Source: a virus
Strand: one strand, 5' to 3'
IMG/VR virus record: IMGVR_UViG_3300043811_000165
Coordinates: 1-59,868 of that record
Length of the DNA: 59,868 bases
Below the pieces are notes generated by a model, which did no database searches, was not told where the DNA came from, and saw only the letters and a program-made list of their open reading frames with translations. Both the position numbers and the translations under genes were made by a program. This document shows positions 1 through 59,868 of the stretch, piece after piece. Numbering within the stretch: position 1 is the first letter of the stretch; every line of letters starts with the position of its first letter.

Positions 1-346
1 ATAGTATGGGCTCTCGGGCAGCAAATTCTTCATATACTTGTCTTGGCTTATTAGATCGAGAGCAACGCCATAGCCAAGCAGTTGCGAGTCTGCGAGTAGA
101 TGAACTAGATCTTTGTAAAGGGCCTTATTCTCCGGATGAGGGAAGCTAGAAAATTCTCCGTAATCAGATTCGCATTCGGCGGCATGGAAACAAACCTTTT
201 CACCAGTCGCTGGATTAGTAGGCAAGCGATTGCGCCATTTTATTTCCAGAGCATTCCCACTGATGCTGTTCACCAAATACCGCGCCTACCGCGAAGACTC
301 TTTGATGGGTTTCGTCGCTGCTTTCGTCACCAAATGCACTTACCAC
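1..346 (-). pseudogene. DUF3800-like protein, frameshifted and cut by the window edge
   Basis: The first frame begins at a GTG at 346, eight bases after a good AAGGAG site, and reads VSAFGDESSDETHQRV, the acidic N-terminal motif (FGDES) of DUF3800 proteins. That frame stops at 215. Homologous-looking sequence then continues one frame over, with CFHAAECESDYGEF, and runs off the left edge, so a single-base frameshift lies near 255. DUF3800 proteins are common in phages and mobile elements and have a proposed RNase-H-like fold. A sequencing error cannot be excluded. Confidence 0.55.
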
Positions 347-585
347 GTATATCACTCCTTTGCGGCGGCGGGCAGCCGCAATAGAAGCCAGAGTGACCGT
401 AGATTGTCTGATGGAGGCAGGCATGATACACTACTCCTAGCCCACCGGAAAGGGCCTCAACGCTGAATCGGTCGCCAAACTAAGCCAGCGTCGAACCGCT
501 CACCTAAAAAATCAAACTCTAACTTCTCAGTTGGAGTGTACCACGGTTTGGTAAGCCAGCGATATTATTACCCAAATCATGCGGC

Positions 586-957
586 TCAATCCACTCCGTA
601 CACTTTCTCCAATTCCGTTTCTACCGGCCAATGATCCGGACACATCAGCAGATCATCATCTACTTCTCTCTGGTGATCGTCACACACTGCATTTCCACAC
701 GGGTGAATTTCCATTCGTAAACATGGAAGCCTCACGTTCACCGACCGCACGATGACCGAGCGTTTCTCACCCGCCAATTTTAAGACTGCGTAGTCGTCGC
801 CATTCACATGCACTTTTTTCACTGGGCGATAAATCAGCGTCAGATCGTCTCGCACCAGGTCCAGTTCTTCGATCTCATCCGGGAACACGATGCGCGGGTC
901 TGGTGTTTTGAAGGTGCATACCGAGGTCGCTGGTTTCAGACAGAAGTGGCAACGCAT
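586..957 (-). CDS. Cys/His-rich putative zinc-binding protein
   Basis: This 123-aa protein starts with a CxxC pair (MRCHFC, residues 3-6) and has a C-terminal C-x(4)-CDDH...CPDH cluster at about residues 87-108, consistent with two zinc sites. The ATG follows the outer end of a type I repeat, whose GAGG serves as ribosome-binding site. The function is unknown. It is the last gene of a leftward operon that includes the replication-like protein. Confidence 0.6.
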   Translation of the reverse strand: MRCHFCLKPATSVCTFKTPDPRIVFPDEIEELDLVRDDLTLIYRPVKKVHVNGDDYAVLKLAGEKRSVIVRSVNVRLPCLRMEIHPCGNAVCDDHQREVDDDLLMCPDHWPVETELEKVYGVD

Positions 958-967
958 TTTTGTGGCC

Positions 968-1297
968 TCATCCGGCTTGTGGCTTCGCTTCCGATTGTTT
1001 CCGTTCGACCAGGAGAAGTTTTAGTTCGACCTGGGACAAGCGCGCATCGACATCGATCATTGCCCGTTTTACTTCGGACGCCACAAATCGCGGAAGCCGG
1101 TCCCGTAACTTCCCGAACCCAGCGCCGTTATGATGAAAGTCGTCTTTGCATTGCTTCGAATGAAACATCTGATTGACCTTGATCTGCTTAAAGATCACCG
1201 GGCAGTTTTTACAGCGTACGGTTTTCAATTCCGGGTTCTTGGGAACTCGTTTGCGCGCGCTGTGACGCTTCGCCGCCGCTTTTGGGGTGCCTGACAT
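968..1297 (-). CDS. Small Cys-containing protein with repeat-encoded C-terminal tail
   Basis: The 109-aa product starts at the ATG at 1297, preceded by GGAGG. It has a Lys/Arg-rich N-terminus, then CKNCPVIFK and SKQCKDDFHH, which look like a short treble-clef zinc finger of the kind found in phage proteins. The last residues (LLLVERKQSEAKPQAG) are encoded by a type I repeat, whose TGA ends the gene. DNA or RNA binding is an inference only. Confidence 0.6.
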   Translation of the reverse strand: MSGTPKAAAKRHSARKRVPKNPELKTVRCKNCPVIFKQIKVNQMFHSKQCKDDFHHNGAGFGKLRDRLPRFVASEVKRAMIDVDARLSQVELKLLLVERKQSEAKPQAG

Positions 1298-1371
1298 AGC
1301 CTCCAGCCTAACACAACCCGTAGCGCTCACGCAAACCAGCGCCACGGCAGTTTTAAAACCAGCACGGGCAT

Positions 1372-1587
1372 TTAGTTTCGGTAAATATTTCCATTTAGCC
1401 ATCCGGTTTTGATTTTTTCTTCAAGATCCCGGACGATGGCGGCGTTCTCATCGGCCGTCCGCTTCGGTGTTCCGGCGATCCGCGTCGGCTTCGGGGACTT
1501 CATCCGCAACGTGCTCCACAGTCGGTCTTGTGCTTTTCGAAATTTCAAGTCCTGTTCGGTGCGACTAGATTCTTTCGAGTAAGTCAT
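1372..1587 (-). CDS. Small charged protein of unknown function
   Basis: This 71-aa hydrophilic protein overlaps the end of the upstream replication-like gene by 23 bp, as expected for a translationally coupled operon partner. It is rich in Lys, Arg and Glu, with a central KSPKPTRIAGTPKR basic stretch. No domain is recognised. Confidence 0.5.
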   Translation of the reverse strand: MTYSKESSRTEQDLKFRKAQDRLWSTLRMKSPKPTRIAGTPKRTADENAAIVRDLEEKIKTGWLNGNIYRN

Positions 1588-2581
1588 GAGCGAGTTTCCT
1601 TTCTTCGGCTGTTGATTTGGGATCGGCCAGTGTGTCTTCGGCTAGTTTGCGGCTGCGCGCAATGTCGCGCTCCGCGTGTTGCAACTGGCCGTTAAGAGAT
1701 TTTCTTGCCGCGAGCAATGGGGCTCCACTGAGCATTTTCGGAATACTGGTGAGCAGCAACCCGGCCCAGTTCGTCACACTACCCCGCATTTGAGATTTTT
1801 TCATCCGGCCGAGTTCGATCAGTTCGAGAGTCGTGATCGCCGGTTCGATCTTTTTTGATTTCGCCAATAACTTCCCCGCCGCGTCGTCGTCCAGCCCGAG
1901 CGCTATTCCAAGTTCCCGAACAGACGACGACGGAGATTCCGGGTTGAAAACAGAATTTGAACCTGCCGTAGTGTTCGGTGTTATAGGCGGGGTCAAGGCG
2001 GGGTCTAGGTCAAGGCGGGGTCTAGGTCTCGCCACGGATTGCGTTTTTGTGCGCACGGTTTGGCGATCCGTGCGCACGGTTTGGCGATCCGTGCGCACGG
2101 CATGCGCACGTTTGGAGTTTTCATACTCCAAAATCGCCTTTTCCTTTGAAATCTTATAATCCTCATAAAACTCGCGAAGTGGTTCCCTCTCTCTGGCAAA
2201 AAACCGAGACAATTTTGGGACCTCTAGAATGGTTTCTCCAGGGGCTCCCTGGCGTACAAAAAACTCCCGTCTGCGGGCGATTCTCATGTGAACTCCATCG
2301 TCGGCATGATCCGGCCAGTCGTGAACGATCAGACGATGCTGTTTACTCACGTCTATCCAGCCGCAATCAATCAACGCCGTGATCATTTTTTGTTCGTCGC
2401 CGTGGTAGTCGATGGCGATAGCGATGTCTTCGTCCGACAGTTTGCCGATGTCGCCGCGCGGAGTCTCCCGAGCCGTGACGTGCCAGATAGATTCGAGCAG
2501 TCCTATTGCCTGCCATAGTTCCAGATTCAGCTTGCGGCAGAGCCGCTTCATTTTGGAATGGTGAACCGCTTCGCGCTTCAT
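1565..2581 (-). CDS. Replisome-organiser-like phage replication protein
   Basis: The 338-aa product opens with MKREAVHHSKMKRL and continues with GLLESIWHVTAR and DIGKLSDEDIA (residues about 26-57). This is the N-terminal region of a phage replication-protein family with a winged-helix-like domain, in which the MKREGxxHPKM start is typical. HDWPDHADDGVHMRIARRR follows at about 88-106. A central Arg-rich segment contains a VRTDRQT heptad repeated in tandem, encoded by iteron-like DNA. The C-terminal part is helical. It is the first gene of the leftward operon and may recruit helicase at an origin within its own gene. Confidence 0.65.
   Translation of the reverse strand: MKREAVHHSKMKRLCRKLNLELWQAIGLLESIWHVTARETPRGDIGKLSDEDIAIAIDYHGDEQKMITALIDCGWIDVSKQHRLIVHDWPDHADDGVHMRIARRREFFVRQGAPGETILEVPKLSRFFAREREPLREFYEDYKISKEKAILEYENSKRAHAVRTDRQTVRTDRQTVRTKTQSVARPRPRLDLDPALTPPITPNTTAGSNSVFNPESPSSSVRELGIALGLDDDAAGKLLAKSKKIEPAITTLELIELGRMKKSQMRGSVTNWAGLLLTSIPKMLSGAPLLAARKSLNGQLQHAERDIARSRKLAEDTLADPKSTAEERKLAHDLLERI
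1991..2100. repeat. Two sets of tandem direct repeats inside the replication gene (candidate iterons)
   Basis: A 17-bp unit GGTCAAGGCGGGGTCTA is repeated exactly twice (1991-2007, 2008-2024). A 21-bp unit starting with the palindrome GTGCGCAC is repeated twice (2049-2069, 2070-2090), with a partial third copy to 2100. Their position inside a putative replication initiator gene resembles phage origins embedded in initiator genes. Origin function is an inference. Confidence 0.5.
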
Positions 2582-2725
2582 CCGTTCCAGCCCTCGTTTG
2601 AAGTCGGAAAGGCGCGCGGTATTTCAGAAGTCATCAACACTCTCCAGCAAGAGTTCGGGACCGATGTGCTGGCACCGGTCCCGTGGAACCTATCTCCACT
2701 TGTCGGGGATCAGCCGACGATTTGA
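2558..2725 (+). CDS. Small hypothetical protein, divergent from the replication gene
   Basis: The 55-aa frame runs from the ATG at 2558 to the TGA at 2725 and overlaps the start of the leftward replication gene by 24 bp. The product contains FALHPFQPSFEVGKARG and ISEVINTLQQEFG. There is no clear ribosome-binding site, so the assignment rests on its protein-like composition and on the stop/start overlap with the next rightward frame. Confidence 0.35.
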   Translation: MVNRFALHPFQPSFEVGKARGISEVINTLQQEFGTDVLAPVPWNLSPLVGDQPTI

Positions 2726-3003
2726 GTATAACGTACTGCGGGAGAGACTGTATCACAGTTTTCGATTGGTTTGGCGCTTTCCTCGGCTCCGCTGAACTTC
2801 CGGGATTTTTGATCGTGCGCGCTCAGAGCAAGAAAGTACCACTCCTGGTCGAACGCGAATCTCGTAGACTTGCAAACCGGACCCCGATGAGGCTAAAATA
2901 TGCGAGCCAATGTCCCTCAAGCCCGACTCGATCATCGATTTATCACACTGGAACATCGTCCAGAACTTCACCGAAGTGGCCAAATCCGGCGTCTCCGCAG
3001 TGA
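2722..3003 (+). CDS. Small hypothetical protein with repeat-encoded tail
   Basis: The frame begins at a TTG at 2722 that overlaps the previous stop. It encodes a hydrophobic segment (CITVFDWFGAFLGS, FLIVRA) followed by PLLVERE from a type I repeat. The repeat's usual TGA is out of frame here, so translation runs on into the lysozyme region until 3003. The extension past about 2895 is unlikely to be functional. Confidence 0.35.
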   Translation: MSITYCGRDCITVFDWFGAFLGSAELPGFLIVRAQSKKVPLLVERESRRLANRTPMRLKYASQCPSSPTRSSIYHTGTSSRTSPKWPNPASPQ

Positions 3004-3512
3004 TCCACAAAGCAAGCCAGGGAGTGACGATGGACCCGCGTTACATGAGCCGCGAATTTCAAGCGAAAAACAGAGGTCTGCTTTGGGGCGCCTACCACTT
3101 CGGAGTCCAGGGACACGATCCGGTTCAGCAGGCGGATTGGTTTCTCGGAGTCGCAGGCCGATCAAAAGTTCTGGCACTCGACTGGGAATGGAACAACGCG
3201 GACACAATGACGGGCAACCAGGCGGCGGCGTTCGTTGCGCGCGTGCAGCAAAAAACCGGACGCTGGCCCTTGATCTACACTTCGGCGGCGTTCCTTGCTT
3301 CGATTCCGCGGCTGGTCGACCCGGTGCTTTTAAATTGCGAGTTGTGGCTCACCGGTTTTACGCCGTCGCCGGTGATTCCTCAGCAGTGGGCGACGAAGGG
3401 CTATCGGATATGGCAGCACGGATTGGGAAGTGTATCGGGGATTCAGGGACAGGTGGATCTGGATACATTCAATGGGACGGGGGAGGAGTTGGTAGCGTAC
3501 TTTGGCTCGTAA
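2910..3512 (+). CDS. GH25-type lysozyme (endolysin-like)
   Basis: The 200-aa protein has the GH25 muramidase layout. An N-terminal IDLSHW carries catalytic-type Asp10, a GAYHF strand lies near residues 60-64, and LALDWEW (Asp91, Glu93) forms the acidic active-site cluster. GRWPLIYTS and an IWQH motif follow, with Asp near the C-terminus. These enzymes cleave the MurNAc-GlcNAc bond of peptidoglycan. No signal peptide is visible, so export would need a holin or virion packaging. The start follows the outer end of a reversed type I repeat, although its exact ATG is a few bases further on. Confidence 0.85.
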   Translation: MSLKPDSIIDLSHWNIVQNFTEVAKSGVSAVIHKASQGVTMDPRYMSREFQAKNRGLLWGAYHFGVQGHDPVQQADWFLGVAGRSKVLALDWEWNNADTMTGNQAAAFVARVQQKTGRWPLIYTSAAFLASIPRLVDPVLLNCELWLTGFTPSPVIPQQWATKGYRIWQHGLGSVSGIQGQVDLDTFNGTGEELVAYFGS

Positions 3513-3625
3513 AAATACCCGGACCGTTTTCAGTCGATCCAGGTTAGAGTTTCACTTCGGAGGAATTTTCTTTGCGGGGATAGTGTAGACGATGTTTTGG
3601 CCTCCGTCAAGTCCGGTCTTGCGCT

Positions 3626-3805
3626 TCAGTACTGGATCGCCCGACCAGGAGGGGGTTTGGGAGCCGGGTACACGAAGCGGATCGGAAACCAGTCGCACGT
3701 CGTGTTGGTCGAGATCTCTTCGCCGATGAACTTCCGGCAGAATCCAAAATGCCCACAGGTCGAACAAGTTTGGCCCTCAGGTAGTTTCTTCGTCGAATAA
3801 AATAA
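3626..3805 (-). CDS. Short zinc-ribbon-like protein without a visible start codon
   Basis: The frame contains CSTCGHFGFC, then TTCDWFPIRF, a Cys-x2-Cys...Cys...Cys-Asp pattern common in small phage zinc proteins. It ends KPPPGRAIQY in a type I repeat read in the second frame. No ATG, GTG, TTG or CTG precedes the Cys motif after the TAG at 3808, so the gene is either broken at its start or initiated unusually. It is the last frame of a leftward operon. Confidence 0.45.
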   Translation of the reverse strand, partial: LFYSTKKLPEGQTCSTCGHFGFCRKFIGEEISTNTTCDWFPIRFVYPAPKPPPGRAIQY

Positions 3806-3898
3806 CTATCAGAGCCGTTGCGTTCTCTGCGGGTACCCGAAAGATGCCCACTTGTCGGATGGTCGTTGTTCAAGGGATGTAGTGTTGGTCGCTGTGAC

Positions 3899-4075
3899 TC
3901 ACAGCGCCGCTCCAATTTCGATGTGCCGCCAGTATTGATCGATCCAAAACCGACCGCGCCACGACACGCCCCATGCGGATCTATTCCTGAACTCGATGTG
4001 TGCGAACCAATCGATGTGCGCCGCTTCGAATCTTTCCAAACGATTGATCGACTGATAGGCCGGTTCGTAAGTCAC
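3899..4075 (-). CDS. Small aromatic-rich protein of unknown function
   Basis: A 58-aa product starts at a GTG that overlaps the stop of the upstream membrane protein (GTGA). It is rich in Trp, His and Arg (HIDWFAHIEF, WGVSWRGRFW, DQYWRHIEIG). The tight coupling and regular composition support it as real. No family is recognised. Confidence 0.5.
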   Translation of the reverse strand: MTYEPAYQSINRLERFEAAHIDWFAHIEFRNRSAWGVSWRGRFWIDQYWRHIEIGAAL

Positions 4076-4485
4076 TGCACCCTCCCCGCCGTCCCGAACA
4101 GTTCATCATCCCCCAGATATTCCGCCGCCGTGTCCCGCAAAATCTGTTCCTCCTGTTTTTTCGACGGCTTCACGTAGCCCATCGGATTCGAGCGGTCGAT
4201 GACCGGACGTGCGGCGCGCGGGTTGTTCAAATAATTCGCGAGAGCCGGATCGACCACGGCGCGCGGAGACTTGGTGACCTTCGGCTGCACACCCTCGACG
4301 CCGTCCATGAATGCGTTCAGGAACCGCGCCACGCGACGAAGGCCTGCGAGATAGACCACGGCCGCGATCGACGCCACGGCGAGCGCAGCGCCCAGCCACA
4401 GCATATTGGCGGGCCGTCCACCGGCGAGGACGACGGCGAGCGCTGAGAAGATCGAGCCGGCGAGGAAGGCGAGGGAGAGTTTCAC
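4072..4485 (-). CDS. Membrane protein with two N-terminal TM segments
   Basis: The 137-aa protein has hydrophobic segments at about residues 3-22 and 28-48, then a soluble region with LNAFMDGVEG and a charged C-terminus. It lies between two overlapping small genes in a leftward operon. The layout would suit a small envelope or virion membrane protein. Function unknown. Confidence 0.6.
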   Translation of the reverse strand: MKLSLAFLAGSIFSALAVVLAGGRPANMLWLGAALAVASIAAVVYLAGLRRVARFLNAFMDGVEGVQPKVTKSPRAVVDPALANYLNNPRAARPVIDRSNPMGYVKPSKKQEEQILRDTAAEYLGDDELFGTAGRVQ

Positions 4486-4700
4486 AGCCGCACCCCCATC
4501 TTCGCGGCCAGTTCAGTCCCCGCACCATTCGGAGGATTGCGGCCGGGTTCACCGTGCGCCTGCCAGAGCAGCCGGGCGATAGCGCGGAATTTTGCGCCAT
4601 ATTCAGCGGGGACGTTAAAATCTTCGCCCGCGTGATGTGCCATCGCGAAGGCCTGCTGTAAAAGTTCTCTGTTAACCGATGTGAAAGTGACGTTCTTCAT
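4482..4700 (-). CDS. Small hypothetical protein, first gene of a leftward operon
   Basis: The 72-aa product (MKNVTFTSVNRELLQQA...) is predicted helical and soluble. Its stop overlaps the next start. A promoter with -35 TTGAAC and -10 CATAAT lies just upstream, together with the shared CAGTAC-type box. No family is recognised. Confidence 0.55.
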   Translation of the reverse strand: MKNVTFTSVNRELLQQAFAMAHHAGEDFNVPAEYGAKFRAIARLLWQAHGEPGRNPPNGAGTELAAKMGVRL

Positions 4701-4707
4701 ACTTCTG

Positions 4708-4756
4708 ATTATGCGGGCAGAGTCCCGCTGTTCAAATAGTCCGGAGGTACTGTTTT
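4708..4756 (-). promoter_or_regulatory. Leftward promoter with shared CAGTAC operator box
   Basis: On the minus strand the box AAAACAGTACCTCCG (4756-4742) is followed after 6 bases by -35 TTGAAC (4735-4730), a 16-base spacer and -10 CATAAT (4713-4708). The same box, at exactly the same distance from the -35, precedes the promoters at about 6.5 kb and 15.3 kb. Confidence 0.65.
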
Positions 4757-4782
4757 AAAGCAAAAAGGACCTTAGGACGGGT

Positions 4783-4911
4783 CTAGGGTATCCCTTTAAC
4801 ATCACAGCAATCGATATCACGGAAGACCGGTTCACGGCTGTCGATTTCGACTTGTATCAGTGCGTCAAACTTCTCATCGATAGGAATTTTTACGCGAGTC
4901 GGATCGAACAT
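4783..4911 (-). CDS. Small hypothetical protein, end of the 6.5-kb leftward operon
   Basis: A 42-aa protein starts at the ATG at 4911, with AGG six bases upstream. It contains DPTRVKIPIDEKFD and ends IDCCDVKGIP. It is the most distal frame of the operon starting near 6.5 kb. Function unknown. Confidence 0.45.
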   Translation of the reverse strand: MFDPTRVKIPIDEKFDALIQVEIDSREPVFRDIDCCDVKGIP

Positions 4912-4921
4912 CACCTGAAGA

Positions 4922-5005
4922 TCATGGCTCGAATACAGCGTGAAACATCGATGGGTCAGCCCAAGGCAACCAACCTAGCAACTCAAAACCTTCTTGCGCT
5001 GTCAT
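4922..5005 (-). CDS. Very small protein, translationally coupled
   Basis: This 27-aa frame starts at an ATG overlapping the TGA of the zinc-finger gene upstream (ATGA). The product (MTAQEGFELLGWLPWADPSM...) is Trp-rich. Only the coupling and the protein-like composition support it. Confidence 0.35.
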   Translation of the reverse strand: MTAQEGFELLGWLPWADPSMFHAVFEP

Positions 5006-5211
5006 CGCTGGCACCTCGGACACAATACCACCGGATCGTCGTCTTCGTCGAATGCGGTTTTGAACTGCCAGCCGGATCTGGTTGCCGCAGTGTCTGCTTC
5101 CCGGATGTTTTTGAAACTGGATATTTCTTTTGAATCAGCGTGACGCGGTTCGCCGTCTGAGCCCAAGAAGCGCCGGCATCTGTCGCAGCCTATGGAGATG
5201 GAGCCTTTCAT
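5002..5211 (-). CDS. Small zinc-ribbon protein
   Basis: The 69-aa protein carries CDRC near the N-terminus (residues 9-12) and CPRC near the C-terminus, a four-Cys ribbon typical of small phage proteins of unknown role. Its ATG follows the outer end of a type I repeat, which supplies the GAGG site. Confidence 0.6.
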   Translation of the reverse strand: MKGSISIGCDRCRRFLGSDGEPRHADSKEISSFKNIREADTAATRSGWQFKTAFDEDDDPVVLCPRCQR

Positions 5212-5220
5212 GATTTGGCC

Positions 5221-5673
5221 TCAGTCTGCTCCGCACTTCGCGTCGGATTCGGATCGTTCGACCAGGAGAGAGGCCCGAGACAATTCGGACCAGAAATGGT
5301 CACAGTTGGCCACGTAGACCGGGGAAAAGTTTCGCTCATGTTCTGCAATTTGTTTATCGAGCGCATGGACCGGATCTTCATCCGGCAGCCCGCAACGCAG
5401 GCACCTGTGATCCTCGCCCTCCCGGACGTCAGCAACATGCGGCATCGTCATCCAAAACCGCCATTGCCGGTTGTCCGCCAAAACCTCTCCTGGTCGAACA
5501 GTAGAGACTGCGGGCGACGACTGTGTTCGAAATGTTTCCTTGATCGTTTCCGCAATCTGATCGATCATTCTCGATCTGAATCCTCCCGGGCATGGACGGT
5601 CTGGATTGGGGAACCCGCCATATATTTTGTGCGCTGCTGCGTAGGCGGCGACTTCCAACTGATAGGGGGTCAT
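5221..5673 (-). CDS. Apparent fusion of two small proteins through a repeat remnant
   Basis: The first part (MTPYQLEVAAYAAAHKIYGG...) starts at the ATG at 5673, after a type II repeat. At about 5483-5515 half of a type I repeat is read in frame as STVRPGEVLADN. The second part has a CLRCGLPDEDPVH zinc-like motif and ends LLVERSESDAKCGAD in another repeat. An internal TTG at 5481 sits at the usual inner-end spacing from AGGAG, so an 86-aa second gene (5221-5481) may be translated separately. Confidence 0.55.
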   Translation of the reverse strand: MTPYQLEVAAYAAAHKIYGGFPNPDRPCPGGFRSRMIDQIAETIKETFRTQSSPAVSTVRPGEVLADNRQWRFWMTMPHVADVREGEDHRCLRCGLPDEDPVHALDKQIAEHERNFSPVYVANCDHFWSELSRASLLVERSESDAKCGAD

Positions 5674-6143
5674 GGTTTGGCCTCGCCCGGTTGTGCGGCT
5701 TGTTCGGGTGTGGACTTCTCGACAGCGCCCATGTGTCTGCTGGCCATGGTGACATCGAAACTTGCGCTTACACACTCTCCAGGTCTTAGGACGATGGAAG
5801 GTTTGAGCCCTCGCCGCGCTTCTTCTTCTCTGAGTACCTCCATCATATCGCGCGCTTCGTTCGCCACCGCATATTTGCGCAGGGCGCGTTCGATCTGAGT
5901 CTCACTGAAACCTGTTCCAGCCCATTCTTTTCTGCCCACCAACAAAAGCCACCTTTCGAACCCCAGTGGATTTTTCCCATACCCGCCGTAGATGCTTCCG
6001 TTGTGTGATCCGACCGCGCAAGCCAGCAACCAGGGGCTGAGTTTCGAAGTGATTTGTTCTGCGTTCTGGGGTACTCCTCCTGATCGAACGGAATCGTACC
6101 GACGCACAAGCCACATGCCGAATGAGGCTAAAATATTGCGCAT
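5670..6143 (-). CDS. Small protein with repeat-encoded N- and C-termini
   Basis: The 157-aa frame begins at an ATG just after GGAGG, and its first ~25 residues (MRNILASFGMWLVRRYDS...) are the translation of a type I repeat. The core contains WLLLVGRKEWAGTGFSETQ and a helical ERALRKYAVANEARDMM segment. The end GAVEKSTPEQAAQPGEAKP is encoded by a type II repeat. Function unknown. Confidence 0.55.
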   Translation of the reverse strand: MRNILASFGMWLVRRYDSVRSGGVPQNAEQITSKLSPWLLACAVGSHNGSIYGGYGKNPLGFERWLLLVGRKEWAGTGFSETQIERALRKYAVANEARDMMEVLREEEARRGLKPSIVLRPGECVSASFDVTMASRHMGAVEKSTPEQAAQPGEAKP

Positions 6144-6374
6144 TTAAAACCTCCTCTGTTCCGGCAACTCATCAAAATAAGTTCTGATGTCGTAATCGCA
6201 AAGCGGTGTTCCATCTTCCTGGACCACCCGCAAGCGATCCCCCACCACAAGCGCACGCCCGGCGAGAGAACGGCGCATCCACTGGTCGAAACTGGTCCAA
6301 TCCTCCGTGACGATCATCGCCAGAGTGAAAAAGAGCAGGCAGGTTGGGAAGATCTGCAAAAATACGTCAAACAT
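6144..6374 (-). CDS. Small membrane protein
   Basis: The 76-aa product has one N-terminal TM segment (about residues 4-22), then a soluble domain (LAGRALVVGDRLRVVQEDG). It overlaps the preceding 45-aa gene by 8 bp. Function unknown. Confidence 0.55.
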   Translation of the reverse strand: MFDVFLQIFPTCLLFFTLAMIVTEDWTSFDQWMRRSLAGRALVVGDRLRVVQEDGTPLCDYDIRTYFDELPEQRRF

Positions 6375-6504
6375 GGGGTTCCTCGATTGCCGAAAGAATC
6401 CGGCGCCGGATGCGAAGGAACCGCGCGTGCCGGTCTTCGTAGCCGTAGATCATCTCGATAAATCCGATGCAGAAGGGAAACGCGATCAGAAAGTCGATTA
6501 ACAT
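6367..6504 (-). CDS. 45-aa membrane protein, first gene of a leftward operon
   Basis: The ATG at 6504 follows GGAGG with good spacing. The peptide starts with a hydrophobic stretch (MLIDFLIAFPFCIGFIEM), then a charged tail (DRHARFLRIRRR). A promoter with the shared CAGTAC box lies upstream. Function unknown. Confidence 0.55.
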   Translation of the reverse strand: MLIDFLIAFPFCIGFIEMIYGYEDRHARFLRIRRRILSAIEEPHV

Positions 6505-6519
6505 GCTGCCTCCAAAACC

Positions 6520-6569
6520 ATCGTACGCCTGACCGGTGTTTTGGTGAAATGGAGCGGAGGTACTGTTTT
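6520..6569 (-). promoter_or_regulatory. Leftward promoter with shared CAGTAC operator box
   Basis: The minus strand carries AAAACAGTACCTCCG (6569-6555), 6 bases, -35 TTCACC (6548-6543), a 17-base spacer and -10 TACGAT (6525-6520). The 15-base box is identical to the one at 4742-4756 and identically placed. Confidence 0.6.
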
Positions 6570-6633
6570 CGGGCGGGATTCGCCTTAGGGCTGTTTCTAA
6601 GGTGTCTGGTACTCACAGATCTTCAGTACTGTA

Positions 6634-6662
6634 TTGACGCGGGGCAATTGTTTCACTACACT
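6634..6662 (+). promoter_or_regulatory. Strong sigma70-like promoter of the rightward accessory operon
   Basis: TTGACG (6634-6639), a 17-base spacer and TACACT (6657-6662) form a near-consensus promoter. Upstream lie GGTACT and CAGTACTG, which may bind the same regulator as the leftward boxes. It drives the genes from 6.7 kb onward. Confidence 0.7.
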
Positions 6663-6736
6663 ACGGATTCGCTATATTGGCCTCATCGCAGTCGGGTTCT
6701 TCAACCGAAGCATTGAGCGTTCGACCAGGAGAAGTT

Positions 6737-7336
6737 TTGGAACAAAAACGAAGAGGCGACTGGATTCAAACCTTCACTGGGCTTTCGATGTTCCCCCTTG
6801 ATCCGCGACTCGAAGAGATCACGATTGAGGATATTGCCCATGCTCTTTCGAACATTTGCCGGTTCACCGGGCACGTTCGTACTTTCTATTCAGTCGCTGA
6901 ACATTCGGTGCGCGTGAGCTGGGCTTGTGAAATTGAAAACGCGATGTGGGGTCTTCTCCACGATGCGTCAGAGGCTTATCTGTCGGACATCAGTCGGCCG
7001 ATGAAACGAACTTCTGATTTCGGCAAACTCTACATGGAAGCCGAACAGGTGTTGATGTCGACGATCTGTGCGAAGTTCGGCCTGCCTCCAGAATGCCCCG
7101 CCGACGTGAAGCTGAGCGATAACCGGATGTTGGTTACTGAAAAACGAGATCTCTTAGGACCATGTAACCGGCAGTGGGAAAAACAGGATGTCGCGGTCAA
7201 GCCGTATGAAGGACGGATCATTCCGCAGAGCCCGGAGACGGCAGAGCGTCTTTTCTTAGAACGATTTCGTCAGATCGGTACAAAACCTCTCGTGGTCGAA
7301 CGCTCTAAACCCGAAGTGAAAACTGAATCCGAATGA
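6737..7336 (+). CDS. HD-domain phosphohydrolase (YfbR-like)
   Basis: The 199-aa product shows RFTGHVRTFYSVAEHS (His56) and LLHDASEAYL (His75-Asp76), the metal-binding HD signature of nucleotide-processing phosphohydrolases that are frequent in phages. The likely start is TTG at 6737, five bases after AGGAG in the inner end of a type I repeat. The tail PLVVERSKPEVKTESE is encoded by a reversed copy, so the gene is a typical two-repeat cassette. A dNMP phosphatase role is inferred. Confidence 0.8.
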   Translation: MEQKRRGDWIQTFTGLSMFPLDPRLEEITIEDIAHALSNICRFTGHVRTFYSVAEHSVRVSWACEIENAMWGLLHDASEAYLSDISRPMKRTSDFGKLYMEAEQVLMSTICAKFGLPPECPADVKLSDNRMLVTEKRDLLGPCNRQWEKQDVAVKPYEGRIIPQSPETAERLFLERFRQIGTKPLVVERSKPEVKTESE

Positions 7337-7346
7337 GGCCAAATTA

Positions 7347-7601
7347 ATGAGTGCATCTTTACGCTACAACCCCGAACACACAGCATTTGAAGTAACCGTC
7401 GGAGACAATGTATGGGCGCAGGAGATCGACGCCAACGACGAATCGGTCATGCTCCACCACGACGGCGGCTGCTACGTGGTCACGATGGATGACGCGCAAC
7501 TCGAAGGACTGGACCCGAACGCGGTTTATGAACTGCGGAAAGTCACCACGGTCGTCAAGCCGGATGGAGAATTCGAATACGACAAGTTGGATGCGAACTG
7601 A
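7347..7601 (+). CDS. Small beta-rich protein of unknown function
   Basis: This 84-aa acidic protein (SLRYNPEHTAFEVTVGDNVW...) lies between two cassettes. It uses the GAGG of the repeat at 7285 as ribosome-binding site. Alternating hydrophobic residues suggest a small beta fold. No family is recognised. Confidence 0.55.
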   Translation: MSASLRYNPEHTAFEVTVGDNVWAQEIDANDESVMLHHDGGCYVVTMDDAQLEGLDPNAVYELRKVTTVVKPDGEFEYDKLDAN

Positions 7602-7602
7602 T

Positions 7603-8004
7603 ATGTTGGCCTCATCGAGCAGCGAGGGACGCGCACCTGAAAGCGTTCGACCAGGAGAGGAAACTGTCGAATGGACGCGGCTTAAAAACGGGTCCTGGTT
7701 GGGATGCTCCGGCTCTCAAATACTTTGTATCGTCGACAAACTCGAGGATTTTCCGGTAGAGGGATGGACCCCTCAATGCTTCCGGGATGTGTTCACCACT
7801 CCCGAAGCCGCGATGGTTGCAGGAGAACTGCTGTTACGATCCATCCGGCATCAACAGGAGGAAACGACCACGCCTCCGATTTCGTGGGTGGATATTTATC
7901 TCCCAATTCTGAAAAGCGTTGTGGCCGCGCTTGAAGACAAGTCGCTCCTGGCCGGGCGCTCCACGTCCAACGAAACCCAAAAGCCGACGGAGGCCAAATC
8001 ATAA
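7603..8004 (+). CDS. Cassette protein with repeat-encoded ends
   Basis: The 133-aa frame starts at an ATG two bases after the previous stop. Its N-terminus (MLASSSSEGRAPESVRPGEE) is the translated type I repeat, because no usable start lies just after the inner end. The core has WTRLKNGSWLGCSGSQ. The tail SLLAGRSTSNETQKPTEAKS is repeat-encoded. Function unknown. Confidence 0.5.
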   Translation: MLASSSSEGRAPESVRPGEETVEWTRLKNGSWLGCSGSQILCIVDKLEDFPVEGWTPQCFRDVFTTPEAAMVAGELLLRSIRHQQEETTTPPISWVDIYLPILKSVVAALEDKSLLAGRSTSNETQKPTEAKS

Positions 8005-8154
8005 ATGCCTCTGGACATCGAAACCATCGTCGATCAATCGGTACTACGGTTCAAAACCTCCCTCGGCTGGAAAGCTTCCTTCATCGACCCGGAAGACGTG
8101 GAGAATTACAAGGCGGAAATCAGGCGGGTGATTAAGGAGGCACGCAAACCGTGA
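8005..8154 (+). CDS. 49-aa backbone protein
   Basis: The ATG at 8005 directly follows the TAA of the preceding gene. The peptide (MPLDIETIVDQSVLRFKTSL...) is helical and charged (DPEDVENYKAEIRRVIKEA). Its TGA overlaps the next ATG (TGATG). Function unknown. Confidence 0.5.
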   Translation: MPLDIETIVDQSVLRFKTSLGWKASFIDPEDVENYKAEIRRVIKEARKP

Positions 8155-8534
8155 TGCCGCTGGCCTCATCGCAGTCGAGTCTTCGCGTTGGGCATCCTGC
8201 CGTTCGACCAGGAGAGGCCGTAGATCGCCCGCTCACATTCAAACCGGGACATCTCGGGAGGGGCGGAGAATTGTTGCTGCTCGGGCGGCGAGACAAATTG
8301 TGTTCGGAGTGCCACAAACCATTCGTCTCGGCAACAGCGAACCAAAAAACGTGTACTCCGGAATGCTCCGAAGCCCGCGAGAAACGAATGAAAAAAGCGT
8401 CGAGAACCCGCGAACGAGTCAATCGGAATCTGCCCAAACCAAAACGCGGTCGTCCACCAAAGGCGCTCCTGGTCGAACGGAAACCGCCGATGCGCAGCAC
8501 GCTGCCGAATGAGGCCAAAACAAAATGCCGGTAG
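8154..8534 (+). CDS. Small treble-clef zinc-finger protein
   Basis: The 126-aa product contains CSECHKPFVSA and CTPECSEAREKRMKKASR, a Cys4 treble-clef followed by a basic helix, a frequent phage DNA-binding-like motif. The N-terminus (MPLASSQSSLRVGHPAVRPG) and the tail ALLVERKPP...NEAK come from flanking type I repeats. Confidence 0.6.
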   Translation: MPLASSQSSLRVGHPAVRPGEAVDRPLTFKPGHLGRGGELLLLGRRDKLCSECHKPFVSATANQKTCTPECSEAREKRMKKASRTRERVNRNLPKPKRGRPPKALLVERKPPMRSTLPNEAKTKCR

Positions 8535-8917
8535 CGCTCACCCGCCATCTACCGGGCAAAGCCACGATGCGCGACGAATTCGGACAGGTGCGTTTCGAAT
8601 ATGGCATCGTCGCCGAAGTTGGCAAAGATTCTATCTTGATCAAAACCGGCTCGAAGGAAATCGGGCAGGCGGTAGATCATGGATATCTCCGGCTCATCGG
8701 GGAAACGTACATTTACTGGTGTCCCAAATGTCAGACCAACGTATGGGAAGTAGAGCGGCTACGATCGCGGGGTGCTTGCCCGCATTGTAGTCAGGGGCTC
8801 TGGGCGCTACAGGCTGGAGATCGGGTAAGGCTTCATTACCGGATATCCGTAGGAAAGAATGCCGAAGGGCAGATTGTTTCAGGCGGGGGAGCGTGGTGGG
8901 GAGAGAAGGTAGTTTGA
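8525..8917 (+). CDS. Zinc-ribbon protein of unknown function
   Basis: In this 130-aa protein an N-terminal beta-rich half is followed by WCPKCQTNVWEVERL and ACPHCSQGLW, a Cys4 ribbon, and then a short basic strand. It starts 10 bases before the end of the preceding cassette gene and lies between two cassettes. Confidence 0.6.
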   Translation: MPVALTRHLPGKATMRDEFGQVRFEYGIVAEVGKDSILIKTGSKEIGQAVDHGYLRLIGETYIYWCPKCQTNVWEVERLRSRGACPHCSQGLWALQAGDRVRLHYRISVGKNAEGQIVSGGGAWWGEKVV

Positions 8918-8983
8918 TGATTTGGCCTCATCGGGTTTGAGGCTTCGACCGGAGTTTTGATCGTTCGACCAGGAGGGGTTTTT

Positions 8984-9184
8984 GTGAAGCGCAAAACAAG
9001 ATTCAATATTATCCGAGCTTTGGAGTTTACGTGCGGCTGGATCGGAGGCCGTTACTTTCATGACGACTGGAGATTTATTCTAGTCCTGATTCCGTTCGCA
9101 ATAGTGTTTGCATATCTGCTCAGAGTCCCAGAACCACTCCTGGTCGAACGCTCCGAAACCGACGCGCAGACCGTTTCCGACTGA
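8984..9184 (+). CDS. Small membrane protein in a two-repeat cassette
   Basis: GTG at 8984 follows AGGAGGGG of the inner repeat end. The 66-aa protein has a TM segment (FILVLIPFAIVFAYLL) and ends PLLVERSETDAQTVSD within the reversed repeat, whose TGA is the stop. It is one of the clearest single-gene cassettes. Function unknown. Confidence 0.55.
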   Translation: MKRKTRFNIIRALEFTCGWIGGRYFHDDWRFILVLIPFAIVFAYLLRVPEPLLVERSETDAQTVSD

Positions 9185-9193
9185 GGCCAAAAC

Positions 9194-9691
9194 ATGGAAC
9201 CCATCACACCCCTAGAACCCCAAAACTTCAGCCTCCCGCCCGGCCAGCGCGGAACCGAAACAATGAACCCCGACTCAGTCGAATTCGTGGATCACAAAAC
9301 CATCGCCGCATTGAACGGAATGCCGCCGGGCGAGACTGCCGAGAAACTGACGTTCCTTGAAAAAGAGTGGGACGACTGGACCGTCGACAATGCGCACGAT
9401 GTTGAAGTATGGCCGATCGAAGCATTCCGCATCCTTCGACTTCAAGTCCGCGAACTGGCCTTGGCCTACTCAACCGAAGTCGCCGGCAAGCGGGCGCTCG
9501 CAATTCAGGCGGACATCGGCACAATGCACATTGAGAACCAGCGACTACAAGCGCAGTTCCGCAGGTTCATGCAGCAACATTTCGAGGAAGATGTTCTGAA
9601 CGGAGAAGGCCGGAATCTGACTATTTTTGAGATGGCGCAGGATATCATGCTTCGAGCAAAGCCGAAGTGGTTTGAGTTTTGGAGGCGATGA
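9194..9691 (+). CDS. Hypothetical protein with helical middle
   Basis: This 165-aa protein contains EAFRILRLQVRELALAYSTE and a coiled-coil-like DIGTMHIENQRLQAQFRRFM segment. The ATG lies after the GAGG of the previous repeat, although MNPDSVEFVD downstream could be an alternative start. Function unknown. Confidence 0.55.
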   Translation: MEPITPLEPQNFSLPPGQRGTETMNPDSVEFVDHKTIAALNGMPPGETAEKLTFLEKEWDDWTVDNAHDVEVWPIEAFRILRLQVRELALAYSTEVAGKRALAIQADIGTMHIENQRLQAQFRRFMQQHFEEDVLNGEGRNLTIFEMAQDIMLRAKPKWFEFWRR

Positions 9692-9755
9692 TGGTTTGGC
9701 CTTTTAGCGCACGGTGGCTTCGGGGTGCAGTCGTGCGTACGACCAGGAGGGGTTT

Positions 9756-9980
9756 ATGAGCACATCCTGGACCAACCTACACGGCTATTGGGCTTTTTCG
9801 GTTTACGGAGTAGAGCGTGGTAGCGTTTCTAGAATCTTTAGGAAGGTCGGCGGTGAGGGCTACATCGCAGAATATGAAGCATTCGTAAAAGGTCAGTTTG
9901 ATTCCCTCCGCGATGCAAAGGTCGCTGTCGAGAAGGCCCATGCGGAACAAGCCGAAACGACGAACGAGGCCAAAACATGA
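9756..9980 (+). CDS. Cassette protein with type I 5' end and type II 3' end
   Basis: The ATG at 9756 follows AGGAGGGG of a divergent type I copy. The 74-aa product (MSTSWTNLHGYWAFSVYGVE...) ends VAVEKAHAEQAETTNEAKT, encoded by a type II repeat. Its stop overlaps the next start. Function unknown. Confidence 0.5.
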   Translation: MSTSWTNLHGYWAFSVYGVERGSVSRIFRKVGGEGYIAEYEAFVKGQFDSLRDAKVAVEKAHAEQAETTNEAKT

Positions 9981-10153
9981 CCTGCCCCGCCTGCATCGTT
10001 CAGCGATTTCACTCCGCTGAAGACTGGAACAATCATCCATTGGCCGGTCACGGCTACACCCGCGAACAAGGCTGGTCGCACCCCGATCTGAAGGCCGCTG
10101 TCGAGAAGGCCAAAGCCGAACAAGTGGCAGTGTCGAACGAGGCCAAATCATGA
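9977..10153 (+). CDS. 58-aa protein ending in a type II tail
   Basis: Starting at an ATGA overlap, the peptide has MTCPACIVQRFHS and GYTREQGWSHPDL. It ends AAVEKAKAEQVAVSNEAKS, encoded by a second type II copy adjacent to the previous one. It is coupled to the following gene by another ATGA. Function unknown. Confidence 0.5.
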   Translation: MTCPACIVQRFHSAEDWNNHPLAGHGYTREQGWSHPDLKAAVEKAKAEQVAVSNEAKS

Positions 10154-10497
10154 ACCCCATGGGGCGAACAATCCCGGTAAACCCGGAGCAGATCAAAAAC
10201 GCAATCATGCTGATTGAAGCCAAGATCGGAATGCAGCAGGAAAAACTCGCGGCGCTGACGAAGCATTCGGACATGACCCGGCGCCTCGTAACCTATCTTT
10301 CGCGCTACATCACGCACTCGCCCGAGAACGTCACACCTGGCCCGGTAAGCCTGTGGATAGGCACGCATCAGCAGCAGGAGAAAGCCGAGCGCTCCGTGAT
10401 CGAGGTGCAGATCGCGGAACTTAAAAGCCAACTTGCGGTAAACCAGTTTATACTGGAAGAGGCTCAGAATCAGGGATCGGGATTGATCACCAATTAG
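10150..10497 (+). CDS. Coiled-coil-rich small protein
   Basis: The 115-aa protein is largely helical, with an EQIKNAIMLIEAKIGMQQEK segment and a second heptad region near the end (IEVQIAELKSQLAVNQFILE). It is a backbone gene between repeats. Function unknown. Confidence 0.5.
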   Translation: MNPMGRTIPVNPEQIKNAIMLIEAKIGMQQEKLAALTKHSDMTRRLVTYLSRYITHSPENVTPGPVSLWIGTHQQQEKAERSVIEVQIAELKSQLAVNQFILEEAQNQGSGLITN

Positions 10498-10555
10498 CCT
10501 CATCGGACAGGTGGCTTCGCGTCGGATGTGAATCGTTCGACCAGGAGTAGGTTTG

Positions 10556-10711
10556 GTGGAACACGAACATTGGGTTTGGATTCTTTTAGGGGCATTGGTG
10601 GCCGCGCCGATCTGGATCGTGTTCGGGATTGTGCTATGGGTCAAGTGGATAGGCAGGCGGCTGCATGATCTGTTTCGCGACATGATTTTGAACTGGCCAA
10701 AATGGACATGA
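10556..10711 (+). CDS. Small single-span membrane protein
   Basis: GTG at 10556 (or the preceding in-frame TTG) follows AGGAG of a type I inner end. The 51-aa product has one long hydrophobic segment (WVWILLGALVAAPIWIVFGI) and a basic C-terminus (KWIGRRLHDLF). It overlaps the next start. Function unknown. Confidence 0.55.
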   Translation: MEHEHWVWILLGALVAAPIWIVFGIVLWVKWIGRRLHDLFRDMILNWPKWT

Positions 10712-10974
10712 AAACCTTCAACTTCGCCGATGTTCCGCAATTCGCGTTTGACCGGCTGATTGAACAGGTGAAAGGTCACGGGGTCGAATTCTTCGCGTCC
10801 AGATCCGGTAATGAGATTCTGGGAACCTTCCGATCCGATGCGGGCGCCGGATCGTTCGCTTACGACGGCCAGCGATTGAGCGTGACGATTATTCACGATC
10901 GGGGAGATTTTCCTTCGCTGATGATCACAGGCGGGCTCCGTCAGCTCGTTCAGGAAGCGGTAGAGCGAGTGTGA
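10702..10974 (+). CDS. Small alpha/beta protein of unknown function
   Basis: The 90-aa soluble protein (MDMKTFNFADVPQFAFDRLI...) contains an RLSVTIIHDRGDFPS strand region and a C-terminal helix. It overlaps both neighbours by 4-10 bp, so it is translationally coupled. Confidence 0.5.
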   Translation: MDMKTFNFADVPQFAFDRLIEQVKGHGVEFFASRSGNEILGTFRSDAGAGSFAYDGQRLSVTIIHDRGDFPSLMITGGLRQLVQEAVERV

Positions 10975-11150
10975 AGCGGTTACTCAACATTCTGCGTCTC
11001 GTTCTGTTTTCTCCGTGGTTTATCGCAATCTGGATCATTTACGTGAGCCGGATCGTGTGGATTGTGGTGGAGATGAAAATCATGAATTGGCCTCATCGCA
11101 GTTCGATCTTCGCGCGGAGTTCGCCCCGTTCGACCAGGAGTGGCTTGTGA
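10971..11150 (+). CDS. Small membrane protein with repeat-encoded C-terminus
   Basis: Beginning at GTGA overlapping the previous stop, the 59-aa product has a hydrophobic stretch (LLNILRLVLFSPWFIAIWII) and a second short one. The end (NWPHRSSIFARSSPRSTRSG) is the translation of a type I repeat in the forward direction, so this gene's tail comes from the opposite repeat strand from most. Confidence 0.5.
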   Translation: MKRLLNILRLVLFSPWFIAIWIIYVSRIVWIVVEMKIMNWPHRSSIFARSSPRSTRSGL

Positions 11151-11371
11151 GCAATCCAGACGATGATCGCAGGCACGATCCAGTCAAGCCCGAGCACTAT
11201 CAGGGAGATTACGTCATGCGGATCATCGAAGATTTTAAATTGGATTTCCTCAGCGGAACCGTCATCAAATATATTCTGCGCGCTGGCAATAAACCGGGTG
11301 ATTCAACTGTTCAGGATTTAAAGAAGGCGAGATGGTACATCGATCGCAAGATCTCGAATCTGGAACAATGA
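11147..11371 (+). CDS. DUF3310 family phage protein
   Basis: The 74-aa product starts at GTG in the repeat's inner end. It matches the DUF3310 pattern, with PVKPEHYQGDYVMRIIEDF, then GTVIKYILRAGNK and DLKKARWYIDRKI. This small domain is widespread in phages and of unknown function, sometimes linked to nucleotide metabolism. Confidence 0.75.
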   Translation: MSNPDDDRRHDPVKPEHYQGDYVMRIIEDFKLDFLSGTVIKYILRAGNKPGDSTVQDLKKARWYIDRKISNLEQ

Positions 11372-11604
11372 CTCCCGGAAAAGATGGACGAGCCTTCGAC
11401 ATGGAACGATGGCTAAGATGGGCGTCTAATCCAACTTCGCGTCCCCGGTTGAAGTTCAATCGCGAACAGGAGCCCGTCGCCCGAGGAATCGCAAATAGGA
11501 AAACCATGAAACGGAGCGGCAATATCCGCAAACCCTGTCCTGATTGCGGAAGGATGAATCATATTTCGCAAAAAGTATGTAAATGCGGGCGTTCGATGAA
11601 ATAG
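11368..11604 (+). CDS. Small basic protein with C-terminal zinc ribbon
   Basis: The 78-aa protein overlaps the DUF3310 gene by ATGA and ends with PCPDCGRMNHISQKVCKCGR, a compact zinc ribbon. The stop lies just before the reversed type I repeat at 11608, so no repeat tail is added. Function unknown. Confidence 0.55.
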   Translation: MTPGKDGRAFDMERWLRWASNPTSRPRLKFNREQEPVARGIANRKTMKRSGNIRKPCPDCGRMNHISQKVCKCGRSMK

Positions 11605-11679
11605 TGTTCCTCCTGGTCGAACGCGATCAAGGCCGCGCGCGGCCTCAAGTACCATTGAGGCCAAAACAAAATCGGTACT

Positions 11680-11710
11680 ACCCTTAAAATCAAACTTCTG
11701 ATACACTCGC
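11680..11710 (+). promoter_or_regulatory. Possible internal promoter with GGTACT motif
   Basis: A -10-like TACACT lies about 10 bases before the ATG at 11715, and a CGGTACTACCC motif lies upstream. No good -35 is present, so a regulator-dependent promoter is possible. The evidence is weak. Confidence 0.3.
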
Positions 11711-11714
11711 TTCC

Positions 11715-12335
11715 ATGGCATTAGGACTCACCTTCTCAAACGGCAAACCGGCTTCGATGGCCCGCGGTAAATACCAGACGCGTAACAACCGGCTGGTGGA
11801 AATCACCGGGCATCGCACAGTCTCAGGAAGCACAGGAACTGTCTCCTGGACCAAAGTCGTTTGGGATGGAGTGCTGTACCAGGGCGATCAGAAAACGGTC
11901 GAATCACATGCCACCTGGTCGAATGAAGGCGGGTATCTGCATCAGGAAGGGGTAGGGAACCAACTCGACTTGATGACAGTGATTACGCAGGAGGTGGAGC
12001 CCGAGCCGGCGGCATTCCATAATGATCCCGCAATTCTCGAACATCAGATCGTGCTCGCGGCATTATGCAAGGACTTGATTCGGCAACAGGTCGATCAGGA
12101 AAATGTGGTCGAAACATTGAAGCGCATCATCGACGAACGGGACCGCGCGGAAAGCGAACCTACCGAAGTTGCGGAGAAAGCACATGCGTTCGATGAACTG
12201 CTGCTCATTCTCTCCGAGCAGGCAGGAACGGAACATGCAGGCGAACATCCAAGCATAACTCTCCAGCGCATCATTGGACAACGGGATACGGCACAGCGTC
12301 AGGTTGCGGCGCTTCTCAAAACTCCGGTAGTCTGA
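11715..12335 (+). CDS. Hypothetical protein with helical C-terminal half
   Basis: In this 206-aa protein the N-terminal ~80 residues are beta-rich (TVSWTKVVWDGVLYQGDQK). The rest is helical with two similar pieces, LKRIIDERDRAES and LQRIIGQRDTAQRQ, suggesting a duplicated helix. It is a backbone gene between two cassettes. Function unknown. Confidence 0.55.
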   Translation: MALGLTFSNGKPASMARGKYQTRNNRLVEITGHRTVSGSTGTVSWTKVVWDGVLYQGDQKTVESHATWSNEGGYLHQEGVGNQLDLMTVITQEVEPEPAAFHNDPAILEHQIVLAALCKDLIRQQVDQENVVETLKRIIDERDRAESEPTEVAEKAHAFDELLLILSEQAGTEHAGEHPSITLQRIIGQRDTAQRQVAALLKTPVV

Positions 12336-12339
12336 TTTT

Positions 12340-12999
12340 ATGTCGGCCTCATCGCAGTCGGGTGCTTCGTCTGAAGTTGGGAGCGCTCGACCAGGAGAGG
12401 GGCTTTCTGGACTCGACAAAGTAAAACGAATGATGGTGAACGGGTGCGTTTTCTGTTCATCGGCCGCGATTGAAGGTTCAACGTTTTGTCGAGAGCATTT
12501 GTGGATTGAAGTAAAAGACGGCAATCTTCAAGCGCGGGAATTATTCGGACGACACTACACCTACCGGAAAAGTCGTGACCAGATATCGCTATTCTGGCAG
12601 CGGAACCGCAATTACAATCTGATCGCCGGTCCTGGTGAAAAACTCCTACTGTTAAACCCTCAGGCTCTGTTCGTTTGGCGGAAGTTTATCAGCATGGACC
12701 ATCAGGAAGGCGTCAATTGTGCAGTGTTCCGCAACGAAGGACCGGTGCTTTCGTCGGAACTGATTCGCGAAGCTGATCGGATTGCGTGGCAGCGTTGGCC
12801 CGGCGAACGACTGTACATCTACGTCGATGCGAACAAGACCCGACGCAAACGGGACCCCGGCCGCTGCTTTCTTCGAGCAGGTTGGAATTATTGTGGTACG
12901 ACTCTGAAGGGTCTTCTGATTCTGGAAATCAAACCAGAACCTCTCCTGGTCGGGCGCTCTACGCCCCACGAAGCCGCGAAGCCGACGGAGGCCAAATAA
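12340..12999 (+). CDS. Conserved-type phage or mobile-element protein with Cys motif
   Basis: The 219-aa frame starts with repeat-encoded residues (MSASSQSGASSEVGSARPGE). ATG at 12430 is the alternative start. CVFCSSAAIEGSTFCREHLW is a zinc-like motif. The middle (NPQALFVWRKFISMD, VNCAVFRNEG, RLYIYVDANKTRRKRDPGRC) resembles a conserved metagenomic phage family of unknown function, possibly acetyltransferase-like. The tail is PLLVGRSTPHEAAKPTEAK. Confidence 0.6.
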   Translation: MSASSQSGASSEVGSARPGEGLSGLDKVKRMMVNGCVFCSSAAIEGSTFCREHLWIEVKDGNLQARELFGRHYTYRKSRDQISLFWQRNRNYNLIAGPGEKLLLLNPQALFVWRKFISMDHQEGVNCAVFRNEGPVLSSELIREADRIAWQRWPGERLYIYVDANKTRRKRDPGRCFLRAGWNYCGTTLKGLLILEIKPEPLLVGRSTPHEAAKPTEAK

Positions 13000-13661
13000 T
13001 GCTAATAGGCTTAGCCTCAACCCCCTCCATCCAGCAAATGATCATCACCGCCGCAAACCAGTACGGCGTACCTCCCTCGATCGCTCTTGGAATCGCAGCG
13101 CACGAATCCGGATTCAATCCCAACGCCACCAACGTCAATCCAGCGACATCTACAAGTCCGTCGACCACAGACTACGGTGTGATGCAGTTGAACACATCCG
13201 TTTTGCAGACTTACGGACTCACCCCGGCACAGGCCTACGATCCCCAAACAAACATCGACACGGCGATGCAGTTGCTAGGAGGCTACATTTCGAAGTACGG
13301 TAACATCGACACGGCATTGCAGGCCTATGCGTCAGGACCGGGCACGGTGGCCTCTGGCGCGGCGCCCAACGCGACGGCGGCAAGTTTTATATCCTGCGTA
13401 ACAGCATATCCGAATTGTCCAGGAGTCGCACAGCCGGATCCCAGTATCCTCGCGTCATTGTCCGATTCGTCGGATTCTTCTGCGGGAACAGTTACAACGG
13501 CATCGATGCCCGGCTCGGATATATTCACAACTGCATTCACTGATCTGGGAGCTGCGTTTTCCTCAGGCGACTTCTCGGGGATGTCTGGATCTGACTGGCT
13601 GGTAATTGGTGGGGGGGTGGCGTTGGTGGTGTTTCTGGGGTTTAAGGTTGCGAGGGGTTGA
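12999..13661 (+). CDS. Lytic transglycosylase with C-terminal membrane anchor
   Basis: The 220-aa protein has an SLT-type domain with ALGIAAHESGFNP (catalytic-type Glu36), DYGVMQLN and ALQAYASGPGTV. The C-terminus has FTTAFTDLGAAFSS...GSDWLVIGG, then a TM segment and a basic end. This tail closely resembles that of the structural protein at 48966-49424, so the enzyme is probably anchored in the virion membrane and degrades peptidoglycan during entry. Confidence 0.8.
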   Translation: MLIGLASTPSIQQMIITAANQYGVPPSIALGIAAHESGFNPNATNVNPATSTSPSTTDYGVMQLNTSVLQTYGLTPAQAYDPQTNIDTAMQLLGGYISKYGNIDTALQAYASGPGTVASGAAPNATAASFISCVTAYPNCPGVAQPDPSILASLSDSSDSSAGTVTTASMPGSDIFTTAFTDLGAAFSSGDFSGMSGSDWLVIGGGVALVVFLGFKVARG

Positions 13662-13671
13662 TGGGTTAGCC

Positions 13672-13944
13672 TCAGTCGGATTGAGGATTCGCGTCAGTGG
13701 TTGAGCGTTCGACCAGGAGGGGTTTTAGCAGACCACCGGCCACCAACCGCCCGTACGCTTCCTTATACTTCGACTCCGCGCGCGGGTACGATTTATCGGA
13801 AACCATCAGAATAGGTTCCATCGCCGTGTCGCTAACATAGCCGAAGAGTTGCCAGCCGGTATCGAACAGGAGCACATGCGGTTCCAGCAGCGGGCAGGCG
13901 GCGCGGAGGAGCTGGCACTTCACGTTGTATTCTTCGATGGTCAC
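13672..13944 (-). CDS. Small hypothetical protein with repeat tail
   Basis: This 90-aa leftward gene converges on the transglycosylase. It contains LLRAACPLLEPHVLLFDTGW and ends PLLVERSTTDANPQSD in the type I repeat at 13664, which here lies between two convergent genes. Function unknown. Confidence 0.5.
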   Translation of the reverse strand: MTIEEYNVKCQLLRAACPLLEPHVLLFDTGWQLFGYVSDTAMEPILMVSDKSYPRAESKYKEAYGRLVAGGLLKPLLVERSTTDANPQSD

Positions 13945-14285
13945 TCGGAATAGACCTTCACTCCCATTAATTGCACAATGAAGCGCGGCCGTTTCCTACC
14001 GATGTTTAGATCGTCAGGCAACGAGACGGCAAAGCGGATGACCTCGGATGGTCCGTATAATTTTGCGGGCACCAATGGCCACGGGAATTCGTCGAGATTT
14101 ATCCAGTGCAATTGAAGGTCGCAGAATTTGAAGCGAATCGGCCCGGTTGTCGTCGTATGGTGAATGGCCTGCAATTCGTAGGGCGCATCGGCGTCGATAG
14201 TGATGTCGAACTGAACCTGTCGGTTAATCCGGTTTGTGAAGTTACCCTCACAAGTGTAGAAATGATGATGTCGGAGGGTGCTCAT
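13941..14285 (-). CDS. Beta-rich hypothetical protein
   Basis: Translation most likely starts at the ATG at 14285, overlapping the upstream stop. The 114-aa product (STLRHHHFYTCEGNFTNRIN...) has alternating hydrophobic strands and no obvious motif. It is in a coupled leftward operon. Confidence 0.5.
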   Translation of the reverse strand: MSTLRHHHFYTCEGNFTNRINRQVQFDITIDADAPYELQAIHHTTTTGPIRFKFCDLQLHWINLDEFPWPLVPAKLYGPSEVIRFAVSLPDDLNIGRKRPRFIVQLMGVKVYSE

Positions 14286-14764
14286 GCGGCCCTCTGCTGG
14301 CCGATCAGCACCGTGATCGCGAGGCACTTGATAGATTCCTCGGAGAACCTCACGGTGTAGCCAATCGCCGTTCCATACTGCTCCGCTTCCTTCGCCGCCG
14401 CAATCGCGGTCTTCAGCGCGGCTTCAAGTTGCGTCGTGACGTGCGCTGGCTTGCGCTCTGGCGCGGCTGAAGCGTTCGCCGGGACTTCGGCGGGCTTGCG
14501 CTCTACCTTCCAGTCAAAACCACGCTGGCCGTTGCGCGTGGCCTTTGTGAGCAGGAACGGCTGGCCGGGCGCGAGGGTGAGGGACTGGATTTCCTTGCCC
14601 ACTTCGAGCGGCACGTACATGCGGGAGTGGTTTGCGAGCGAGAACAGCATTTGCGGGCCGTAGTTGCCGCGCACTTCGATGCCGTTGGGGGAGGCCAAGG
14701 TAATTTCGTGCGTTACGTTCGGCTCTGGTTTGAAGATGGACGAATTGGGAGTGGAGGCGGTCAT
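14282..14764 (-). CDS. Putative DNA-binding-like protein (beta core, Ala-rich helix)
   Basis: The 160-aa product has an OB-like or beta-rich first half (NYGPQMLFSLANHSRMYVPL, SLTLAPGQPFLLTKATRNG), a Pro/Ala linker and a helical C-terminus (QLEAALKTAIAAAKEAEQ). Similar architectures occur in phage replication accessory proteins, but single-strand DNA binding is only a guess. The start follows the outer end of a type I repeat. Confidence 0.5.
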   Translation of the reverse strand: MTASTPNSSIFKPEPNVTHEITLASPNGIEVRGNYGPQMLFSLANHSRMYVPLEVGKEIQSLTLAPGQPFLLTKATRNGQRGFDWKVERKPAEVPANASAAPERKPAHVTTQLEAALKTAIAAAKEAEQYGTAIGYTVRFSEESIKCLAITVLIGQQRAA

Positions 14765-15120
14765 GCTTTGGCCTCCGTCGGCTCTTGCGGCTTCGTGGGG
14801 CTTTGTTCCGCCCGACCAGGAGAGGTTTGGAGTTGTCCCTGTGCTTTGAAGATCACGGCTGTGGCTTTGGCGACCAGCGCGAGGCCTTTTGGATCATCTC
14901 CGACGTAGGCATGTGCAAACGCGGTCATCGTCTGTAGGGATTCCAGCAGCTCCGGCGCGGCGGCGATCAGGTGGGCGTTTGCGATTTCATCCGGCTCCCA
15001 GTCTTCGAGCGCGGGACCGATTTCGCAAATAGTGAAGCCGAAGGAGTTGAGTATCTCTACTTCAACTTCGGCGTCGAATTGTCCCTCGATGCGCCAGGGT
15101 CCAAGTGTATGCGACGGCAT
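14761..15120 (-). CDS. Ead/Ea22-like small phage protein
   Basis: The 119-aa product starts MPSHTLGPWRIEGQF and carries NAHLIAAAPELLESLQTM, the signature of the phage ead/Ea22-type proteins of unknown role. It ends SPGRAEQSPTKPQEPTEAKA, which is the type I repeat read in its second frame. The ATG overlaps the previous TAA. Confidence 0.65.
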   Translation of the reverse strand: MPSHTLGPWRIEGQFDAEVEVEILNSFGFTICEIGPALEDWEPDEIANAHLIAAAPELLESLQTMTAFAHAYVGDDPKGLALVAKATAVIFKAQGQLQTSPGRAEQSPTKPQEPTEAKA

Positions 15121-15297
15121 TATGCGGCCTCCCGTTCTTCCATCCCCAGAATGGCTTCGTAGCGGTTGATCTGAACGCGCAGCGTGCGGAGTTGCATGTT
15201 TCGCGAAGTTCAGTTGTGAGCGCAGGCTTTTGATGTCCAAATGCAGATCGTCTATTTCCCGCGCTGTTTCCAGTTTGTCGATGGTGGCTTGTTCCAT
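15120..15297 (-). pseudogene. Small coiled-coil gene, probably frameshifted
   Basis: The first frame (MEQATIDKLETAREIDDLHL...) is helical up to about residue 33. Beyond that the plausible sequence continues one frame over (MQLRTLRVQINRYEAILGME) to a TAA overlapping the next ATG. The unshifted frame would instead read through unlikely sequence into the next gene. A single-base frameshift or two overlapping ORFs are both possible. Confidence 0.4.
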
Positions 15298-15302
15298 GAA
15301 TC

Positions 15303-15348
15303 AATTATCCACAGTGGATAAGTGTGTGGAAATAGATCGGGAGTACTG
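15303..15348 (-). promoter_or_regulatory. Leftward promoter with CAGTAC box (third member)
   Basis: The minus strand carries CAGTACTCCCG (15348-15338), 6 bases, -35 TTCCAC (15331-15326), a 17-base spacer and -10 ATAATT (15308-15303). Geometry equals that at 4.7 and 6.5 kb. The -10 overlaps a DnaA-box-like palindrome. Confidence 0.55.
15305..15321. promoter_or_regulatory. DnaA-box-like palindrome TTATCCACAGTGGATAA
   Basis: A perfect 8-bp inverted repeat around one base contains the consensus DnaA box TTATCCACA on the plus strand and a one-mismatch box on the minus strand. It overlaps the leftward promoter's -10. It could be an origin element or an operator. Confidence 0.5.
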
Positions 15349-15367
15349 AAAGAGAAGGAGAAATGCC

Positions 15368-15520
15368 TTATGGCGTTCTAGGTACTTCCGGTTCATCAGT
15401 TCGCTTCTCATAGCAGGTTTGGCAGATTCCGGGACGCACCTTCGCTTCTTTTGAGACTGGTTTTCGTTTGTCGCAGTCGCGGCAGATGAAGTGGTAGGTT
15501 TTATTTTTCTTTGGCCTCAT
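15368..15520 (-). CDS. 50-aa zinc-ribbon protein starting inside a repeat
   Basis: The gene starts at the ATG that is part of the repeat (CGATGAGGCC), giving the N-terminus MRPKKNKTYHF. FICRDCDKRK and ICQTCYEK form a Cys4 ribbon. Its start overlaps the end of the preceding gene by 20 bp. Function unknown. Confidence 0.55.
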   Translation of the reverse strand: MRPKKNKTYHFICRDCDKRKPVSKEAKVRPGICQTCYEKRTDEPEVPRTP

Positions 15521-16067
15521 CGGAGTTCTCGACTTCGCCGGGTTGTGGTGCGTTCGACATGGGCGATTCGGCGGCTTCGTCCGATTCTTCCATCCGGGTT
15601 TGGATATAGGTCAGACGCCGTTTTGCCTCATCCAATTGAACTTCGGTCAACGGCCGCATCATTGCCATGGCCGCGCCGAACGCGTAGTTTTCTTTCTCGC
15701 TCAATTGGTCCATCGCCGCAACCGCCTCCTCAAGACGCTGCACCTGAAGTTGCGCGGCCATCAGGTCTTCAACGCTCGGCTTGGGCGGTTTCCACGAAGA
15801 GCCATGTTCGCGCTGTTTGAGCATCTGGGCAAGGTGATATTCCACGCCTTCACAAAGAAAATCCCGTAACGCGCCGTGAAATTGTTCGAGTACGGTCCCG
15901 ACGTTTTCAAGCCCCATCCGGTCAATCGCCGTCTGGTGGATAAAGCAGGGCATGACGCGCCATGTCGATTCCGCGAGCCGTTCCCGTAATTTGATCGCTT
16001 CCCGGCAGTGCTTCTCTTGGGCGTCGAAGTCCGGAGACTGCGGATAAAATTCTGCTCCTTCGATCAT
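15501..16067 (-). CDS. Helical protein of unknown function
   Basis: ATG at 16067 follows AGGAGGGG of a type I inner end. The 188-aa protein is largely helical (DAQEKHCREAIKLRERLAES, QLQVQRLEEAVAAMDQLSEK, LDEAKRRLTYIQTRMEESDE) and ends near a degenerate repeat. It is the first gene of the 16-kb leftward operon, divergent from the RHH gene. Confidence 0.55.
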   Translation of the reverse strand: MIEGAEFYPQSPDFDAQEKHCREAIKLRERLAESTWRVMPCFIHQTAIDRMGLENVGTVLEQFHGALRDFLCEGVEYHLAQMLKQREHGSSWKPPKPSVEDLMAAQLQVQRLEEAVAAMDQLSEKENYAFGAAMAMMRPLTEVQLDEAKRRLTYIQTRMEESDEAAESPMSNAPQPGEVENSDEAKEK

Positions 16068-16154
16068 AAACCCCTCCTGGTCGAACGCTCGAAATCCGAC
16101 GTGAAACCACATGCCGGATGAGGCCAAAAAATAATTGTTTCGCTTTTCACACCA

Positions 16155-16177
16155 TCCATGGTATACAGGTATACAGA
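16155..16177. promoter_or_regulatory. Direct repeat GGTATACA in the divergent intergenic region
   Basis: Two tandem GGTATACA units lie between the divergent leftward helical gene and the rightward RHH gene. They include -10-like TATACA sequences and could be the operator of the RHH protein. Evidence is positional. Confidence 0.4.
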
Positions 16178-16256
16178 TTTAAGCAAGACGATATTTTGGC
16201 CTCATCGGGCTCTCGAGTCTTCGAAAGAGTTTTGGAGCGTTCGACCAGGAGAGGGA

Positions 16257-16439
16257 CTGAAGGAAAACCGATTGCCGGAACCGACCGTTCAAGCAACATT
16301 CAACATGCCTCCCGAGCTGTACGAACGCCTGAAGGCGCAAGCTGCAACCGAGGGCACGTCGATGCGCGAGATTATGGAAAACGCGTTGAAAAGTTATTTC
16401 GCTCAAGCTGAGAACGGGTCGCAGGAGCGCGGCGCATGA
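16257..16439 (+). CDS. Ribbon-helix-helix (Arc/CopG-like) DNA-binding protein
   Basis: The 60-residue core reads EPTVQATFNMPPELYERLKA then EGTSMREIMENALKSYF, the strand-helix-helix pattern of RHH regulators. The repeat's inner AGGAG is followed by CTG (16257) as a possible start. TTG at 16272 is an alternative. It overlaps the next gene by ATGA. It may autoregulate the divergent 16.1-kb promoters. Confidence 0.65.
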   Translation: MKENRLPEPTVQATFNMPPELYERLKAQAATEGTSMREIMENALKSYFAQAENGSQERGA

Positions 16440-16663
16440 TCCTGAACGTAGCGCAATACGCGATTTCCAATTCGCAAAAACGAAAGCCTTCGATTCCCAA
16501 GAAACAATATCCGTATCAGGGGCAAATGTTCAACATCGTGGAACTCTCGAACATCACCAGAATTCTTCCTGCGACGATAAAAGATCGCATGTATCGTCAG
16601 CGAATGACGATGGATCAGGCTCTAGAACTTGGAGTCAGAGGTCGCGGAGGCCGAAATGGTTGA
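16436..16663 (+). CDS. Small helix-turn-helix-like phage protein
   Basis: This 75-aa basic protein contains NIVELSNITRILPATIKDRM and MTMDQALELG. The spacing resembles the HTH segment in phage proteins that end in a 'work-region' motif. It is coupled to the RHH gene upstream and the glycosyltransferase-like gene downstream. Confidence 0.45.
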   Translation: MILNVAQYAISNSQKRKPSIPKKQYPYQGQMFNIVELSNITRILPATIKDRMYRQRMTMDQALELGVRGRGGRNG

Positions 16664-17813
16664 GCACGTTTTGCAACATCCGGATGTGCATCGGCCTTGG
16701 GCTTCGTGGTCCGAAGACCAAACCCTCCACGTCGCCGTCTGCTACTCAAATCCCTTCCGCTGGAGAACGCGCCGCGAACTCGCAAACGACTGCATCCGGC
16801 ACCTGGCAGGATCGGCCAACGTAAAACTCTATATCGGAGAACTGGCCTACGGCGCGCGGCCGTTCGAAGTGACGGAGGGTCAACCCTACCAACCGGAACC
16901 TGAGTACGATCCAGCCGATGGTTACCGACAGTATGAAGCCAAACGCCGCCGCAATCCGCGAACGCGCGGGATAACCAACATCCAACTGCGCACGACCTGT
17001 GAACTCTTCCACAAGGAAAACATCCTCAACCGGGTGATTCAGCAATTCCCGGCCAACTGGAAGTACGGTGCCTACGTGGATGCGGACTTCCACCTGACGC
17101 GCCACGACTGGGCGCTCGAAACTATTCATCAGCTGCAGCACTACGATTTCGTGCAGCCTTTCAGCACGTACACTGATCTCTCAGGAGAAACCTATGGAAC
17201 CGGACATCTCCCGCTCCGGCACAATGCCAGCTTCGCCTTCACCTACGTGCAAAACGGCTACCGTCTGTCTGCGGGTTTCAGCAATGGTGGATGGAGAACT
17301 CCGGCAGGAGCGGATCATTATTACGGGGCCATTGCTGGACCACGAGGAGTGGGGGCAACTGGCGGAATGTGGGCCTTCCGAAGAACAGCTTTCGATACGG
17401 TTGGTGGCCTGCTCGATAAGTGTATCTTGGGTCACGGTGACTGGTTCATGACCTTCGGTCTGGTGGGCGAAGAGGCCCCGGACATGCATATCGACGGCTA
17501 CACGGACGATTACCGGAAAGCGATTGTCGCCTGGCAGAACAATGCGGCGAAGCTCAAAAAGAACATCGGGTACGTGGACTGCCACGCGATCCACCACTTT
17601 CACGGCTCGAAAACGAAACGGGCATACTCCAGCCGGGATCAGATCTTAGTGCGAAACAAGTTTGCACCGACCACGGACCTGCGGCCGGATTACCAGGGAA
17701 TTTATCAGTTGACGGCGGATAAGCCGGCGCTGAGGGATGACATCAGGCGGTACTTTATTTCAAGGTCAGAGGACGATCCGAATTTGTATGGAAGCGAGGG
17801 GTCGTTGGTCTGA
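16656..17813 (+). CDS. GT-A-fold glycosyltransferase-like protein
   Basis: The 385-aa product has an N-terminal Rossmann-like strand (LHVAVCYSNPFRWRTRRELA) and AYVDADFHL around residue 135, a DxD metal-binding motif of nucleotide-sugar transferases. GATGGMWAFRRTAFDTVGG and HGDWFMTFGL are typical of family-2-like enzymes. It may modify host or virion surface glycans. The start at 16656 overlaps the upstream stop. Confidence 0.65.
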   Translation: MVEHVLQHPDVHRPWASWSEDQTLHVAVCYSNPFRWRTRRELANDCIRHLAGSANVKLYIGELAYGARPFEVTEGQPYQPEPEYDPADGYRQYEAKRRRNPRTRGITNIQLRTTCELFHKENILNRVIQQFPANWKYGAYVDADFHLTRHDWALETIHQLQHYDFVQPFSTYTDLSGETYGTGHLPLRHNASFAFTYVQNGYRLSAGFSNGGWRTPAGADHYYGAIAGPRGVGATGGMWAFRRTAFDTVGGLLDKCILGHGDWFMTFGLVGEEAPDMHIDGYTDDYRKAIVAWQNNAAKLKKNIGYVDCHAIHHFHGSKTKRAYSSRDQILVRNKFAPTTDLRPDYQGIYQLTADKPALRDDIRRYFISRSEDDPNLYGSEGSLV

Positions 17814-17880
17814 TGATCTGGCCTCAGTCAGCATCGGTCTTGCGTGTGGACGCTCTACCGTTCGAACAGGAGATGTGTTT

Positions 17881-18237
17881 GTGAAATACCGAAAGAAGCC
17901 GGTTGTGATCGAGGCTATTCCATGTAAAGCGGCGATTCAGCACGCTGGGTCAAATTGGAAAGTATTGCCGAAGTGGTTTCGCGATGCCTACGAAAAAGGT
18001 GGTATGGTCATCGCACATAACGCCATCATCATTCCCACGCTTGAAGGAAAACTGAGAGCCGATCCTGACGACATGATCATCTGCGGCGTGAAGGGTGAAT
18101 TGTATCCTTGCAAACCCGACATTTTTGCAGCAACCTATGAAACCATCGCAATTGAAAGCGAAGGTTTATCTCAAATGGTCGCTGTCGAGAACTCTGAAGC
18201 CGAACAAGTCGAAAAACAGAACGAGGCCAAACCATAA
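17881..18237 (+). CDS. MKYRKKPVVIEA-type phage protein
   Basis: GTG at 17881 follows the inner end of a type I repeat. The 118-aa product begins MKYRKKPVVIEAIPCK and has DDMIICGVKGELYPCKPDIF, a small conserved phage family of unknown function. The tail VAVENSEAEQVEKQNEAKP is encoded by a type II repeat. Confidence 0.7.
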   Translation: MKYRKKPVVIEAIPCKAAIQHAGSNWKVLPKWFRDAYEKGGMVIAHNAIIIPTLEGKLRADPDDMIICGVKGELYPCKPDIFAATYETIAIESEGLSQMVAVENSEAEQVEKQNEAKP

Positions 18238-18488
18238 TGCGAAACATTTCCACAGTAATCAACCAAATCCTACTCATCCTGGCAGGAGCAACCATTCAGC
18301 CAGCAGATCAGGACAACATCACTACGTTGCAAGCCGAACTGCGGATCATTCTGCGGCGCGCAGCTTACAACCCGCCGGAGGCCGGGAACGTGCTTTGGCT
18401 GTCTCTGGCAACCACTCTCTATCGGTATCTGCCTCCAGCTTCAGGCGGCGGTTATCCCGCGCAGATCTCGGCCATCGTCACGCAATGA
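18237..18488 (+). CDS. Small helical hypothetical protein
   Basis: This 83-aa protein (MRNISTVINQILLILAGATI...) has a mildly hydrophobic N-terminus and an LQAELRIILRRA helix. It starts at the overlap with the previous TAA and precedes a membrane protein. A lysis-related role is possible but unsupported. Confidence 0.5.
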   Translation: MRNISTVINQILLILAGATIQPADQDNITTLQAELRIILRRAAYNPPEAGNVLWLSLATTLYRYLPPASGGGYPAQISAIVTQ

Positions 18489-18751
18489 ACCGGGTCGTCA
18501 TTACTTTGTGGGTCGGAGCCGCAATCCTGATCGGTTGCGCAGTCGGGACATGTTTTCCCGCGGATCAGGAATACGCGCTGGCGCTCGCGAGCCCCGATAA
18601 ACCCACCGTGATGATTGGTATTGTTGCGGTGGGGCTGAACAAGGTGCAAGCCGAAGGCGCGGCAGTGCAGTTGAACAGAACGTTCGAGAAACAGTCAATA
18701 CCTGTGGTCGTGTGCGCACGGCCACGGATTGACATTGGAAATTACAAGTAG
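18485..18751 (+). CDS. Small protein with N-terminal TM or signal segment
   Basis: The 88-aa product starts MNRVVITLWVGAAILIGCAV, a hydrophobic leader with Cys residues, then a soluble region with TVMIGIVAVGLNKVQAEGAA. It overlaps the preceding gene by ATGA. Function unknown. Confidence 0.5.
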   Translation: MNRVVITLWVGAAILIGCAVGTCFPADQEYALALASPDKPTVMIGIVAVGLNKVQAEGAAVQLNRTFEKQSIPVVVCARPRIDIGNYK

Positions 18752-18821
18752 GACGATGGGTTGGCCTCATCGGGCTTGCGGCTTCGCGGGTACGGTGTAG
18801 CGTTCGACCAGGAGAGGGATT

Positions 18822-19136
18822 TTGCGATATCGAAGACGGCGGCGGATTGCCAAACTCACGGATGAACAGAAGATGCTCGAATACTATGCGGATCGCGCCG
18901 GTATCCGAGCCTCGGTAATAGTCATCGGCGTTGCAGAATCCTTCCGTAGACTTGATTCTTCGAAAGACCTGGAACTTCTGCAATCGATCGTTGATAACGA
19001 TCTCGAACCTGCAATAAAGTTGTCCGAACGCACTCAAGCCGATCTTGAAGCCTCGTTCAGCAAACGATCCAAACCTTCTCCTGGTCGAACGGTAAAGACC
19101 AAACGCGCAGCCAAAAAGCCGATTGAGGCCAAATAA
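18822..19136 (+). CDS. Cassette protein with basic N-terminus
   Basis: TTG at 18822 follows AGGAGAGGG of the inner repeat end. The 104-aa protein has a basic start (MRYRRRRRIAKLTDEQKM) and a helical middle. It ends SPGRTVKTKRAAKKPIEAK, the reversed repeat read in its second frame. Function unknown. Confidence 0.5.
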   Translation: MRYRRRRRIAKLTDEQKMLEYYADRAGIRASVIVIGVAESFRRLDSSKDLELLQSIVDNDLEPAIKLSERTQADLEASFSKRSKPSPGRTVKTKRAAKKPIEAK

Positions 19137-19673
19137 ATGAAACTACTCTACCAACTCACTCTGATTTCCACCATCATCACAACTCTTTTCACTTCCGGCT
19201 GTTCCACCGGAGGCCTACCGACTACTCTTGCCGTCATCTCCGACGCTTGTGAAGCGGCAACAATTGCAATTCCCCTTCTCGAAGCGTCGGGCGTTGTTCC
19301 TTCAGGGATAGGCAACATTGTGCTTGCCTACACTGGAGCCGTAAGCGATGCGGCCTCGAAGTCGTCCGCAGAGTTGCTCACGACGGACACGGCCGCAGAA
19401 AAGGCCACAAAGATCACGAGTTATTTCGCCTCGGTTGCGGTGCCGGCGCTCGGACCCACGGTTGGACCTGAAGTGCAGGCGCTGGTGAACGCGATCGCCT
19501 CCGCAGTGAATCTCTTCCTGACGCAATTCGACAGCCCGTCGGCTAAGAAGGTGCTCGCGAGTCCCGCAGCGGATCATCTGAAATTGTCGATGGGGGATCG
19601 TCACGCGTTGGGCGGTTTAGAAAAGAAGTTCGTGGCGACGTCGGCGAAGGCGAAGGGGTTGATTAAGCAGTAG
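19137..19673 (+). CDS. Putative lipoprotein
   Basis: The 178-aa product has a signal peptide with a lipobox (TLFTSGC, Cys at about 22). The Ala/Ser-rich helical body has several amphipathic stretches. It is probably anchored to a membrane. Function unknown; superinfection exclusion or a surface role would be guesses. Confidence 0.6.
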   Translation: MKLLYQLTLISTIITTLFTSGCSTGGLPTTLAVISDACEAATIAIPLLEASGVVPSGIGNIVLAYTGAVSDAASKSSAELLTTDTAAEKATKITSYFASVAVPALGPTVGPEVQALVNAIASAVNLFLTQFDSPSAKKVLASPAADHLKLSMGDRHALGGLEKKFVATSAKAKGLIKQ

Positions 19674-19722
19674 AATTTGTATGTCGGCCTCATCGAACAG
19701 AGGGTGGTGGTCTCGATTCGCT

Positions 19723-19740
19723 AAGAGCACTTTGTGCTCT
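19723..19740. other. Hairpin near the left transposon end
   Basis: AGAGCAC and GTGCTCT form a perfect 7-bp stem just inside the left inverted repeat. It may be part of the transposon end or an RNA structure. Confidence 0.4.
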
Positions 19741-19751
19741 AAAGCGTTGTT

Positions 19752-19781
19752 TTGGCAGTGCGCTCTGGTATGTGCTAGATT
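19752..19781 (+). promoter_or_regulatory. Promoter for the transposon passenger genes
   Basis: TTGGCA, an 18-base spacer and TAGATT end only six bases before the ATG at 19788, so the transcript is probably leaderless or nearly so. No clear ribosome-binding site precedes the ATG. Confidence 0.5.
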
Positions 19782-19787
19782 GTCGGC

Positions 19788-21020
19788 ATGGGGCGAACAA
19801 TCGCTAAATTCGTATTGGGGGGTCTCATTTTGCTGATCTCCCAACTCTCAAACATTTTTTCTTGGTTTCGGGCGCTGCAATATATCCAGCTGAACCTGCC
19901 CAAGACATTCCTGTTGATCTCAAGCCCGCTTCTTCAAGTCTCGCTGCTGTTAGTCGGCATTGCATTGTGTGGAACTGGGCTCTACGAAGTATGGGATTTA
20001 AAGCACAAATCCGGCGTAGAGGGCGAAGGAAAGACCAGCAGTGAACAACTTTCTATGCTGTTCGTAAAAATGTGGGAAGAACTTCCCATGCGAGAGGACT
20101 TAAAAGGACAGCATCTACTAGAAGTTAATTTTCGCAGCGACTACTCCAAGCCAATAGGGGTGGAGTTCATCAAATGGGAGGAGTCGGGAAGCAAGGTTAG
20201 CGTACTTCCGTTGACCTATTTTATGGAATTAAGGGGCATCAGGTACTCACAGGACAACTCACAAATCTCGGGATCGGGGCCTTCAAAGATGGTTGTTAAT
20301 CCGAGAGAGGCGGTCAAGGTAACCATGCGGGTATACCATACGGTGATTTCATGGCAGCATTTGGCTGACCGGGTTCCAGATCACCATCCTGTTGGAGTTC
20401 TCGTACTTCGCCTAGATGGTAAAGAGGTGGCGTTTGACATCACTTACAGAGACGTTAGAAAGCAGGAAGTAACGAGGCGTCAAAAACTCCCCATTCTTTC
20501 AACTAACAGTCGTTTAACACTGTCGCCAGCGTCTGGTATTCAATTGCTGCGATCCGACCGAGAATTGATCAGCGCCATCGGATTCACCGTTTCTAATTCG
20601 CATATTCAGAGACGAAATATCGTCGCCAACATCCGAGCAACTTTCACCTTTTCCCATTTTGAAGAGGAAACCTTCAAGGTAACCGGACTATTCGGGCCTG
20701 CCAGGATTGACGCATCAACACCATTTACGGCTGAACAAAGCGTCTCTTTATGCCAAGGCGATGTACGTCATCTCTTTCTCGCCGCGCACAGAGATGCGCT
20801 TCCTATGATGGCTGTTGACCGAACGAAATATTATACGCTCTCAGGATGGCCGTTCAATGAAGAGAATGAGAAGCACATCGATGAGGTTGAGTGGTCGGTT
20901 ACTATTCAGTTGAATACCGATTCTCCAGAAGATGATATTGAGCGTAAGTTGATACTACAAGTATCGCCGCCGCCGCGAACAGGACTATCGCTAAGTCCTA
21001 TGCAGCCATTGTCGAGCTAA
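19788..21020 (+). CDS. Membrane protein of unknown function (transposon passenger)
   Basis: The 410-aa protein has two N-terminal TM segments (about residues 8-25 and 38-62), then a long soluble, beta-rich domain. Codon use and style differ from the neighbouring viral genes. It is the first of two rightward passenger genes and may form a membrane complex with the second. No family is recognised. Confidence 0.6.
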   Translation: MGRTIAKFVLGGLILLISQLSNIFSWFRALQYIQLNLPKTFLLISSPLLQVSLLLVGIALCGTGLYEVWDLKHKSGVEGEGKTSSEQLSMLFVKMWEELPMREDLKGQHLLEVNFRSDYSKPIGVEFIKWEESGSKVSVLPLTYFMELRGIRYSQDNSQISGSGPSKMVVNPREAVKVTMRVYHTVISWQHLADRVPDHHPVGVLVLRLDGKEVAFDITYRDVRKQEVTRRQKLPILSTNSRLTLSPASGIQLLRSDRELISAIGFTVSNSHIQRRNIVANIRATFTFSHFEEETFKVTGLFGPARIDASTPFTAEQSVSLCQGDVRHLFLAAHRDALPMMAVDRTKYYTLSGWPFNEENEKHIDEVEWSVTIQLNTDSPEDDIERKLILQVSPPPRTGLSLSPMQPLSS

Positions 21021-21146
21021 CTCTTCCCAAGGAAACTATTTCTTGAATCGACCACACATGAGAACTCAGACCAGCAGCCATGGGAGCCCATTCATAGGCT
21101 CAGTAGTGTCTTTCAAATCTGCATTGCGATATTCGGGGGTGCGGCT

Positions 21147-22091
21147 GTGGATCGGGTAATTCAGGGCATTCTTGCCGTTTTCACATCTCCTAATCTGCCT
21201 TGGTGGGGGGACATGCTAATGGCGGGGGCTTGCTGTGGGGTGATCTTTTTGCTTGTGTCTTTTGGTAGTAAAAATGCGGTAAAGAGCCAAAGCGGGGATC
21301 ATCTGCAACTTCAGATTCATTCGGCGATCTGGGGGACCGACGCCAGCCATTCTCAGGTTGGCGGAACAATTGACGGGAAGCCACGAAACGCCCTTGCGTT
21401 TTTCGTTAATCAAGACGCCTTCCCGCTTCCCGATCCGGCGCACGGTGTTGACGAGAAGTACGTTGAAGTGAAGTATTCGTATACGGGAAGTGGTCCAAAA
21501 ACTATTCGGCGTAAGCAGGGTGAATGGATAGTGCTACCGGAAGATCCGGTGTTGCTGAAAAGGATCGAAGACAACTTCGCCCAGTACCTAGAGGACAACG
21601 AAGAACTGAGCAAGGGTAAAATCGCGAAGCGCGATGCAGTTACAGCATTAACCCGCACCGCTAAGTTGCTGATCGAATATAAGCCCTCGCAAATCGGAAA
21701 GACCGAGCATCTCATTTTCGTCAACGATGGTTCCGTGACGATTCAGGATATTGTCGTAGGGCCGCTTTTATGGGGGTGTGGCTTATTGAGGCGAGAGATC
21801 AGTCTGCACAACGTGGTTGGTCCATTGATGGCAGGCAAGCAAGTCGAATGTAAGACAGTGTTTTTGGAACGACAAGGGACCAATCAGATCATCTTGGAAC
21901 TACCAGACATGCTAAAGCAGATCAATCGACAGTTGGGCGTGGACGCTAAGGCGATCGTCCATGTTCAGTATAAAGACTCTAACCAGAATGAGTTCTCGAT
22001 AAACTTCTCGTTATCTATCGATCTGTATGATCGTGTGGTTTGGAATCCCGAACAGGTGCAGCTTGAGAGCGCCGCAAAGGGGATGCTTTGA
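21147..22091 (+). CDS. Membrane-anchored protein of unknown function (transposon passenger)
   Basis: The 314-aa product has an N-terminal TM segment (LMAGACCGVIFLLVSFG) and a soluble beta-rich domain, like its upstream neighbour. The first and last parts of the two proteins have a similar general layout. No family is recognised. Confidence 0.6.
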   Translation: MDRVIQGILAVFTSPNLPWWGDMLMAGACCGVIFLLVSFGSKNAVKSQSGDHLQLQIHSAIWGTDASHSQVGGTIDGKPRNALAFFVNQDAFPLPDPAHGVDEKYVEVKYSYTGSGPKTIRRKQGEWIVLPEDPVLLKRIEDNFAQYLEDNEELSKGKIAKRDAVTALTRTAKLLIEYKPSQIGKTEHLIFVNDGSVTIQDIVVGPLLWGCGLLRREISLHNVVGPLMAGKQVECKTVFLERQGTNQIILELPDMLKQINRQLGVDAKAIVHVQYKDSNQNEFSINFSLSIDLYDRVVWNPEQVQLESAAKGML

Positions 22092-22194
22092 GCACCTGCT
22101 TTAACATCTTCTCGAATCGCCGATATTCAAGCGGCTTCTTTGCCTTCGTTGGCTTTTTGCTTTCCTCGGCCTTGTCGTTTTTGGGTTCCGGCAT
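22015..22194 (-). CDS. Small basic chromosomal-type protein
   Basis: The 59-aa frame (MPEPKNDKAEESKKPTKAKK...) has RRFEKMLKQVLKAS, resembling small bacterial proteins with a conserved FxxALRKVL helix. It overlaps the end of the rightward 314-aa gene antiparallel by about 77 bp. Confidence 0.4.
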   Translation of the reverse strand: MPEPKNDKAEESKKPTKAKKPLEYRRFEKMLKQVLKASPLRRSQAAPVRDSKPHDHTDR

Positions 22195-22324
22195 CCGAGT
22201 CACCCCTTCACCCGCGCGTAGGTCAGATAACCGCCGTTTTCTGTCCGATGCTGAGTACGTTTGCCATAAAACAAGCATACCATACCGTTCTGGCATGTCA
22301 ATAGGTAAGCGCAACCAAATAAAG

Positions 22325-22576
22325 CTATTTTTCTGGTTTCTTTTTCCCCCATCTTTTTTCAGCCGCAAGCTTCCCCATTTGGCTACGTTGTTCGGCGGTC
22401 AAAAGTTCCATGCGGCGTTTGCCGCCTGTTTTGCCGCCTTTTCTGCCCATAGCGGCCATAACTTGAGAGACCAGGGAGCGGCTCACGGTTACCTCTTCGT
22501 ACTCGCCCACCGATTCAAGAACTACGCGGCGGGCATTTTGAACTTGATCCAAATGTTTAACAGTGCGTTTTGGCAT
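22325..22576 (-). CDS. Small Lys/Gly-rich bacterial-type protein
   Basis: This 83-aa protein ends with AMGRKGGKTGGKRR and LTAEQRSQMGKLAAEKRW, the GGKxxA...LTxEQR pattern of a widespread small bacterial family, often near regulators. It lies in the right part of the transposon-like element. Confidence 0.5.
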   Translation of the reverse strand: MPKRTVKHLDQVQNARRVVLESVGEYEEVTVSRSLVSQVMAAMGRKGGKTGGKRRMELLTAEQRSQMGKLAAEKRWGKKKPEK

Positions 22577-22669
22577 ACGCCTTTAGCGTTGCACGGTTCG
22601 CGCGGAGCGTCAAGGGGGCTTTTGTTGGCTTTATGATTCAAAGTGCTTGCAGTGAATTGAGACCACTAC

Positions 22670-22831
22670 CGAACAGAGAGACACGCGAACCTGAAAGCGT
22701 TCGACCAAGGGAAGAAACTGCGCCCCAGAGAATTGCACAACGCCCCACCCGCACTAGCTGGATTGCGAAATTGTTTCTCCTGGTCGGGCGCTCCGACTCA
22801 GAACGAAGCCACACAGCCGAAGGAGGCTAAA
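22670..22831. repeat. Type I pair with short spacer, disrupted by the transposon
   Basis: The right half of a forward copy (22670-22710) is followed by about 58 bases without an ORF of note and a reversed copy (22769-22831). The left half of the forward copy lies at 19683-19702. Before the insertion this was an almost empty cassette. Confidence 0.7.
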
Positions 22832-22835
22832 GAAA

Positions 22836-23594
22836 ATGCAAATCCATAAACTCGGAAAACGCGCACCCCGCATCGATCACCGAACACTGCACATGGCCCG
22901 CTACCGAATCCCTGGAGCCATTTCAGTACCACCGGAAGTCTCCTGGGTGACAAAAGTATCAGCTTGGCCGATGATGTTGAACGATTCACTGGGCGACTGC
23001 ACCTGCGCCGCGGCTGGTCACATGATCGAACAGTGGACAACCTACGCAGGTTCACCCTTCACGCCGCCCGACTCCGCGATTCTGACGGCCTACGAAGATC
23101 CATCTGTGGGCGACTACAACCCGAACGATGCGTCGACCGACAACGGCGCCGTGATGCTCGATGTATTGAACTACTGGAGGCAAACCGGCATCGGCGGACA
23201 CAAGATATTCGCGTTCATGAAAGTGAACCTGGCGAACATGGACGAAGTGCGGGAAGCCGTATACCTGTTCGGAAACGTCTACTGGGGCGTCCAGTTGCCA
23301 GCAAGCGCGCAAGGGGCAGACTCCTGGACCGTGCCTGACGGTGGTGTCGCATCGCCCAACGGATCGCCGGGGAGCTGGGGCGGGCACTGTGTGCCGATTG
23401 TTGCGATGTCGCCTGAGACGCTCACCTGTGTTACGTGGGGAGAGACGTTGAAGATGTCGCACGGGTTCTTTTCGGATTACGGAGATGAAGGATACGCCGT
23501 CTTGTCGCTCGACTGGATTGAGAAGAACGGGCTATCTCCAGGTCAGTTCAATCTGAAGCAATTGGAAGCTGACTTGAAGATTGTGACGGCTTGA
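22836..23594 (+). CDS. Papain-like cysteine peptidase-like protein
   Basis: The 252-aa product has NDSLGDCTCAAAGHMIEQW (candidate nucleophile Cys55) and SWGGHCVPIVAM (His184), followed by TCVTWGETLKM. This is the C1-like Cys-His layout seen in many metagenomic phage proteins. No signal peptide is visible. The substrate is unknown; structural-protein maturation or host modulation are possible. Confidence 0.65.
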   Translation: MQIHKLGKRAPRIDHRTLHMARYRIPGAISVPPEVSWVTKVSAWPMMLNDSLGDCTCAAAGHMIEQWTTYAGSPFTPPDSAILTAYEDPSVGDYNPNDASTDNGAVMLDVLNYWRQTGIGGHKIFAFMKVNLANMDEVREAVYLFGNVYWGVQLPASAQGADSWTVPDGGVASPNGSPGSWGGHCVPIVAMSPETLTCVTWGETLKMSHGFFSDYGDEGYAVLSLDWIEKNGLSPGQFNLKQLEADLKIVTA

Positions 23595-23658
23595 TTTTGG
23601 CCTTTTAGGGCCGCGTGGCTTCGTGGCTGGTTTGGTGCGTACGACCAGGAGGGATGTT

Positions 23659-24387
23659 TTGAACAGACGTGATTTATTGAAAACTTTCGGCGTCATCTCG
23701 GCGGCGGTGGCCAACGTCAAGTCCGATGAAACGACCTTTGAGAAACTCACGGATTATACCAGCAAACCGCTGGTACCGCGTACATTTCAGCCTTTCACGA
23801 TGGATGTGGTCAAAGCTCGTTTGTACAGCGCTCTTGTCGTCGATGACACCTTTGTGGAGTACATGCGCACCGATGGAGAGACGGACACATTTGCCGATTA
23901 CAAGTTTGATTGCCGATTGAAAGACCGGCATCAGTTTTTCAAATACAGCCTGGGAACCCCGAATCCCTACGACACACCGTGGGTGAAGCCGGGCGGGACG
24001 ATCACATACGCAGATACGAACATGAATCAAGACTGCCGGCTCAATGCGCCGGAAGCATTCATGATTCAGCGCGTCGGGCTGGTATTCTCTCCGAAGTGTG
24101 ATCCTGTATCACGTTCGACGTTCATCGAAAATTACTCAGTCGCCGTCTGGATGGGCTGCAAACACTTCTTTCGGTGCCCGATAGCGGAATGTTTCTCTAT
24201 CGGAGAGCCGGTCAACAAACAGTTTCATGAACTCCCCGAGAAGGGAAGCGTCGAACTTCTTCCGCTTCCACTGATCGTCGAAAACCAGATCCCTTTCTTT
24301 GCGGAGATTCAGGGCAATCCATTCCGTTCCGGTTACCTCAAATGTTGGGTTGTCTACGAGGGACTTCATGCGCGCGGCATTCAATAA
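23659..24387 (+). CDS. Jelly-roll-like structural protein (paralogue of the 44343-45041 product)
   Basis: TTG at 23659 follows the inner end of a divergent repeat. The 242-aa product has a Tat-like start (MNRRDLLKTFGVISAAVANV) and then beta-rich sequence. The segment FMIQRVGLVFSPKCDP...YSVAVWMGCKHFFRCPI aligns with the 44343-45041 protein around FGIRFNWSEGILRSD. Two related small capsid-like proteins would fit a vertical jelly-roll virus, but this is an inference. Confidence 0.5.
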   Translation: MNRRDLLKTFGVISAAVANVKSDETTFEKLTDYTSKPLVPRTFQPFTMDVVKARLYSALVVDDTFVEYMRTDGETDTFADYKFDCRLKDRHQFFKYSLGTPNPYDTPWVKPGGTITYADTNMNQDCRLNAPEAFMIQRVGLVFSPKCDPVSRSTFIENYSVAVWMGCKHFFRCPIAECFSIGEPVNKQFHELPEKGSVELLPLPLIVENQIPFFAEIQGNPFRSGYLKCWVVYEGLHARGIQ

Positions 24388-24427
24388 CTTCTCCTGGTCG
24401 AACGCTCTAAAATGGATGCGCAGACTC

Positions 24428-25252
24428 ATGCCGACTGAGGCCAAAACATGGTCCTTTTTGTTGTTTTCATCGTTGTGTTTCGGTCAGAGCCTCTCGCCCA
24501 CCCTCTCAGAGCCCTTTTCCTATCCCGGCTCGACCGTCATTCTGACACTTTCCTACGCGAACAACGTGACAAACGCAGGAATCGCAGGTTTTTCCTGGAC
24601 CATCACAATGCCTACCGGCTTCACAATGGGAACGCTGGTGCAAGGCGCTGCAACGATTGCCGCCGGCGAAACCGTTCAGTGCAATCCGGCAACCTTCACC
24701 TGCACCACAAGCGCGCAGACGACGAACAGCTACGCGCCCGGTGTGGTAGTGATTATTCCAATCACCCTCACTGCCGCGGCGCCCGTCGGTCCTCAGCAAG
24801 TCTCCCTCACGAACCTGGTTGCGAGCACATCCGCAGGTACTGCCGTGCCGATTTCGACCACGCCCACCACAATTCAGGTGGATGCTTCGACCGGCACAAC
24901 GCCCTGGTTCAGCGTGTCGATCGGGCAGGCAACGTGCCGGGCTTCGAAGGTTGCGCAGACGCCGATCCGCATATCCTGGGTGTGTTTCAATCTGTACGGA
25001 GCGAACTCGGGCTCCTACACGGCGGATTTGAACAACGGAGGAAACGGCACGGATTATTTCGATATCGGGATCAACTCATTCGCGCTTACGACGTCAACGG
25101 TTCCCGATGCGTTTTTGCGTTGCACGTTGCAGATCAATGCGACTTCGAGCACGGTGACGATGTTGAACGGGGCGACGGTACCGGCTAATTCAGCGGCGTA
25201 TAATTGTTCTGGTTATTCTCAGAGTGGGCCGATGGTGCTGAGTTGGCCATGA
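24428..25252 (+). CDS. Secreted or surface beta-sandwich-like protein
   Basis: The frame encoding the protein begins with an ATG inside a repeat, MPTEAKTWSFLLFSSLCFGQ, whose second part is a signal peptide. The body is Thr/Ser-rich with beta-sandwich-like strands (FSYPGSTVILTLSYANNVTN, IPITLTAAAPVGPQQVSLTN). The ATG at the usual outer-end position (24448) is one frame off, so the true start is uncertain. Confidence 0.5.
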   Translation: MPTEAKTWSFLLFSSLCFGQSLSPTLSEPFSYPGSTVILTLSYANNVTNAGIAGFSWTITMPTGFTMGTLVQGAATIAAGETVQCNPATFTCTTSAQTTNSYAPGVVVIIPITLTAAAPVGPQQVSLTNLVASTSAGTAVPISTTPTTIQVDASTGTTPWFSVSIGQATCRASKVAQTPIRISWVCFNLYGANSGSYTADLNNGGNGTDYFDIGINSFALTTSTVPDAFLRCTLQINATSSTVTMLNGATVPANSAAYNCSGYSQSGPMVLSWP

Positions 25253-25316
25253 TGGTTTGGCCTCAATGTAGTTGCGGCTTCGCGGGTGCGCGGCTCCGTT
25301 CGACCAGCAGGGGCTT

Positions 25317-25529
25317 GTGACTTCGTGGTGTTGGAGTTTCATAATTGACGTCCCTAGCGAGTGGGATCGTTGTCGGACTAGCAACAGGAGAGGTCAAGTC
25401 GGGGAGCGCTGCATTCGTTCCGGGGAAGTTCGGAGCGGGCGTTTTAAAGCGGGATGGACCAGCGGTAGGTCATCGGGCTATAACCAAAGAACCATGGACC
25501 GTGCATCTCCATACGTTGTGGGAGCTTGA
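25317..25529 (+). CDS. Doubtful small gene after a repeat inner end
   Basis: GTG at 25317 follows GCAGGGG of a type I copy and opens a 70-aa Arg/Ser-rich frame (MTSWCWSFIIDVPSEW...). A competing TTG frame at 25345 encodes a 68-aa peptide. Neither is convincing. Confidence 0.25.
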   Translation: MTSWCWSFIIDVPSEWDRCRTSNRRGQVGERCIRSGEVRSGRFKAGWTSGRSSGYNQRTMDRASPYVVGA

Positions 25530-25623
25530 GCGAAGGTCGCGAAAGCCATAACCACTGCTATGCCCAAAGTGCGTTTGTGTTTCATCACTAGTTGTTTCGG
25601 CGGCAACCACGTCAAACTGTAGA

Positions 25624-25664
25624 GGGCGCTGGATTCCTCCGATAAGATTTCCAGCGCCCGTTTT
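25624..25664. terminator. Rho-independent terminator between convergent genes
   Basis: GGGCGCTGGA and TCCAGCGCCC form a perfect 10-bp stem with a 16-base loop, followed by GTTTT. It sits between rightward sequence and the leftward 55-aa gene and could terminate rightward transcription. Confidence 0.7.
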
Positions 25665-25668
25665 GCGC

Positions 25669-25836
25669 TTACCTACGATTGATGTAAGCGGCTATGATGG
25701 TTGCGACTCCGGTAATGACTGCTCCAACGAGCACGGCATTATCGGAATCCGACATCGTGCTTTGCTCTTGCTTGGTAGGCGCGGCAAAGCACGGTGCATA
25801 AAACTGAGGCAGCAATACAAATTTTGAAATTCGCAT
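25669..25836 (-). CDS. 55-aa protein with signal-like N-terminus and C-terminal TM
   Basis: ATG at 25836 is preceded by GGGAGGAG. The product starts MRISKFVLLPQFYAPCF and ends with a hydrophobic segment (NAVLVGAVITGVATIIAAYI) and NRR. It resembles small holin- or toxin-like membrane peptides, but no family is assigned. Confidence 0.5.
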   Translation of the reverse strand: MRISKFVLLPQFYAPCFAAPTKQEQSTMSDSDNAVLVGAVITGVATIIAAYINRR

Positions 25837-26048
25837 TCTCCTCCCTTTCCCCGGACACACGTCCGGCCAGGGCCATGGATTGACGATTCGCCCGATACGG
25901 GCTAGGATAGGAACTGGTTAGGGTTTCCATCCGGCCATCCAACGGCCAAAAACACTTCGGGCCGATTCTGCTCTAACAGGATCGGCCCTCTGTATTTTCG
26001 AATTATAACGCTTTTCTCTTGCCGCGCTTCTGGCGCTGGCGTTCCTTT

Positions 26049-26226
26049 TCAGTCAGCACTCGGTCGATTCTCCGCGTCCTTACCAGTGACCTGATTCCAC
26101 GTCAGCCGCTTGCCAACGATCTGAGACAGCGCCGACTTGAAGCGGTCGAAATCGGTAAGAGGGTTTCCGTTTTCATCCTTGCGGTTTGTTGAAGCGGAAA
26201 GCCTGTTCGTCTAGGTAGCGGAACAG
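26049..26226 (-). pseudogene. IS1595-family (ISXO2-like) transposase C-terminal remnant
   Basis: On the minus strand YLDEQAFRFNK is followed, after a frameshift, by DENGNPLTDFDRFKSALSQI and VGKRLTWNQVTGK. This is the conserved C-terminal segment of ISXO2-like transposases (YLDEFAFRFNxR...GKRLTY). The upstream catalytic region is absent, so it is a dead fragment. Confidence 0.6.
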
Positions 26227-26418
26227 GTGGAAGGGCTCCACGCTAGTTCGTCAGAACAAGATCGGATCGGCTATTCTGAAATACGTGGTCGGTTCCTAAG
26301 GCTCGGGGCGGGAGACCGCTCCAGACTCAGAGTGAGCATCGGATTGAGAATCCTGAACAGATTTTTACCCGAGAGATTCACTAGCACAAAATGCCGAAGT
26401 GACAGGCAAGGCAAACAA

Positions 26419-26504
26419 AGCGGAAATCTTTGGTTCGAATCCAAAGCGGGCCCCCAAAACTTTTTATGGCCCGCTGGCGAAGTGGTATCGCGCCGCGATT
26501 AGAT
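26419..26504 (+). tRNA. Candidate circularly permuted tRNA (3' half before 5' half)
   Basis: The upstream part has an anticodon-stem-like AGCGG (26419-26423), a 5-base variable loop, T-stem TTTGG/CCAAA with canonical loop TTCGAAT (26434-26440), acceptor strand GCGGGCC (26446-26452), then C and CCA. Fifteen bases later come the exact complement GGCCCGC (26468-26474), TG, a perfect D-arm GCGA-AGTGGTA-TCGC and CCGCG. The last base pair of the anticodon stem mismatches, and the anticodon cannot be assigned. Confidence 0.4.
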
Positions 26505-26567
26505 TGAAAGTGCGACAAGGCATAGGTCTTGAAAACCTATTACTTTTGGTCCTTGCGACCATCGCGG
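26493..26567 (+). tRNA. Degenerate tRNA-Ser(UGA)-like sequence
   Basis: The 75-nt sequence has a perfect acceptor stem CCGCGAT/ATCGCGG, an anticodon stem TAGGT/ACCTA with loop CTTGAAA (anticodon TGA) and a 4-bp T-stem-like GGTC/GACC with a short loop. The D-arm does not pair well. It overlaps the permuted candidate by 12 bases. Confidence 0.35.
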
Positions 26568-26693
26568 GGCGGTTCTCAGGCACGAGGGGCGCTCCTTTAA
26601 AATCCAAGCCGCAAAACCCCTCCTGGTCGAACGTTCCATCGGTCGCGTGAAACCCCTATCTCTTTGAGGCCAAAATCATGTAAAATACACCCC

Positions 26694-28694
26694 ATGCGGA
26701 CTCTGAAATATCTGCTCGTCCTTCTGATCGCCCCCATCTGCTTTGCCCAAGGAATCCCTAACTGTACGTTGAATTTCACGCTGAACGCAGCCAGTCACAC
26801 CAGCGCAGTATTCCCGAACAACCCACCTGCTTGCGACAAATGGACACTGACGGTCTATCACACAGGAACACCGGGCACATTCTCGTTACTGTTTCAGAGC
26901 GCTCCTCCCGGACTGAGTTCGTCGACTCCCGGAACCTGGATCACCTACCCTGGTGCCACAGGATCAGGCAGCGCGAACCCGGTCACTTCCGATTCGGTAA
27001 ATACGTTTACGAACGGCAATTCAGCGACAGCATTTTTGCGAGTGTTGGCAAGCGGGCTTTCCGGTACAACGGTAGTTTATGGGCAATTGCAAGGGTCTCA
27101 GACGGTGATCAGCAAGGGAGGCGGGGGAAGTGGTGGAGGAGCACAGACAATAGCAGGTACAACGAACGAGATTGCAGTTACTGGCCCCGGATGTACGCCC
27201 ACCAACACCGGAACCTGCACGATCAGCATCCCAACAAATCCGGTATTGCCTGGGAACGCGAGTGCTACCGGAACGTTCACAGCGGCGGGGTTGATTTCGA
27301 GCGAATCTTTCAGCGGCAACCTTATATTGAACGGCCTGACTTCGGGTCAGGTGGTGCTGGCCGTGGACGACGTGGCGGGGACGGCAATCGTGTATGTTAT
27401 GCCTTCGACGAACGGAACCGCTGGGCAGTTTTTAGAGGATAGTGGTTCGGTGACATGTCCAACCTTACCGGCTGGATCGCCGTCAACATGTCATCAATTA
27501 GTTTGGACGGCGGGCATGATTACGGGCGGAACCTGCACGAATCAAGCCGTGACGGTTATCAGCACTACCGGCGTGCCGACATGCACTTCCCTCACCCCTG
27601 TCTTTTTCGCGGCCTTCAGCGCGGATAACATCCTGGGGAATTTCACCGGTTCATCCGCCGTCCCCAGCACGCAGGCGATTCCCGCCTGTGCGAACGATGG
27701 GAGTCACGCGCTGGTTTATCCCTCGCATACTTTGACGTGCGAAACAGTGACAGGCGCCGGCGCGTCAGGCGGCGGCACTTCGGGCTGGTCCGGGCTGCCC
27801 CTTACCTTCATCTCCACTACGACTCAATTCGCGGCTCCCGTGGGCGGGGCGTTAACCAGCGCTACGGAATCAGTTGTACAACTGAAAGCATCGGCTACCG
27901 CCACGATTACCAATTTGCAGGTAACCCTCAGCGCGGCTTTAGGCGTTGCCGCAACGTTGGCGGTCACCCTGCGGGATGGTGGCTCATCGATGGCGCTCAC
28001 CTGCACGACGACATCGGGGGGCTCCACTTGCACCGATACGACCCACAGCGTCAATGTCACACTCGGAGATTTACTCAGTTTTCAGCTTGTCTCGGCTGGC
28101 ACGGTTACAGCGGGTCTACCTCAGATCGAGATTTCTTACGCAGTAGGGACCAGTGGCGTGGGACTCACGGGAACTCCGACTAATCACGGTGTGGTGATCG
28201 GAACCGGGGCGAACAATGTTAACTCGACTACGGCAGGGAGCGTGGGCCAGGTGCTCACTTCGAATGGTGCGAGCGCGGACCCGACCTTTCAGGCGGCAAG
28301 CGGAGGCTTCGGACCAATTGTCACCCCCAGCTATGTCCAGACCGCGCAGACCACAACGACGAATTGCCCCACATTTGTAGATCTTGCGACGGCGGACACA
28401 GTCACATTCAGCCTCTCAGCTACGACCAATATCGTCCTGCAATATATGGCGCAGGTTTCCGACAGCGCTGGCAATGGAGAACTGCAAAACCAAGTGATGG
28501 TTGATGGCTCCCTGATTGCTGGAACGCTGCAAAAATGCGACCAACAAGGATCAAATTTTATTTGGACATGTCCCGCGAGTTATGCGGCCTCTCTCGGATC
28601 TGGCAGCCATACCATCAAGGTTCAGCATTGCGTGTTGACCTCGGGAACCGGAACCTGGTCCAACCGTCTTTTGACCGTGATGAGTACACCATAG
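26694..28694 (+). CDS. Secreted fibre-like protein with tail-fibre motif
   Basis: The 666-aa product starts with a signal peptide (MRTLKYLLVLLIAPICFAQ). It is Ser/Thr/Gly-rich with many beta-sandwich-like segments and a GGGGSGGG linker. Near the C-terminus GLTGTPTNHGVVIGTGANNV and GSVGQVLTSNGASADPTFQ form the TPTNHGVxxG...TxGQVL motif typical of phage tail fibres and other fibrous proteins. It may be a surface or receptor-binding protein. No ribosome-binding site is visible; the upstream repeat ends in ATGTAA. Confidence 0.65.
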   Translation: MRTLKYLLVLLIAPICFAQGIPNCTLNFTLNAASHTSAVFPNNPPACDKWTLTVYHTGTPGTFSLLFQSAPPGLSSSTPGTWITYPGATGSGSANPVTSDSVNTFTNGNSATAFLRVLASGLSGTTVVYGQLQGSQTVISKGGGGSGGGAQTIAGTTNEIAVTGPGCTPTNTGTCTISIPTNPVLPGNASATGTFTAAGLISSESFSGNLILNGLTSGQVVLAVDDVAGTAIVYVMPSTNGTAGQFLEDSGSVTCPTLPAGSPSTCHQLVWTAGMITGGTCTNQAVTVISTTGVPTCTSLTPVFFAAFSADNILGNFTGSSAVPSTQAIPACANDGSHALVYPSHTLTCETVTGAGASGGGTSGWSGLPLTFISTTTQFAAPVGGALTSATESVVQLKASATATITNLQVTLSAALGVAATLAVTLRDGGSSMALTCTTTSGGSTCTDTTHSVNVTLGDLLSFQLVSAGTVTAGLPQIEISYAVGTSGVGLTGTPTNHGVVIGTGANNVNSTTAGSVGQVLTSNGASADPTFQAASGGFGPIVTPSYVQTAQTTTTNCPTFVDLATADTVTFSLSATTNIVLQYMAQVSDSAGNGELQNQVMVDGSLIAGTLQKCDQQGSNFIWTCPASYAASLGSGSHTIKVQHCVLTSGTGTWSNRLLTVMSTP

Positions 28695-28756
28695 CCTTCT
28701 CCTGGTCGGGCGATCCCGACTCCCACGAAGCCACTCAAGCCCTAGGAGGCCAAACC

Positions 28757-30316
28757 ATGAAACGCCTTTTCCTGATAGTCCTTCTAACCACCCAACTCTT
28801 CTCCCAGCCCATCCCGATTACCTCGAACATCACAGCCTACTGGAAATTCGATGAATCATTCCCCACCAACTTCACGGTGCTTCCAATCTACGCCGATGCA
28901 ACGGGGCGGGGAAACACTCTCACCGTTTTCCCGGATCAGCGCGCCCAACCGTCCGCGTTACCCTTTCGGCTTGGGGCAAACGCGACGGGCGGGCAAACGC
29001 TCGATGGAAGCATGGCAGGTTGCGGGAAGTGGAACCGCGCATGGACGAGTGGCGAGCTAACGGCTCTGGCGGGCGGCGAAATGTGGCCCTTCTCGACCAC
29101 TACCAGCCTCCAGGATGCCAAAGCTTTCTATCTGCTCAATGAAGCGAGCAATTCCGCGACGTATGCGGATGCAACGGGCCGGGGAAACACTCTGACTAGG
29201 TCAGGGATTACTACGCAAGTAACAGGGCCAGGTGGATCAGGACATGGAACTAAATTCACATCCGGCGCCTACCTGGAAGCCAATCCTCCGACATCGGATC
29301 TCCAAAGCGGCAATTTCACTTTCAGCGTGGGATGCTGGGTCAACCTGAACACCAAGCCCAGCGGCGGGCAATCCGTCATGTGGGGGCAAGTAACACTTTC
29401 CGGAACTCCTCATACGGGCGAAGTGATCTACTACCAGGGAACGACGGATAATTTCAATATCGACCTCGGAAACGACGTAAACCTGTTCGCCAACGGCGTG
29501 CTGCCGATCAGCGGGACTACCCCGGCGACGGGGACTTGGTATTTCGTCGGATCGACCTTCAACGCTACCAGCTCGATTATGGCGGGAACGGTGAACAACG
29601 GAACGGCGGCGACATTCGCGCGGAACATCCAACCCGGCGCGGTGCCTGCAAAAATCAACAATGGTGCGCAGTTCTCGGCGATCTTTCAGTACAACAACAC
29701 TTTAGCTCCCGGTTGGGATGCGGCCGTTGTTTCGAGCGCGCAAGGGGCGACATCGAATGATGTGACGTTCGGAAACAATTCGCGCACGGTCTGGTTTTGG
29801 TTCAAGGCTACGAACACGACGCCGGTCCAAACACTTGCCGGGTTCTACGATCAGGCAACCACGAATATCGATTGGCTCGTGCAGCTCGCGGGCGGCCAGT
29901 TGTTTTTTTTGATCGGCAACGCTGCCGGGAGTTTTCAGGACTGCTCCGTCGCGTTTAGCGACACGTCAACATTTCACCTCATCGTCGCGTGGTTCGATGC
30001 GGGATTTCAGACTCTTTCACTGAATTTGGATAACGGAGCGTCTTCGTGTTCGCATGTGCTCAGCAGCTTGACGCCGGCGACGACTACGTATCCCTTGTAC
30101 ATTGGATCCAACAAAAACAGCGGAGTCGCGGCGGGCGCTGCCCAACAGTTTCCTGGCATCATCGACGAAATGGGAATTGCGGACGGAACGCCGTCAACTT
30201 CGGATCTGAATATATTATGGAATGGCGGGGAGGGATGGACTTTTCCGGTTTCCGGAACATCGGGAGCTGCCATGCGGGGATCTTCCGTGCTTCGTGGGAA
30301 TGCGGTGATTCGCTGA
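28757..30316 (+). CDS. Secreted LamG-domain (concanavalin-like) protein
   Basis: The 519-aa protein has a signal peptide (MKRLFLIVLLTTQLFSQ). Two beginnings of LamG/ConA-like domains share ADATGRGNTLT (about residues 40 and 140), followed by SGNFTFSVGCWVNLN and QFPGIIDEMGIADGTPS. These domains bind glycans or proteins. The ATG uses the GAGG of the repeat at 28695. A receptor-binding role is plausible. Confidence 0.7.
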   Translation: MKRLFLIVLLTTQLFSQPIPITSNITAYWKFDESFPTNFTVLPIYADATGRGNTLTVFPDQRAQPSALPFRLGANATGGQTLDGSMAGCGKWNRAWTSGELTALAGGEMWPFSTTTSLQDAKAFYLLNEASNSATYADATGRGNTLTRSGITTQVTGPGGSGHGTKFTSGAYLEANPPTSDLQSGNFTFSVGCWVNLNTKPSGGQSVMWGQVTLSGTPHTGEVIYYQGTTDNFNIDLGNDVNLFANGVLPISGTTPATGTWYFVGSTFNATSSIMAGTVNNGTAATFARNIQPGAVPAKINNGAQFSAIFQYNNTLAPGWDAAVVSSAQGATSNDVTFGNNSRTVWFWFKATNTTPVQTLAGFYDQATTNIDWLVQLAGGQLFFLIGNAAGSFQDCSVAFSDTSTFHLIVAWFDAGFQTLSLNLDNGASSCSHVLSSLTPATTTYPLYIGSNKNSGVAAGAAQQFPGIIDEMGIADGTPSTSDLNILWNGGEGWTFPVSGTSGAAMRGSSVLRGNAVIR

Positions 30317-30460
30317 TTTTGGCCTCATTCGGCATGTGGGCTTCGATCAGCAGACAGCGCCCGGCCAGGAGATGGGTTTTCTCCCCTCGAAGACGGGCAC
30401 CGTCTCCTGGTCGAACGGTAGAGCGGGCGGGTGAAACGGAAAACTACGATGAGGCCAATG
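30317..30460. repeat. Empty type I pair (about 145 bp palindromic unit)
   Basis: Forward copy with ATCAGCAGACAGCGCCCGGC, a ~30-base spacer containing GGGTTTTCTCCCC and AAGACGGG, then a reversed copy with CTCCTGGTCGAACGGTAGAG. It is nearly identical to the units at 36542, 51651, 53352, 54752 and 56336. Confidence 0.8.
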
Positions 30461-30471
30461 CATCCATCTTG

Positions 30472-30747
30472 TCAAAATCGAATAGCGTTGGACTCGTTAC
30501 CTTCTGTTCCATCGCTCTGAGGTATCCCACTCCATCCGCCCAATACTCGGAAGAGGTGCGGCCGAAGGGTCAAACTGGCACTTTCCGAACCCCGCTCGTC
30601 CGCGATTACCACCTTGGATGCCAAAAACTCGCTATAGGTCGGTTTTTTGCCCACTTCCCTCGCGTGGGACGAATCGCCGGAGGCTGTCTGGACTTCCGGG
30701 ATGGGGCGCGGCTCCGACTCGTTGTAGGGCGTTTTTGGGCTGTTCAT
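30472..30747 (-). CDS. Small hypothetical protein
   Basis: ATG at 30747 follows GGGAGGTTTT. The 91-aa product (MNSPKTPYNESEPRPIPEVQ...) contains KKPTYSEFLASKVVIADERG and ends next to the empty repeat pair. It is divergent from the 30.9-kb rightward operon. Function unknown. Confidence 0.45.
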   Translation of the reverse strand: MNSPKTPYNESEPRPIPEVQTASGDSSHAREVGKKPTYSEFLASKVVIADERGSESASLTLRPHLFRVLGGWSGIPQSDGTEGNESNAIRF

Positions 30748-30816
30748 AAAACCTCCCTGCATTTCAACACGGATCGGGATTGAAAACAATGGTACTTCTA
30801 GGCCATTGGTACGGTG

Positions 30817-30845
30817 TTTACAAATCAGATGTTTTCCGATAGACT
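30817..30845 (+). promoter_or_regulatory. Promoter of the recombinase/ATPase operon
   Basis: TTTACA, a 17-base spacer and TAGACT lie just before a type I copy. Upstream are ATGGTACTT and TTGGTACGG, variants of the GTAC motif seen at other promoters. It probably drives the genes from 30.9 kb to the methyltransferase. Confidence 0.6.
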
Positions 30846-30920
30846 CCGTTCCATGGTTTGGCCTCATCGGGCATGTGGCTTCGATGGCAAGCCGGATCGT
30901 TCGACCAGGAGGGGTTTTGG

Positions 30921-31631
30921 ATGGCTTTCGACTTGCAAGTTGTGGTGAACGGCGCGGTGGAAGCGGCGATGAAGGACGGCGGACCCGTTGAGAAGTTGGT
31001 TTCCGAACAGGTGAATAAGGCGATTGCGGAAGCGTTCATGTCGCAGTTCCGAACCTATTCCGATTTCGGAAAGGCGGTCCAGAAGGCAGTTGCCGACGCT
31101 CTCACCTTCGACCCGAATAAATTCGATATCCAGCGGTATCACCTTCTGATTCGGGATGTCGTCAAGAAGCGCGTTGAAGAAAAGATGACGCAGGAGTTCG
31201 CGGTAGAACTGGACAAGTTGCTCGCGGATCTTCATGAGCCCGTTCCCGCTGAACTGAAACTGTCGGAACTGGTCGCGGCGTTCATTGAGCATTTCGAAAA
31301 GGACAGTTACGCGCGCAAACAGGCCGACCGCGTTTCGGTGAAGGTGGGGACGACAGACTACGGATTCACGCACATCTACTTGTACCCAGACGGGAGCCAG
31401 AAGAAACCATACTCCTCTCACTACGACATGGGCCTCCACCTGGACAAAGAGGGCGTCGTCTACTCCGTGGTGATTAACGGCGAATCGATTGATAAGAAGT
31501 TCTTTCTCTCCAGAAAACGAGGCTTCGAGCGGCTGCTGGTCGGCCTCTACATGCAAAAAAGCAGGATCGTGCTGGATTCCTACGATAGTGCCTACAAGGA
31601 AGAGCCGGAGGATGAATGCAGTTGCGCATGA
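30921..31631 (+). CDS. Helical-rich hypothetical protein
   Basis: ATG at 30921 follows AGGAGGGG of a type I inner end. The 236-aa protein has a helical first half (GAVEAAMKDGGPVEKLVSEQ) and a beta-containing second half (SVKVGTTDYGFTHIYLYPDG), with a C-terminal DECSCA. Function unknown. Confidence 0.55.
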   Translation: MAFDLQVVVNGAVEAAMKDGGPVEKLVSEQVNKAIAEAFMSQFRTYSDFGKAVQKAVADALTFDPNKFDIQRYHLLIRDVVKKRVEEKMTQEFAVELDKLLADLHEPVPAELKLSELVAAFIEHFEKDSYARKQADRVSVKVGTTDYGFTHIYLYPDGSQKKPYSSHYDMGLHLDKEGVVYSVVINGESIDKKFFLSRKRGFERLLVGLYMQKSRIVLDSYDSAYKEEPEDECSCA

Positions 31632-31855
31632 TGAGGCGCGTCACCATAAAGAGTGAGCAATTCACTAGTTCCGTTGTTCTCGTTCGACCGCCATATCCGA
31701 AGGTCGGCGACGAAGTCACTGGGCATCTATGCGGCGTCCCTGTGAATGGGATAGTGACCGCCGTTAAAAAAGAGACGGGATTTATCATAACCCCTCCTGG
31801 TCGGGCGAACAAACGTCGCGCGAAGTCAGCGAAGCCGATGGAGGCCAAACCATGA
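31616..31855 (+). CDS. Small beta-rich protein with repeat tail
   Basis: This 79-aa protein (MQLRMMRRVTIKSEQFTSSV...) has an SH3-like VGDEVTGHLCGVPVNGIVTA segment. It ends TPPGRANKRRAKSAKPMEAK, the repeat in its second frame. It overlaps the recombinase by ATGA. Confidence 0.5.
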   Translation: MQLRMMRRVTIKSEQFTSSVVLVRPPYPKVGDEVTGHLCGVPVNGIVTAVKKETGFIITPPGRANKRRAKSAKPMEAKP

Positions 31856-32502
31856 AAACCGCTGCGATCTATGCCCGCGTCTCCACATCAGACCAATCCG
31901 CAGAATCCCAACTGAGCTCCCTGCGTGACTACGCATCCCGAAGAGGCTTTTTCGTCTACCGGGAATACACCGACCACGTGACCGGCGTCATTTCCAAACG
32001 AAAAGAGGGGAAGGGAACCGAGTATCAGGCGCTGATGCACGACGCGAAGCAGAAGCGGTTCGATGTAGTGCTGGTCTGGAAGTTCGACCGCTTCGCACGT
32101 TCGCTCAAAGCCCTGATCGAAGGCCTTCAGCTTTTCCAGGAGTTGGGCATCGACTTCGTTTCGGTGACGCAGGACATCGACACGACGGTTTCGATGGGCC
32201 GGTTCTTCTTTCAGATCGTCGGTGCCTTCGCGGAGTTCGAACGGGAGATGATTGTAGAGCGGGTGCGGAGCGGTTTGGATAACGCGCGAAAGAAGGGTGT
32301 GAAGTTGGGAAGGCCGCGCGCACATCCGCCATACGTGGAGCAGGTTGTCCTCGAACGGTTCAAGGCAGGAGATTCTTATCGGGAGATTGGAAAGGCGGTG
32401 GGCATGTCCAGAAACTCAGCGTATGCGATAGTACAAAGGCTCAATGGGTTGGCCTCATCGGGCTTGCCGTCTGCGGCCGGGAGCGGGAGCGTTCGACCAT
32501 GA
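31852..32502 (+). CDS. Serine recombinase (resolvase/invertase family)
   Basis: The 216-aa product starts AAIYARVSTSDQSAESQLS, with catalytic-type Ser11 and Arg9. LVWKFDRFARSLKAL and AFAEFEREMIVERVRSGLD follow, then GRPRA and a resolvase-type HTH (RFKAGDSYREIGKAVGMSRN). It is full length for a small resolvase/invertase. The last ~20 residues (LASSGLPSAAGSGSVRP) are type I repeat sequence. It could act on the repeats or resolve multimers; neither is shown. Confidence 0.85.
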   Translation: MKTAAIYARVSTSDQSAESQLSSLRDYASRRGFFVYREYTDHVTGVISKRKEGKGTEYQALMHDAKQKRFDVVLVWKFDRFARSLKALIEGLQLFQELGIDFVSVTQDIDTTVSMGRFFFQIVGAFAEFEREMIVERVRSGLDNARKKGVKLGRPRAHPPYVEQVVLERFKAGDSYREIGKAVGMSRNSAYAIVQRLNGLASSGLPSAAGSGSVRP

Positions 32503-32505
32503 GGG
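32444..32505 (+). repeat. Type I copy with CCATGAG instead of CCAGGAG
   Basis: One base change in the inner end creates both the TGA stop of the recombinase gene and the ATG of the next gene. The ribosome-binding site is lost at the same time. Confidence 0.7.
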
Positions 32506-32849
32506 GTTTTGGTGAGAAGCGCGTCAAAGGTCGCCATAAGATGAAGAATCGCAAACTGAGAAAAAATCCTGCGTTTCTGACGCTCGGCAAACTCCCCGAT
32601 TTAATGCCGGTCGGGTCCGTGATCCCGATTGATATCAACAAGGTTCAGGACGACGGTTTTTCTCGGATGGCCGCTGACCTGATGGTTTCGGCGTCTCTAG
32701 TGAATGCAACCCCGGGCGAGAAAATGCTGATCGCCGCTGTCATTCCGAGCTTCCTCAAAATGATTCGTCCGAAGAAGAAGTCCAACAAGATCTCTAAAAC
32801 CCCTCCTGGTCGAACGGACGGACCAGAAGCGCAGCACACAGCCGAATGA
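32499..32849 (+). CDS. Basic cassette protein
   Basis: Using the ATG created in the mutated repeat (32499), the product is 116 aa. MKNRKLRKN at 32541 is an alternative start. It has a basic N-terminus and a central GSVIPIDINKVQDDG, and ends KTPPGRTDGPEAQHTAE (second repeat frame). Function unknown. Confidence 0.5.
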   Translation: MRGFGEKRVKGRHKMKNRKLRKNPAFLTLGKLPDLMPVGSVIPIDINKVQDDGFSRMAADLMVSASLVNATPGEKMLIAAVIPSFLKMIRPKKKSNKISKTPPGRTDGPEAQHTAE

Positions 32850-32875
32850 GGCCAAAGAAAGAAAGGAATTGATTC

Positions 32876-33337
32876 ATGTCCCTAATCACAGTCCCATCCC
32901 CCCTCCCCGTGCCCATGCCCGGTGGAGGCCCACGCAATGGATACCAGTGGCGATTTAACCAGCGCTACTACGCGAAACGCATTCCCGCCCTCCAGCCGTT
33001 TTCCTACGGCCTGGCGGCGGCATTTTTCCCCAACCGAACCGCGCTGACGCAGGAGCAACTCACGGCGCTGGCCGATAAGTTGTATGACTGGGTCGCACCT
33101 GGTGGCCCCGGCGTGTACGGGCCGGAGCACGTCGATTTCGACCAGCAGACGGATTATTGGCAATGGGACCCGTACGGTACAGCGTACGAACGGCTGGTCG
33201 TGTACGGGTATGAGCGGGTTCCCATCGGAACGGGGAACACACTGCAGCCGATTGAAGTGGTGAATCCGGCAGACTTGCAGGGGCCTCCGGTTCCTGGGAA
33301 GTATTTGCTGGTAACGTGTGACATAAATTTGCTTTGA
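32876..33337 (+). CDS. Hypothetical protein, possible virion component
   Basis: The 153-aa protein is Pro/Tyr/Trp-rich (RFNQRYYAKRIPALQPFSYG, WQWDPYGTAYERLVVYGYER). It starts 19 bases after a reversed repeat outer end. Neighbouring ATPase and structural-type composition suggest a virion role, unproven. Confidence 0.5.
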   Translation: MSLITVPSPLPVPMPGGGPRNGYQWRFNQRYYAKRIPALQPFSYGLAAAFFPNRTALTQEQLTALADKLYDWVAPGGPGVYGPEHVDFDQQTDYWQWDPYGTAYERLVVYGYERVPIGTGNTLQPIEVVNPADLQGPPVPGKYLLVTCDINLL

Positions 33338-33403
33338 TGATTTGGCCTCATCGTAGTTGAGGCTGCGATGGGGCCTTTCGAGCGTTCGACCAGGAGGAGT
33401 TTT

Positions 33404-33901
33404 GTGGAACTCGATAAAGTGGGGACATTGATAAAAGGCACCGAGCATCGGGACGCAATTCACGTTGCAATCGCCCCGGTATTCGCCGGAGAGGTTATAA
33501 ACCCAGGAGAGCATGTGGGCTTTCATGTCGGCGATGCGGCCACCGTATTTCGGGAATCATCTGAGATCGAAGCTATTGGTATTGTTGATCCGTATCTGAG
33601 AAGGGCCGTCGAAATAGGCCAACGATTCTTCATCTTTTTGTATCCTGGCACAGTGACATCTCTCAGGCACCAATGGACCCACCCCGCGTTCAGGGAACCT
33701 GACGAAATTCCTGAGTCGGAACAATACCTGCGGATGTTCGCCGCTAGGAATGATTCCACTTACGAAGATATTTTAGAAGGCCTGTTCCGCGGGGATGATG
33801 AGCGAGAGATTCCGGGAGAGTTCTGGTACCACTTTCGAAAGGTGACCGGAAAGGATGTTCCTGAAAATGAACGACCCTACTTCTTTCGTTGCTACTGCTA
33901 G
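33404..33901 (+). CDS. Conserved phage-type protein of unknown function
   Basis: GTG at 33404 follows the inner repeat end. The 165-aa product (TEHRDAIHVAIAPVFAGEVI, IGIVDPYLRRAVEIGQRFFI, TVTSLRHQWTHPAF) belongs to a family I recognise from many metagenomic phage genomes, without known activity. It ends just before a reversed repeat. Confidence 0.55.
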   Translation: MELDKVGTLIKGTEHRDAIHVAIAPVFAGEVINPGEHVGFHVGDAATVFRESSEIEAIGIVDPYLRRAVEIGQRFFIFLYPGTVTSLRHQWTHPAFREPDEIPESEQYLRMFAARNDSTYEDILEGLFRGDDEREIPGEFWYHFRKVTGKDVPENERPYFFRCYC

Positions 33902-33979
33902 GCAGATAACCCCTCTTGGTCGAACGCTCCAACCCACCCGCGCAGACCGATGCCCGATGAGGCCAAGATAAAAAACACA

Positions 33980-35077
33980 ATGCCGTTGGACCCACTCGCC
34001 CTATTGCACAAACAAGGAAAGGAACTGCTCAACGTCCTTTCCTCCGGCCGCGAATCCTCGGATCTTATCCCAGCGAAGGTCCTGGAGCAACACATCGCGA
34101 TTCTAGGAAAAACCGGCAGCGGTAAAAGTTACACGGCCAAAGGCATAGTCGAAACCCTCCTGGCGCAAAAACAGCGAGTGTGCGTAATCGATCCCACGGG
34201 CGTCTGGTGGGGACTTAGATCCGATTCAACCGGGAAGAAACTGGGATTTCCTATTATCGTGCTAGGAGGGGAGGGGGATCTGCTCCTGAACCCGGACCAC
34301 GGCGCCGCGATTGCGGAGATCATCGGAACCACCGACACATCCGCTATTCTCAACACCCGCACAATGACGATCAAACAGCGCACGGGCTTCTTTGCCGATT
34401 TCGCGGAAACGCTGCTGCGAAAGAACACCGGGCCTTTGACGCTGGTGATCGACGAAGCCCACCTGTTCATGCCGCAGACCCGGCCGGGAGACGTCGCCGG
34501 TACACGGATGCTCGACGCGGCGAACAACCTGGTCAGCCTCGGCCGCGGAATCGGGCTCCGGATCATCCTCATCTCCCAGCGGCCGGCGAAAGTGCACAAG
34601 GACAGTTTGACGCAGGCGGAAACACTGATCGTTATGCGCCTGATAGCCCCTCAGGATCGCAGAGCCGTCGAAGATTGGATCGGCGAGTGGGCGCAGCCCC
34701 ATGAGGGCCGGGAATTGCTGCGATCGCTCCAGTCGCTTCCTACGGGCGAAGGATGGCTTTGGGCTCCGGAGCTGGGAATTCTCGATTATGTCGAGTTCCC
34801 GCGCATCAAAACCTACGATTCGAGCCGGGCGCCCGATGGAACGAAGCGGTTGACGGAGCTGCCAGCGTTGCGGAATGCTGTGGACCGGCTGAATGTCCAG
34901 GTGATTGCGGAGCGGTTGAAAAACGTTCCCCCTCCTGGTCGGACGGACAAACGGAGGCGCAAAGACGAAGAGTTGAGGGAGGCCAATGAATCGGCCTCTT
35001 CGGGCTCTGATCCTTCGACCGATCTTCCTACCGTTCGACATGGGCAGGCTTCGGAAGGGCCGAAAAGTGGCTCCTAA
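33980..35077 (+). CDS. HerA/FtsK-type ATPase, candidate DNA-packaging or translocase
   Basis: The 365-aa product has Walker A GKTGSGKS (residues 43-50), Walker B LTLVIDEA (about 153-160) and a conserved IGLRIILISQRPAKVHKD sensor/arginine-finger region. Viral A32-like and HerA-like members pump DNA into capsids in tailless viruses. With no terminase in the window, this is the best packaging candidate. Its C-terminus runs through two adjoining repeats into the methyltransferase start region. Confidence 0.75.
   Translation: MPLDPLALLHKQGKELLNVLSSGRESSDLIPAKVLEQHIAILGKTGSGKSYTAKGIVETLLAQKQRVCVIDPTGVWWGLRSDSTGKKLGFPIIVLGGEGDLLLNPDHGAAIAEIIGTTDTSAILNTRTMTIKQRTGFFADFAETLLRKNTGPLTLVIDEAHLFMPQTRPGDVAGTRMLDAANNLVSLGRGIGLRIILISQRPAKVHKDSLTQAETLIVMRLIAPQDRRAVEDWIGEWAQPHEGRELLRSLQSLPTGEGWLWAPELGILDYVEFPRIKTYDSSRAPDGTKRLTELPALRNAVDRLNVQVIAERLKNVPPPGRTDKRRRKDEELREANESASSGSDPSTDLPTVRHGQASEGPKSGS
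34930..35047. repeat. Back-to-back type I copies (outer ends abutting)
   Basis: A reversed copy (34930-34985) is followed at once by a forward copy (34987-35047), so their outer ends meet. This is the opposite of the empty pairs, whose inner ends face each other. The forward copy has ACATGGG instead of the AGGAG, which creates the methyltransferase ATG. Confidence 0.65.
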
Positions 35078-36356
35078 AGCCTGGTACAACGAAATAGATC
35101 CGAAGAAAGCGGCATGGCTTCGAGAACTGATCAAGCGCGGACTGATCGCGCCAGGAGACGTGGATGAACGATCAATTGCCGATGTTCGGCCCGCCGACCT
35201 TGCCGGATACACCCAATGTCACTTCTTTACCGGAATCGGCATCTGGAGCTACGCGCTCCGTCTCGCCGGGTGGCCCGACGAAAGGGAAGTCTGGACGGGC
35301 TCCTGCCCCTGCCAGCCCTTCAGCGCGGCCGGCAAAGGTGAAGCGTTCGACGACGAAAGGCATCTTTGGCCAGAGTTCTTTCGACTCATCGAGGCACGAC
35401 GACCTGTCGTATGCTTTGGCGAACAGGTTGCGTCGATCGACGGACTCGCTTGGCTCGACCTTGTTCAATCTGACCTGGACCGTGCGGATTACACCTGCGG
35501 GGCGGTCGATCTGTGCGCTGCGGGCGTCGGAGCCCCTCACCGAAGGCAGCGTCTTTATTGGGTGGCCGACACCGCGATCGTCGGGAGGCGGTCCAGATTT
35601 CGCAATCGAGCAGCGGCAGGAGAGCGGGGGATTGAGTCTTCAAACGCCTGTGGCACTGTCGGGTTGGCCCACGAGTCGCGCGGAGGACGCGGAATCGTCG
35701 GGAATGAGGCACAGCCGGGGAGTGGCCGACACGTTGACGGCCGTGGCTGCGTTGACGGGATGGGGAACGCCGGCGGCGCGGGATTGGAAGTCGGGGGACG
35801 CAAGTCAGGAGACGCTGGACAAGAACGCGCGGCCGTTGACCGAACTGGCGAAGCTGGCAGGATGGCCAACCGCAACTGCGACGGACGGGCAGCGGGGCGG
35901 GGAGCAGACGGAGGAGATGAGCGGTTCGTCCCTGACACAGTGGGCGAAGAATGGCGGGATGGGGAACGCCGAAAGCATCGGACGGGGAAGGCGGGCGAGA
36001 TTGAGCGGATGGGTGACTCCGAAGAAAGCCGACGGGGAGCAGGGCAGCGAATCGATGATGCGGGGCAACCTGACGCTGTTGGGCGAGGCCCGGTTAACGG
36101 CTTTTGGCGAGACTCCGATTGGGTACTTACTCGGCCCCAACGGGTGGGAGATCGTCCCGGCTTGCGGCCAGTTGAGCCCGGCTCATTCCCGCTGGCTAAT
36201 GGGTCTTCCGAGCGCGTGGGACGATTGCGGGGTTACGGCGATGGCATCGTTGCGCAGTGCGCGCAAGCGTTCATCGAAGCATACCTGTCCCTCACCGCCA
36301 CAACGGACCATGCACCGGAGCCGGAATGTAGCCCACAAGGTACGACAACAGAATGA
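35040..36356 (+). CDS. DNA (cytosine-5) methyltransferase
   Basis: The 438-aa product has HFFTGIGIWS (motif I, about residues 61-70), GSCPCQPFSAAGKG with the PCQ catalytic Cys (90-95), VCFGEQVAS (motif VI-like) and HRRQRLYWVAD (motif VIII). After a Gly/Arg-rich linker it ends RVGRLRGYGDGIVAQ (motif X-like). It methylates cytosine in DNA, probably against host restriction. Most of its length overlaps a second gene in another frame. Confidence 0.85.
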   Translation: MGRLRKGRKVAPKAWYNEIDPKKAAWLRELIKRGLIAPGDVDERSIADVRPADLAGYTQCHFFTGIGIWSYALRLAGWPDEREVWTGSCPCQPFSAAGKGEAFDDERHLWPEFFRLIEARRPVVCFGEQVASIDGLAWLDLVQSDLDRADYTCGAVDLCAAGVGAPHRRQRLYWVADTAIVGRRSRFRNRAAAGERGIESSNACGTVGLAHESRGGRGIVGNEAQPGSGRHVDGRGCVDGMGNAGGAGLEVGGRKSGDAGQERAAVDRTGEAGRMANRNCDGRAAGRGADGGDERFVPDTVGEEWRDGERRKHRTGKAGEIERMGDSEESRRGAGQRIDDAGQPDAVGRGPVNGFWRDSDWVLTRPQRVGDRPGLRPVEPGSFPLANGSSERVGRLRGYGDGIVAQCAQAFIEAYLSLTATTDHAPEPECSPQGTTTE

Positions 36357-36519
36357 TCAGGAAAATCACGGCGACGATCACCCGAACGATCTGACCGATG
36401 GGAACGGGCATTGGGATCATGTCGATGATCCACCAGACCACTGTGAAAATCAGGCCGATGATCAGGAGCGTGACGAGCATTCCAATAAGACCTGTGAGCA
36501 TGGAAGCACCTTCAGGTAG
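35164..36519 (+). CDS. Methyltransferase-associated protein in an alternative overlapping frame
   Basis: ATG at 35164, six bases after GGAG, opens a 451-aa frame entirely different from the methyltransferase's. It shows a recognisable family pattern: NDQLPMFG near the start, TDSLGSTLFNLTWTVRITPA, repeated GWPTP-like units and LSPAHSRWLMGLPSAWDDCG near the end. I know this family from phage genomes next to dcm genes. The last part, after about 36290, is antisense to a membrane protein and less certain. Confidence 0.6.
   Translation: MNDQLPMFGPPTLPDTPNVTSLPESASGATRSVSPGGPTKGKSGRAPAPASPSARPAKVKRSTTKGIFGQSSFDSSRHDDLSYALANRLRRSTDSLGSTLFNLTWTVRITPAGRSICALRASEPLTEGSVFIGWPTPRSSGGGPDFAIEQRQESGGLSLQTPVALSGWPTSRAEDAESSGMRHSRGVADTLTAVAALTGWGTPAARDWKSGDASQETLDKNARPLTELAKLAGWPTATATDGQRGGEQTEEMSGSSLTQWAKNGGMGNAESIGRGRRARLSGWVTPKKADGEQGSESMMRGNLTLLGEARLTAFGETPIGYLLGPNGWEIVPACGQLSPAHSRWLMGLPSAWDDCGVTAMASLRSARKRSSKHTCPSPPQRTMHRSRNVAHKVRQQNDQENHGDDHPNDLTDGNGHWDHVDDPPDHCENQADDQERDEHSNKTCEHGSTFR
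36292..36501 (-). CDS. Small two-TM membrane protein
   Basis: The 69-aa product has two TM segments (GMLVTLLIIGLIFTVVWWII and IVRVIVAVIFLIILLSYLVG) joined by a PMPVPIGQ turn. This resembles a small bacterial and phage membrane family with IPM...Q-I turns. It lies antisense to the end of the previous frame, so one of the two is probably shorter than drawn. Confidence 0.55.
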   Translation of the reverse strand: MLTGLIGMLVTLLIIGLIFTVVWWIIDMIPMPVPIGQIVRVIVAVIFLIILLSYLVGYIPAPVHGPLWR

Positions 36520-36541
36520 TGAGATCCTCGAAACGGCTTTT

Positions 36542-36688
36542 TGTTTCGGCCTCCGTCGGCTTCCTGGCTTCGATCAGCAGACAGCGCCCGACCAGGAGAT
36601 GGTTTTTCTACCCGCGAAGATCAACACCTTTCTCCTGGTCGAACGGGTATAGCGGGCGCAGAAACACCAAAGCCCGATGAGGCTAAAG
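36542..36688. repeat. Empty type I pair
   Basis: Same architecture as at 30317, with ATCAGCAGACAGCGCCCGAC before AGGAGATGG and a reversed half with CTCCTGGTCGAACGGG. It sits at the 3' end of the leftward structural module. Confidence 0.8.
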
Positions 36689-37813
36689 GCAAGGATAAAG
36701 CTTCTTACCCACCATATACACTACAATCTGAACCGGAAGCAGAGCGGGATTTGTTACTTCCGAGTAGAAATCAATTTGCAGTTGCGAATCTTTCCGGTAG
36801 AACAGCGGCGGAACCACTGCCCCGTTTTCATAAGGCGAGCCCGGCCCTCCGTTGTAGAAAATATCCATGATCGGAATGTTGGAGAGGGTGACGAAGTTGT
36901 GATCGTAGACCGATAGCGCGCAGATCGGGGAAGTGATCACTTCGGCGCCGCCGCCAGTTAAAAACTGGGGAGTGAACGTCTGGAAAGCGCTGTTCACGGG
37001 CGCGGTAAAAAGCACAAGCGCGGCGACGGCCGGGATTGCGTTCAGAGCAACTACCAAGTCCCCGGTGAGCCCATCGGATAATCCGCCACTGTTCGTTTGT
37101 AACCCCACCGTGATCGCGTTTCCAACCACCGTAGCTGTGACGGGTTGACTTGGACCAAGCGTGACGAAGGCGACCGATATCAAATTGCCGGTAGGACCCG
37201 CAACTTTCGCAGTCACAACCACTGTGCCAGCTTCGGTCGCAAACGTCGTGCTGGCGGCCGACTGCTTCATGATGATCAACTGGTGCAGTTCAAAGTCGTA
37301 ATTGTTGATCGGCGTGTAGGTTGTGACTGGCGCGGAGGGAGCGGTCTGCGTCAGCGTTGCGGTCGTTTGGTAGGTGAAGGATCTGGGCTGATTCTTGTAA
37401 TTCGGGTTGTGAACATTGCCCGGCAGACGTCGGACACCCTGGAACGCGAGCTGCGCCGTCAGATTCTGGGAGGGAAGCGAAATCCCATACAGATCGAAAC
37501 CGATTTGCCCGGTCTCCGGATACCACTCCTCGGGTGCGATCGCCAGCTCGGGGCTGTTTGGTGCCTGGACCGGGTTTGAACTCTGGTAAACGCCCTGCGA
37601 GGCGCGCATGATCTGGAATTGGCCGGTTCCGTTCGTTGCGAGAAGGCGGTTCAATCCGACTACTCGCCGGACTGCGAAGTCTCCGTAGCCTCCCTGGATG
37701 TATACTTGCTGGTTTTGATAGTTGTTTCCATTGGTGAGAGAGGATGCGTTGAAGGCGTAGGTGTACGGAAGATCGTAGTAGCCTGGCGGGGGTGTGTAGG
37801 GCCGGGTTTTCAT
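36683..37813 (-). CDS. Structural scaffold protein with inserted beta domain (paralogue A)
   Basis: The 376-aa product starts MKTRPYTPPPGYYDLPYTYA and shares with the next large gene APEEWYPETGQIGFDLYG, PYENGAVVPPLFY and the end VGKKLYPC. A unique insert of about 100 residues (TGNLISVAFVTLGP, TGDLVVALNAIPAVAALVL) resembles a repeat domain of phage sheath or adhesin proteins. It could be a capsid, penton or spike protein. It is unclassified. Confidence 0.6.
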   Translation of the reverse strand: MKTRPYTPPPGYYDLPYTYAFNASSLTNGNNYQNQQVYIQGGYGDFAVRRVVGLNRLLATNGTGQFQIMRASQGVYQSSNPVQAPNSPELAIAPEEWYPETGQIGFDLYGISLPSQNLTAQLAFQGVRRLPGNVHNPNYKNQPRSFTYQTTATLTQTAPSAPVTTYTPINNYDFELHQLIIMKQSAASTTFATEAGTVVVTAKVAGPTGNLISVAFVTLGPSQPVTATVVGNAITVGLQTNSGGLSDGLTGDLVVALNAIPAVAALVLFTAPVNSAFQTFTPQFLTGGGAEVITSPICALSVYDHNFVTLSNIPIMDIFYNGGPGSPYENGAVVPPLFYRKDSQLQIDFYSEVTNPALLPVQIVVYMVGKKLYPCL

Positions 37814-37950
37814 GGTTTGGCCTCGCCCCACTTCCCGGCTCGCTCAATTCGATACTTCTCGACAGCGACCGCTTTTCCGCGCACGCCATCTCTTCCACGC
37901 CAGCAGAGAGCCAGTAGCAGGCACCCAAATAACGGGCGGTTTGTGCTCAC
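37810..37950 (-). CDS. Small cassette peptide between the two scaffold paralogues
   Basis: GTG at 37950 follows AGGAG of a type I copy. The 46-aa product (MSTNRPLFGCLLLALCWRG...) has a short hydrophobic stretch and ends AVAVEKYRIERAGKWGEAKP in a type II repeat. The stop overlaps the next ATG. It is a clear type I/type II cassette. Confidence 0.5.
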   Translation of the reverse strand: MSTNRPLFGCLLLALCWRGRDGVRGKAVAVEKYRIERAGKWGEAKP

Positions 37951-38014
37951 AGACCACTCCTGGTCGAACGGAGCCAAGTCCGCGCGAAGCCCGAACTGCG
38001 ATGAGGCCAAACCA

Positions 38015-39973
38015 TTATTCGCACGGATACAACTTCCTGCCTACCAGATACGCAACCACCTGAGCCGGTCCTGCTTCGAACACGTAAACCGGATTCAACC
38101 CGCTTCCATGAATCGGTTCATTGCCGACAAACACCCAACCTCCCGTTGGCGATCCAGACACCGCAATTCCCATCGCCTGTGTTGGGAACGCCGGATCGGG
38201 TATCAGCGTCTGAGACAAAGCCCACGTGTTGCCGGTGAGCGTGTAAACGTAAACCTGGCCGTTGCCTGCGGTCGATCCTGAAAACGGTGCCTGGTAGGCC
38301 CCGATGATCAACGTCGAATCATCGCCCGCGATCGAATTCGGAGCCGCGAAAAACTCAGCTCCCAGTCCGGCGAACGGATGAAGCAGCGTTTGCTGCAACG
38401 TCCAGACCCCGCCCGCGAGTTTATAAACGAGAGCCTCTTCCGGTCCAAACCCGCCCGTTGCGATCGCGCCAATCACGGCCGTCAAGCCGGTCGATGTCAT
38501 GTATCCACCGTAGCCTGAGAAGGTGAATCCGGCCGGTGGTGAAATTTCCTGCTCTTGAACCCACGCGCCAGCGACCAATTGGAAGAAATACGCGCGAGTT
38601 CCGCCCGCGGCGTTGCCAGTAACGATCATCCAGTTCCCGCCCGAATAAATGTTCAGTCCAAATCCGGCGGTCGTGTCCGCAGCGTTGAATTTCTGTTGCA
38701 GCGTCCAGGTACCTGCGACCAGCGTATAGTAGTACACGTTTCCGGGTTGCCCGACGGCTCCACTCGTGGAACGGGTCGCACCGATCAGCAGATTGCCGCT
38801 TGGCGAGATAGCGATAAACGCGCCGAAGAAATCCGTAACCGCGCCATCGGTTCCCTGTATCGTTTGGGCAAGTGAGAAACTTCCAGCCGCGAGATTGTAG
38901 ACGTAAACTGAGCCGCGGGTTGCGGCCGTCGACGGTTCGCCAACGAACAGTTTCGTGCCATCCGGAGAAAATGCAATCGCCGTGCCGTAGGAATCGACTC
39001 CGGACGCGGCAGGCTTGTTCAGGGCCTGTAGGAACGTCCAGACGCCGTTGATGTTCTGGTAAATGTCCACCTGCCCGATTTCTGAGCCCGTATTCGTGCG
39101 ATCATAGGCGGCGGCGTAATTACCCGCAGCGGCGACCGCGACGAACTGGCCGTAATCCGTGCTGGCCGGGCCGGTCGACAGCAGCTCCTGCGTCTGAGTC
39201 AACGCGCCGGTGCCGAAGCCATGGTAGTCGATCTGGATCTGGCTGTCCTTCTTGTAAAACAGCGGTGGAACGATCGCGCCATTCTCGTAAGGTGTTCCCG
39301 GCGCGCCGTTCAGATAAATATCGACGACCGGGATGTTGGAAATTCCCACCGTGAATTGGTCATAAATTGTGATTGCGCAGACGGGCGACTTGATCACGAC
39401 GAACAGACCGGAGGAGTTTTTGGAGAACAGCAGGACCTGGTACAGTTCGAAATCGTAATTGTCGACCTTCGTGTAGCTCGAAACGAAGCCGATGCTTTGG
39501 CTGGGGAGCGTCACGTCCGCGACGTACGTATAGGATTTCGGCTGAAATTTGTATGAGGGCCGGTGGGATGCTCCCGCGCCTTTGAGCCGACGGACCCCTT
39601 GAAACGCAATTTGCGCCGCGATCGGATTCGACGGGAGCAGGACGCCGTACAGATCGAAACCGATTTGCCCGGTCTCCGGATACCACTCCTCGGGTGCGAT
39701 CGCCAGCTCGGGGCTGTTTGCCGATTGCACCGGGTTCGAGGATTGGTAGACGCCTTGCGAGGCGCGCATGACTTGGAATTGGCCGGTGGGATTGGGGTTC
39801 AGGATGCGGTTCAGTCCGACGATGCGGCGCGCGGCGAAGTCTCCGTAACCACCTTGAATGTAGATCTGCTGATTCTGATAATTGTTCCCGTTTGTCAGGT
39901 TTCCTGCGTTGAAGGCGTAGGTGTAGGGTAAGTCGTAGTAGCCTGGCGGGGGTGTGTAGGGCCGGGTTTTCAT
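38015..39973 (-). CDS. Structural scaffold protein with inserted beta-propeller (paralogue B)
   Basis: The 652-aa product shares the scaffold (MKTRPYTPPPGYYDLPYTYA start, VGRKLYPCE end) with its neighbour. At a different site, just before the last 20 residues, it carries about 370 residues of FG-GAP-like repeats (DSYGTAIAFSPDGTKLFVGE, VTDFFGAFIAISPSGNLLIG, QVYVYTLTG). This is a likely seven-bladed propeller that could bind receptors or glycans. A surface location is inferred. Confidence 0.65.
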   Translation of the reverse strand: MKTRPYTPPPGYYDLPYTYAFNAGNLTNGNNYQNQQIYIQGGYGDFAARRIVGLNRILNPNPTGQFQVMRASQGVYQSSNPVQSANSPELAIAPEEWYPETGQIGFDLYGVLLPSNPIAAQIAFQGVRRLKGAGASHRPSYKFQPKSYTYVADVTLPSQSIGFVSSYTKVDNYDFELYQVLLFSKNSSGLFVVIKSPVCAITIYDQFTVGISNIPVVDIYLNGAPGTPYENGAIVPPLFYKKDSQIQIDYHGFGTGALTQTQELLSTGPASTDYGQFVAVAAAGNYAAAYDRTNTGSEIGQVDIYQNINGVWTFLQALNKPAASGVDSYGTAIAFSPDGTKLFVGEPSTAATRGSVYVYNLAAGSFSLAQTIQGTDGAVTDFFGAFIAISPSGNLLIGATRSTSGAVGQPGNVYYYTLVAGTWTLQQKFNAADTTAGFGLNIYSGGNWMIVTGNAAGGTRAYFFQLVAGAWVQEQEISPPAGFTFSGYGGYMTSTGLTAVIGAIATGGFGPEEALVYKLAGGVWTLQQTLLHPFAGLGAEFFAAPNSIAGDDSTLIIGAYQAPFSGSTAGNGQVYVYTLTGNTWALSQTLIPDPAFPTQAMGIAVSGSPTGGWVFVGNEPIHGSGLNPVYVFEAGPAQVVAYLVGRKLYPCE

Positions 39974-40209
39974 GGTTTGGCCTCGTTCTGCCTGAGTGAC
40001 CCCTCGGCTTGAGACTTCTCGACAGCGTCCGCCGATCGCGTTCGCTCAGCAATTCTACCACTGTCTTTCGATGCGAGAATCAATTGGTCCAATCGGCTGT
40101 TCAGGGATAAATGAATCTCCCGGATGCTGGATTTATTATGCAGACCGACAATCACGCCCAAAATTCCCGGGACTGCGGCGATGAGCGCAACCTGAACGGC
40201 ATCAGTCAT
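39970..40209 (-). CDS. Small membrane protein with type II tail
   Basis: Starting at MTDAVQVALIAAVPGILGVI, the 79-aa protein has one TM segment and a charged helix (HLSLNSRLDQLILASKDSGR). It ends DAVEKSQAEGSLRQNEAKP. It is coupled by overlap to the coiled-coil TM protein upstream, and the pair may be holin-like. Confidence 0.5.
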   Translation of the reverse strand: MTDAVQVALIAAVPGILGVIVGLHNKSSIREIHLSLNSRLDQLILASKDSGRIAERTRSADAVEKSQAEGSLRQNEAKP

Positions 40210-40451
40210 TTTTGGTGGCCCATCAGTTGAATAATATATCCGAAAAGGATGCCGGCGATTGAACCCATACCCCAAACGATCCATTTGAAGTTTTCAAGGG
40301 CCCTGACCCGGCTTTCGATGTCTTCCGCTTTTTCTTTAGCGTCGTCTTTCATTTCCTGAAGGGACCTGATGATCCCGGCCAACTGCCAGCCATGCCTTAG
40401 CAGTTCGTCGCGATCTTCTTTTTTGAAACAGTTCTCATCGTGTTCATTCAT
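40206..40451 (-). CDS. Coiled-coil plus TM protein (holin-like layout)
   Basis: The 81-aa product has a helical charged region (SLQEMKDDAKEKAEDIESRV) and a C-terminal TM segment (WIVWGMGSIAGILFGYIIQL). This is the layout of XhlA-like lysis proteins. ATG at 40451 is used because the frame right after the repeat's AGGAG meets a stop. An ATG 18 bases earlier is possible. Confidence 0.5.
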   Translation of the reverse strand: MNEHDENCFKKEDRDELLRHGWQLAGIIRSLQEMKDDAKEKAEDIESRVRALENFKWIVWGMGSIAGILFGYIIQLMGHQK

Positions 40452-40531
40452 TCTGGGCTCACAAAACATCTCCTGGTCGAACGCTCCAGCATGGAAGCGG
40501 AGCCCCGATTCGACTGAGGCTAAAGAATTGT

Positions 40532-41572
40532 CTAACGTCTCGGATAAAACCATCCAAAAACACCAGCATTTATCGTTCCACCGGCGATCGGCGTGAGAGG
40601 CGGAACATTCGCGAACACTTCAATCGTCTGGCCGCTGATCACCCTGGCGATGTAGCGGCCCGGTACCTGAAATGCAGTTTGCAACGATCCATACGTGTTA
40701 TCCACATCACCGAAGTTTTTGGCATACCGGATGCCGTATTTCAGGCGCCAGACGATCTGGTTCGAGAAATCGGTGTATCCGGCGACTCCCGTCGTCGAAG
40801 CGACGAAGCGGTTAATCACGCCATCGTAGCCGGAAGGTACCTGAATCGACAAAATCAGCACGTCGAGACCGGTAAAAACTCCGCTGTCCTGGAAATCGGT
40901 GATCGGCAGCCCGTTCATGGGTCCGAATTCGTAGCCGTTCGAAGGCATCGCGAGGGGCGGATCGGGATCATAAACCGGCGCGCCAAGTTCTGGAATTCTG
41001 CAACACGATTTCAGTCCGCCGTGCTGCGCAACCCACTGCCACTTTTTCGCCCGACCGATCACTTCGAAGTCGTAGCGATTGGGAATCCACTGAGCCGGAG
41101 CAATCAGAGGATTGGACCGCTGAAGCGGCGGCGGCAATAGCGAGTCCGGCAGAATCGGCTGGGGTGACCAGTCGAGCGGAGGGCCAAGCGCGCCTCCTGG
41201 AACGCTGATGACGCTTCCAGGGGGTGGCAGGGCGAGGGGTTGGGTTCCGCCATTCGACCAGTAACGCCGGCCGTCAGAACCTTCGCGCCATCCGGCGGGA
41301 ACTTTGACCACGCTCCCTGGAGGCGTCATCGAACCCGGTAAAACTGTCGGCTGTGTGCCGGGGCCGGTCCATACCAATTGTCCGTTGGGTGAAATCACCC
41401 AACCTGCATTTGAGGATATTCCCGGCCCGGAAGTGATGGGGATGTTAATTGGGGGTGCTTGTGTTCCAGTCCAGTACCAGTTTCCATCCGGAGCCATGAG
41501 CCAGCCGGATGCTTGGGTGGTTACTGCTCCTGGGGGGATGTTCAGGGGTACTAAATCGCCAAAGCCTCTCAT
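40532..41572 (-). CDS. Structural-type protein with Trp-repeat N-terminus and jelly-roll-like C-terminus
   Basis: The 346-aa protein has three N-terminal repeats of the form PDGNWYWTGTQAP, PNGQLVWTGPGTQ and SDGRRYWSNGGTQ, then Pro-rich linkers. The beta-rich C-terminal region has VPSGYDGVINRFVASTTGVA and YIARVISGQTIEVFANVPPL. It may be a minor capsid or spike protein. No family is assigned. Confidence 0.55.
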   Translation of the reverse strand: MRGFGDLVPLNIPPGAVTTQASGWLMAPDGNWYWTGTQAPPINIPITSGPGISSNAGWVISPNGQLVWTGPGTQPTVLPGSMTPPGSVVKVPAGWREGSDGRRYWSNGGTQPLALPPPGSVISVPGGALGPPLDWSPQPILPDSLLPPPLQRSNPLIAPAQWIPNRYDFEVIGRAKKWQWVAQHGGLKSCCRIPELGAPVYDPDPPLAMPSNGYEFGPMNGLPITDFQDSGVFTGLDVLILSIQVPSGYDGVINRFVASTTGVAGYTDFSNQIVWRLKYGIRYAKNFGDVDNTYGSLQTAFQVPGRYIARVISGQTIEVFANVPPLTPIAGGTINAGVFGWFYPRR

Positions 41573-41892
41573 GATTTGGCCTCGTTCTGCATTCCGGCTT
41601 GTTCAAGTGTCGACTTCTCGACAGCGCCCTGTTTAGAAACACCGTCCAGGTAGGGACAACCCACCGAACCGTAGTGGATTCCGCCACAATTAGCACACCG
41701 TCCGGGCTCCTCTACCTTGGGAATGTACTTCATCGGCTGTTGAGCGCGGACAACAGCGATTCCCGTCATGTCGATTTCGCCCGACGAGTTGAAGCAGTGT
41801 CCGTAATCGGCGTCCCGCAACTTGCGGGCGATCTCATCGTACCCGGCGGCGCTGATTTCCAGGGTGACGTAGGTATGGGTGTGGCGGCTCAT
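41569..41892 (-). CDS. Small phage protein, CGGIHYG zinc-like, type II tail
   Basis: The first 45 residues (HTHTYVTLEISAAGYDEIAR...) match the N-terminus of the 42646-43191 gene almost exactly. CANCGGIHYGSVGCP is a zinc-knuckle-like segment. The end GAVEKSTLEQAGMQNEAKS is type II repeat sequence. The N-terminal domain belongs to a small phage family of unknown role. Confidence 0.55.
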   Translation of the reverse strand: MSRHTHTYVTLEISAAGYDEIARKLRDADYGHCFNSSGEIDMTGIAVVRAQQPMKYIPKVEEPGRCANCGGIHYGSVGCPYLDGVSKQGAVEKSTLEQAGMQNEAKS

Positions 41893-42158
41893 GTTTTTGG
41901 CTCCACGCGAATTAGACTACTGGCGACATGGTTCGTTGGGATTCCGCCGTTTCCCCAATCGACCACGACGCGAGTGGGTGTGAGATTCACGACTACGCCA
42001 TTTTGACGATTCCTGAAGTATGGATTTTTTCTGACTGGAAGTTTTACTCTGTCTCCTACTGCGAAGTCGCACTGTCGAGCAGTCACAGTTTCACGCGAAG
42101 AACCCGACTCCGACGAGGACAAAACATCGAGATCGATACCGTCCACAAGTCCGATCAT
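41889..42158 (-). CDS. SH3-like small protein
   Basis: ATG at 42158 overlaps the upstream TAA. The 89-aa product contains FAVGDRVKLPVRKNP and GVVVNLTPTRVVVDWGNGGI, an SH3/KOW-like barrel pattern. It may bind nucleic acid or protein. Function unknown. Confidence 0.5.
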   Translation of the reverse strand: MIGLVDGIDLDVLSSSESGSSRETVTARQCDFAVGDRVKLPVRKNPYFRNRQNGVVVNLTPTRVVVDWGNGGIPTNHVASSLIRVEPKT

Positions 42159-42649
42159 TAAGCCGGCTCCCCTCCCCACAGGATAAGCTGAATTTGCCTG
42201 TCACTGCTCGAAGTGGTCGCAATCTCGACATGCAAAAGACCAGGCGAGGGAACGACCAGCAAGCAGGAAAGCAACTGCTGCTGCGACCAGGTCGGCTCCG
42301 CGATCAGTTCCGCCGTCTCCGGCTGCTTCGTGACAAATTCGGAAATCAGCGGAACATCGGTACAGGTTTCGCGGACCTGAAATGAATCCGTGCCTGACGA
42401 ATCGCCGGTGAACGTGTAGCCCCAGATTGCGGAGCCGGGTTTCATATAGACCTGATATTCGTAGGAGTCGAAGGCAGGGATTTGCTGCGACTGCGTGTCG
42501 TTCGGGACACACCAGGATTTGGAGCGGTAGGCTTTCAATCGTCGGAGAGCGTTGTACTGCTCGATGGCCAGTGCGCTGAATTTCAAATTGCACCGCTGCA
42601 AGGTTTTGAGCACGAAGCCGTCGAGGATGGGGTAGGGTAGTGCGCTCAT
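42158..42649 (-). CDS. Jelly-roll-like minor structural protein
   Basis: The 163-aa product has beta-strand-rich segments, GSAIWGYTFTGDSSGTDSFQ and GLLHVEIATTSSSDRQIQLI. They resemble a single jelly-roll and, in general layout, the 43429-43878 protein. It is in the middle of the structural module. Confidence 0.5.
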   Translation of the reverse strand: MSALPYPILDGFVLKTLQRCNLKFSALAIEQYNALRRLKAYRSKSWCVPNDTQSQQIPAFDSYEYQVYMKPGSAIWGYTFTGDSSGTDSFQVRETCTDVPLISEFVTKQPETAELIAEPTWSQQQLLSCLLVVPSPGLLHVEIATTSSSDRQIQLILWGGEPA

Positions 42650-43191
42650 GATTTGGCCTCGCTCTGCACTTCGGCTTGTTCAGGTGTTGACTTCTCGACA
42701 TTGACCGCTGGAGTGAATGAGTGACTCATATCCGAGCCGTCACCGCGATAATGGGCTCGCTCCGTGTATCCGCACGTCGTATTCCCAATCGGATAAACAC
42801 ACACGGGTTGAGGCGTTACCAGCCGCGCGCGCATTCCTTCAATTGCCAGATTGCAGCCGCGACTGTGGCGCGCGCCGATTGAGCACGGCACACAACAGAA
42901 TTCCGCATAGCCTTCTGCTGACGCGGTGCAGGCAAATCGATCACACTTTGGATTTTTGCACGCGTAAAACTCAATGATCTGCGAACCCGGCTTAACCGGT
43001 TCGGCGTATGCCGGGAAGGTTTGCACCGGCGGCGTGGACTCGCGAGCCCGCGTTACTGCAATTCCCGTCATGTCGATTTCGCCCGAAGAATTGAAGCAGT
43101 GTCCGTAATCGGCATCCCGAAGTTTGCGCGCGATCTCATCGTACCCAATGGCGCTGATTTCCAGAGTGACGTACGTGTGCGTGTGCCTCAA
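42646..43191 (-). CDS. Paralogue of the 41569-41892 protein with extra Cys-rich domain
   Basis: The N-terminal ~46 residues are nearly identical to the 41569-41892 gene. A Cys-rich region follows (YACKNPKCDRFACTASAEGY, CCVPCSIGARHSRGCNLA). The tail NVEKSTPEQAEVQSEAKS comes from a type II repeat. Gene duplication with domain gain is evident. Confidence 0.55.
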   Translation of the reverse strand: MRHTHTYVTLEISAIGYDEIARKLRDADYGHCFNSSGEIDMTGIAVTRARESTPPVQTFPAYAEPVKPGSQIIEFYACKNPKCDRFACTASAEGYAEFCCVPCSIGARHSRGCNLAIEGMRARLVTPQPVCVYPIGNTTCGYTERAHYRGDGSDMSHSFTPAVNVEKSTPEQAEVQSEAKS

Positions 43192-43364
43192 TTGCTACCT
43201 CCAACTGCGACTGTCATCATCGACCCATTCGGGCCGTTAACAGACCGCTCGCAGTTAGGCGGACCCGGCTCGCCTGGACGAAGAAGGTTCCCGTGTGGTC
43301 GTAGACCGAGAATCATCTCAACGCGCTTTAGGCGCTCTTCGATTGTCATCTCGTCCATGGTCAC
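43188..43364 (-). CDS. Small cassette protein
   Basis: GTG at 43364 (or ATG two codons later) follows AGGAGGGG of a type I copy. The 58-aa product (MTMDEMTIEERLKRVEMILG...) is helical, then Gly/Pro-rich. Its stop overlaps the next ATG. Function unknown. Confidence 0.45.
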   Translation of the reverse strand: MTMDEMTIEERLKRVEMILGLRPHGNLLRPGEPGPPNCERSVNGPNGSMMTVAVGGSN

Positions 43365-43428
43365 AATCCCCTCCTGGTCGAACGGAACCGCGTCCGCGCG
43401 AAGACCGGACTGCGATGAGGCCAAACCA

Positions 43429-43878
43429 TCATTGCGCCCGGCTCGCAATCTTATAAAGTTTGATCCCTTTGAACACAATTTGCAACGGGTTTGTTGCATC
43501 CGACAGATCCGCAATGTCGATCAGGATCTTGGAGCCTGCGGGAAACAGGTGAGCTGGCGAAATCACAGTGGGATCGTTCGAGGATTGCGACAGGGCGCCG
43601 GAGTTGATAAAGCCGCTTTCGAGCTGGTAACCGGTCGAATCGGCAAGCCGGAACTGGAACGAGCCGGTGAACAGCGAAATATACATGCCGAACAGGTAGA
43701 AATCGGCGTCCGTCTGGATCGACACTGTGTCGCCGTCGATTTCCTGAAGGGCCGTTAGTTGGCCGTTGGGCGGGTTGTAGACATAGTCGAAGGGTTTGGG
43801 CTCAGTTGATGCGTTCGGATCGAGCGCGAGGCCCTGGAAGTAGTCTGGTGCGAATTGGTTTATGGGGTATGTGCTCAT
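43429..43878 (-). CDS. Jelly-roll-like minor structural protein
   Basis: The 149-aa product (FDYVYNPPNGQLTALQEIDG, FYLFGMYISLFTGSFQFRLA, FPAGSKILIDIADLSDATNP) has about eight predicted strands without a signal peptide, consistent with a single jelly-roll capsid or penton-like protein. Assignment is by composition and context. Confidence 0.5.
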   Translation of the reverse strand: MSTYPINQFAPDYFQGLALDPNASTEPKPFDYVYNPPNGQLTALQEIDGDTVSIQTDADFYLFGMYISLFTGSFQFRLADSTGYQLESGFINSGALSQSSNDPTVISPAHLFPAGSKILIDIADLSDATNPLQIVFKGIKLYKIASRAQ

Positions 43879-43935
43879 GGTTTGGCCTCGTTCTGCTCTC
43901 CGTCTTCGTTCAAATCTTCGTTTCTCGACAGCGGC

Positions 43936-44127
43936 CTATTTCACCTTGCGCACCAGCGCCTTGATCTTTCTGAGCGTTGACGCTGCGCTCGCCTTTCGCC
44001 GCGGGTTCTTCCGTTTGGCAGTCTTGCGCCTGGCCGATGCCCGCCGCGTCGTCCGCCGTTTCGAATTCTTTCTCTTTTTCGGCGCGTATTTTTTCCGCCA
44101 CGCCGGTGAGCCGAATTTCAGAGCCAT
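43936..44127 (-). CDS. Lys/Arg-rich DNA-condensing-like virion protein
   Basis: The 63-aa product starts MALKFGSPAWRKKYAPKKRK and is more than 40% Lys/Arg (RRTTRRASARRKTAKRKNPR). The pI is extreme, so it probably binds DNA inside the virion. ATG at 44127 follows GGGGAG. Confidence 0.6.
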   Translation of the reverse strand: MALKFGSPAWRKKYAPKKRKNSKRRTTRRASARRKTAKRKNPRRKASAASTLRKIKALVRKVK

Positions 44128-44212
44128 GTTTTTCTCCCCTTCATTCCAAAACCCCTCCTGGTCGAACGCTGAAGTCCACCATCGAAGCGCGAACGCCCGA
44201 TGAGGCCAAATT

Positions 44213-44413
44213 ATGAGCAAGTCCGGAGCAACCGTCGGAGGGGCAATCACCCCGGACTCGACTCAAATCCCCCTGCCCTATGACAAACAGAAGGAAACCG
44301 GTGAAGACGTTCCTCCCAGAACTACCGCCTTCACCAATTCGTTTACTGCACGCCGCGAGCGAACAGACCGACCAGTTCTACCAGCAGAATCGCGCCGACA
44401 CCCGAAGAACTGA
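44213..44413 (+). CDS. Possible small rightward gene convergent to the capsid-like gene
   Basis: The ATG lies at the expected distance from the outer GAGG of a type I copy, on the opposite strand to the surrounding module. The 66-aa product (SGATVGGAITPDSTQIPLPY...) looks protein-like at first but ends antisense to the 44343-45041 gene. The outer end may be translating outward here by chance. Confidence 0.35.
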   Translation: MSKSGATVGGAITPDSTQIPLPYDKQKETGEDVPPRTTAFTNSFTARRERTDRPVLPAESRRHPKN

Positions 44414-45041
44414 GCACCTGCGACGTGTTCGAACCGGTCAGATAGGCCATGAAGCTCATTTGATTGGCGATCACCAGTTTCACCGACAGCATGTTCATCG
44501 ACTGACGGCCGGGTAGACCGTTGGTGTAGAACGACTCCGCAGTTTTGGTGGTGTAGCCGGAAATCCCCATCCCCGAAGAGAAGTGGCGGATGTTCGCGCG
44601 CTGGTAGTTCTTGTCTCCCAGCCAGAAGTCGAATGCCCACGAATCGAGCAGCGTTTGCAGATCCGAGCGTAAAATACCCTCGGACCAGTTGAACCGGATC
44701 CCGAACACCGAAAAAGCCTTCGGCGCGTCGAGTTTCCCGTTCTGCGTCATGTTGGTCTGGGCAAGCGTCTTGCCCGAACCGTTTTCGACGTTGGTGAACC
44801 ACGAAGCGTTGCCGCCCTGGTTACCGGTGATCGATCCACTCGCAGTGTAGGTCACCGTGTCGTACAGCGGGGTGTCCTCGACGTCGAGCTGATTCGAAAT
44901 GTAAATCTGACCGCGAAAACTATTGATGATGAACTGCTGTTGGGCAGTGATCGCGGCTTGAGCGTTCGCCTGCATGTTCGCGGCGACGTTCTGAATTGCG
45001 GCTTGCGTGGCCTGTTGGGCCATTGCTGCGGATAACGACAT
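44343..45041 (-). CDS. Candidate major capsid-like protein
   Basis: The 232-aa product has an Ala/Gln-rich helical N-terminus (MSLSAAMAQQATQAAIQNVA) and then a beta-rich body. FSVFGIRFNWSEGILRSDLQ and DFWLGDKNYQRANIRHFSSG align with the protein at 23659-24387. Its position inside the module of small membrane and basic proteins makes it a good capsid candidate. A structure prediction would decide. Confidence 0.5.
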   Translation of the reverse strand: MSLSAAMAQQATQAAIQNVAANMQANAQAAITAQQQFIINSFRGQIYISNQLDVEDTPLYDTVTYTASGSITGNQGGNASWFTNVENGSGKTLAQTNMTQNGKLDAPKAFSVFGIRFNWSEGILRSDLQTLLDSWAFDFWLGDKNYQRANIRHFSSGMGISGYTTKTAESFYTNGLPGRQSMNMLSVKLVIANQMSFMAYLTGSNTSQVLSSSGVGAILLVELVGLFARGVQ

Positions 45042-45093
45042 TTGGTTTCTTCTGATTTCCTTTCTTTTTATTCGGAGTCAGTTGACCCTAAAA

Positions 45094-45654
45094 CTAAGCT
45101 GCGATGGCGTACGGAGCCGGATATGCGCTCGTGACGCCGCCGCCCATCGGACCTCCGGCACTCAGAACAACGGGGGTCTGAGGAACCGGGAACCTGCCGG
45201 GAACGAAGTCCCGAAGACCAGTGAGACCGATGGTCGAACCGACCGAGGGAATCCACTGATTGATTGCGATCTGGCCCGCCGCCATCAGCCCGCCGAATGC
45301 GACGGCCGCGCCAAATTCTTTATCCACGAAACCGCCTGCGTAGCCAGTTGCGAGTGCGATTGCGACCGAAGACGCGACTGCACCGAAAGCGTTGCCGGTG
45401 AGCGTGGCCGGAAGCGCGGTCATCACGAGATTGTTTACCCCGAGTCCGACCAGTCCTCCTGCGACCAGTTCCACCATCTTCATCGGCTTGACGTTGCCGC
45501 CAAGAAATTGCGGGTTGCGGCGGCGCCGGTGACCGCGGATCGGATTGTGCCGGCGATGCGGATTGCGGGCGTGCATTCGACGGACACCGCTGTGTTTACG
45601 GTTCCGAGCAGACGCATGGCGCGGCCTGCTGGCGCGACGTTTGGTATGTGCCAT
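45094..45654 (-). CDS. Arg-rich 'RRNP' protein with membrane segment
   Basis: The 186-aa product starts with an Arg/His-rich stretch (RRASRPRHASARNRKHSGVR, RRHNPIRGHRRRRNP). Hydrophobic Gly/Ala-rich segments follow, then GLRDFVPGRFPVPQTPVV, a motif shared with the 48966-49424 protein. Such RRNP proteins are common in metagenomic virus-like contigs. A DNA-membrane link in the virion is inferred. Confidence 0.6.
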   Translation of the reverse strand: MAHTKRRASRPRHASARNRKHSGVRRMHARNPHRRHNPIRGHRRRRNPQFLGGNVKPMKMVELVAGGLVGLGVNNLVMTALPATLTGNAFGAVASSVAIALATGYAGGFVDKEFGAAVAFGGLMAAGQIAINQWIPSVGSTIGLTGLRDFVPGRFPVPQTPVVLSAGGPMGGGVTSAYPAPYAIAA

Positions 45655-45671
45655 TGACCTTGTTTCTCCTG

Positions 45672-45689
45672 TGGGATTTAGAAATCCCA
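45672..45689. other. Perfect inverted repeat in the leader of the RRNP gene
   Basis: TGGGATTT-AG-AAATCCCA sits 18-35 bases upstream of the ATG at 45654 on the minus strand. It could be an operator or a leader hairpin. The 45655-45917 gap otherwise holds only a degenerate type I copy. Confidence 0.4.
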
Positions 45690-45917
45690 GCGTCAGCATG
45701 TGCGCGTTGCGCTGGGTTCGACGAGGATTTGCCATTCTGGTCACTTTCGTGATCATCATGGTTTGGTTCCTCGACTGTTGGCCAGAGAGCGGACGGGACT
45801 CGTTAGTCTTTGTACACTCTGCGGATTGCGAACTGGTTTTGACATGTTTTTGACCTCCGCGTCAGCTTCCCGGACGAAACGACTTGTGATCGCCCGACCA
45901 GGAGAGGCTCTCGATCA

Positions 45918-46262
45918 TCACCGGACCATCGAATGGGGACGCTCCAGCACGACGGTGAGCGTGCCGCCCGTTCCTGCACCTGCAACCTTGGTGGCTGTGA
46001 CCGACACCGAATTTGTCAGAGCCCAGGTCAGCACTGGTGCGCCGGCCGTTCCGACGGTGTTTAAATACACCTTGATCGTCGGAAACAGAAAAGTCGTATC
46101 GCTCAACGGAGATTGCCAGTTGTGTGTGACGACTGCGGTGGTGTCGGCGTCAACGAAACCGATCTGCGCTGTGACCATGTTGTCCCCGTTGGGACCGGTT
46201 TGCACCACTGTCGGCGGAACGGTTCCCGTTGCTGGATATGCGTAAGTTACGGTACCTGCCAT
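45918..46262 (-). CDS. Beta-rich structural-type protein
   Basis: The 114-aa product (VTYAYPATGTVPPTVVQTGP, VTHNWQSPLSDTTFLFPTIK, TWALTNSVSVTATKVAGAG) has regular beta alternation and belongs in style to phage structural proteins. It is just upstream of a degenerate type I repeat. Confidence 0.5.
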   Translation of the reverse strand: MAGTVTYAYPATGTVPPTVVQTGPNGDNMVTAQIGFVDADTTAVVTHNWQSPLSDTTFLFPTIKVYLNTVGTAGAPVLTWALTNSVSVTATKVAGAGTGGTLTVVLERPHSMVR

Positions 46263-46264
46263 TG

Positions 46265-47602
46265 TTATTCTCCCTTCAAAATGCCGGCCGTGGCCGGGAC
46301 TGCGTTGATATTGGCATCTCGCAATTTGAGATGCGGAACTTTCACGCGCGGATCGACGACCATGGTTTTACCGGCGTCCTTTGTGCGGCGTGAAAAAGCG
46401 ATGTCTTCCGATTCGAATCCATACGGATTCGCTGGATTAAGAATCGGTACAAATGGCTGTTCGATATCGGCCAGCGCGGACCGGCGCATCAGCACCAGCG
46501 GGAATCCGGTCCAGTCGATTTTCATCAGAACGTTCTGCTCAGCGAGCACTTCGAGAGGAATCGAGACATTGACAGGATCGCCGAAATAACCCACAGACGA
46601 TTTAGTTACGGGACTGATGTGTTCATCGGACTGGCAGTGGCACCAGCCGCAGGCGATGTCGATGTTCTGGTAGGTGTCTAGATCACCGATCAGGTTTTTC
46701 ACATGCTCGATTTCGATAAGATTGTCGTCATCGATCCAGAGCACGTAATCAACGTGATCTTCCTTGAGCACTTGTAGGGTCATCACGGCTCGCGTAACGT
46801 AGACGTTCGAGCAATACGCCATGAAGGGCACCACGTTATAGCGGGCTTCGAGCCAACTGATCAGACCGCAAATATGGGCTACCCAGCTCGAGCAGAAACG
46901 TTCGCCGGGCATACACACCGCAATCGTTTTGCGGGCTTTCGGTTCGGCGAAGTTGTTGCCCTTGCGGGAAGCGAAGATCTGTTCTCCTACTTGATAGGCT
47001 TCCGCGCGATTTTGCGCCTCGTAAACTTTGTCGCTCTCGATCGATCTGTCGCCGAACGGGTGCCGGTGTGGAAAAAGTAGATGTCGGCCATCCGCAATTT
47101 GTTTTTCAGTATCTGCGGCCTCGAAAAAATCGTTGTCGGCATACATTGATTCGTACGCCGGATAGAAAACGTGTCCCAATCGGTCGTATCGCGACCTGGT
47201 GAGCACTGGCATCACCATTATTCGCCGGTCATGCTCCGATGGCGTGCCAGTTGAAACTTCCACCACTTCTTTCCCTGAATCGGAAACAACTTCGGCAATT
47301 TGGAAATCCCAGTTCTCGCAAGGAAACTGATCATCCGCAGCAACGATCAGAACGTCACCCGTTGCATATTGTGCGCCGATATTCACTGCGTCCACGTAGC
47401 ACCGGCGTCCGGTGTTCCAGACGGCCCGGAAACCTCGTGTCGCTGGAAACTCTGGTAACTCATCGAAGCCCCACCGTCTATCGACGATCAGAATGTACTC
47501 GACGGATGCGAAATCGTTCGCGGCACCGCGCCACGCGTCGTAGATAGCCTGCCATTTATCCGGCCGGGCCGACGGGTGAATGATAGAGAACATTGGTTTC
47601 AT
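46265..47602 (-). CDS. Tandem family-2-like glycosyltransferase
   Basis: The 445-aa protein has two GT-A-like units. The first has FSIIHPSARPDKWQAIYDAW and DVLIVAADDQF (around residue 110). The second has VDYVLWIDDDNLIEI around residue 290 and WTGFPLVLMRRSALADI. Both have the acidic DDD/DDQ metal-site pattern. It could glycosylate virion or host surface components. Confidence 0.65.
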   Translation of the reverse strand: MKPMFSIIHPSARPDKWQAIYDAWRGAANDFASVEYILIVDRRWGFDELPEFPATRGFRAVWNTGRRCYVDAVNIGAQYATGDVLIVAADDQFPCENWDFQIAEVVSDSGKEVVEVSTGTPSEHDRRIMVMPVLTRSRYDRLGHVFYPAYESMYADNDFFEAADTEKQIADGRHLLFPHRHPFGDRSIESDKVYEAQNRAEAYQVGEQIFASRKGNNFAEPKARKTIAVCMPGERFCSSWVAHICGLISWLEARYNVVPFMAYCSNVYVTRAVMTLQVLKEDHVDYVLWIDDDNLIEIEHVKNLIGDLDTYQNIDIACGWCHCQSDEHISPVTKSSVGYFGDPVNVSIPLEVLAEQNVLMKIDWTGFPLVLMRRSALADIEQPFVPILNPANPYGFESEDIAFSRRTKDAGKTMVVDPRVKVPHLKLRDANINAVPATAGILKGE

Positions 47603-47853
47603 TTGCTATTCAACCCTCCGACCACTTTCCCCGCCATAAATCCCGTTGCAAACTCGGCAACCGCTCCGATCTTTTCATTCGTGGGCTTTTCCCGCCAAAC
47701 TTCGTACATCACAAACGCAATCGCCGCCGCCGCCTGCACCCACGGATCGGTCATATAAACGGACACGCCGAAACCCAATGCCGCGTGGCCCCATGCGCAG
47801 GAATTCGGCGGGAAGTACGGCACGGATTTCGCGTATTCGAGAAGTTCGTTCAC
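47599..47853 (-). CDS. Small membrane protein
   Basis: This 84-aa protein has hydrophobic stretches around AALGFGVSVYM and AAAAIAFVMYEVW, and ends GFMAGKVVGGLNSK. It overlaps the glycosyltransferase start by ATGA. Function unknown. Confidence 0.5.
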   Translation of the reverse strand: MNELLEYAKSVPYFPPNSCAWGHAALGFGVSVYMTDPWVQAAAAIAFVMYEVWREKPTNEKIGAVAEFATGFMAGKVVGGLNSK

Positions 47854-48603
47854 TCAACCACCAATCCCCGGACTTGCGCCCAAATCCGCCCTCTTGGGCA
47901 ACACCTTGTACCGTCCTCCATATAGCGCCATCGACGGATCACGCGGCTTGTAGACCAGCATCGGAACGACGCCTCCCGCGTGTTCATGGCCCAGCGGATG
48001 ATAGAAGTCGACCAGTTCTTTGCCGTCCTTCTCGAACTTCTTTTTCGTCCGGTATGTCAGCTCAAGCACGGCGCCGATAATCATGTGCTCCCTGAAATCG
48101 TCTGCCTTGAAACCGTAGTTCTCAAGCAGCCGCCGTGGGATTTCCTGATCGCCGCCGCGGAAGTACATTTGGTTTCCGGCTTCGTTGAACGCGACGTAGA
48201 CCACATCGGATTTCTTCGCGCGATCCGGATCCGGAGCTTCGAGGTTGAATCGCTTGCCGCGCTCCGTCTGAATCACCATCGACGTGAGTGTTCCAGCGGT
48301 CCAAAGATTCGTGTGTACGTGGACCCGTTCGACTATTTCGAGCACTTCGTTCGGCGGCATCCCGTGGAACATTTCGTACATTGCAGCCGCTTCGCCCGCA
48401 GGGTTCTTGCTAAACAATTTTTTGAGCGCGTTGGTTGCTTTGCGCCCGGCTGCGGAGTGCGCAAGAGCAGCAGTGACCATGCCGGTACCTGGATTGCGTG
48501 TTCCAGCCGCAGTGCAGATGGCGTAGGCGGAACGGGCTGATTTGCTCTTCTTCACTTGTTTTACGCAACGCTCGAATTTGGCGGGGTTCTTTTTTGGCCT
48601 CAT
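47854..48603 (-). CDS. Conserved virus-contig protein starting inside a repeat
   Basis: The ATG belongs to a type I repeat (CGATGAGGCC), giving MRPKKNPAKFERCVKQVKKS. In the 249-aa product AYAICTAAGTRNPG and MFHGMPPNEVLEIVERVHVH match a family I recognise in metagenomic viral contigs (KxxxKCVxxVKKS...EFHGxPP). GGDQEIPRRL and HMIIGAVLELTYRT follow. Function unknown. Confidence 0.6.
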   Translation of the reverse strand: MRPKKNPAKFERCVKQVKKSKSARSAYAICTAAGTRNPGTGMVTAALAHSAAGRKATNALKKLFSKNPAGEAAAMYEMFHGMPPNEVLEIVERVHVHTNLWTAGTLTSMVIQTERGKRFNLEAPDPDRAKKSDVVYVAFNEAGNQMYFRGGDQEIPRRLLENYGFKADDFREHMIIGAVLELTYRTKKKFEKDGKELVDFYHPLGHEHAGGVVPMLVYKPRDPSMALYGGRYKVLPKRADLGASPGIGG

Positions 48604-48953
48604 CGGGCAACCTCCTTCGTAGAGGTTTTGGACCGTTCGACATTCGGAGTGAAGAATAACCAGAACACGAAATTCATTACTGCGACTTTCAGCTTTAGGA
48701 ATCGTCCTCGATTGAGATAGGCCGACATTATTCCGCAGCCATACCTGCACACTTCGCGGAAACATGGTTTGCAGATGGTTTCTGAAGTCTGGGATTCGAC
48801 CACATCGGGATTCATCCGTCGCGAAAACTCGATATCGATTTCGTCCAGATATTCTGAGCCGCCACAATAGGCGCACTTCTTCCAGCCAGGCTGGAGCGGC
48901 GAATGTCGAGCGTCCACTGGTCGCGATTCCGGGATGTGCGGCGAGGCCGACAT
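48600..48953 (-). CDS. Zinc-finger-like protein with hydrophobic C-terminus
   Basis: The 117-aa product has CAYCGGSEYLDE and ICKPCFREVCRYGCG, a Cys-rich zinc-like region, then a hydrophobic stretch (VAVMNFVFWLFF). The tail TPNVERSKTSTKEVAR comes from the type I repeat. It overlaps the next ATG. Confidence 0.5.
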   Translation of the reverse strand: MSASPHIPESRPVDARHSPLQPGWKKCAYCGGSEYLDEIDIEFSRRMNPDVVESQTSETICKPCFREVCRYGCGIMSAYLNRGRFLKLKVAVMNFVFWLFFTPNVERSKTSTKEVAR

Positions 48954-48965
48954 AAAAAAGAATCC

Positions 48966-49424
48966 CTACCTGCGGCCCTTCTTTCCAAATAGCAACCACA
49001 GAGCCGCAGCGCTGCCGCCGATCACCAGCCAATCCTCACCGGTGATCGAAGAAATGGAGCCCGTCGAAATCGCAGTCTGAACATCGGTGAAAGCCGTAGT
49101 GAACGGAGCCGTGATCGACGTGAGGGACAACTGCCCCATTCCGCCGCCGCACTTCCCGCCGCATCCGCACGAATCGCCGCATCCCAATCCCGACATCCCC
49201 GCGCCATTCCACGCGGCCATCACCGAATTGTTGGGGATCACCATGCCCGTGGGCGAACTGGGCACGAGGGAGTTCATCCCCGCCGTCGTCACCACCGGAA
49301 CCTGAGGCACAGGATATTTTCCGGCAACAAAATCCCGGAGTCCGTTTAAGGAAACCGGGGTTTGCGGAACCGGCCACGATCCCGGCACGAAGTCGCGCAA
49401 AGCGTTCATTCCGATTAGGCTCAT
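48966..49424 (-). CDS. Virion membrane protein with repeated LRDFVPG motif
   Basis: The 152-aa product has NALRDFVPGSWPVPQTPVS and NGLRDFVAGKYPVPQVPVV, a tandem motif also in the RRNP protein. A Gly/Cys-rich GCGDSCGCGGKCGGGMG segment follows. The C-terminus FTTAFTDVQTAIS...GEDWLVIGG plus TM and GKKGRR resembles the transglycosylase tail. It is probably in the virion membrane. Confidence 0.6.
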   Translation of the reverse strand: MSLIGMNALRDFVPGSWPVPQTPVSLNGLRDFVAGKYPVPQVPVVTTAGMNSLVPSSPTGMVIPNNSVMAAWNGAGMSGLGCGDSCGCGGKCGGGMGQLSLTSITAPFTTAFTDVQTAISTGSISSITGEDWLVIGGSAAALWLLFGKKGRR

Positions 49425-49434
49425 AAAATTCCTT

Positions 49435-49770
49435 TCATTGCGTTGCACTCTGACCTTGCATGGCCTCGTACGCCACATAACCCACGGCCGCGAGCGCGCC
49501 GACTGCGACCACCGTCCCGAGTTTGCTCGTTCCGCCGACTGCCGCTTTAGAGATCTTGCGCCGCGCGCGTTTCGTTTTCTTACCGACGCGCGAGCCGGCT
49601 GTTTTCAAATCGAAAAACAGCGAAATCGCCACGTAGGAAATCCCAATCACCGCCGCCCACTCGCCCACACCCCAACTGGAGATGTCGCTTGACAGCGAAA
49701 CTTGGCCCAGATCGCCCATACCGATGAGCGGCGCGGATTGGAACGGCGTGATGAGTTGCGCGTCGATCAT
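49435..49770 (-). CDS. Membrane protein with basic loop
   Basis: Start ATG at 49770 overlaps the upstream stop. In this 111-aa protein GMGDLGQVSL near the N-terminus is a form of the MGQ motif shared in this cluster. Two TM segments flank a basic loop (GSRVGKKTKRARRKISK). Confidence 0.5.
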   Translation of the reverse strand: MIDAQLITPFQSAPLIGMGDLGQVSLSSDISSWGVGEWAAVIGISYVAISLFFDLKTAGSRVGKKTKRARRKISKAAVGGTSKLGTVVAVGALAAVGYVAYEAMQGQSATQ

Positions 49771-50120
49771 TTCTTGATCAAATCCTTTAGCAAAAAGAAA
49801 CCGCCTACCGCAGCCGCAATCCAAATCAACGCAGTCGGAATTCCGGTAGCACTCGATATCCCGGACGCCAAACCGCCCGTGACTCCGGCCGTCAATCCTC
49901 CAGCCGCGGCGCCAGCGGTCGACCCCACAACCTGCGCGCCGCCGACGATCAAACCTTTGGTCGCTGTCACGTACAGCGTGTTCGTCGGGTCCGCGCAACC
50001 GAGATAATCCTGGCAGGCCTGTGACAGATAAACGTAATCGAGCAACCCGCAGGGACTCGCGCCGCACGTCGGATCCGTGGCAGGACCGGGCCCGAGTTGC
50101 CCCATTCCGACCAGGCTCAT
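49767..50120 (-). CDS. Small virion-type membrane protein
   Basis: The 117-aa protein starts MSLVGMGQLGPG, has a Cys-containing middle (CGASPCGLLDYVYLSQACQD) and ends in an Ala/Gly-rich TM segment and KDLIKK. The N-terminal MGxGQ motif and basic C-terminus recur in five neighbours. Confidence 0.55.
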   Translation of the reverse strand: MSLVGMGQLGPGPATDPTCGASPCGLLDYVYLSQACQDYLGCADPTNTLYVTATKGLIVGGAQVVGSTAGAAAGGLTAGVTGGLASGISSATGIPTALIWIAAAVGGFFLLKDLIKK

Positions 50121-50341
50121 GCGCTCCTCCGCACGTCATCGTAGGTTTTTATGTTATCGGCGATTTTTGCCCGTGCTTCATGCTCCGAAAGATGATGGCA
50201 ATTAGGACATTCGGCGGAAAGTATCTTGGTACCGTGATATGGAACGGCTAAAATCCATTTCTCGTTTATGGCTTTGCTGACGGCCGCTTTTTCCGTCAGG
50301 GCGGATAGAGTGCGCTCGCAGCGTTCACAGCGAATTGTCAT
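50117..50341 (-). CDS. Small zinc-ribbon protein
   Basis: The 74-aa product (MTIRCERCERTLSAL... AECPNCHHLSE) has a Cys4 ribbon and overlaps both neighbours by ATGA. It is a non-membrane member of the structural cluster. Confidence 0.5.
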   Translation of the reverse strand: MTIRCERCERTLSALTEKAAVSKAINEKWILAVPYHGTKILSAECPNCHHLSEHEARAKIADNIKTYDDVRRSA

Positions 50342-50739
50342 GGTTTCCTCCGCGCCTGATGGTGAAGAAACTGCATGAAATCTCCAACGATGGGAGGCGC
50401 ACCCGCAGCACGCGTCAGTTCTTCAATCGCTTCGTCGATCTTTTCAGGCGAGAAACCCTCATAGGCTTCCGGGTACGCGGATTCCGGCGTATGCGGATGG
50501 CGCGCCGCAGATCTCACCTTCGATTTTCCATTTGTGTGAGCCGTGGCCAACTGCTTGTCGAGTTCCGCGCGTTTCTTCGGGTCTTTTAAAATCGCGTACG
50601 CATCGTTCAACCGTTGGGTTTTGAGTTTGTCCGGCCGTGGCCCGTCCGGGTGACATTGGCGGACAAGCGCGGACCAAGCTGCGCGGATGACTTCGACGGG
50701 CGCTGTTCGGGAAACCTGAAGGATTTCGTAGGCGTTCAC
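50338..50739 (-). CDS. J-domain (DnaJ-like) protein
   Basis: GTG at 50739 overlaps the upstream TGA. The first ~60 residues (NAYEILQVSRTAPVEVIRAA, RQCHPDGPRPDKLKTQRLND, AYAILKDPKKRAELDKQL) form a J domain with HPD. The rest is charged and helical (SPEKIDEAIEELTRAAG). It probably recruits host DnaK for virion assembly or replication. Confidence 0.8.
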   Translation of the reverse strand: MNAYEILQVSRTAPVEVIRAAWSALVRQCHPDGPRPDKLKTQRLNDAYAILKDPKKRAELDKQLATAHTNGKSKVRSAARHPHTPESAYPEAYEGFSPEKIDEAIEELTRAAGAPPIVGDFMQFLHHQARRKP

Positions 50740-51107
50740 TTGTGGCCTCCGAAAACACTCGCAAGAATGAACAGCGAAACGACGGCACCGATTCCCAAGT
50801 AAAGATTGGTGTTCGGTACGCCGGGGATGATTGAGCACGTTGCACCAACCGGACACGCCGCGACGACGGCATAGCAGATCGGGTTTCCATCGGGATCTGT
50901 GCTCAGCGCATATCCCGAATCGCATCCCATATCGGAAGGAGTCGAGTAAGACGTCGGAGTCGAGCCCGTCACACAAGCGCCCGTTTGCGGATTCATCACT
51001 GTTCCAGAAGGACACGGTCCAACGAAGGAGGGCGAAGCGATCTGCACGCCGGACGTGTTGATTGTTACTCCTGTGTCCGTCGAATACTGCCCCATGCCCA
51101 TCAGCAT
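50736..51107 (-). CDS. Virion-type protein with C-terminal TM
   Basis: The 123-aa product starts MLMGMGQYSTDTG, with the cluster's MGQ motif. It has a Cys-rich middle (CPSGTVMNPQTGACVTGS, CDSGYALSTDPDGNPICY) and ends in a TM segment with FGGHK. It was probably secreted into or assembled at the membrane. Confidence 0.55.
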   Translation of the reverse strand: MLMGMGQYSTDTGVTINTSGVQIASPSFVGPCPSGTVMNPQTGACVTGSTPTSYSTPSDMGCDSGYALSTDPDGNPICYAVVAACPVGATCSIIPGVPNTNLYLGIGAVVSLFILASVFGGHK

Positions 51108-51493
51108 GAGGCCTCCGTGAATTGGAGCACGTCGCCGCGTTTCGTTCCTGTGGCTCTGGCGGTCCCTGCCGGAAGTTCAAGGGCCGATGCCGCCGTGAAC
51201 AAACTCCATTCGGAATTTGGTTGAAGTGTCAATGTTGCGAGCACAACGCGGTCAGCATCCAAGAACAAAACATCGATCGAAAACTTCATGTCAACCGTGT
51301 GAACCGAATTGCACGGGGTGATGTGCAGGCCTTCGCCGATTGGTAGCGATTCGCGATTCAGCAAGCCGGTTCTCCGGTCCAACATCGTTACGGCTGTTTT
51401 GACCTGGTTCGCAAGCGTGGTTCCGCGCGTCAGGTTGAACGCCGAGGTAATCCCCGTTGCGCCTGCGAGTCCGAGATGTTGTGTTGCGATCAT
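51101..51493 (-). CDS. DUF192 family protein
   Basis: The 130-aa product contains KTAVTMLDRRTGLLNRESLP, then FSIDVLFLDADRVVLATLTL and ALELPAGTARATGTKRGDVL, the conserved DUF192 layout. Its function is unknown. The ATG at 51493 overlaps the previous stop region. Confidence 0.7.
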   Translation of the reverse strand: MIATQHLGLAGATGITSAFNLTRGTTLANQVKTAVTMLDRRTGLLNRESLPIGEGLHITPCNSVHTVDMKFSIDVLFLDADRVVLATLTLQPNSEWSLFTAASALELPAGTARATGTKRGDVLQFTEASC

Positions 51494-51648
51494 CACTTCT
51501 TTTTTAAAATTGCAATTGCCGCGATTCCGCCGGCCAAAATCCAAAACCATGTTGCATCGGGACAAACTGTTTGACCTTTCGAGGTTCCACAAGCGACCTG
51601 AGGAGAAAACACTGCCTCCCAGGAGTAGCAGCCGGAGAGATCACCCAT
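51493..51648 (-). CDS. 51-aa protein with C-terminal TM
   Basis: MGDLSGCYSWEAVFSPQVAC begins a Cys-containing N-terminal half. It ends with TM segment FWILAGGIAAIAILKKK. It belongs to the set of small virion membrane proteins. It begins just inside the empty repeat pair's outer end. Confidence 0.5.
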   Translation of the reverse strand: MGDLSGCYSWEAVFSPQVACGTSKGQTVCPDATWFWILAGGIAAIAILKKK

Positions 51649-51650
51649 TT

Positions 51651-51793
51651 GTTTTGGCCTCCTTCGGCAGAGTGGCTTCGACCGATTTTAGAGCGCCCGA
51701 CCAGGAGAGATCTTTTCTACCCGCGAAGTGCGAAACCCACTCCTGGTCGAACGGTAGAGCGTACGCGGACATCGATGCACTTTGAGGCCAACC
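51651..51793. repeat. Empty type I pair
   Basis: Outer ends TTTGGCCTCC and GAGGCCAA flank GCGCCCGACCAGGAGAG and CTCCTGGTCGAACGGTAGAG. The spacer TTTTCTACCCGCGAAGTGCG resembles those at 53352, 54752 and 56336. Confidence 0.8.
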
Positions 51794-51795
51794 CA

Positions 51796-52374
51796 TTACC
51801 AACCTCCATGAATCATGCTTGCCGGAATTCCGGGATAATGCCCGAGACCACTGAGCCCGGTTACTCCAGCCGCGGTGTTGAGTAGTTCCACAAACTGAGC
51901 CGGGGCCATCAGCACGTAGCTTCGATTCGCGCCGGTAGCTCCAGCGGCCGATAGCATGGCTTCAACCTGATCGCCGGTCAATGGCGTAACGTTCGGCAGT
52001 TTAGCGTAGTAATACGCCCACTGGTCAATATTCAGTTGCGGCGGATTATTTGGAGTCGCAGTCTGTTGTGCGAGTTGAATTGCCATCGCCAATCCACCAC
52101 TGCTGACATCGGCCTGTCCGCCGTATTCAGTAGTCGCAGGCGTGGCTGAGGTTTGCACCGGAGGATTCGAAGTAAGAGGGGCCGTGCAAATCCCTCCTAC
52201 CATCGTCGACGGCGCAACACAGGGCTGAATAGTGCCTGTCGAAACTGGAGCTGGTGTCGGAGCAGCAGCCGCGAACGAAAATAGATTCGCAAACCAGCCC
52301 TGCTCATACCCGTACCACGCAAGCGCACCGGCTCCGGCGAGTATGATCAGCGAGGTGTAGTCTTGCTGCGCCAT
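51796..52374 (-). CDS. Virion-type protein, N-terminal TM (paralogue 1)
   Basis: The 192-aa product starts with a TM segment (SLIILAGAGALAWYGYEQGW) and a Pro/Thr linker. Its C-terminal domain (LNIDQWAYYYAKLPNVTPLT, SYVLMAPAQFVELLNTAAGV) resembles that of the 52725-53351 protein (LDNWAYYWQNSTPF, VSAEQFVAWINQTTP). The two paralogues probably sit in the virion membrane. Confidence 0.6.
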   Translation of the reverse strand: MAQQDYTSLIILAGAGALAWYGYEQGWFANLFSFAAAAPTPAPVSTGTIQPCVAPSTMVGGICTAPLTSNPPVQTSATPATTEYGGQADVSSGGLAMAIQLAQQTATPNNPPQLNIDQWAYYYAKLPNVTPLTGDQVEAMLSAAGATGANRSYVLMAPAQFVELLNTAAGVTGLSGLGHYPGIPASMIHGGW

Positions 52375-52725
52375 TTATTGCCCCCCCCCTACTGGGTTCA
52401 ACATCAGCGGGCTGCAATCGGCATTCTTTGGACAAGGAAACTTCGGGTCCAATATTACACCAGCGCCGCCAGTGGTAGGAAGCGGCGATAATACTCCGGG
52501 CGGTGGCACTCCGTTGATCGGAGGACCATAAAGCGGAGGTAACACTGCGGGGGGCTGAGCCGGGGTCAAGACGGAGATCGGAACCATATTACCGCTTCCG
52601 ATGGGCGCGACCGTTGGAACAACAGCAGGCGCGGTTGCGGCGGTTCCAAACCAGTTGTTCTGGTAGCCGTAGTACAGCACGGCGCCGATTCCCGCAATCC
52701 ACAAAATTGGTGTCCAGTCTTTCAT
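52375..52725 (-). CDS. Small virion-type membrane protein, Pro-rich
   Basis: The 116-aa product starts MKDWTPILWIAGIGAVLYYG, a TM segment like its neighbours. A Pro-rich extracellular-like tail follows (VVPTVAPIGSGNMVPISV, LPPLYGPPINGVPPPG). The start overlaps the upstream stop (TGATG). Confidence 0.55.
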   Translation of the reverse strand: MKDWTPILWIAGIGAVLYYGYQNNWFGTAATAPAVVPTVAPIGSGNMVPISVLTPAQPPAVLPPLYGPPINGVPPPGVLSPLPTTGGAGVILDPKFPCPKNADCSPLMLNPVGGGQ

Positions 52726-53351
52726 CAGTTCACCCAATCGCTATACTGCGAGCTGTAATCGTAAAAGGACTGAAGCCCGGCCGTTCCGGATGCGGGAGTT
52801 CCGCTCGGAGTTGTCTGGTTGATCCAGGCCACGAACTGCTCCGCGCTCACCGCCGCGTTGCGATTGCCTCCGTTCAGCGAAACAATCTGATCCATCTGCG
52901 AAGGTGCGATGGAATTCGGAACACCGAAACCAGCAGGCGCGCCTTCAAACGGCGTGCTGTTCTGCCAGTAGTAAGCCCAATTGTCGAGGTCCTGCGAATC
53001 GGATCCACCGGCCGCGGCTTGCATCAGTGAAATCGCTTGCTGATAGTTGGGAGCAAGACCTGCCCCTGGAGACGTAACTGGAGGAAGCGCGGCGTTTGAA
53101 TTCGAGGCGAGCCATTGCGCGCATGTCGCCGTCGAACTGGCACCCGTGGCCGGATCCACGTAGATTGCAGTGCCGGTTGGGTTCGCCTGGCAGTAAGCCA
53201 GAAGCCCGGTTGATGTGTTGAACGTGTTGGTCGAAGAGGAACCACCGAACCATTGCGCCCAGAGGCCGGAGTTCTGGAGCCACTGATAGACGAAATAGGC
53301 TGCGGCGGCCATGGCACCGTACTTGATTAATTGTTTGGTGTTTTCGTCCAT
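52725..53351 (-). CDS. Virion-type protein, N-terminal TM (paralogue 2)
   Basis: The 208-aa product has TM segment YGAMAAAAYFVYQWLQNSGL, a Ser/Thr linker, Cys residues and a domain similar to the 51796-52374 protein. A structural role is inferred from the cluster. Confidence 0.6.
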   Translation of the reverse strand: MDENTKQLIKYGAMAAAAYFVYQWLQNSGLWAQWFGGSSSTNTFNTSTGLLAYCQANPTGTAIYVDPATGASSTATCAQWLASNSNAALPPVTSPGAGLAPNYQQAISLMQAAAGGSDSQDLDNWAYYWQNSTPFEGAPAGFGVPNSIAPSQMDQIVSLNGGNRNAAVSAEQFVAWINQTTPSGTPASGTAGLQSFYDYSSQYSDWVN

Positions 53352-53497
53352 TATTTGGCCTCCGTCGGCGGGGTAGCTTCGAGCGATTTGAGAGCGCCCG
53401 ACCAGGAGATGGGTTTTCTACCCTCGGAGAACCGCACCTTCTCCTGGTCGAACGGGAGAGCGAGCGCGTGAAAACGAATTTGCGATGAGGCCAAATT
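53352..53497. repeat. Empty type I pair
   Basis: Outer end TTTGGCCTCCGTCGG through GCGCCCGACCAGGAGATGGG, spacer TTTTCTACCCTCGGAGAACC and a reversed copy with CTCCTGGTCGAACGGGAGAG. Confidence 0.8.
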
Positions 53498-53499
53498 AT

Positions 53500-54030
53500 T
53501 CATCGTTTCCTCGGAAGTACAACGAGTGCAAACCCCGCTAAAATTCCAGCAGCAATCAGAGGATTATCATTCAGCCACTGGTTGATCTGGCACCAGCATG
53601 AATCTCCCAAAACGGAAACCTGCACTGGCGCATTCGATTGTGTGATGTTCGGCAGCGGTTGCACGATGTTTACGGGCGTCAGAGTAACCGGCGGATTGGA
53701 TGTGGGAGGCGGCGCTGGAGTCGGAGTGATCGGCGTAGGAGCCAGAATATTGCAACCCGGAATACTCGCCTTGTAGGGTGCACACACCGGCGAAGTGCAA
53801 GGCTGCGCACCGCCGAATCCTTCCTGTCCCCAATATCCGCACCAGAAGATCGCCGCAGCATTACCCGTATCCACTCCGCACTGGAAAGGAGCGCACTGAG
53901 CCGCGGTCGCCGGAGTGTTCGCGGGATCGGGAATCGGCGTCCCGTCATACAAAAAGACCGGCCCGTAATTTGAAAACGCGCTCGCGTCGTTGCCCCAGTC
54001 GAAAGCCTGCCCGAGTCCCATCATGCTCAT
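53500..54030 (-). CDS. Virion-type protein with C-terminal TM
   Basis: The 176-aa product starts MSMMGLGQAFDWG with the cluster's MG-GQ motif. It has a Pro-rich middle (APTPITPTPAPPPTSNPPV) and ends with TM plus RKR (IAAGILAGFALVVLPRKR). The Cys pattern suggests disulfides. Confidence 0.55.
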   Translation of the reverse strand: MSMMGLGQAFDWGNDASAFSNYGPVFLYDGTPIPDPANTPATAAQCAPFQCGVDTGNAAAIFWCGYWGQEGFGGAQPCTSPVCAPYKASIPGCNILAPTPITPTPAPPPTSNPPVTLTPVNIVQPLPNITQSNAPVQVSVLGDSCWCQINQWLNDNPLIAAGILAGFALVVLPRKR

Positions 54031-54752
54031 CTGCGGCCTCCGATCAAGCCGGGAAGAATCATCAGCGCGGCAATCGCGCCAACCGCAACGGCCCAGTTTG
54101 GCAGGCCGGAGATCAAATCCGAATTTGTGAGGAACGACAAATCGATTCCGCTGGTTGAACTGGTGGACGATGTCGAACCCGTGGAACTTCCCGCGTCAGA
54201 ACTACCGGCCGGGCCTGGAGGCGCAGTATTTCCGGCTGGAGGAGCGACGGTTTGAAGTTGTTTCTGCGTCGGTTGAACGGTAGGAACTGGAGGCGCAACG
54301 TAAGGCTTATCGCCGCTGGTTTCAGGAACTGCGCCGCCATATTTCGCGTTCAACATCTGGGCGAGTTGAGCGGTCGTGTATGTCGACATCGGCTGCCCGC
54401 CGGTCGTCACGTCGCTGATCGAGGGTGACGGACAATTGATCGTGACTCCCATTGCGTCGACGAACGTCAAACCGGGATTCGATTGGCAGTAGACTGCGTC
54501 CTGTCCGATGTTGATCGGAACTGCGACCAGCGCTGCCAGCGTTTGCCCTTCGAAGGAACTTGCGGGAATCGAGGCGATGTCTGCCGCGACTTCCGTATTC
54601 TGCTGTTGAATGAAGGCGGGATTGTTCAGAATTGAACAGGGGTCTTGAAGCGCTGGTGTTCCCGCTGGTGCGCAGCAGACTTGGAGTCCCGAGTCCCAGG
54701 AGCCTCCATTGGGACAGGTCTGGCCGAAACCTCGAAGCGACATTAAGCCCAT
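54027..54752 (-). CDS. Virion-type protein with C-terminal TM
   Basis: In this 241-aa protein MGLMSLRGFGQTCPNGGSW contains the cluster motif and Cys. The middle is helical (NQQNTEVAADIASIPASS-like) and the end LPNWAVAVGAIAALMILPGL is a TM segment followed by IGGRR. Similar small proteins follow in the same orientation. Confidence 0.55.
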   Translation of the reverse strand: MGLMSLRGFGQTCPNGGSWDSGLQVCCAPAGTPALQDPCSILNNPAFIQQQNTEVAADIASIPASSFEGQTLAALVAVPINIGQDAVYCQSNPGLTFVDAMGVTINCPSPSISDVTTGGQPMSTYTTAQLAQMLNAKYGGAVPETSGDKPYVAPPVPTVQPTQKQLQTVAPPAGNTAPPGPAGSSDAGSSTGSTSSTSSTSGIDLSFLTNSDLISGLPNWAVAVGAIAALMILPGLIGGRR

Positions 54753-54897
54753 GATTTGGCCTCCGTCGGCATATGGGCTTCGATCAGCAGACAGCGCCCG
54801 GCCAGGAGATGGGTTTGCTCCGCGCGAAGACGGGCACCTACTCCTGGTCGAACGGTAGAGCGGGCGCGCACATCCTCGACTACGATGAGGCTAATCA
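54752..54897. repeat. Empty type I pair
   Basis: Forward copy with ATCAGCAGACAGCGCCCGGC and AGGAGATGGG, spacer TTTGCTCCGCGCGAAGACGG and reversed copy with CTCCTGGTCGAACGGTAGAG. It is close to the unit at 30317. Confidence 0.8.
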
Positions 54898-55644
54898 AAG
54901 GAGCACCACCAACGCGAGTAGCGCCGCGCCGATCAAAAGTTCCGTCAAATCCGGTGTGGACGTCGATAAAGTTGGGCTTGCCGTTGTCGCCGCCGATCCA
55001 CCCGGAGCCGTCGCAGACGTTGGGTCCGGTTGAACAAAAGGATCGTTCGCGATCGGATCACGCATTCCGACGAACCAGTTCCAACATACCGATCCCGATC
55101 CGGCCGCACCCCACGGAGTGTAGGTTCCATCGGCGTTCCATCCCCCCTGAGAAACCTTCCATGTGCATGCGCCTTGTTGCCGGTCCGAGATACAACGTTG
55201 ACCAGCCGCGCCGAGCTGCGCGTTGCCGCACGCCGCTTGAAGTGCTGCCCACGTGGTGTCAAACGTGTTGAGCGCCGCTGTTTGCATCGATACGTAGCGA
55301 ATCGACGAAGATGTGTAGGCCGTGACATTCTGCACGAGAATCGCATCCGCCTGGTTTGCGATCTGGGTTGCTTCGATGCACGTTTGGCCGCAACCTTTGA
55401 ACAAATTGGCGATAGCAATTCCGACTCCCACCAGTGCCGCGATCGCCGCGCCCACGACCGGCAGAGATAAACCCAAAATCGTCATTGTGGAACCGAGCGC
55501 TCCGAGAATCGAAGTGGTGGTCGTGATTCCCGTTGCAGCGATCGACGCCGCGGTGCTCACGCTCGTTGGAACAACCTGCCCCATTCCCCACGTCACGTAG
55601 GGATTGCGAGGAACGATGTGGTAGCTGTCGCGGATTGCGAGCAC
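54895..55644 (-). CDS. Virion-type protein with TM segments
   Basis: The 249-aa product starts MLAIRDSYHIVPRNPYVTWG, with GMGQVVPTS (cluster motif). It has a long Ala/Gly-rich TM-like region (VGAAIAALVGVGIAIANLFK) and a C-terminal TM (LLIGAALLALVVLL). CGQTCIEATQIANQAD is a Cys-containing helix. Confidence 0.55.
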   Translation of the reverse strand: MLAIRDSYHIVPRNPYVTWGMGQVVPTSVSTAASIAATGITTTTSILGALGSTMTILGLSLPVVGAAIAALVGVGIAIANLFKGCGQTCIEATQIANQADAILVQNVTAYTSSSIRYVSMQTAALNTFDTTWAALQAACGNAQLGAAGQRCISDRQQGACTWKVSQGGWNADGTYTPWGAAGSGSVCWNWFVGMRDPIANDPFVQPDPTSATAPGGSAATTASPTLSTSTPDLTELLIGAALLALVVLL

Positions 55645-56334
55645 TTATCGTTTCCCTCCGATGAGGTTTGGCAAAATAATAATCGCCGCGATTGCCCCGA
55701 TAATCAAGGGCACATAGGGTCCGATGGAGGCAAGTCCAGCCGTCAGACTCGCGCTCGCGTTCACGGCCGTCGACGTGGTCAGTTGGCCCGTCGCCGGGTT
55801 GTAAATCAGATTCGTTCCCGCAACCTGGTATGGTCCGCCCGCCGCAGTGCGGATCAGGGAAACCGCAGAATTGCCCGTGGCCGCGATCAGTTGCGCCGTC
55901 TGTGCGGGTGTGAGCCCGGCCGCCTGCGGTGTGAGCGTCACGCTTCCACCGGTCGACACGGTGTATCCGCAGTTTGACATTTGTTGCGCGGTCATTGAAC
56001 TCAGGGGCACTGAATCACAGGAAACGTCCGGTACCGTGATGGGCGTCGTGCCGCCGCCGGTGGGCTCGGTGTAGGTGGTCGTTATTTCCGTGTCGTCTCC
56101 GCTGTCGTCCTGACCCAGTCCCATGAAGCCGTGGAAGCGCGGCATCAGCCGGGGTCGACCACAATCTGCGCCGGGCGGGCAGCCCAGACCTGGAGCGGAA
56201 TATCCCTCTCCCAGAATTCCCGCGTGATCCGGCCAGTTCAAGTCGAAGAATACGGAGATGTCGTTCGGAGTGTAGGGATCTCCTGTAAACCCCGGAGGGT
56301 AGGGCATGGAGGAGGGGACTGTTAAAATGCTCAT
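55645..56334 (-). CDS. Virion-type protein with C-terminal TM
   Basis: The 229-aa product starts MSILTVPSSMPYPPGFTGDP. Its middle has QMSNCGYTVSTGGSVTLTPQ and NSAVSLIRTAAGGPYQVAGT. It ends LIIGAIAAIIILPNLIGGKR, the cluster's TM-plus-basic tail. Confidence 0.55.
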   Translation of the reverse strand: MSILTVPSSMPYPPGFTGDPYTPNDISVFFDLNWPDHAGILGEGYSAPGLGCPPGADCGRPRLMPRFHGFMGLGQDDSGDDTEITTTYTEPTGGGTTPITVPDVSCDSVPLSSMTAQQMSNCGYTVSTGGSVTLTPQAAGLTPAQTAQLIAATGNSAVSLIRTAAGGPYQVAGTNLIYNPATGQLTTSTAVNASASLTAGLASIGPYVPLIIGAIAAIIILPNLIGGKR

Positions 56335-56335
56335 G

Positions 56336-56480
56336 ATTTGGCCTCCGTCGGCAGAGTGGCTCCGTGGAATTTGAGAGCGCCCGACCAGGAGAAGCCTTTT
56401 CTACGCGCGAAGAAAAAACTGTCTCCTGGTCGAACGTGGCAGCGGACGCGGGAACCTGGAAACTTCGATGAGGCCAAAAT
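56336..56480. repeat. Empty type I pair
   Basis: Forward copy with GCGCCCGACCAGGAGAAGCC, spacer TTTTCTACGCGCGAAG and reversed copy with CTCCTGGTCGAACGTGGCAG. It lies between the protease-like gene and the rest of the module. Confidence 0.8.
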
Positions 56481-57160
56481 CAAATGACCCTCCTATTCAA
56501 CCAGCGGATCAACCCATAAACCCCAGCGGCAATCGCCACCGGAGTCAAAGCAAGGGTCATCTTCTCAATCGGCGTCTCATACACCGGCCATTCCCGTATT
56601 CGGGTGTGCGGGCATTCCCATCCCGGATATTCGCCATGTGAAAAATCAAGCGGAATTCGCCGGCCGTCCGGACCTTCGGGATACGCGGCAACATAAATGT
56701 GCGAATACTCCCGCGGCCGGTCCTGATCCGCGGCCACCGTCACGAGCGCGCAAGGAATTCCCAAGGAGGTCAACAGGCACGCCCCATACATCGTGAACCC
56801 GTCGCAGTCCTCCACTCCCACCCCCCGGAGCGCAATCAGCATCGACTGATCGACCGGTCGGATGAAAACTTCAACGATGTCGTTTTTTCGCGGGTCCGTC
56901 GTGTCCAGGTCCTTCGCGATATCGACGTCCTGTTTAAACTTCATCGACGGCTTGATGAGTTTCCAGACCCCTGATATCGCATCGCCGTCGCGCATCGCCC
57001 GCGCCGCATCCGCCCGGATCGGTTCGGACATTGCGTCTTTACGAATGAAGCAGATTGCTTTGGCCACCGCCTGGCGAACCTGGGCGTCCGGATCGTCGGA
57101 CATGCGGTCAAAGTGGTAGGCCACTTTCACACCGAAATCGGGATGGTACGCCGTGTTCAT
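56480..57160 (-). CDS. Transglutaminase-like cysteine protease with C-terminal TM
   Basis: The 226-aa product has VGVEDCDGFTMYGACLLTSL (Cys119), YSHIYVAAYPEG (His154) and RIPLDFSHGE (Asp172), the Cys-His-Asp order of transglutaminase-like peptidases. A C-terminal TM segment (LALTPVAIAAGVYGLIRWLN) follows. It may process or anchor virion proteins. It is the first gene of the structural operon. Confidence 0.7.
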   Translation of the reverse strand: MNTAYHPDFGVKVAYHFDRMSDDPDAQVRQAVAKAICFIRKDAMSEPIRADAARAMRDGDAISGVWKLIKPSMKFKQDVDIAKDLDTTDPRKNDIVEVFIRPVDQSMLIALRGVGVEDCDGFTMYGACLLTSLGIPCALVTVAADQDRPREYSHIYVAAYPEGPDGRRIPLDFSHGEYPGWECPHTRIREWPVYETPIEKMTLALTPVAIAAGVYGLIRWLNRRVI

Positions 57161-57186
57161 TAGTACTGGTACTTGCGTTGGGTACT

Positions 57187-57231
57187 ATATTGCACTAGAA
57201 TTTTGGAACGTGTCAAGCGAACATAGATATA
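57187..57231. promoter_or_regulatory. Divergent promoters flanking the structural and 515-aa genes
   Basis: Leftward: TTGACA (57216-57211), 18 bases, CAATAT (57192-57187). Rightward: TTGGAA (57203-57208), 17 bases, GATATA (57226-57231). Three GTACT/GTACC motifs lie between the leftward -10 and the ATG at 57160, probably an operator. Confidence 0.6.
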
Positions 57232-57262
57232 GATATATATATCAGCCGACGTCGGGGGAACC

Positions 57263-58810
57263 GTGGCAAAAACCTATCTGAGCATCCCGGCAAAGTCGAA
57301 ATGCTCCCTTCCGTTGCCCGATCAGACGTCATTTAAGGACAATGATCGACGCAAAGACGCGATCAAATTCTTCGAGTACTGGCAAAACATGCCCGAAGAT
57401 TTGAAAGCGATCACGAAAGTACGCGTTTACCGGGTGAAACCGCCTGTTGATCTCAAAAAGATCGGCCTGCGGGTGAAATCTCTGGAAATCTGGCAGGGTG
57501 CGATTCCTTTCGTGCCTGAAGATTACGAGAAGCAGTTTTATCATAAGTTCGGCGGCGGGGATTACCGGTGCAGCCTAGAGGAGATCGGCTTGGGCGGGGG
57601 AGAAGTCTGCGAAGCTCTCTTTTCCCTGCCTGACTGGGAAACGTATCCGCCCAAAGTGGCGGATGGATCGCTGCTGACCGAAACAAATGCTGGGCAGGAA
57701 TATATTCAGTGGCGGGCGCGCCGCGGCGATCCGGTAGGCGGAATAAAGCCAGAATCCGAAACCGCCGAAGGAGAGGATTTTATGGAAGTCGGAAAGTCTA
57801 CAAGTCCGGTTGCCGCAATGGTCGACGGGTTCACGAACCTGGCGACGACGCTGGTCAGTGACGCCAAAGCCGAGGCACGGGACGCAAGAATTGAACTTAA
57901 AGAAGCCGCCGCCGCACGAACGGCCGCAGTTCCCACCACCGACACCGTGACCCATGCCGCGGCCGAGGGAATCAAACTGATGGGCGACGTAACGCGCGAG
58001 GTGATGAAGAACTCGAATGCACCGGACCCCGTCGAGATGTTCAAGAGTTTTGCCGCGCTGATGCCGCCGCCGCCCGATCCTTCTCCCATGTTCAACACCA
58101 TCCTGACTGTAGTGCAGGAATCGAATAAGACCATGCTCCAAATGGTGATGAACCAGAATTCAGAGTTGAAAAGCGAAATCCTTACTCTGCGGAACTCGAA
58201 TACTGCGGTTGCCGTCCAGTCGAAATCAGCCGCTGATCAATTGCGCGAAATCCGCGACAACGCCGAAATGTTGGGCTACACGCGCAACGGAAACGGAGCA
58301 TCGGCAACACCTGCGAAGTCCACATTCGAGGAGTGGGGTCCGATCATCCAGATGGGCCTCCAGATTTTCTCGCCTCTCCTGAATGCCCTCACGATGAAAC
58401 TTGCCGGCAACGGAGGTATGCCGGGACAGGCGCCGCAACCAGGCGCAGCAGCTCCAGCGCCCAATCCTCAGCCCGCGCCGCCGCCCGACAATCCACTGTT
58501 GAGATTCTTAAAAGGATTCGAGCCGACGTTCATGTCGCACTTGCAGACGATCGATTGCAACGGGTTTACTCTCGCATCGCAGGTTCTGTCCGGAGGAACC
58601 GGGGGAATGGAAACGATTCCTGGTCGGGCCAATTACAACTGGATCAAAACGAATCTCGGCTTCCGGCCAGATCGGACGTGCGGGCTTGATGCGCTGATCC
58701 GAACGTATGAACCGATGTGGAACATCATTGAGAAGGATCTGCCAAAATATCAAATGTTTCTTTCTCAATTTTTGAATTATGATGATCAGGTGGGGACGCA
58801 GCCTTCTTGA
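57263..58810 (+). CDS. Large hypothetical protein, metagenomic virus family
   Basis: GTG at 57263 begins a 515-aa protein. The N-terminal part has YLSIPAKSKCSLPLPDQTSF and WQNMPEDLKAITKVRVYRVK. The middle is helical (DAKAEARDARIELKEAAAAR, NQNSELKSEILTLRNSNT). A Pro/Ala linker precedes a C-terminal domain (GFEPTFMSHLQTIDCNGFTL, ANYNWIKTNLGFRPDRTCGL). A scaffolding or assembly role is possible, unproven. Confidence 0.55.
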   Translation: MAKTYLSIPAKSKCSLPLPDQTSFKDNDRRKDAIKFFEYWQNMPEDLKAITKVRVYRVKPPVDLKKIGLRVKSLEIWQGAIPFVPEDYEKQFYHKFGGGDYRCSLEEIGLGGGEVCEALFSLPDWETYPPKVADGSLLTETNAGQEYIQWRARRGDPVGGIKPESETAEGEDFMEVGKSTSPVAAMVDGFTNLATTLVSDAKAEARDARIELKEAAAARTAAVPTTDTVTHAAAEGIKLMGDVTREVMKNSNAPDPVEMFKSFAALMPPPPDPSPMFNTILTVVQESNKTMLQMVMNQNSELKSEILTLRNSNTAVAVQSKSAADQLREIRDNAEMLGYTRNGNGASATPAKSTFEEWGPIIQMGLQIFSPLLNALTMKLAGNGGMPGQAPQPGAAAPAPNPQPAPPPDNPLLRFLKGFEPTFMSHLQTIDCNGFTLASQVLSGGTGGMETIPGRANYNWIKTNLGFRPDRTCGLDALIRTYEPMWNIIEKDLPKYQMFLSQFLNYDDQVGTQPS

Positions 58811-58874
58811 TTTTGGCCTCATCGCAGTTGAGTCTTCGACCGAAGTTTTGAGCGTTCGACCAGGAGGGGGTTTT

Positions 58875-59033
58875 GTGGAACACGGCGAATATCCGATTTT
58901 GAAAGAGTACTGTGATCGATGGGAGGTTGAAGTGCTAGACCAGACCGTCCGCCCCTGGTTGGTACGTGTGACGACGTTCACCGGGCCGGGTGCGGAGCAG
59001 ATGGCGCGGTCGATGTACGATTCGATTCGGTAG
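58875..59033 (+). CDS. Small hypothetical protein after a repeat inner end
   Basis: GTG at 58875 follows AGGAGGGGG of a type I copy. The 52-aa product (MEHGEYPILKEYCDRWEVEV...) ends FTGPGAEQMARSMYDSIR. No reversed copy follows it, so this is a single-ended case. Confidence 0.45.
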   Translation: MEHGEYPILKEYCDRWEVEVLDQTVRPWLVRVTTFTGPGAEQMARSMYDSIR

Positions 59034-59271
59034 ATTCGACCAGCCGCAAAAAGTACAGATCAATGGATCGAACTGCCGCCTCTCCGCAATGGGCATGAGC
59101 TAGTTTTATGATGGCCTGCATTTGGCCAACCCGTTCGATGGTCCCGAATTGGCTCAGTTTCCAGCGGTTCCAATCGCGGATTATTCTTCCTCGTCGATCC
59201 GTGAAATAGCCAGTGGGCATTACGATCTCAATTCTGTCTCCGACTTGGAACGGTCGTTCGCGGCGTGTCAT
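58978..59271 (-). CDS. Small beta-rich protein coupled to the DUF5131 gene
   Basis: ATG at 59271 overlaps the upstream TGA. The 97-aa frame (TRRERPFQVGDRIEIVMPTG, GTIERVGQMQAIIKLAHAHC) looks SH3-like. Its C-terminus overlaps the end of the rightward gene antiparallel. Confidence 0.5.
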   Translation of the reverse strand: MTRRERPFQVGDRIEIVMPTGYFTDRRGRIIRDWNRWKLSQFGTIERVGQMQAIIKLAHAHCGEAAVRSIDLYFLRLVESTESNRTSTAPSAPHPAR

Positions 59272-59867
59272 TTTGGGAACTGCTTCCACTCGCGACCGTC
59301 GAGGAGTGCCCCCGCTCTCTTCTTGCCGATCTTCTCCATGTAGGGAACCGATGAATCCCATTTGTGTCCGTACTCGCCCCACTGCTTGAAGAAAAACGCA
59401 ACGCCCGCCGCTTCGCACTGATCGCGCACAGATCGAAACCAATCGGGATGTGGAGGGCGTGCGCCGGGTCCTGATTCCCCGCCCGCGATGATCCAGTCGA
59501 GACCGCGCTCAGCTTCGTAGCGCCGATGTGGATGTAGATCCGAACCCATCGATGGGATAGTGGATAGGAACGTAGAGAAATCCACCGGCCCCAGCGCCGG
59601 TTCATAACTGACGAAGCGGATGGCGGCGGGAGTCTGCAACAGAAGCGCGATGCGCGCATCGGCGGTTATTTTGTCTTCGACGGAGACTCCGAGCCAGACG
59701 TTGGGTAGCGGCCAACCCTTGTACAGTCGCACCGCATCTTCGTTGATGCCGCGACTGGGAACTGGATCTATCACATCCTGAACTCGCCGCCGCGCTTCAT
59801 GCCCGTGGTTCTCGGAAAGGTAAAAATATACTTGACTTACCACGCTAGTTCGGGCATACTTAGTCAT
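59268..59867 (-). CDS. Phage Gp37/Gp68 (DUF5131) protein, N-terminally incomplete
   Basis: The product contains WPLPNVWLGVSVEDKITADA, LLLQTPAAIRFVSYEPALGP, LDWIIAGGESGPGARP and AFFFKQWGEYG, all typical of Gp37/Gp68 proteins. The characteristic N-terminal iron-sulfur-like Cys region is missing. The first ~35 residues look unrelated, so the true start is beyond the window or there is a frameshift. Confidence 0.7.
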   Translation of the reverse strand: MTKYARTSVVSQVYFYLSENHGHEARRRVQDVIDPVPSRGINEDAVRLYKGWPLPNVWLGVSVEDKITADARIALLLQTPAAIRFVSYEPALGPVDFSTFLSTIPSMGSDLHPHRRYEAERGLDWIIAGGESGPGARPPHPDWFRSVRDQCEAAGVAFFFKQWGEYGHKWDSSVPYMEKIGKKRAGALLDGREWKQFPK

Positions 59868-59868
59868 G

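Follow-up and report, generated by a model that had tools for sequence, protein, structure and literature searches.

M.EcoHK31I and M.EaeI are naturally split C5-cytosine methyltransferases (C5-MTases). M.EcoHK31I has YGGCCR specificity and needs both polypeptides for activity, and its beta polypeptide (about 176 aa) is coded within alpha in another reading frame. The C5-MTases of Bacillus phages (SPbeta/phi3T type) are multispecific single chains, in which short specificity modules stand in tandem with one catalytic core. The large subunit of M.EcoHK31I contains motifs I–VIII and X and was also assigned the predicted TRD, with motif IX on the smaller second polypeptide (PMC3404938). In M.AquI, motifs I–VIII are on one chain and the distal variable region and motif IX on the other, and activity is seen for split C5-MTases and for those that complement as fragments (PMC3404938).

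The window analysed here is a virus record of 59,868 bases. One stretch of this phage DNA is, with high probability, read in two frames to give both halves of a cytosine-methylating enzyme. By description, the large subunit (alpha) resembles that of M.EcoHK31I in having motifs I–VIII and X. The small subunit of M.AquI has motif X as well as motif IX, whereas motif X of the window is on alpha. In M.EcoHK31I the large subunit is the one with the predicted TRD; in contrast, the VIII–X segment of the window's alpha is predicted to be disordered and is not under selection over the modules, where the second polypeptide (beta) is selected. Beta is 375–451 aa long and has five modules, compared with about 176 aa in M.EcoHK31I. 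The SPbeta/phi3T-type enzymes share the tandem short, specificity-like modules with one catalytic core, but they are single chains, whereas the window codes its modules in the +1 frame, on the other polypeptide.

Two overlapping reading frames

Alpha, assigned as a C5-MTase large-domain subunit from PF00145, phrog_363 and M.HhaI, extends over 35067–36356 (+). Its start is uncertain, and the candidates are GTG 35067 (GGAAGGG upstream), ATG 35040 and ATG 34986. Beta is in the +1 frame at 35164–36519 (+), with a conserved part at 35164–36288 defined in an alignment of 70 sequences. Because alpha ends at 36356 and all three candidate starts lie upstream of beta, the dual-coded stretch is 35164–36356. 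The initial annotation had taken both frames over this stretch as genuine, with methyltransferase motifs at both ends of the first frame and a good GGAG start site for the second. Both ORFs and all of the quoted peptides are present, PCQPFS and the other motif peptides being in alpha, and stop avoidance and conservation bear out the two frames. The start site also holds: a Shine-Dalgarno-like AGGAG, recognised from the sequence and from start contexts across families, is located at 35153–35157 (+), and the beta ATG follows 6 nt after it. Shine-Dalgarno cores were found at 21/87 and 24/32 beta starts versus 57/803 controls. A HerA/FtsK-like ATPase gene (DUF87, 33950–35077) overlaps the alpha start, which suggests translational coupling.

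Alpha has the motifs of a catalytic large domain

Alpha matched PF00145 (E=1.3e-13) and phrog_363 (E=8.9e-77), and resembles M.HhaI both in sequence and in predicted fold. Motif I (HFFTGIG, 35220–35240), motif IV with the catalytic Cys (PCQPFS, 35307–35324) and motif VIII (APHRRQRLYWVAD, 35532–35573) are conserved in a 70-sequence alpha alignment, and G, E and Q of the motif VI equivalent (GEQV, 35418–35429) are invariant in it. The Gly/Arg-rich middle segment (35574–36218) is followed by motif X (GRLRGYGDGIVAQ, 36219–36257), also conserved, which contains GYGDGIVAQ near the C-terminus of the window's alpha; all these features are on the plus strand. In the AF2 model, residues 13–190 are mostly well modelled and match M.HhaI, residues 195–398 mostly have pLDDT <50, and motif X is a confident helix (405–423). 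Motifs I, IV, VI and VIII thus stand in a Rossmann-type large domain, as expected of PF00145-type enzymes, whereas a motif survey did not place motif IX and the specificity region on the same chain (1/257 alphas with an IX-like pattern). The comparisons confirm alpha as the predicted large domain of a C5-MTase, in which motifs I, IV, VI, VIII and X are present and IX is missing.

Beta is a modular protein with a motif IX-like end

In the PHROG search beta matched phrog_1008 (E=1.9e-24) and phrog_31772, and tblastn matched 168 phage records, so the second frame encodes a real conserved protein, as had been proposed. Beta consists of an N-terminal helix-hairpin and tandem modules, and ends with 'LSPAHSRWLMGLPSAW', a C-terminal segment similar to motif IX. 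The helix and hairpin (residues 78–125, 35395–35538, +) lie opposite alpha motifs VI–VIII and are the sole well-modelled part of a poor AF2 model (mean pLDDT 55). The array of five 'GW.T' modules (residues about 133, 167, 200, 233 and 282) is located at 35560–36093 (+). Modules are about 34 aa long, open with 'GWPTPxAxD', have a median spacing of 34 aa and mostly number 1–5 per protein. The motif IX-like segment (QLSPAHSRWLMGLPSAW, 36169–36219, +) is the best profile match to canonical enzymes at motif IX. No match was found for beta in Pfam and NCBIfam, its profile gave no match above chance among PDB sequences, and Foldseek found no fold with a model of this poor quality.

The C-terminal tail (36289–36519, +) is not conserved and is missing from relatives in the beta alignments; beyond 36288, the ~76 terminal residues probably represent a local read-through extension. 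This H/D/N/Q-rich tail is antisense to a hydrophobic 69-aa ORF (36292–36501, −), and the short stretch could be readable three ways.

Apparent division of motifs between the chains

A regex for a motif IX-like pattern after motif VIII matched 1/257 alphas and 216/257 betas, and the motif X pattern was found in 238/257 alphas. Shuffled betas matched the IX-like regex in 5/257 cases. As the regex was written post hoc and recovers just 18/28 canonical enzymes, it serves as a description and not as an independent test. With every profile tried, the best local match of beta to canonical enzymes fell exactly at motif IX, the motif that M.EcoHK31I has on its second polypeptide; the hhalign E-values of this match (0.06–0.5) are not significant, and 3/200 column-shuffled profiles scored as high. 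The presence of the two elements is complementary: beta accompanies alphas without IX, and no beta is found in 8/8 single-chain enzymes with their own IX.

Some relatives of the window family have an M.AquI-like layout. In L215, L217 and the actinophage loci L352, L353 and L355, alpha terminates behind motif VIII, and a single frame holds the modules together with IX and X. Motif X of L215 is also in the beta frame; in L217 the frame with the modules is additionally interrupted upstream. Among actinophages, Vash, Lemur and Andrew have this layout.

The arrangement recurs across phages

All 95 loci from beta-based searches have beta at +1 of alpha and overlapping it, 85 of them fully nested, a nesting of the type known from M.EcoHK31I. 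When the search started from a distant member, 67 of 68 viral loci showed the same +1 offset. The alpha-only search found beta at +1 in 80/80 viral and 22/22 related genome loci (102/102), and the remaining 8/8 loci encode normal single-chain enzymes that contain motif IX themselves, all 8 without a long beta-like +1 ORF. These counts agree with the earlier suggestion of a recurrent arrangement beside phage dcm-type genes. When 399 genomes from a single bacterial phylum were searched in six frames with the profile, 20 proved to contain beta, and 30/30 loci examined further have alpha in the overlapping frame, very distant members included; one of these members was the starting point for the 68 viral loci. 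The nested form exists in phages of Pseudomonadota, Paenibacillus, Microcystis, Vibrio and Bacteroides, while alpha and beta of actinophages only partly overlap. In the second, distant family formed by these 68 loci, beta begins at about alpha codon 1 and almost the entire gene is dual-coded.

The arrangement is present in hundreds of phages and is usually half annotated. Both overlapping ORFs are annotated in the K1ind3 and fKuEco01 records, and the Kagunavirus 'Mte8-like protein' and 'C-specific methylase' (PHROG 1008 and PHROG 363) belong to the families matched by beta and alpha, respectively; for these PHROG and Kagunavirus entries we found annotations only and no mechanism. In L101, L102, L104 and L361 both ORFs are intact, but automated annotation lists alpha only in the E. 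coli prophages and neither gene in the Pseudochrobactrum plasmid. Two loci considered as fused or re-framed variants (L005 and L238) are better explained by single indels. In Microcystis phage Mel-JY01 (L358), an S-adenosylmethionine synthase gene is located two genes upstream of alpha/beta and possibly supplies the cofactor.

Both frames are under selection

Synonymous shuffles of the window's alpha leave on average 3.2 stops in the +1 frame, which is open in 0.5% of them. Among 87 homologous loci, the +1 frame has 0 stops versus 312 expected under synonymous shuffling. Many of the loci analysed are metagenomic, so that indels are possible. In 74 distinct loci, beta has 0 stops versus 109 expected given alpha over the N-terminal half with the catalytic motifs, and alpha has 0 stops versus 301 expected given beta over the modules and C-terminus. 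These two comparisons indicate that both frames are kept open.

Substitution rates were obtained from 30 pairs, independent by locus and not by deep ancestry, in which alpha positions 1, 2 and 3 correspond to beta positions 3, 1 and 2. The rates at alpha positions 1/2/3 were.067/.073/.300 in the alpha-only stretch,.093/.060/.184 over motifs IV–VIII,.205/.091/.047 over the modules and.105/.056/.110 at the C-terminus. Over the modules, alpha position 1 (beta position 3) was the fastest site in 28/28 scorable pairs (sign test), and no such beta-type flip was observed in the alpha-only stretches of the same pairs. Nearing motif VIII, opposite most of the beta helix-hairpin, the alpha third-position rate drops from.28 to.11–.16. 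The second, distant family shows the same flip over the modules (.41/.12/.09). The only close relative of the window (L003) was scorable for the motifs and the C-terminus, with too few shared module sites. The selected frame is that of alpha in the region of the catalytic motifs and that of beta in the module region, and at the C-terminus both are selected. Purifying selection in the second frame, the check proposed in the initial annotation, is therefore present and the refuting outcome was not seen, and the 28/28 pairs support its idea that the Gly/Arg-rich middle of the methyltransferase is shaped by the second frame.

Modules are shared between distant loci

Module classes were clustered on trimmed cores, as untrimmed single linkage chained nearly all modules via shared borders. 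With the shared borders trimmed, 63 module classes are present in at least 2 loci, a few of which are N-terminal false starts and no true modules. Several classes (e.g. 2 and 22) span loci whose alphas are only 26–39% identical, and classes common to distant loci sit at varying array positions. Module identity reached 58% in cross-family examples, and shuffled controls never exceeded 50%. Three Kagunavirus genes are 95–97% identical over the first 480 nt, and their module content differs by multiples of 3 bases.

Tandem modules are present in the beta frame, and reading of the DNA sequence is the role proposed for them; the beta modules probably choose the DNA sequence. The evidence puts the candidate specificity region in beta, as a module array exchanged among distantly related phages. 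Beta may further be an array of cassettes, each a DNA-reading module of its own, through which a single catalytic subunit could methylate more than one target sequence. Phages would gain, lose and swap these cassettes by recombining at the 'GWPTP' borders, which are conserved; we hold this possibility evenly balanced between true and false. If so, each cassette exchange must keep two frames open, and the dual-coded gene would evolve by modular shuffling.

A probable split enzyme and its alternatives

The reading that we favour with considerable confidence is a heterodimeric C5-MTase split at the domain boundary by reading frame, with alpha as the large domain and beta as the small domain (specificity region plus motif IX). 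The assignment of the predicted TRD of M.EcoHK31I to its large subunit (PMC3404938) counts against a specificity region in beta. Alpha would be the catalytic domain, with AdoMet binding, the catalytic Cys and, behind a long disordered linker, motif X. Beta starts inside alpha at +1 and would provide the helix-hairpin, the specificity modules and motif IX. The two subunits may bind each other and assemble into an active enzyme, which would methylate cytosines of the phage genome and thereby protect it from host restriction. The two frames would divide the enzyme exactly at the boundary of the large and small domains. Reading alpha through the module DNA would keep motif X on the large subunit at the cost of a meaningless linker; L215 and the actinophages show the simpler alternative, with motif X on beta. 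A plausible evolutionary path would lead from a single chain through a frameshift after motif VIII (AquI-like) to a second shift after IX, which would bring motif X back into the alpha frame.

Dual-coded genes often encode unrelated accessory proteins, and beta, which has no above-chance match in Pfam or PDB and no detectable fold, might be a separate protein of this sort (e.g. a regulator or an anti-restriction factor), overprinted on the methyltransferase gene but no part of the enzyme. However, alpha has neither motif IX nor a selected specificity region while beta supplies an IX-like end, beta and the motif IX of single-chain enzymes occur in strict complementarity, and motif X in the beta frame of L215 and the actinophages is sensible only for a split enzyme. 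A separate protein is accordingly improbable, and the evidence points to the second protein, to which the initial annotation gave no identity, as the small domain of the methyltransferase itself.

Programmed frameshifting after motif VIII, which would join the frames into one chain of canonical order (I–VIII, modules, IX), is very unlikely. Such a product would be without motif X, beta is stop-free well upstream of motif VIII (the 0 versus 109 comparison), alpha third positions are suppressed upstream of this motif, and the Shine-Dalgarno cores are enriched at beta starts over controls, although frameshifting is common in phages and the domain order across the +1 shift would fit a single-chain enzyme. 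The idea that the second frame is open through composition or codon bias and makes no protein has a negligible probability and is already refuted: GC-rich codon usage lengthens chance ORFs and other stretches of the window have spurious ORFs, but the stop avoidance in 87 loci, the beta-frame substitution pattern over the modules in all scorable pairs, the PHROG families of its own and the conservation across phages of several host phyla all stand against it.

Relation to described systems

The split enzyme proposed here is of a kind already known, since M.EcoHK31I has the motif division that is proposed for it (PMC3404938). What appears new relative to M.EcoHK31I is the putative specificity region in beta and not in alpha. 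Further additions are the multi-module beta, the modules common to deep lineages, and the family-wide, mostly unannotated dual coding. No account of these additions was found in full-text literature that covers only a minority of subscription journals. Three possible parallels were rejected. A Citrobacter plasmid copy (L360), considered as an EcoHK31I-like R-M system, is degenerate. The relaxed specificity of m5C enzymes from Paracoccus prophages (PMC3925955, PMC6536676) seemed to offer experimental support and was set aside because the length given for their homologues is about 700 aa (PMC5537653). The 'overlapping ORFs' of an Edwardsiella phage (PMC3025963) are tail genes.

Long same-strand dual coding is hard to prove in bacterial systems, and here hundreds of diverged copies show that both frames are selected and which frame rules where. 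The finding suggests where specificity is located in this class of split methyltransferases, allows many unannotated phage proteins to be interpreted, and can serve as a test case of module exchange within a two-frame gene. Predictions of the restriction systems that a given phage evades would benefit as well.

Other features of the window

The genes at 36683–37831 and 38015–39973 (−) encode two paralogues that are almost identical at the N-terminus and differ in the C-terminal half; one of them has FG-GAP repeats, and they are perhaps virion proteins. An element of about 55–66 nt occurs in dozens of copies throughout the window; the copies have either orientation and lie mostly at gene borders (e.g. 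8921–8986, 30857–30922, 34927–35046, 36545–36656 and 58812–58877). Its sequence is TTTGGCCTCATCGGG...GCTTCG...CGTTCGACCAGGAGGGG, and the reverse complement ends with GAGGCCAAA-ATG. The element often enters the 3' ends of ORFs, where it is read as '...LLVERS...EAK'.
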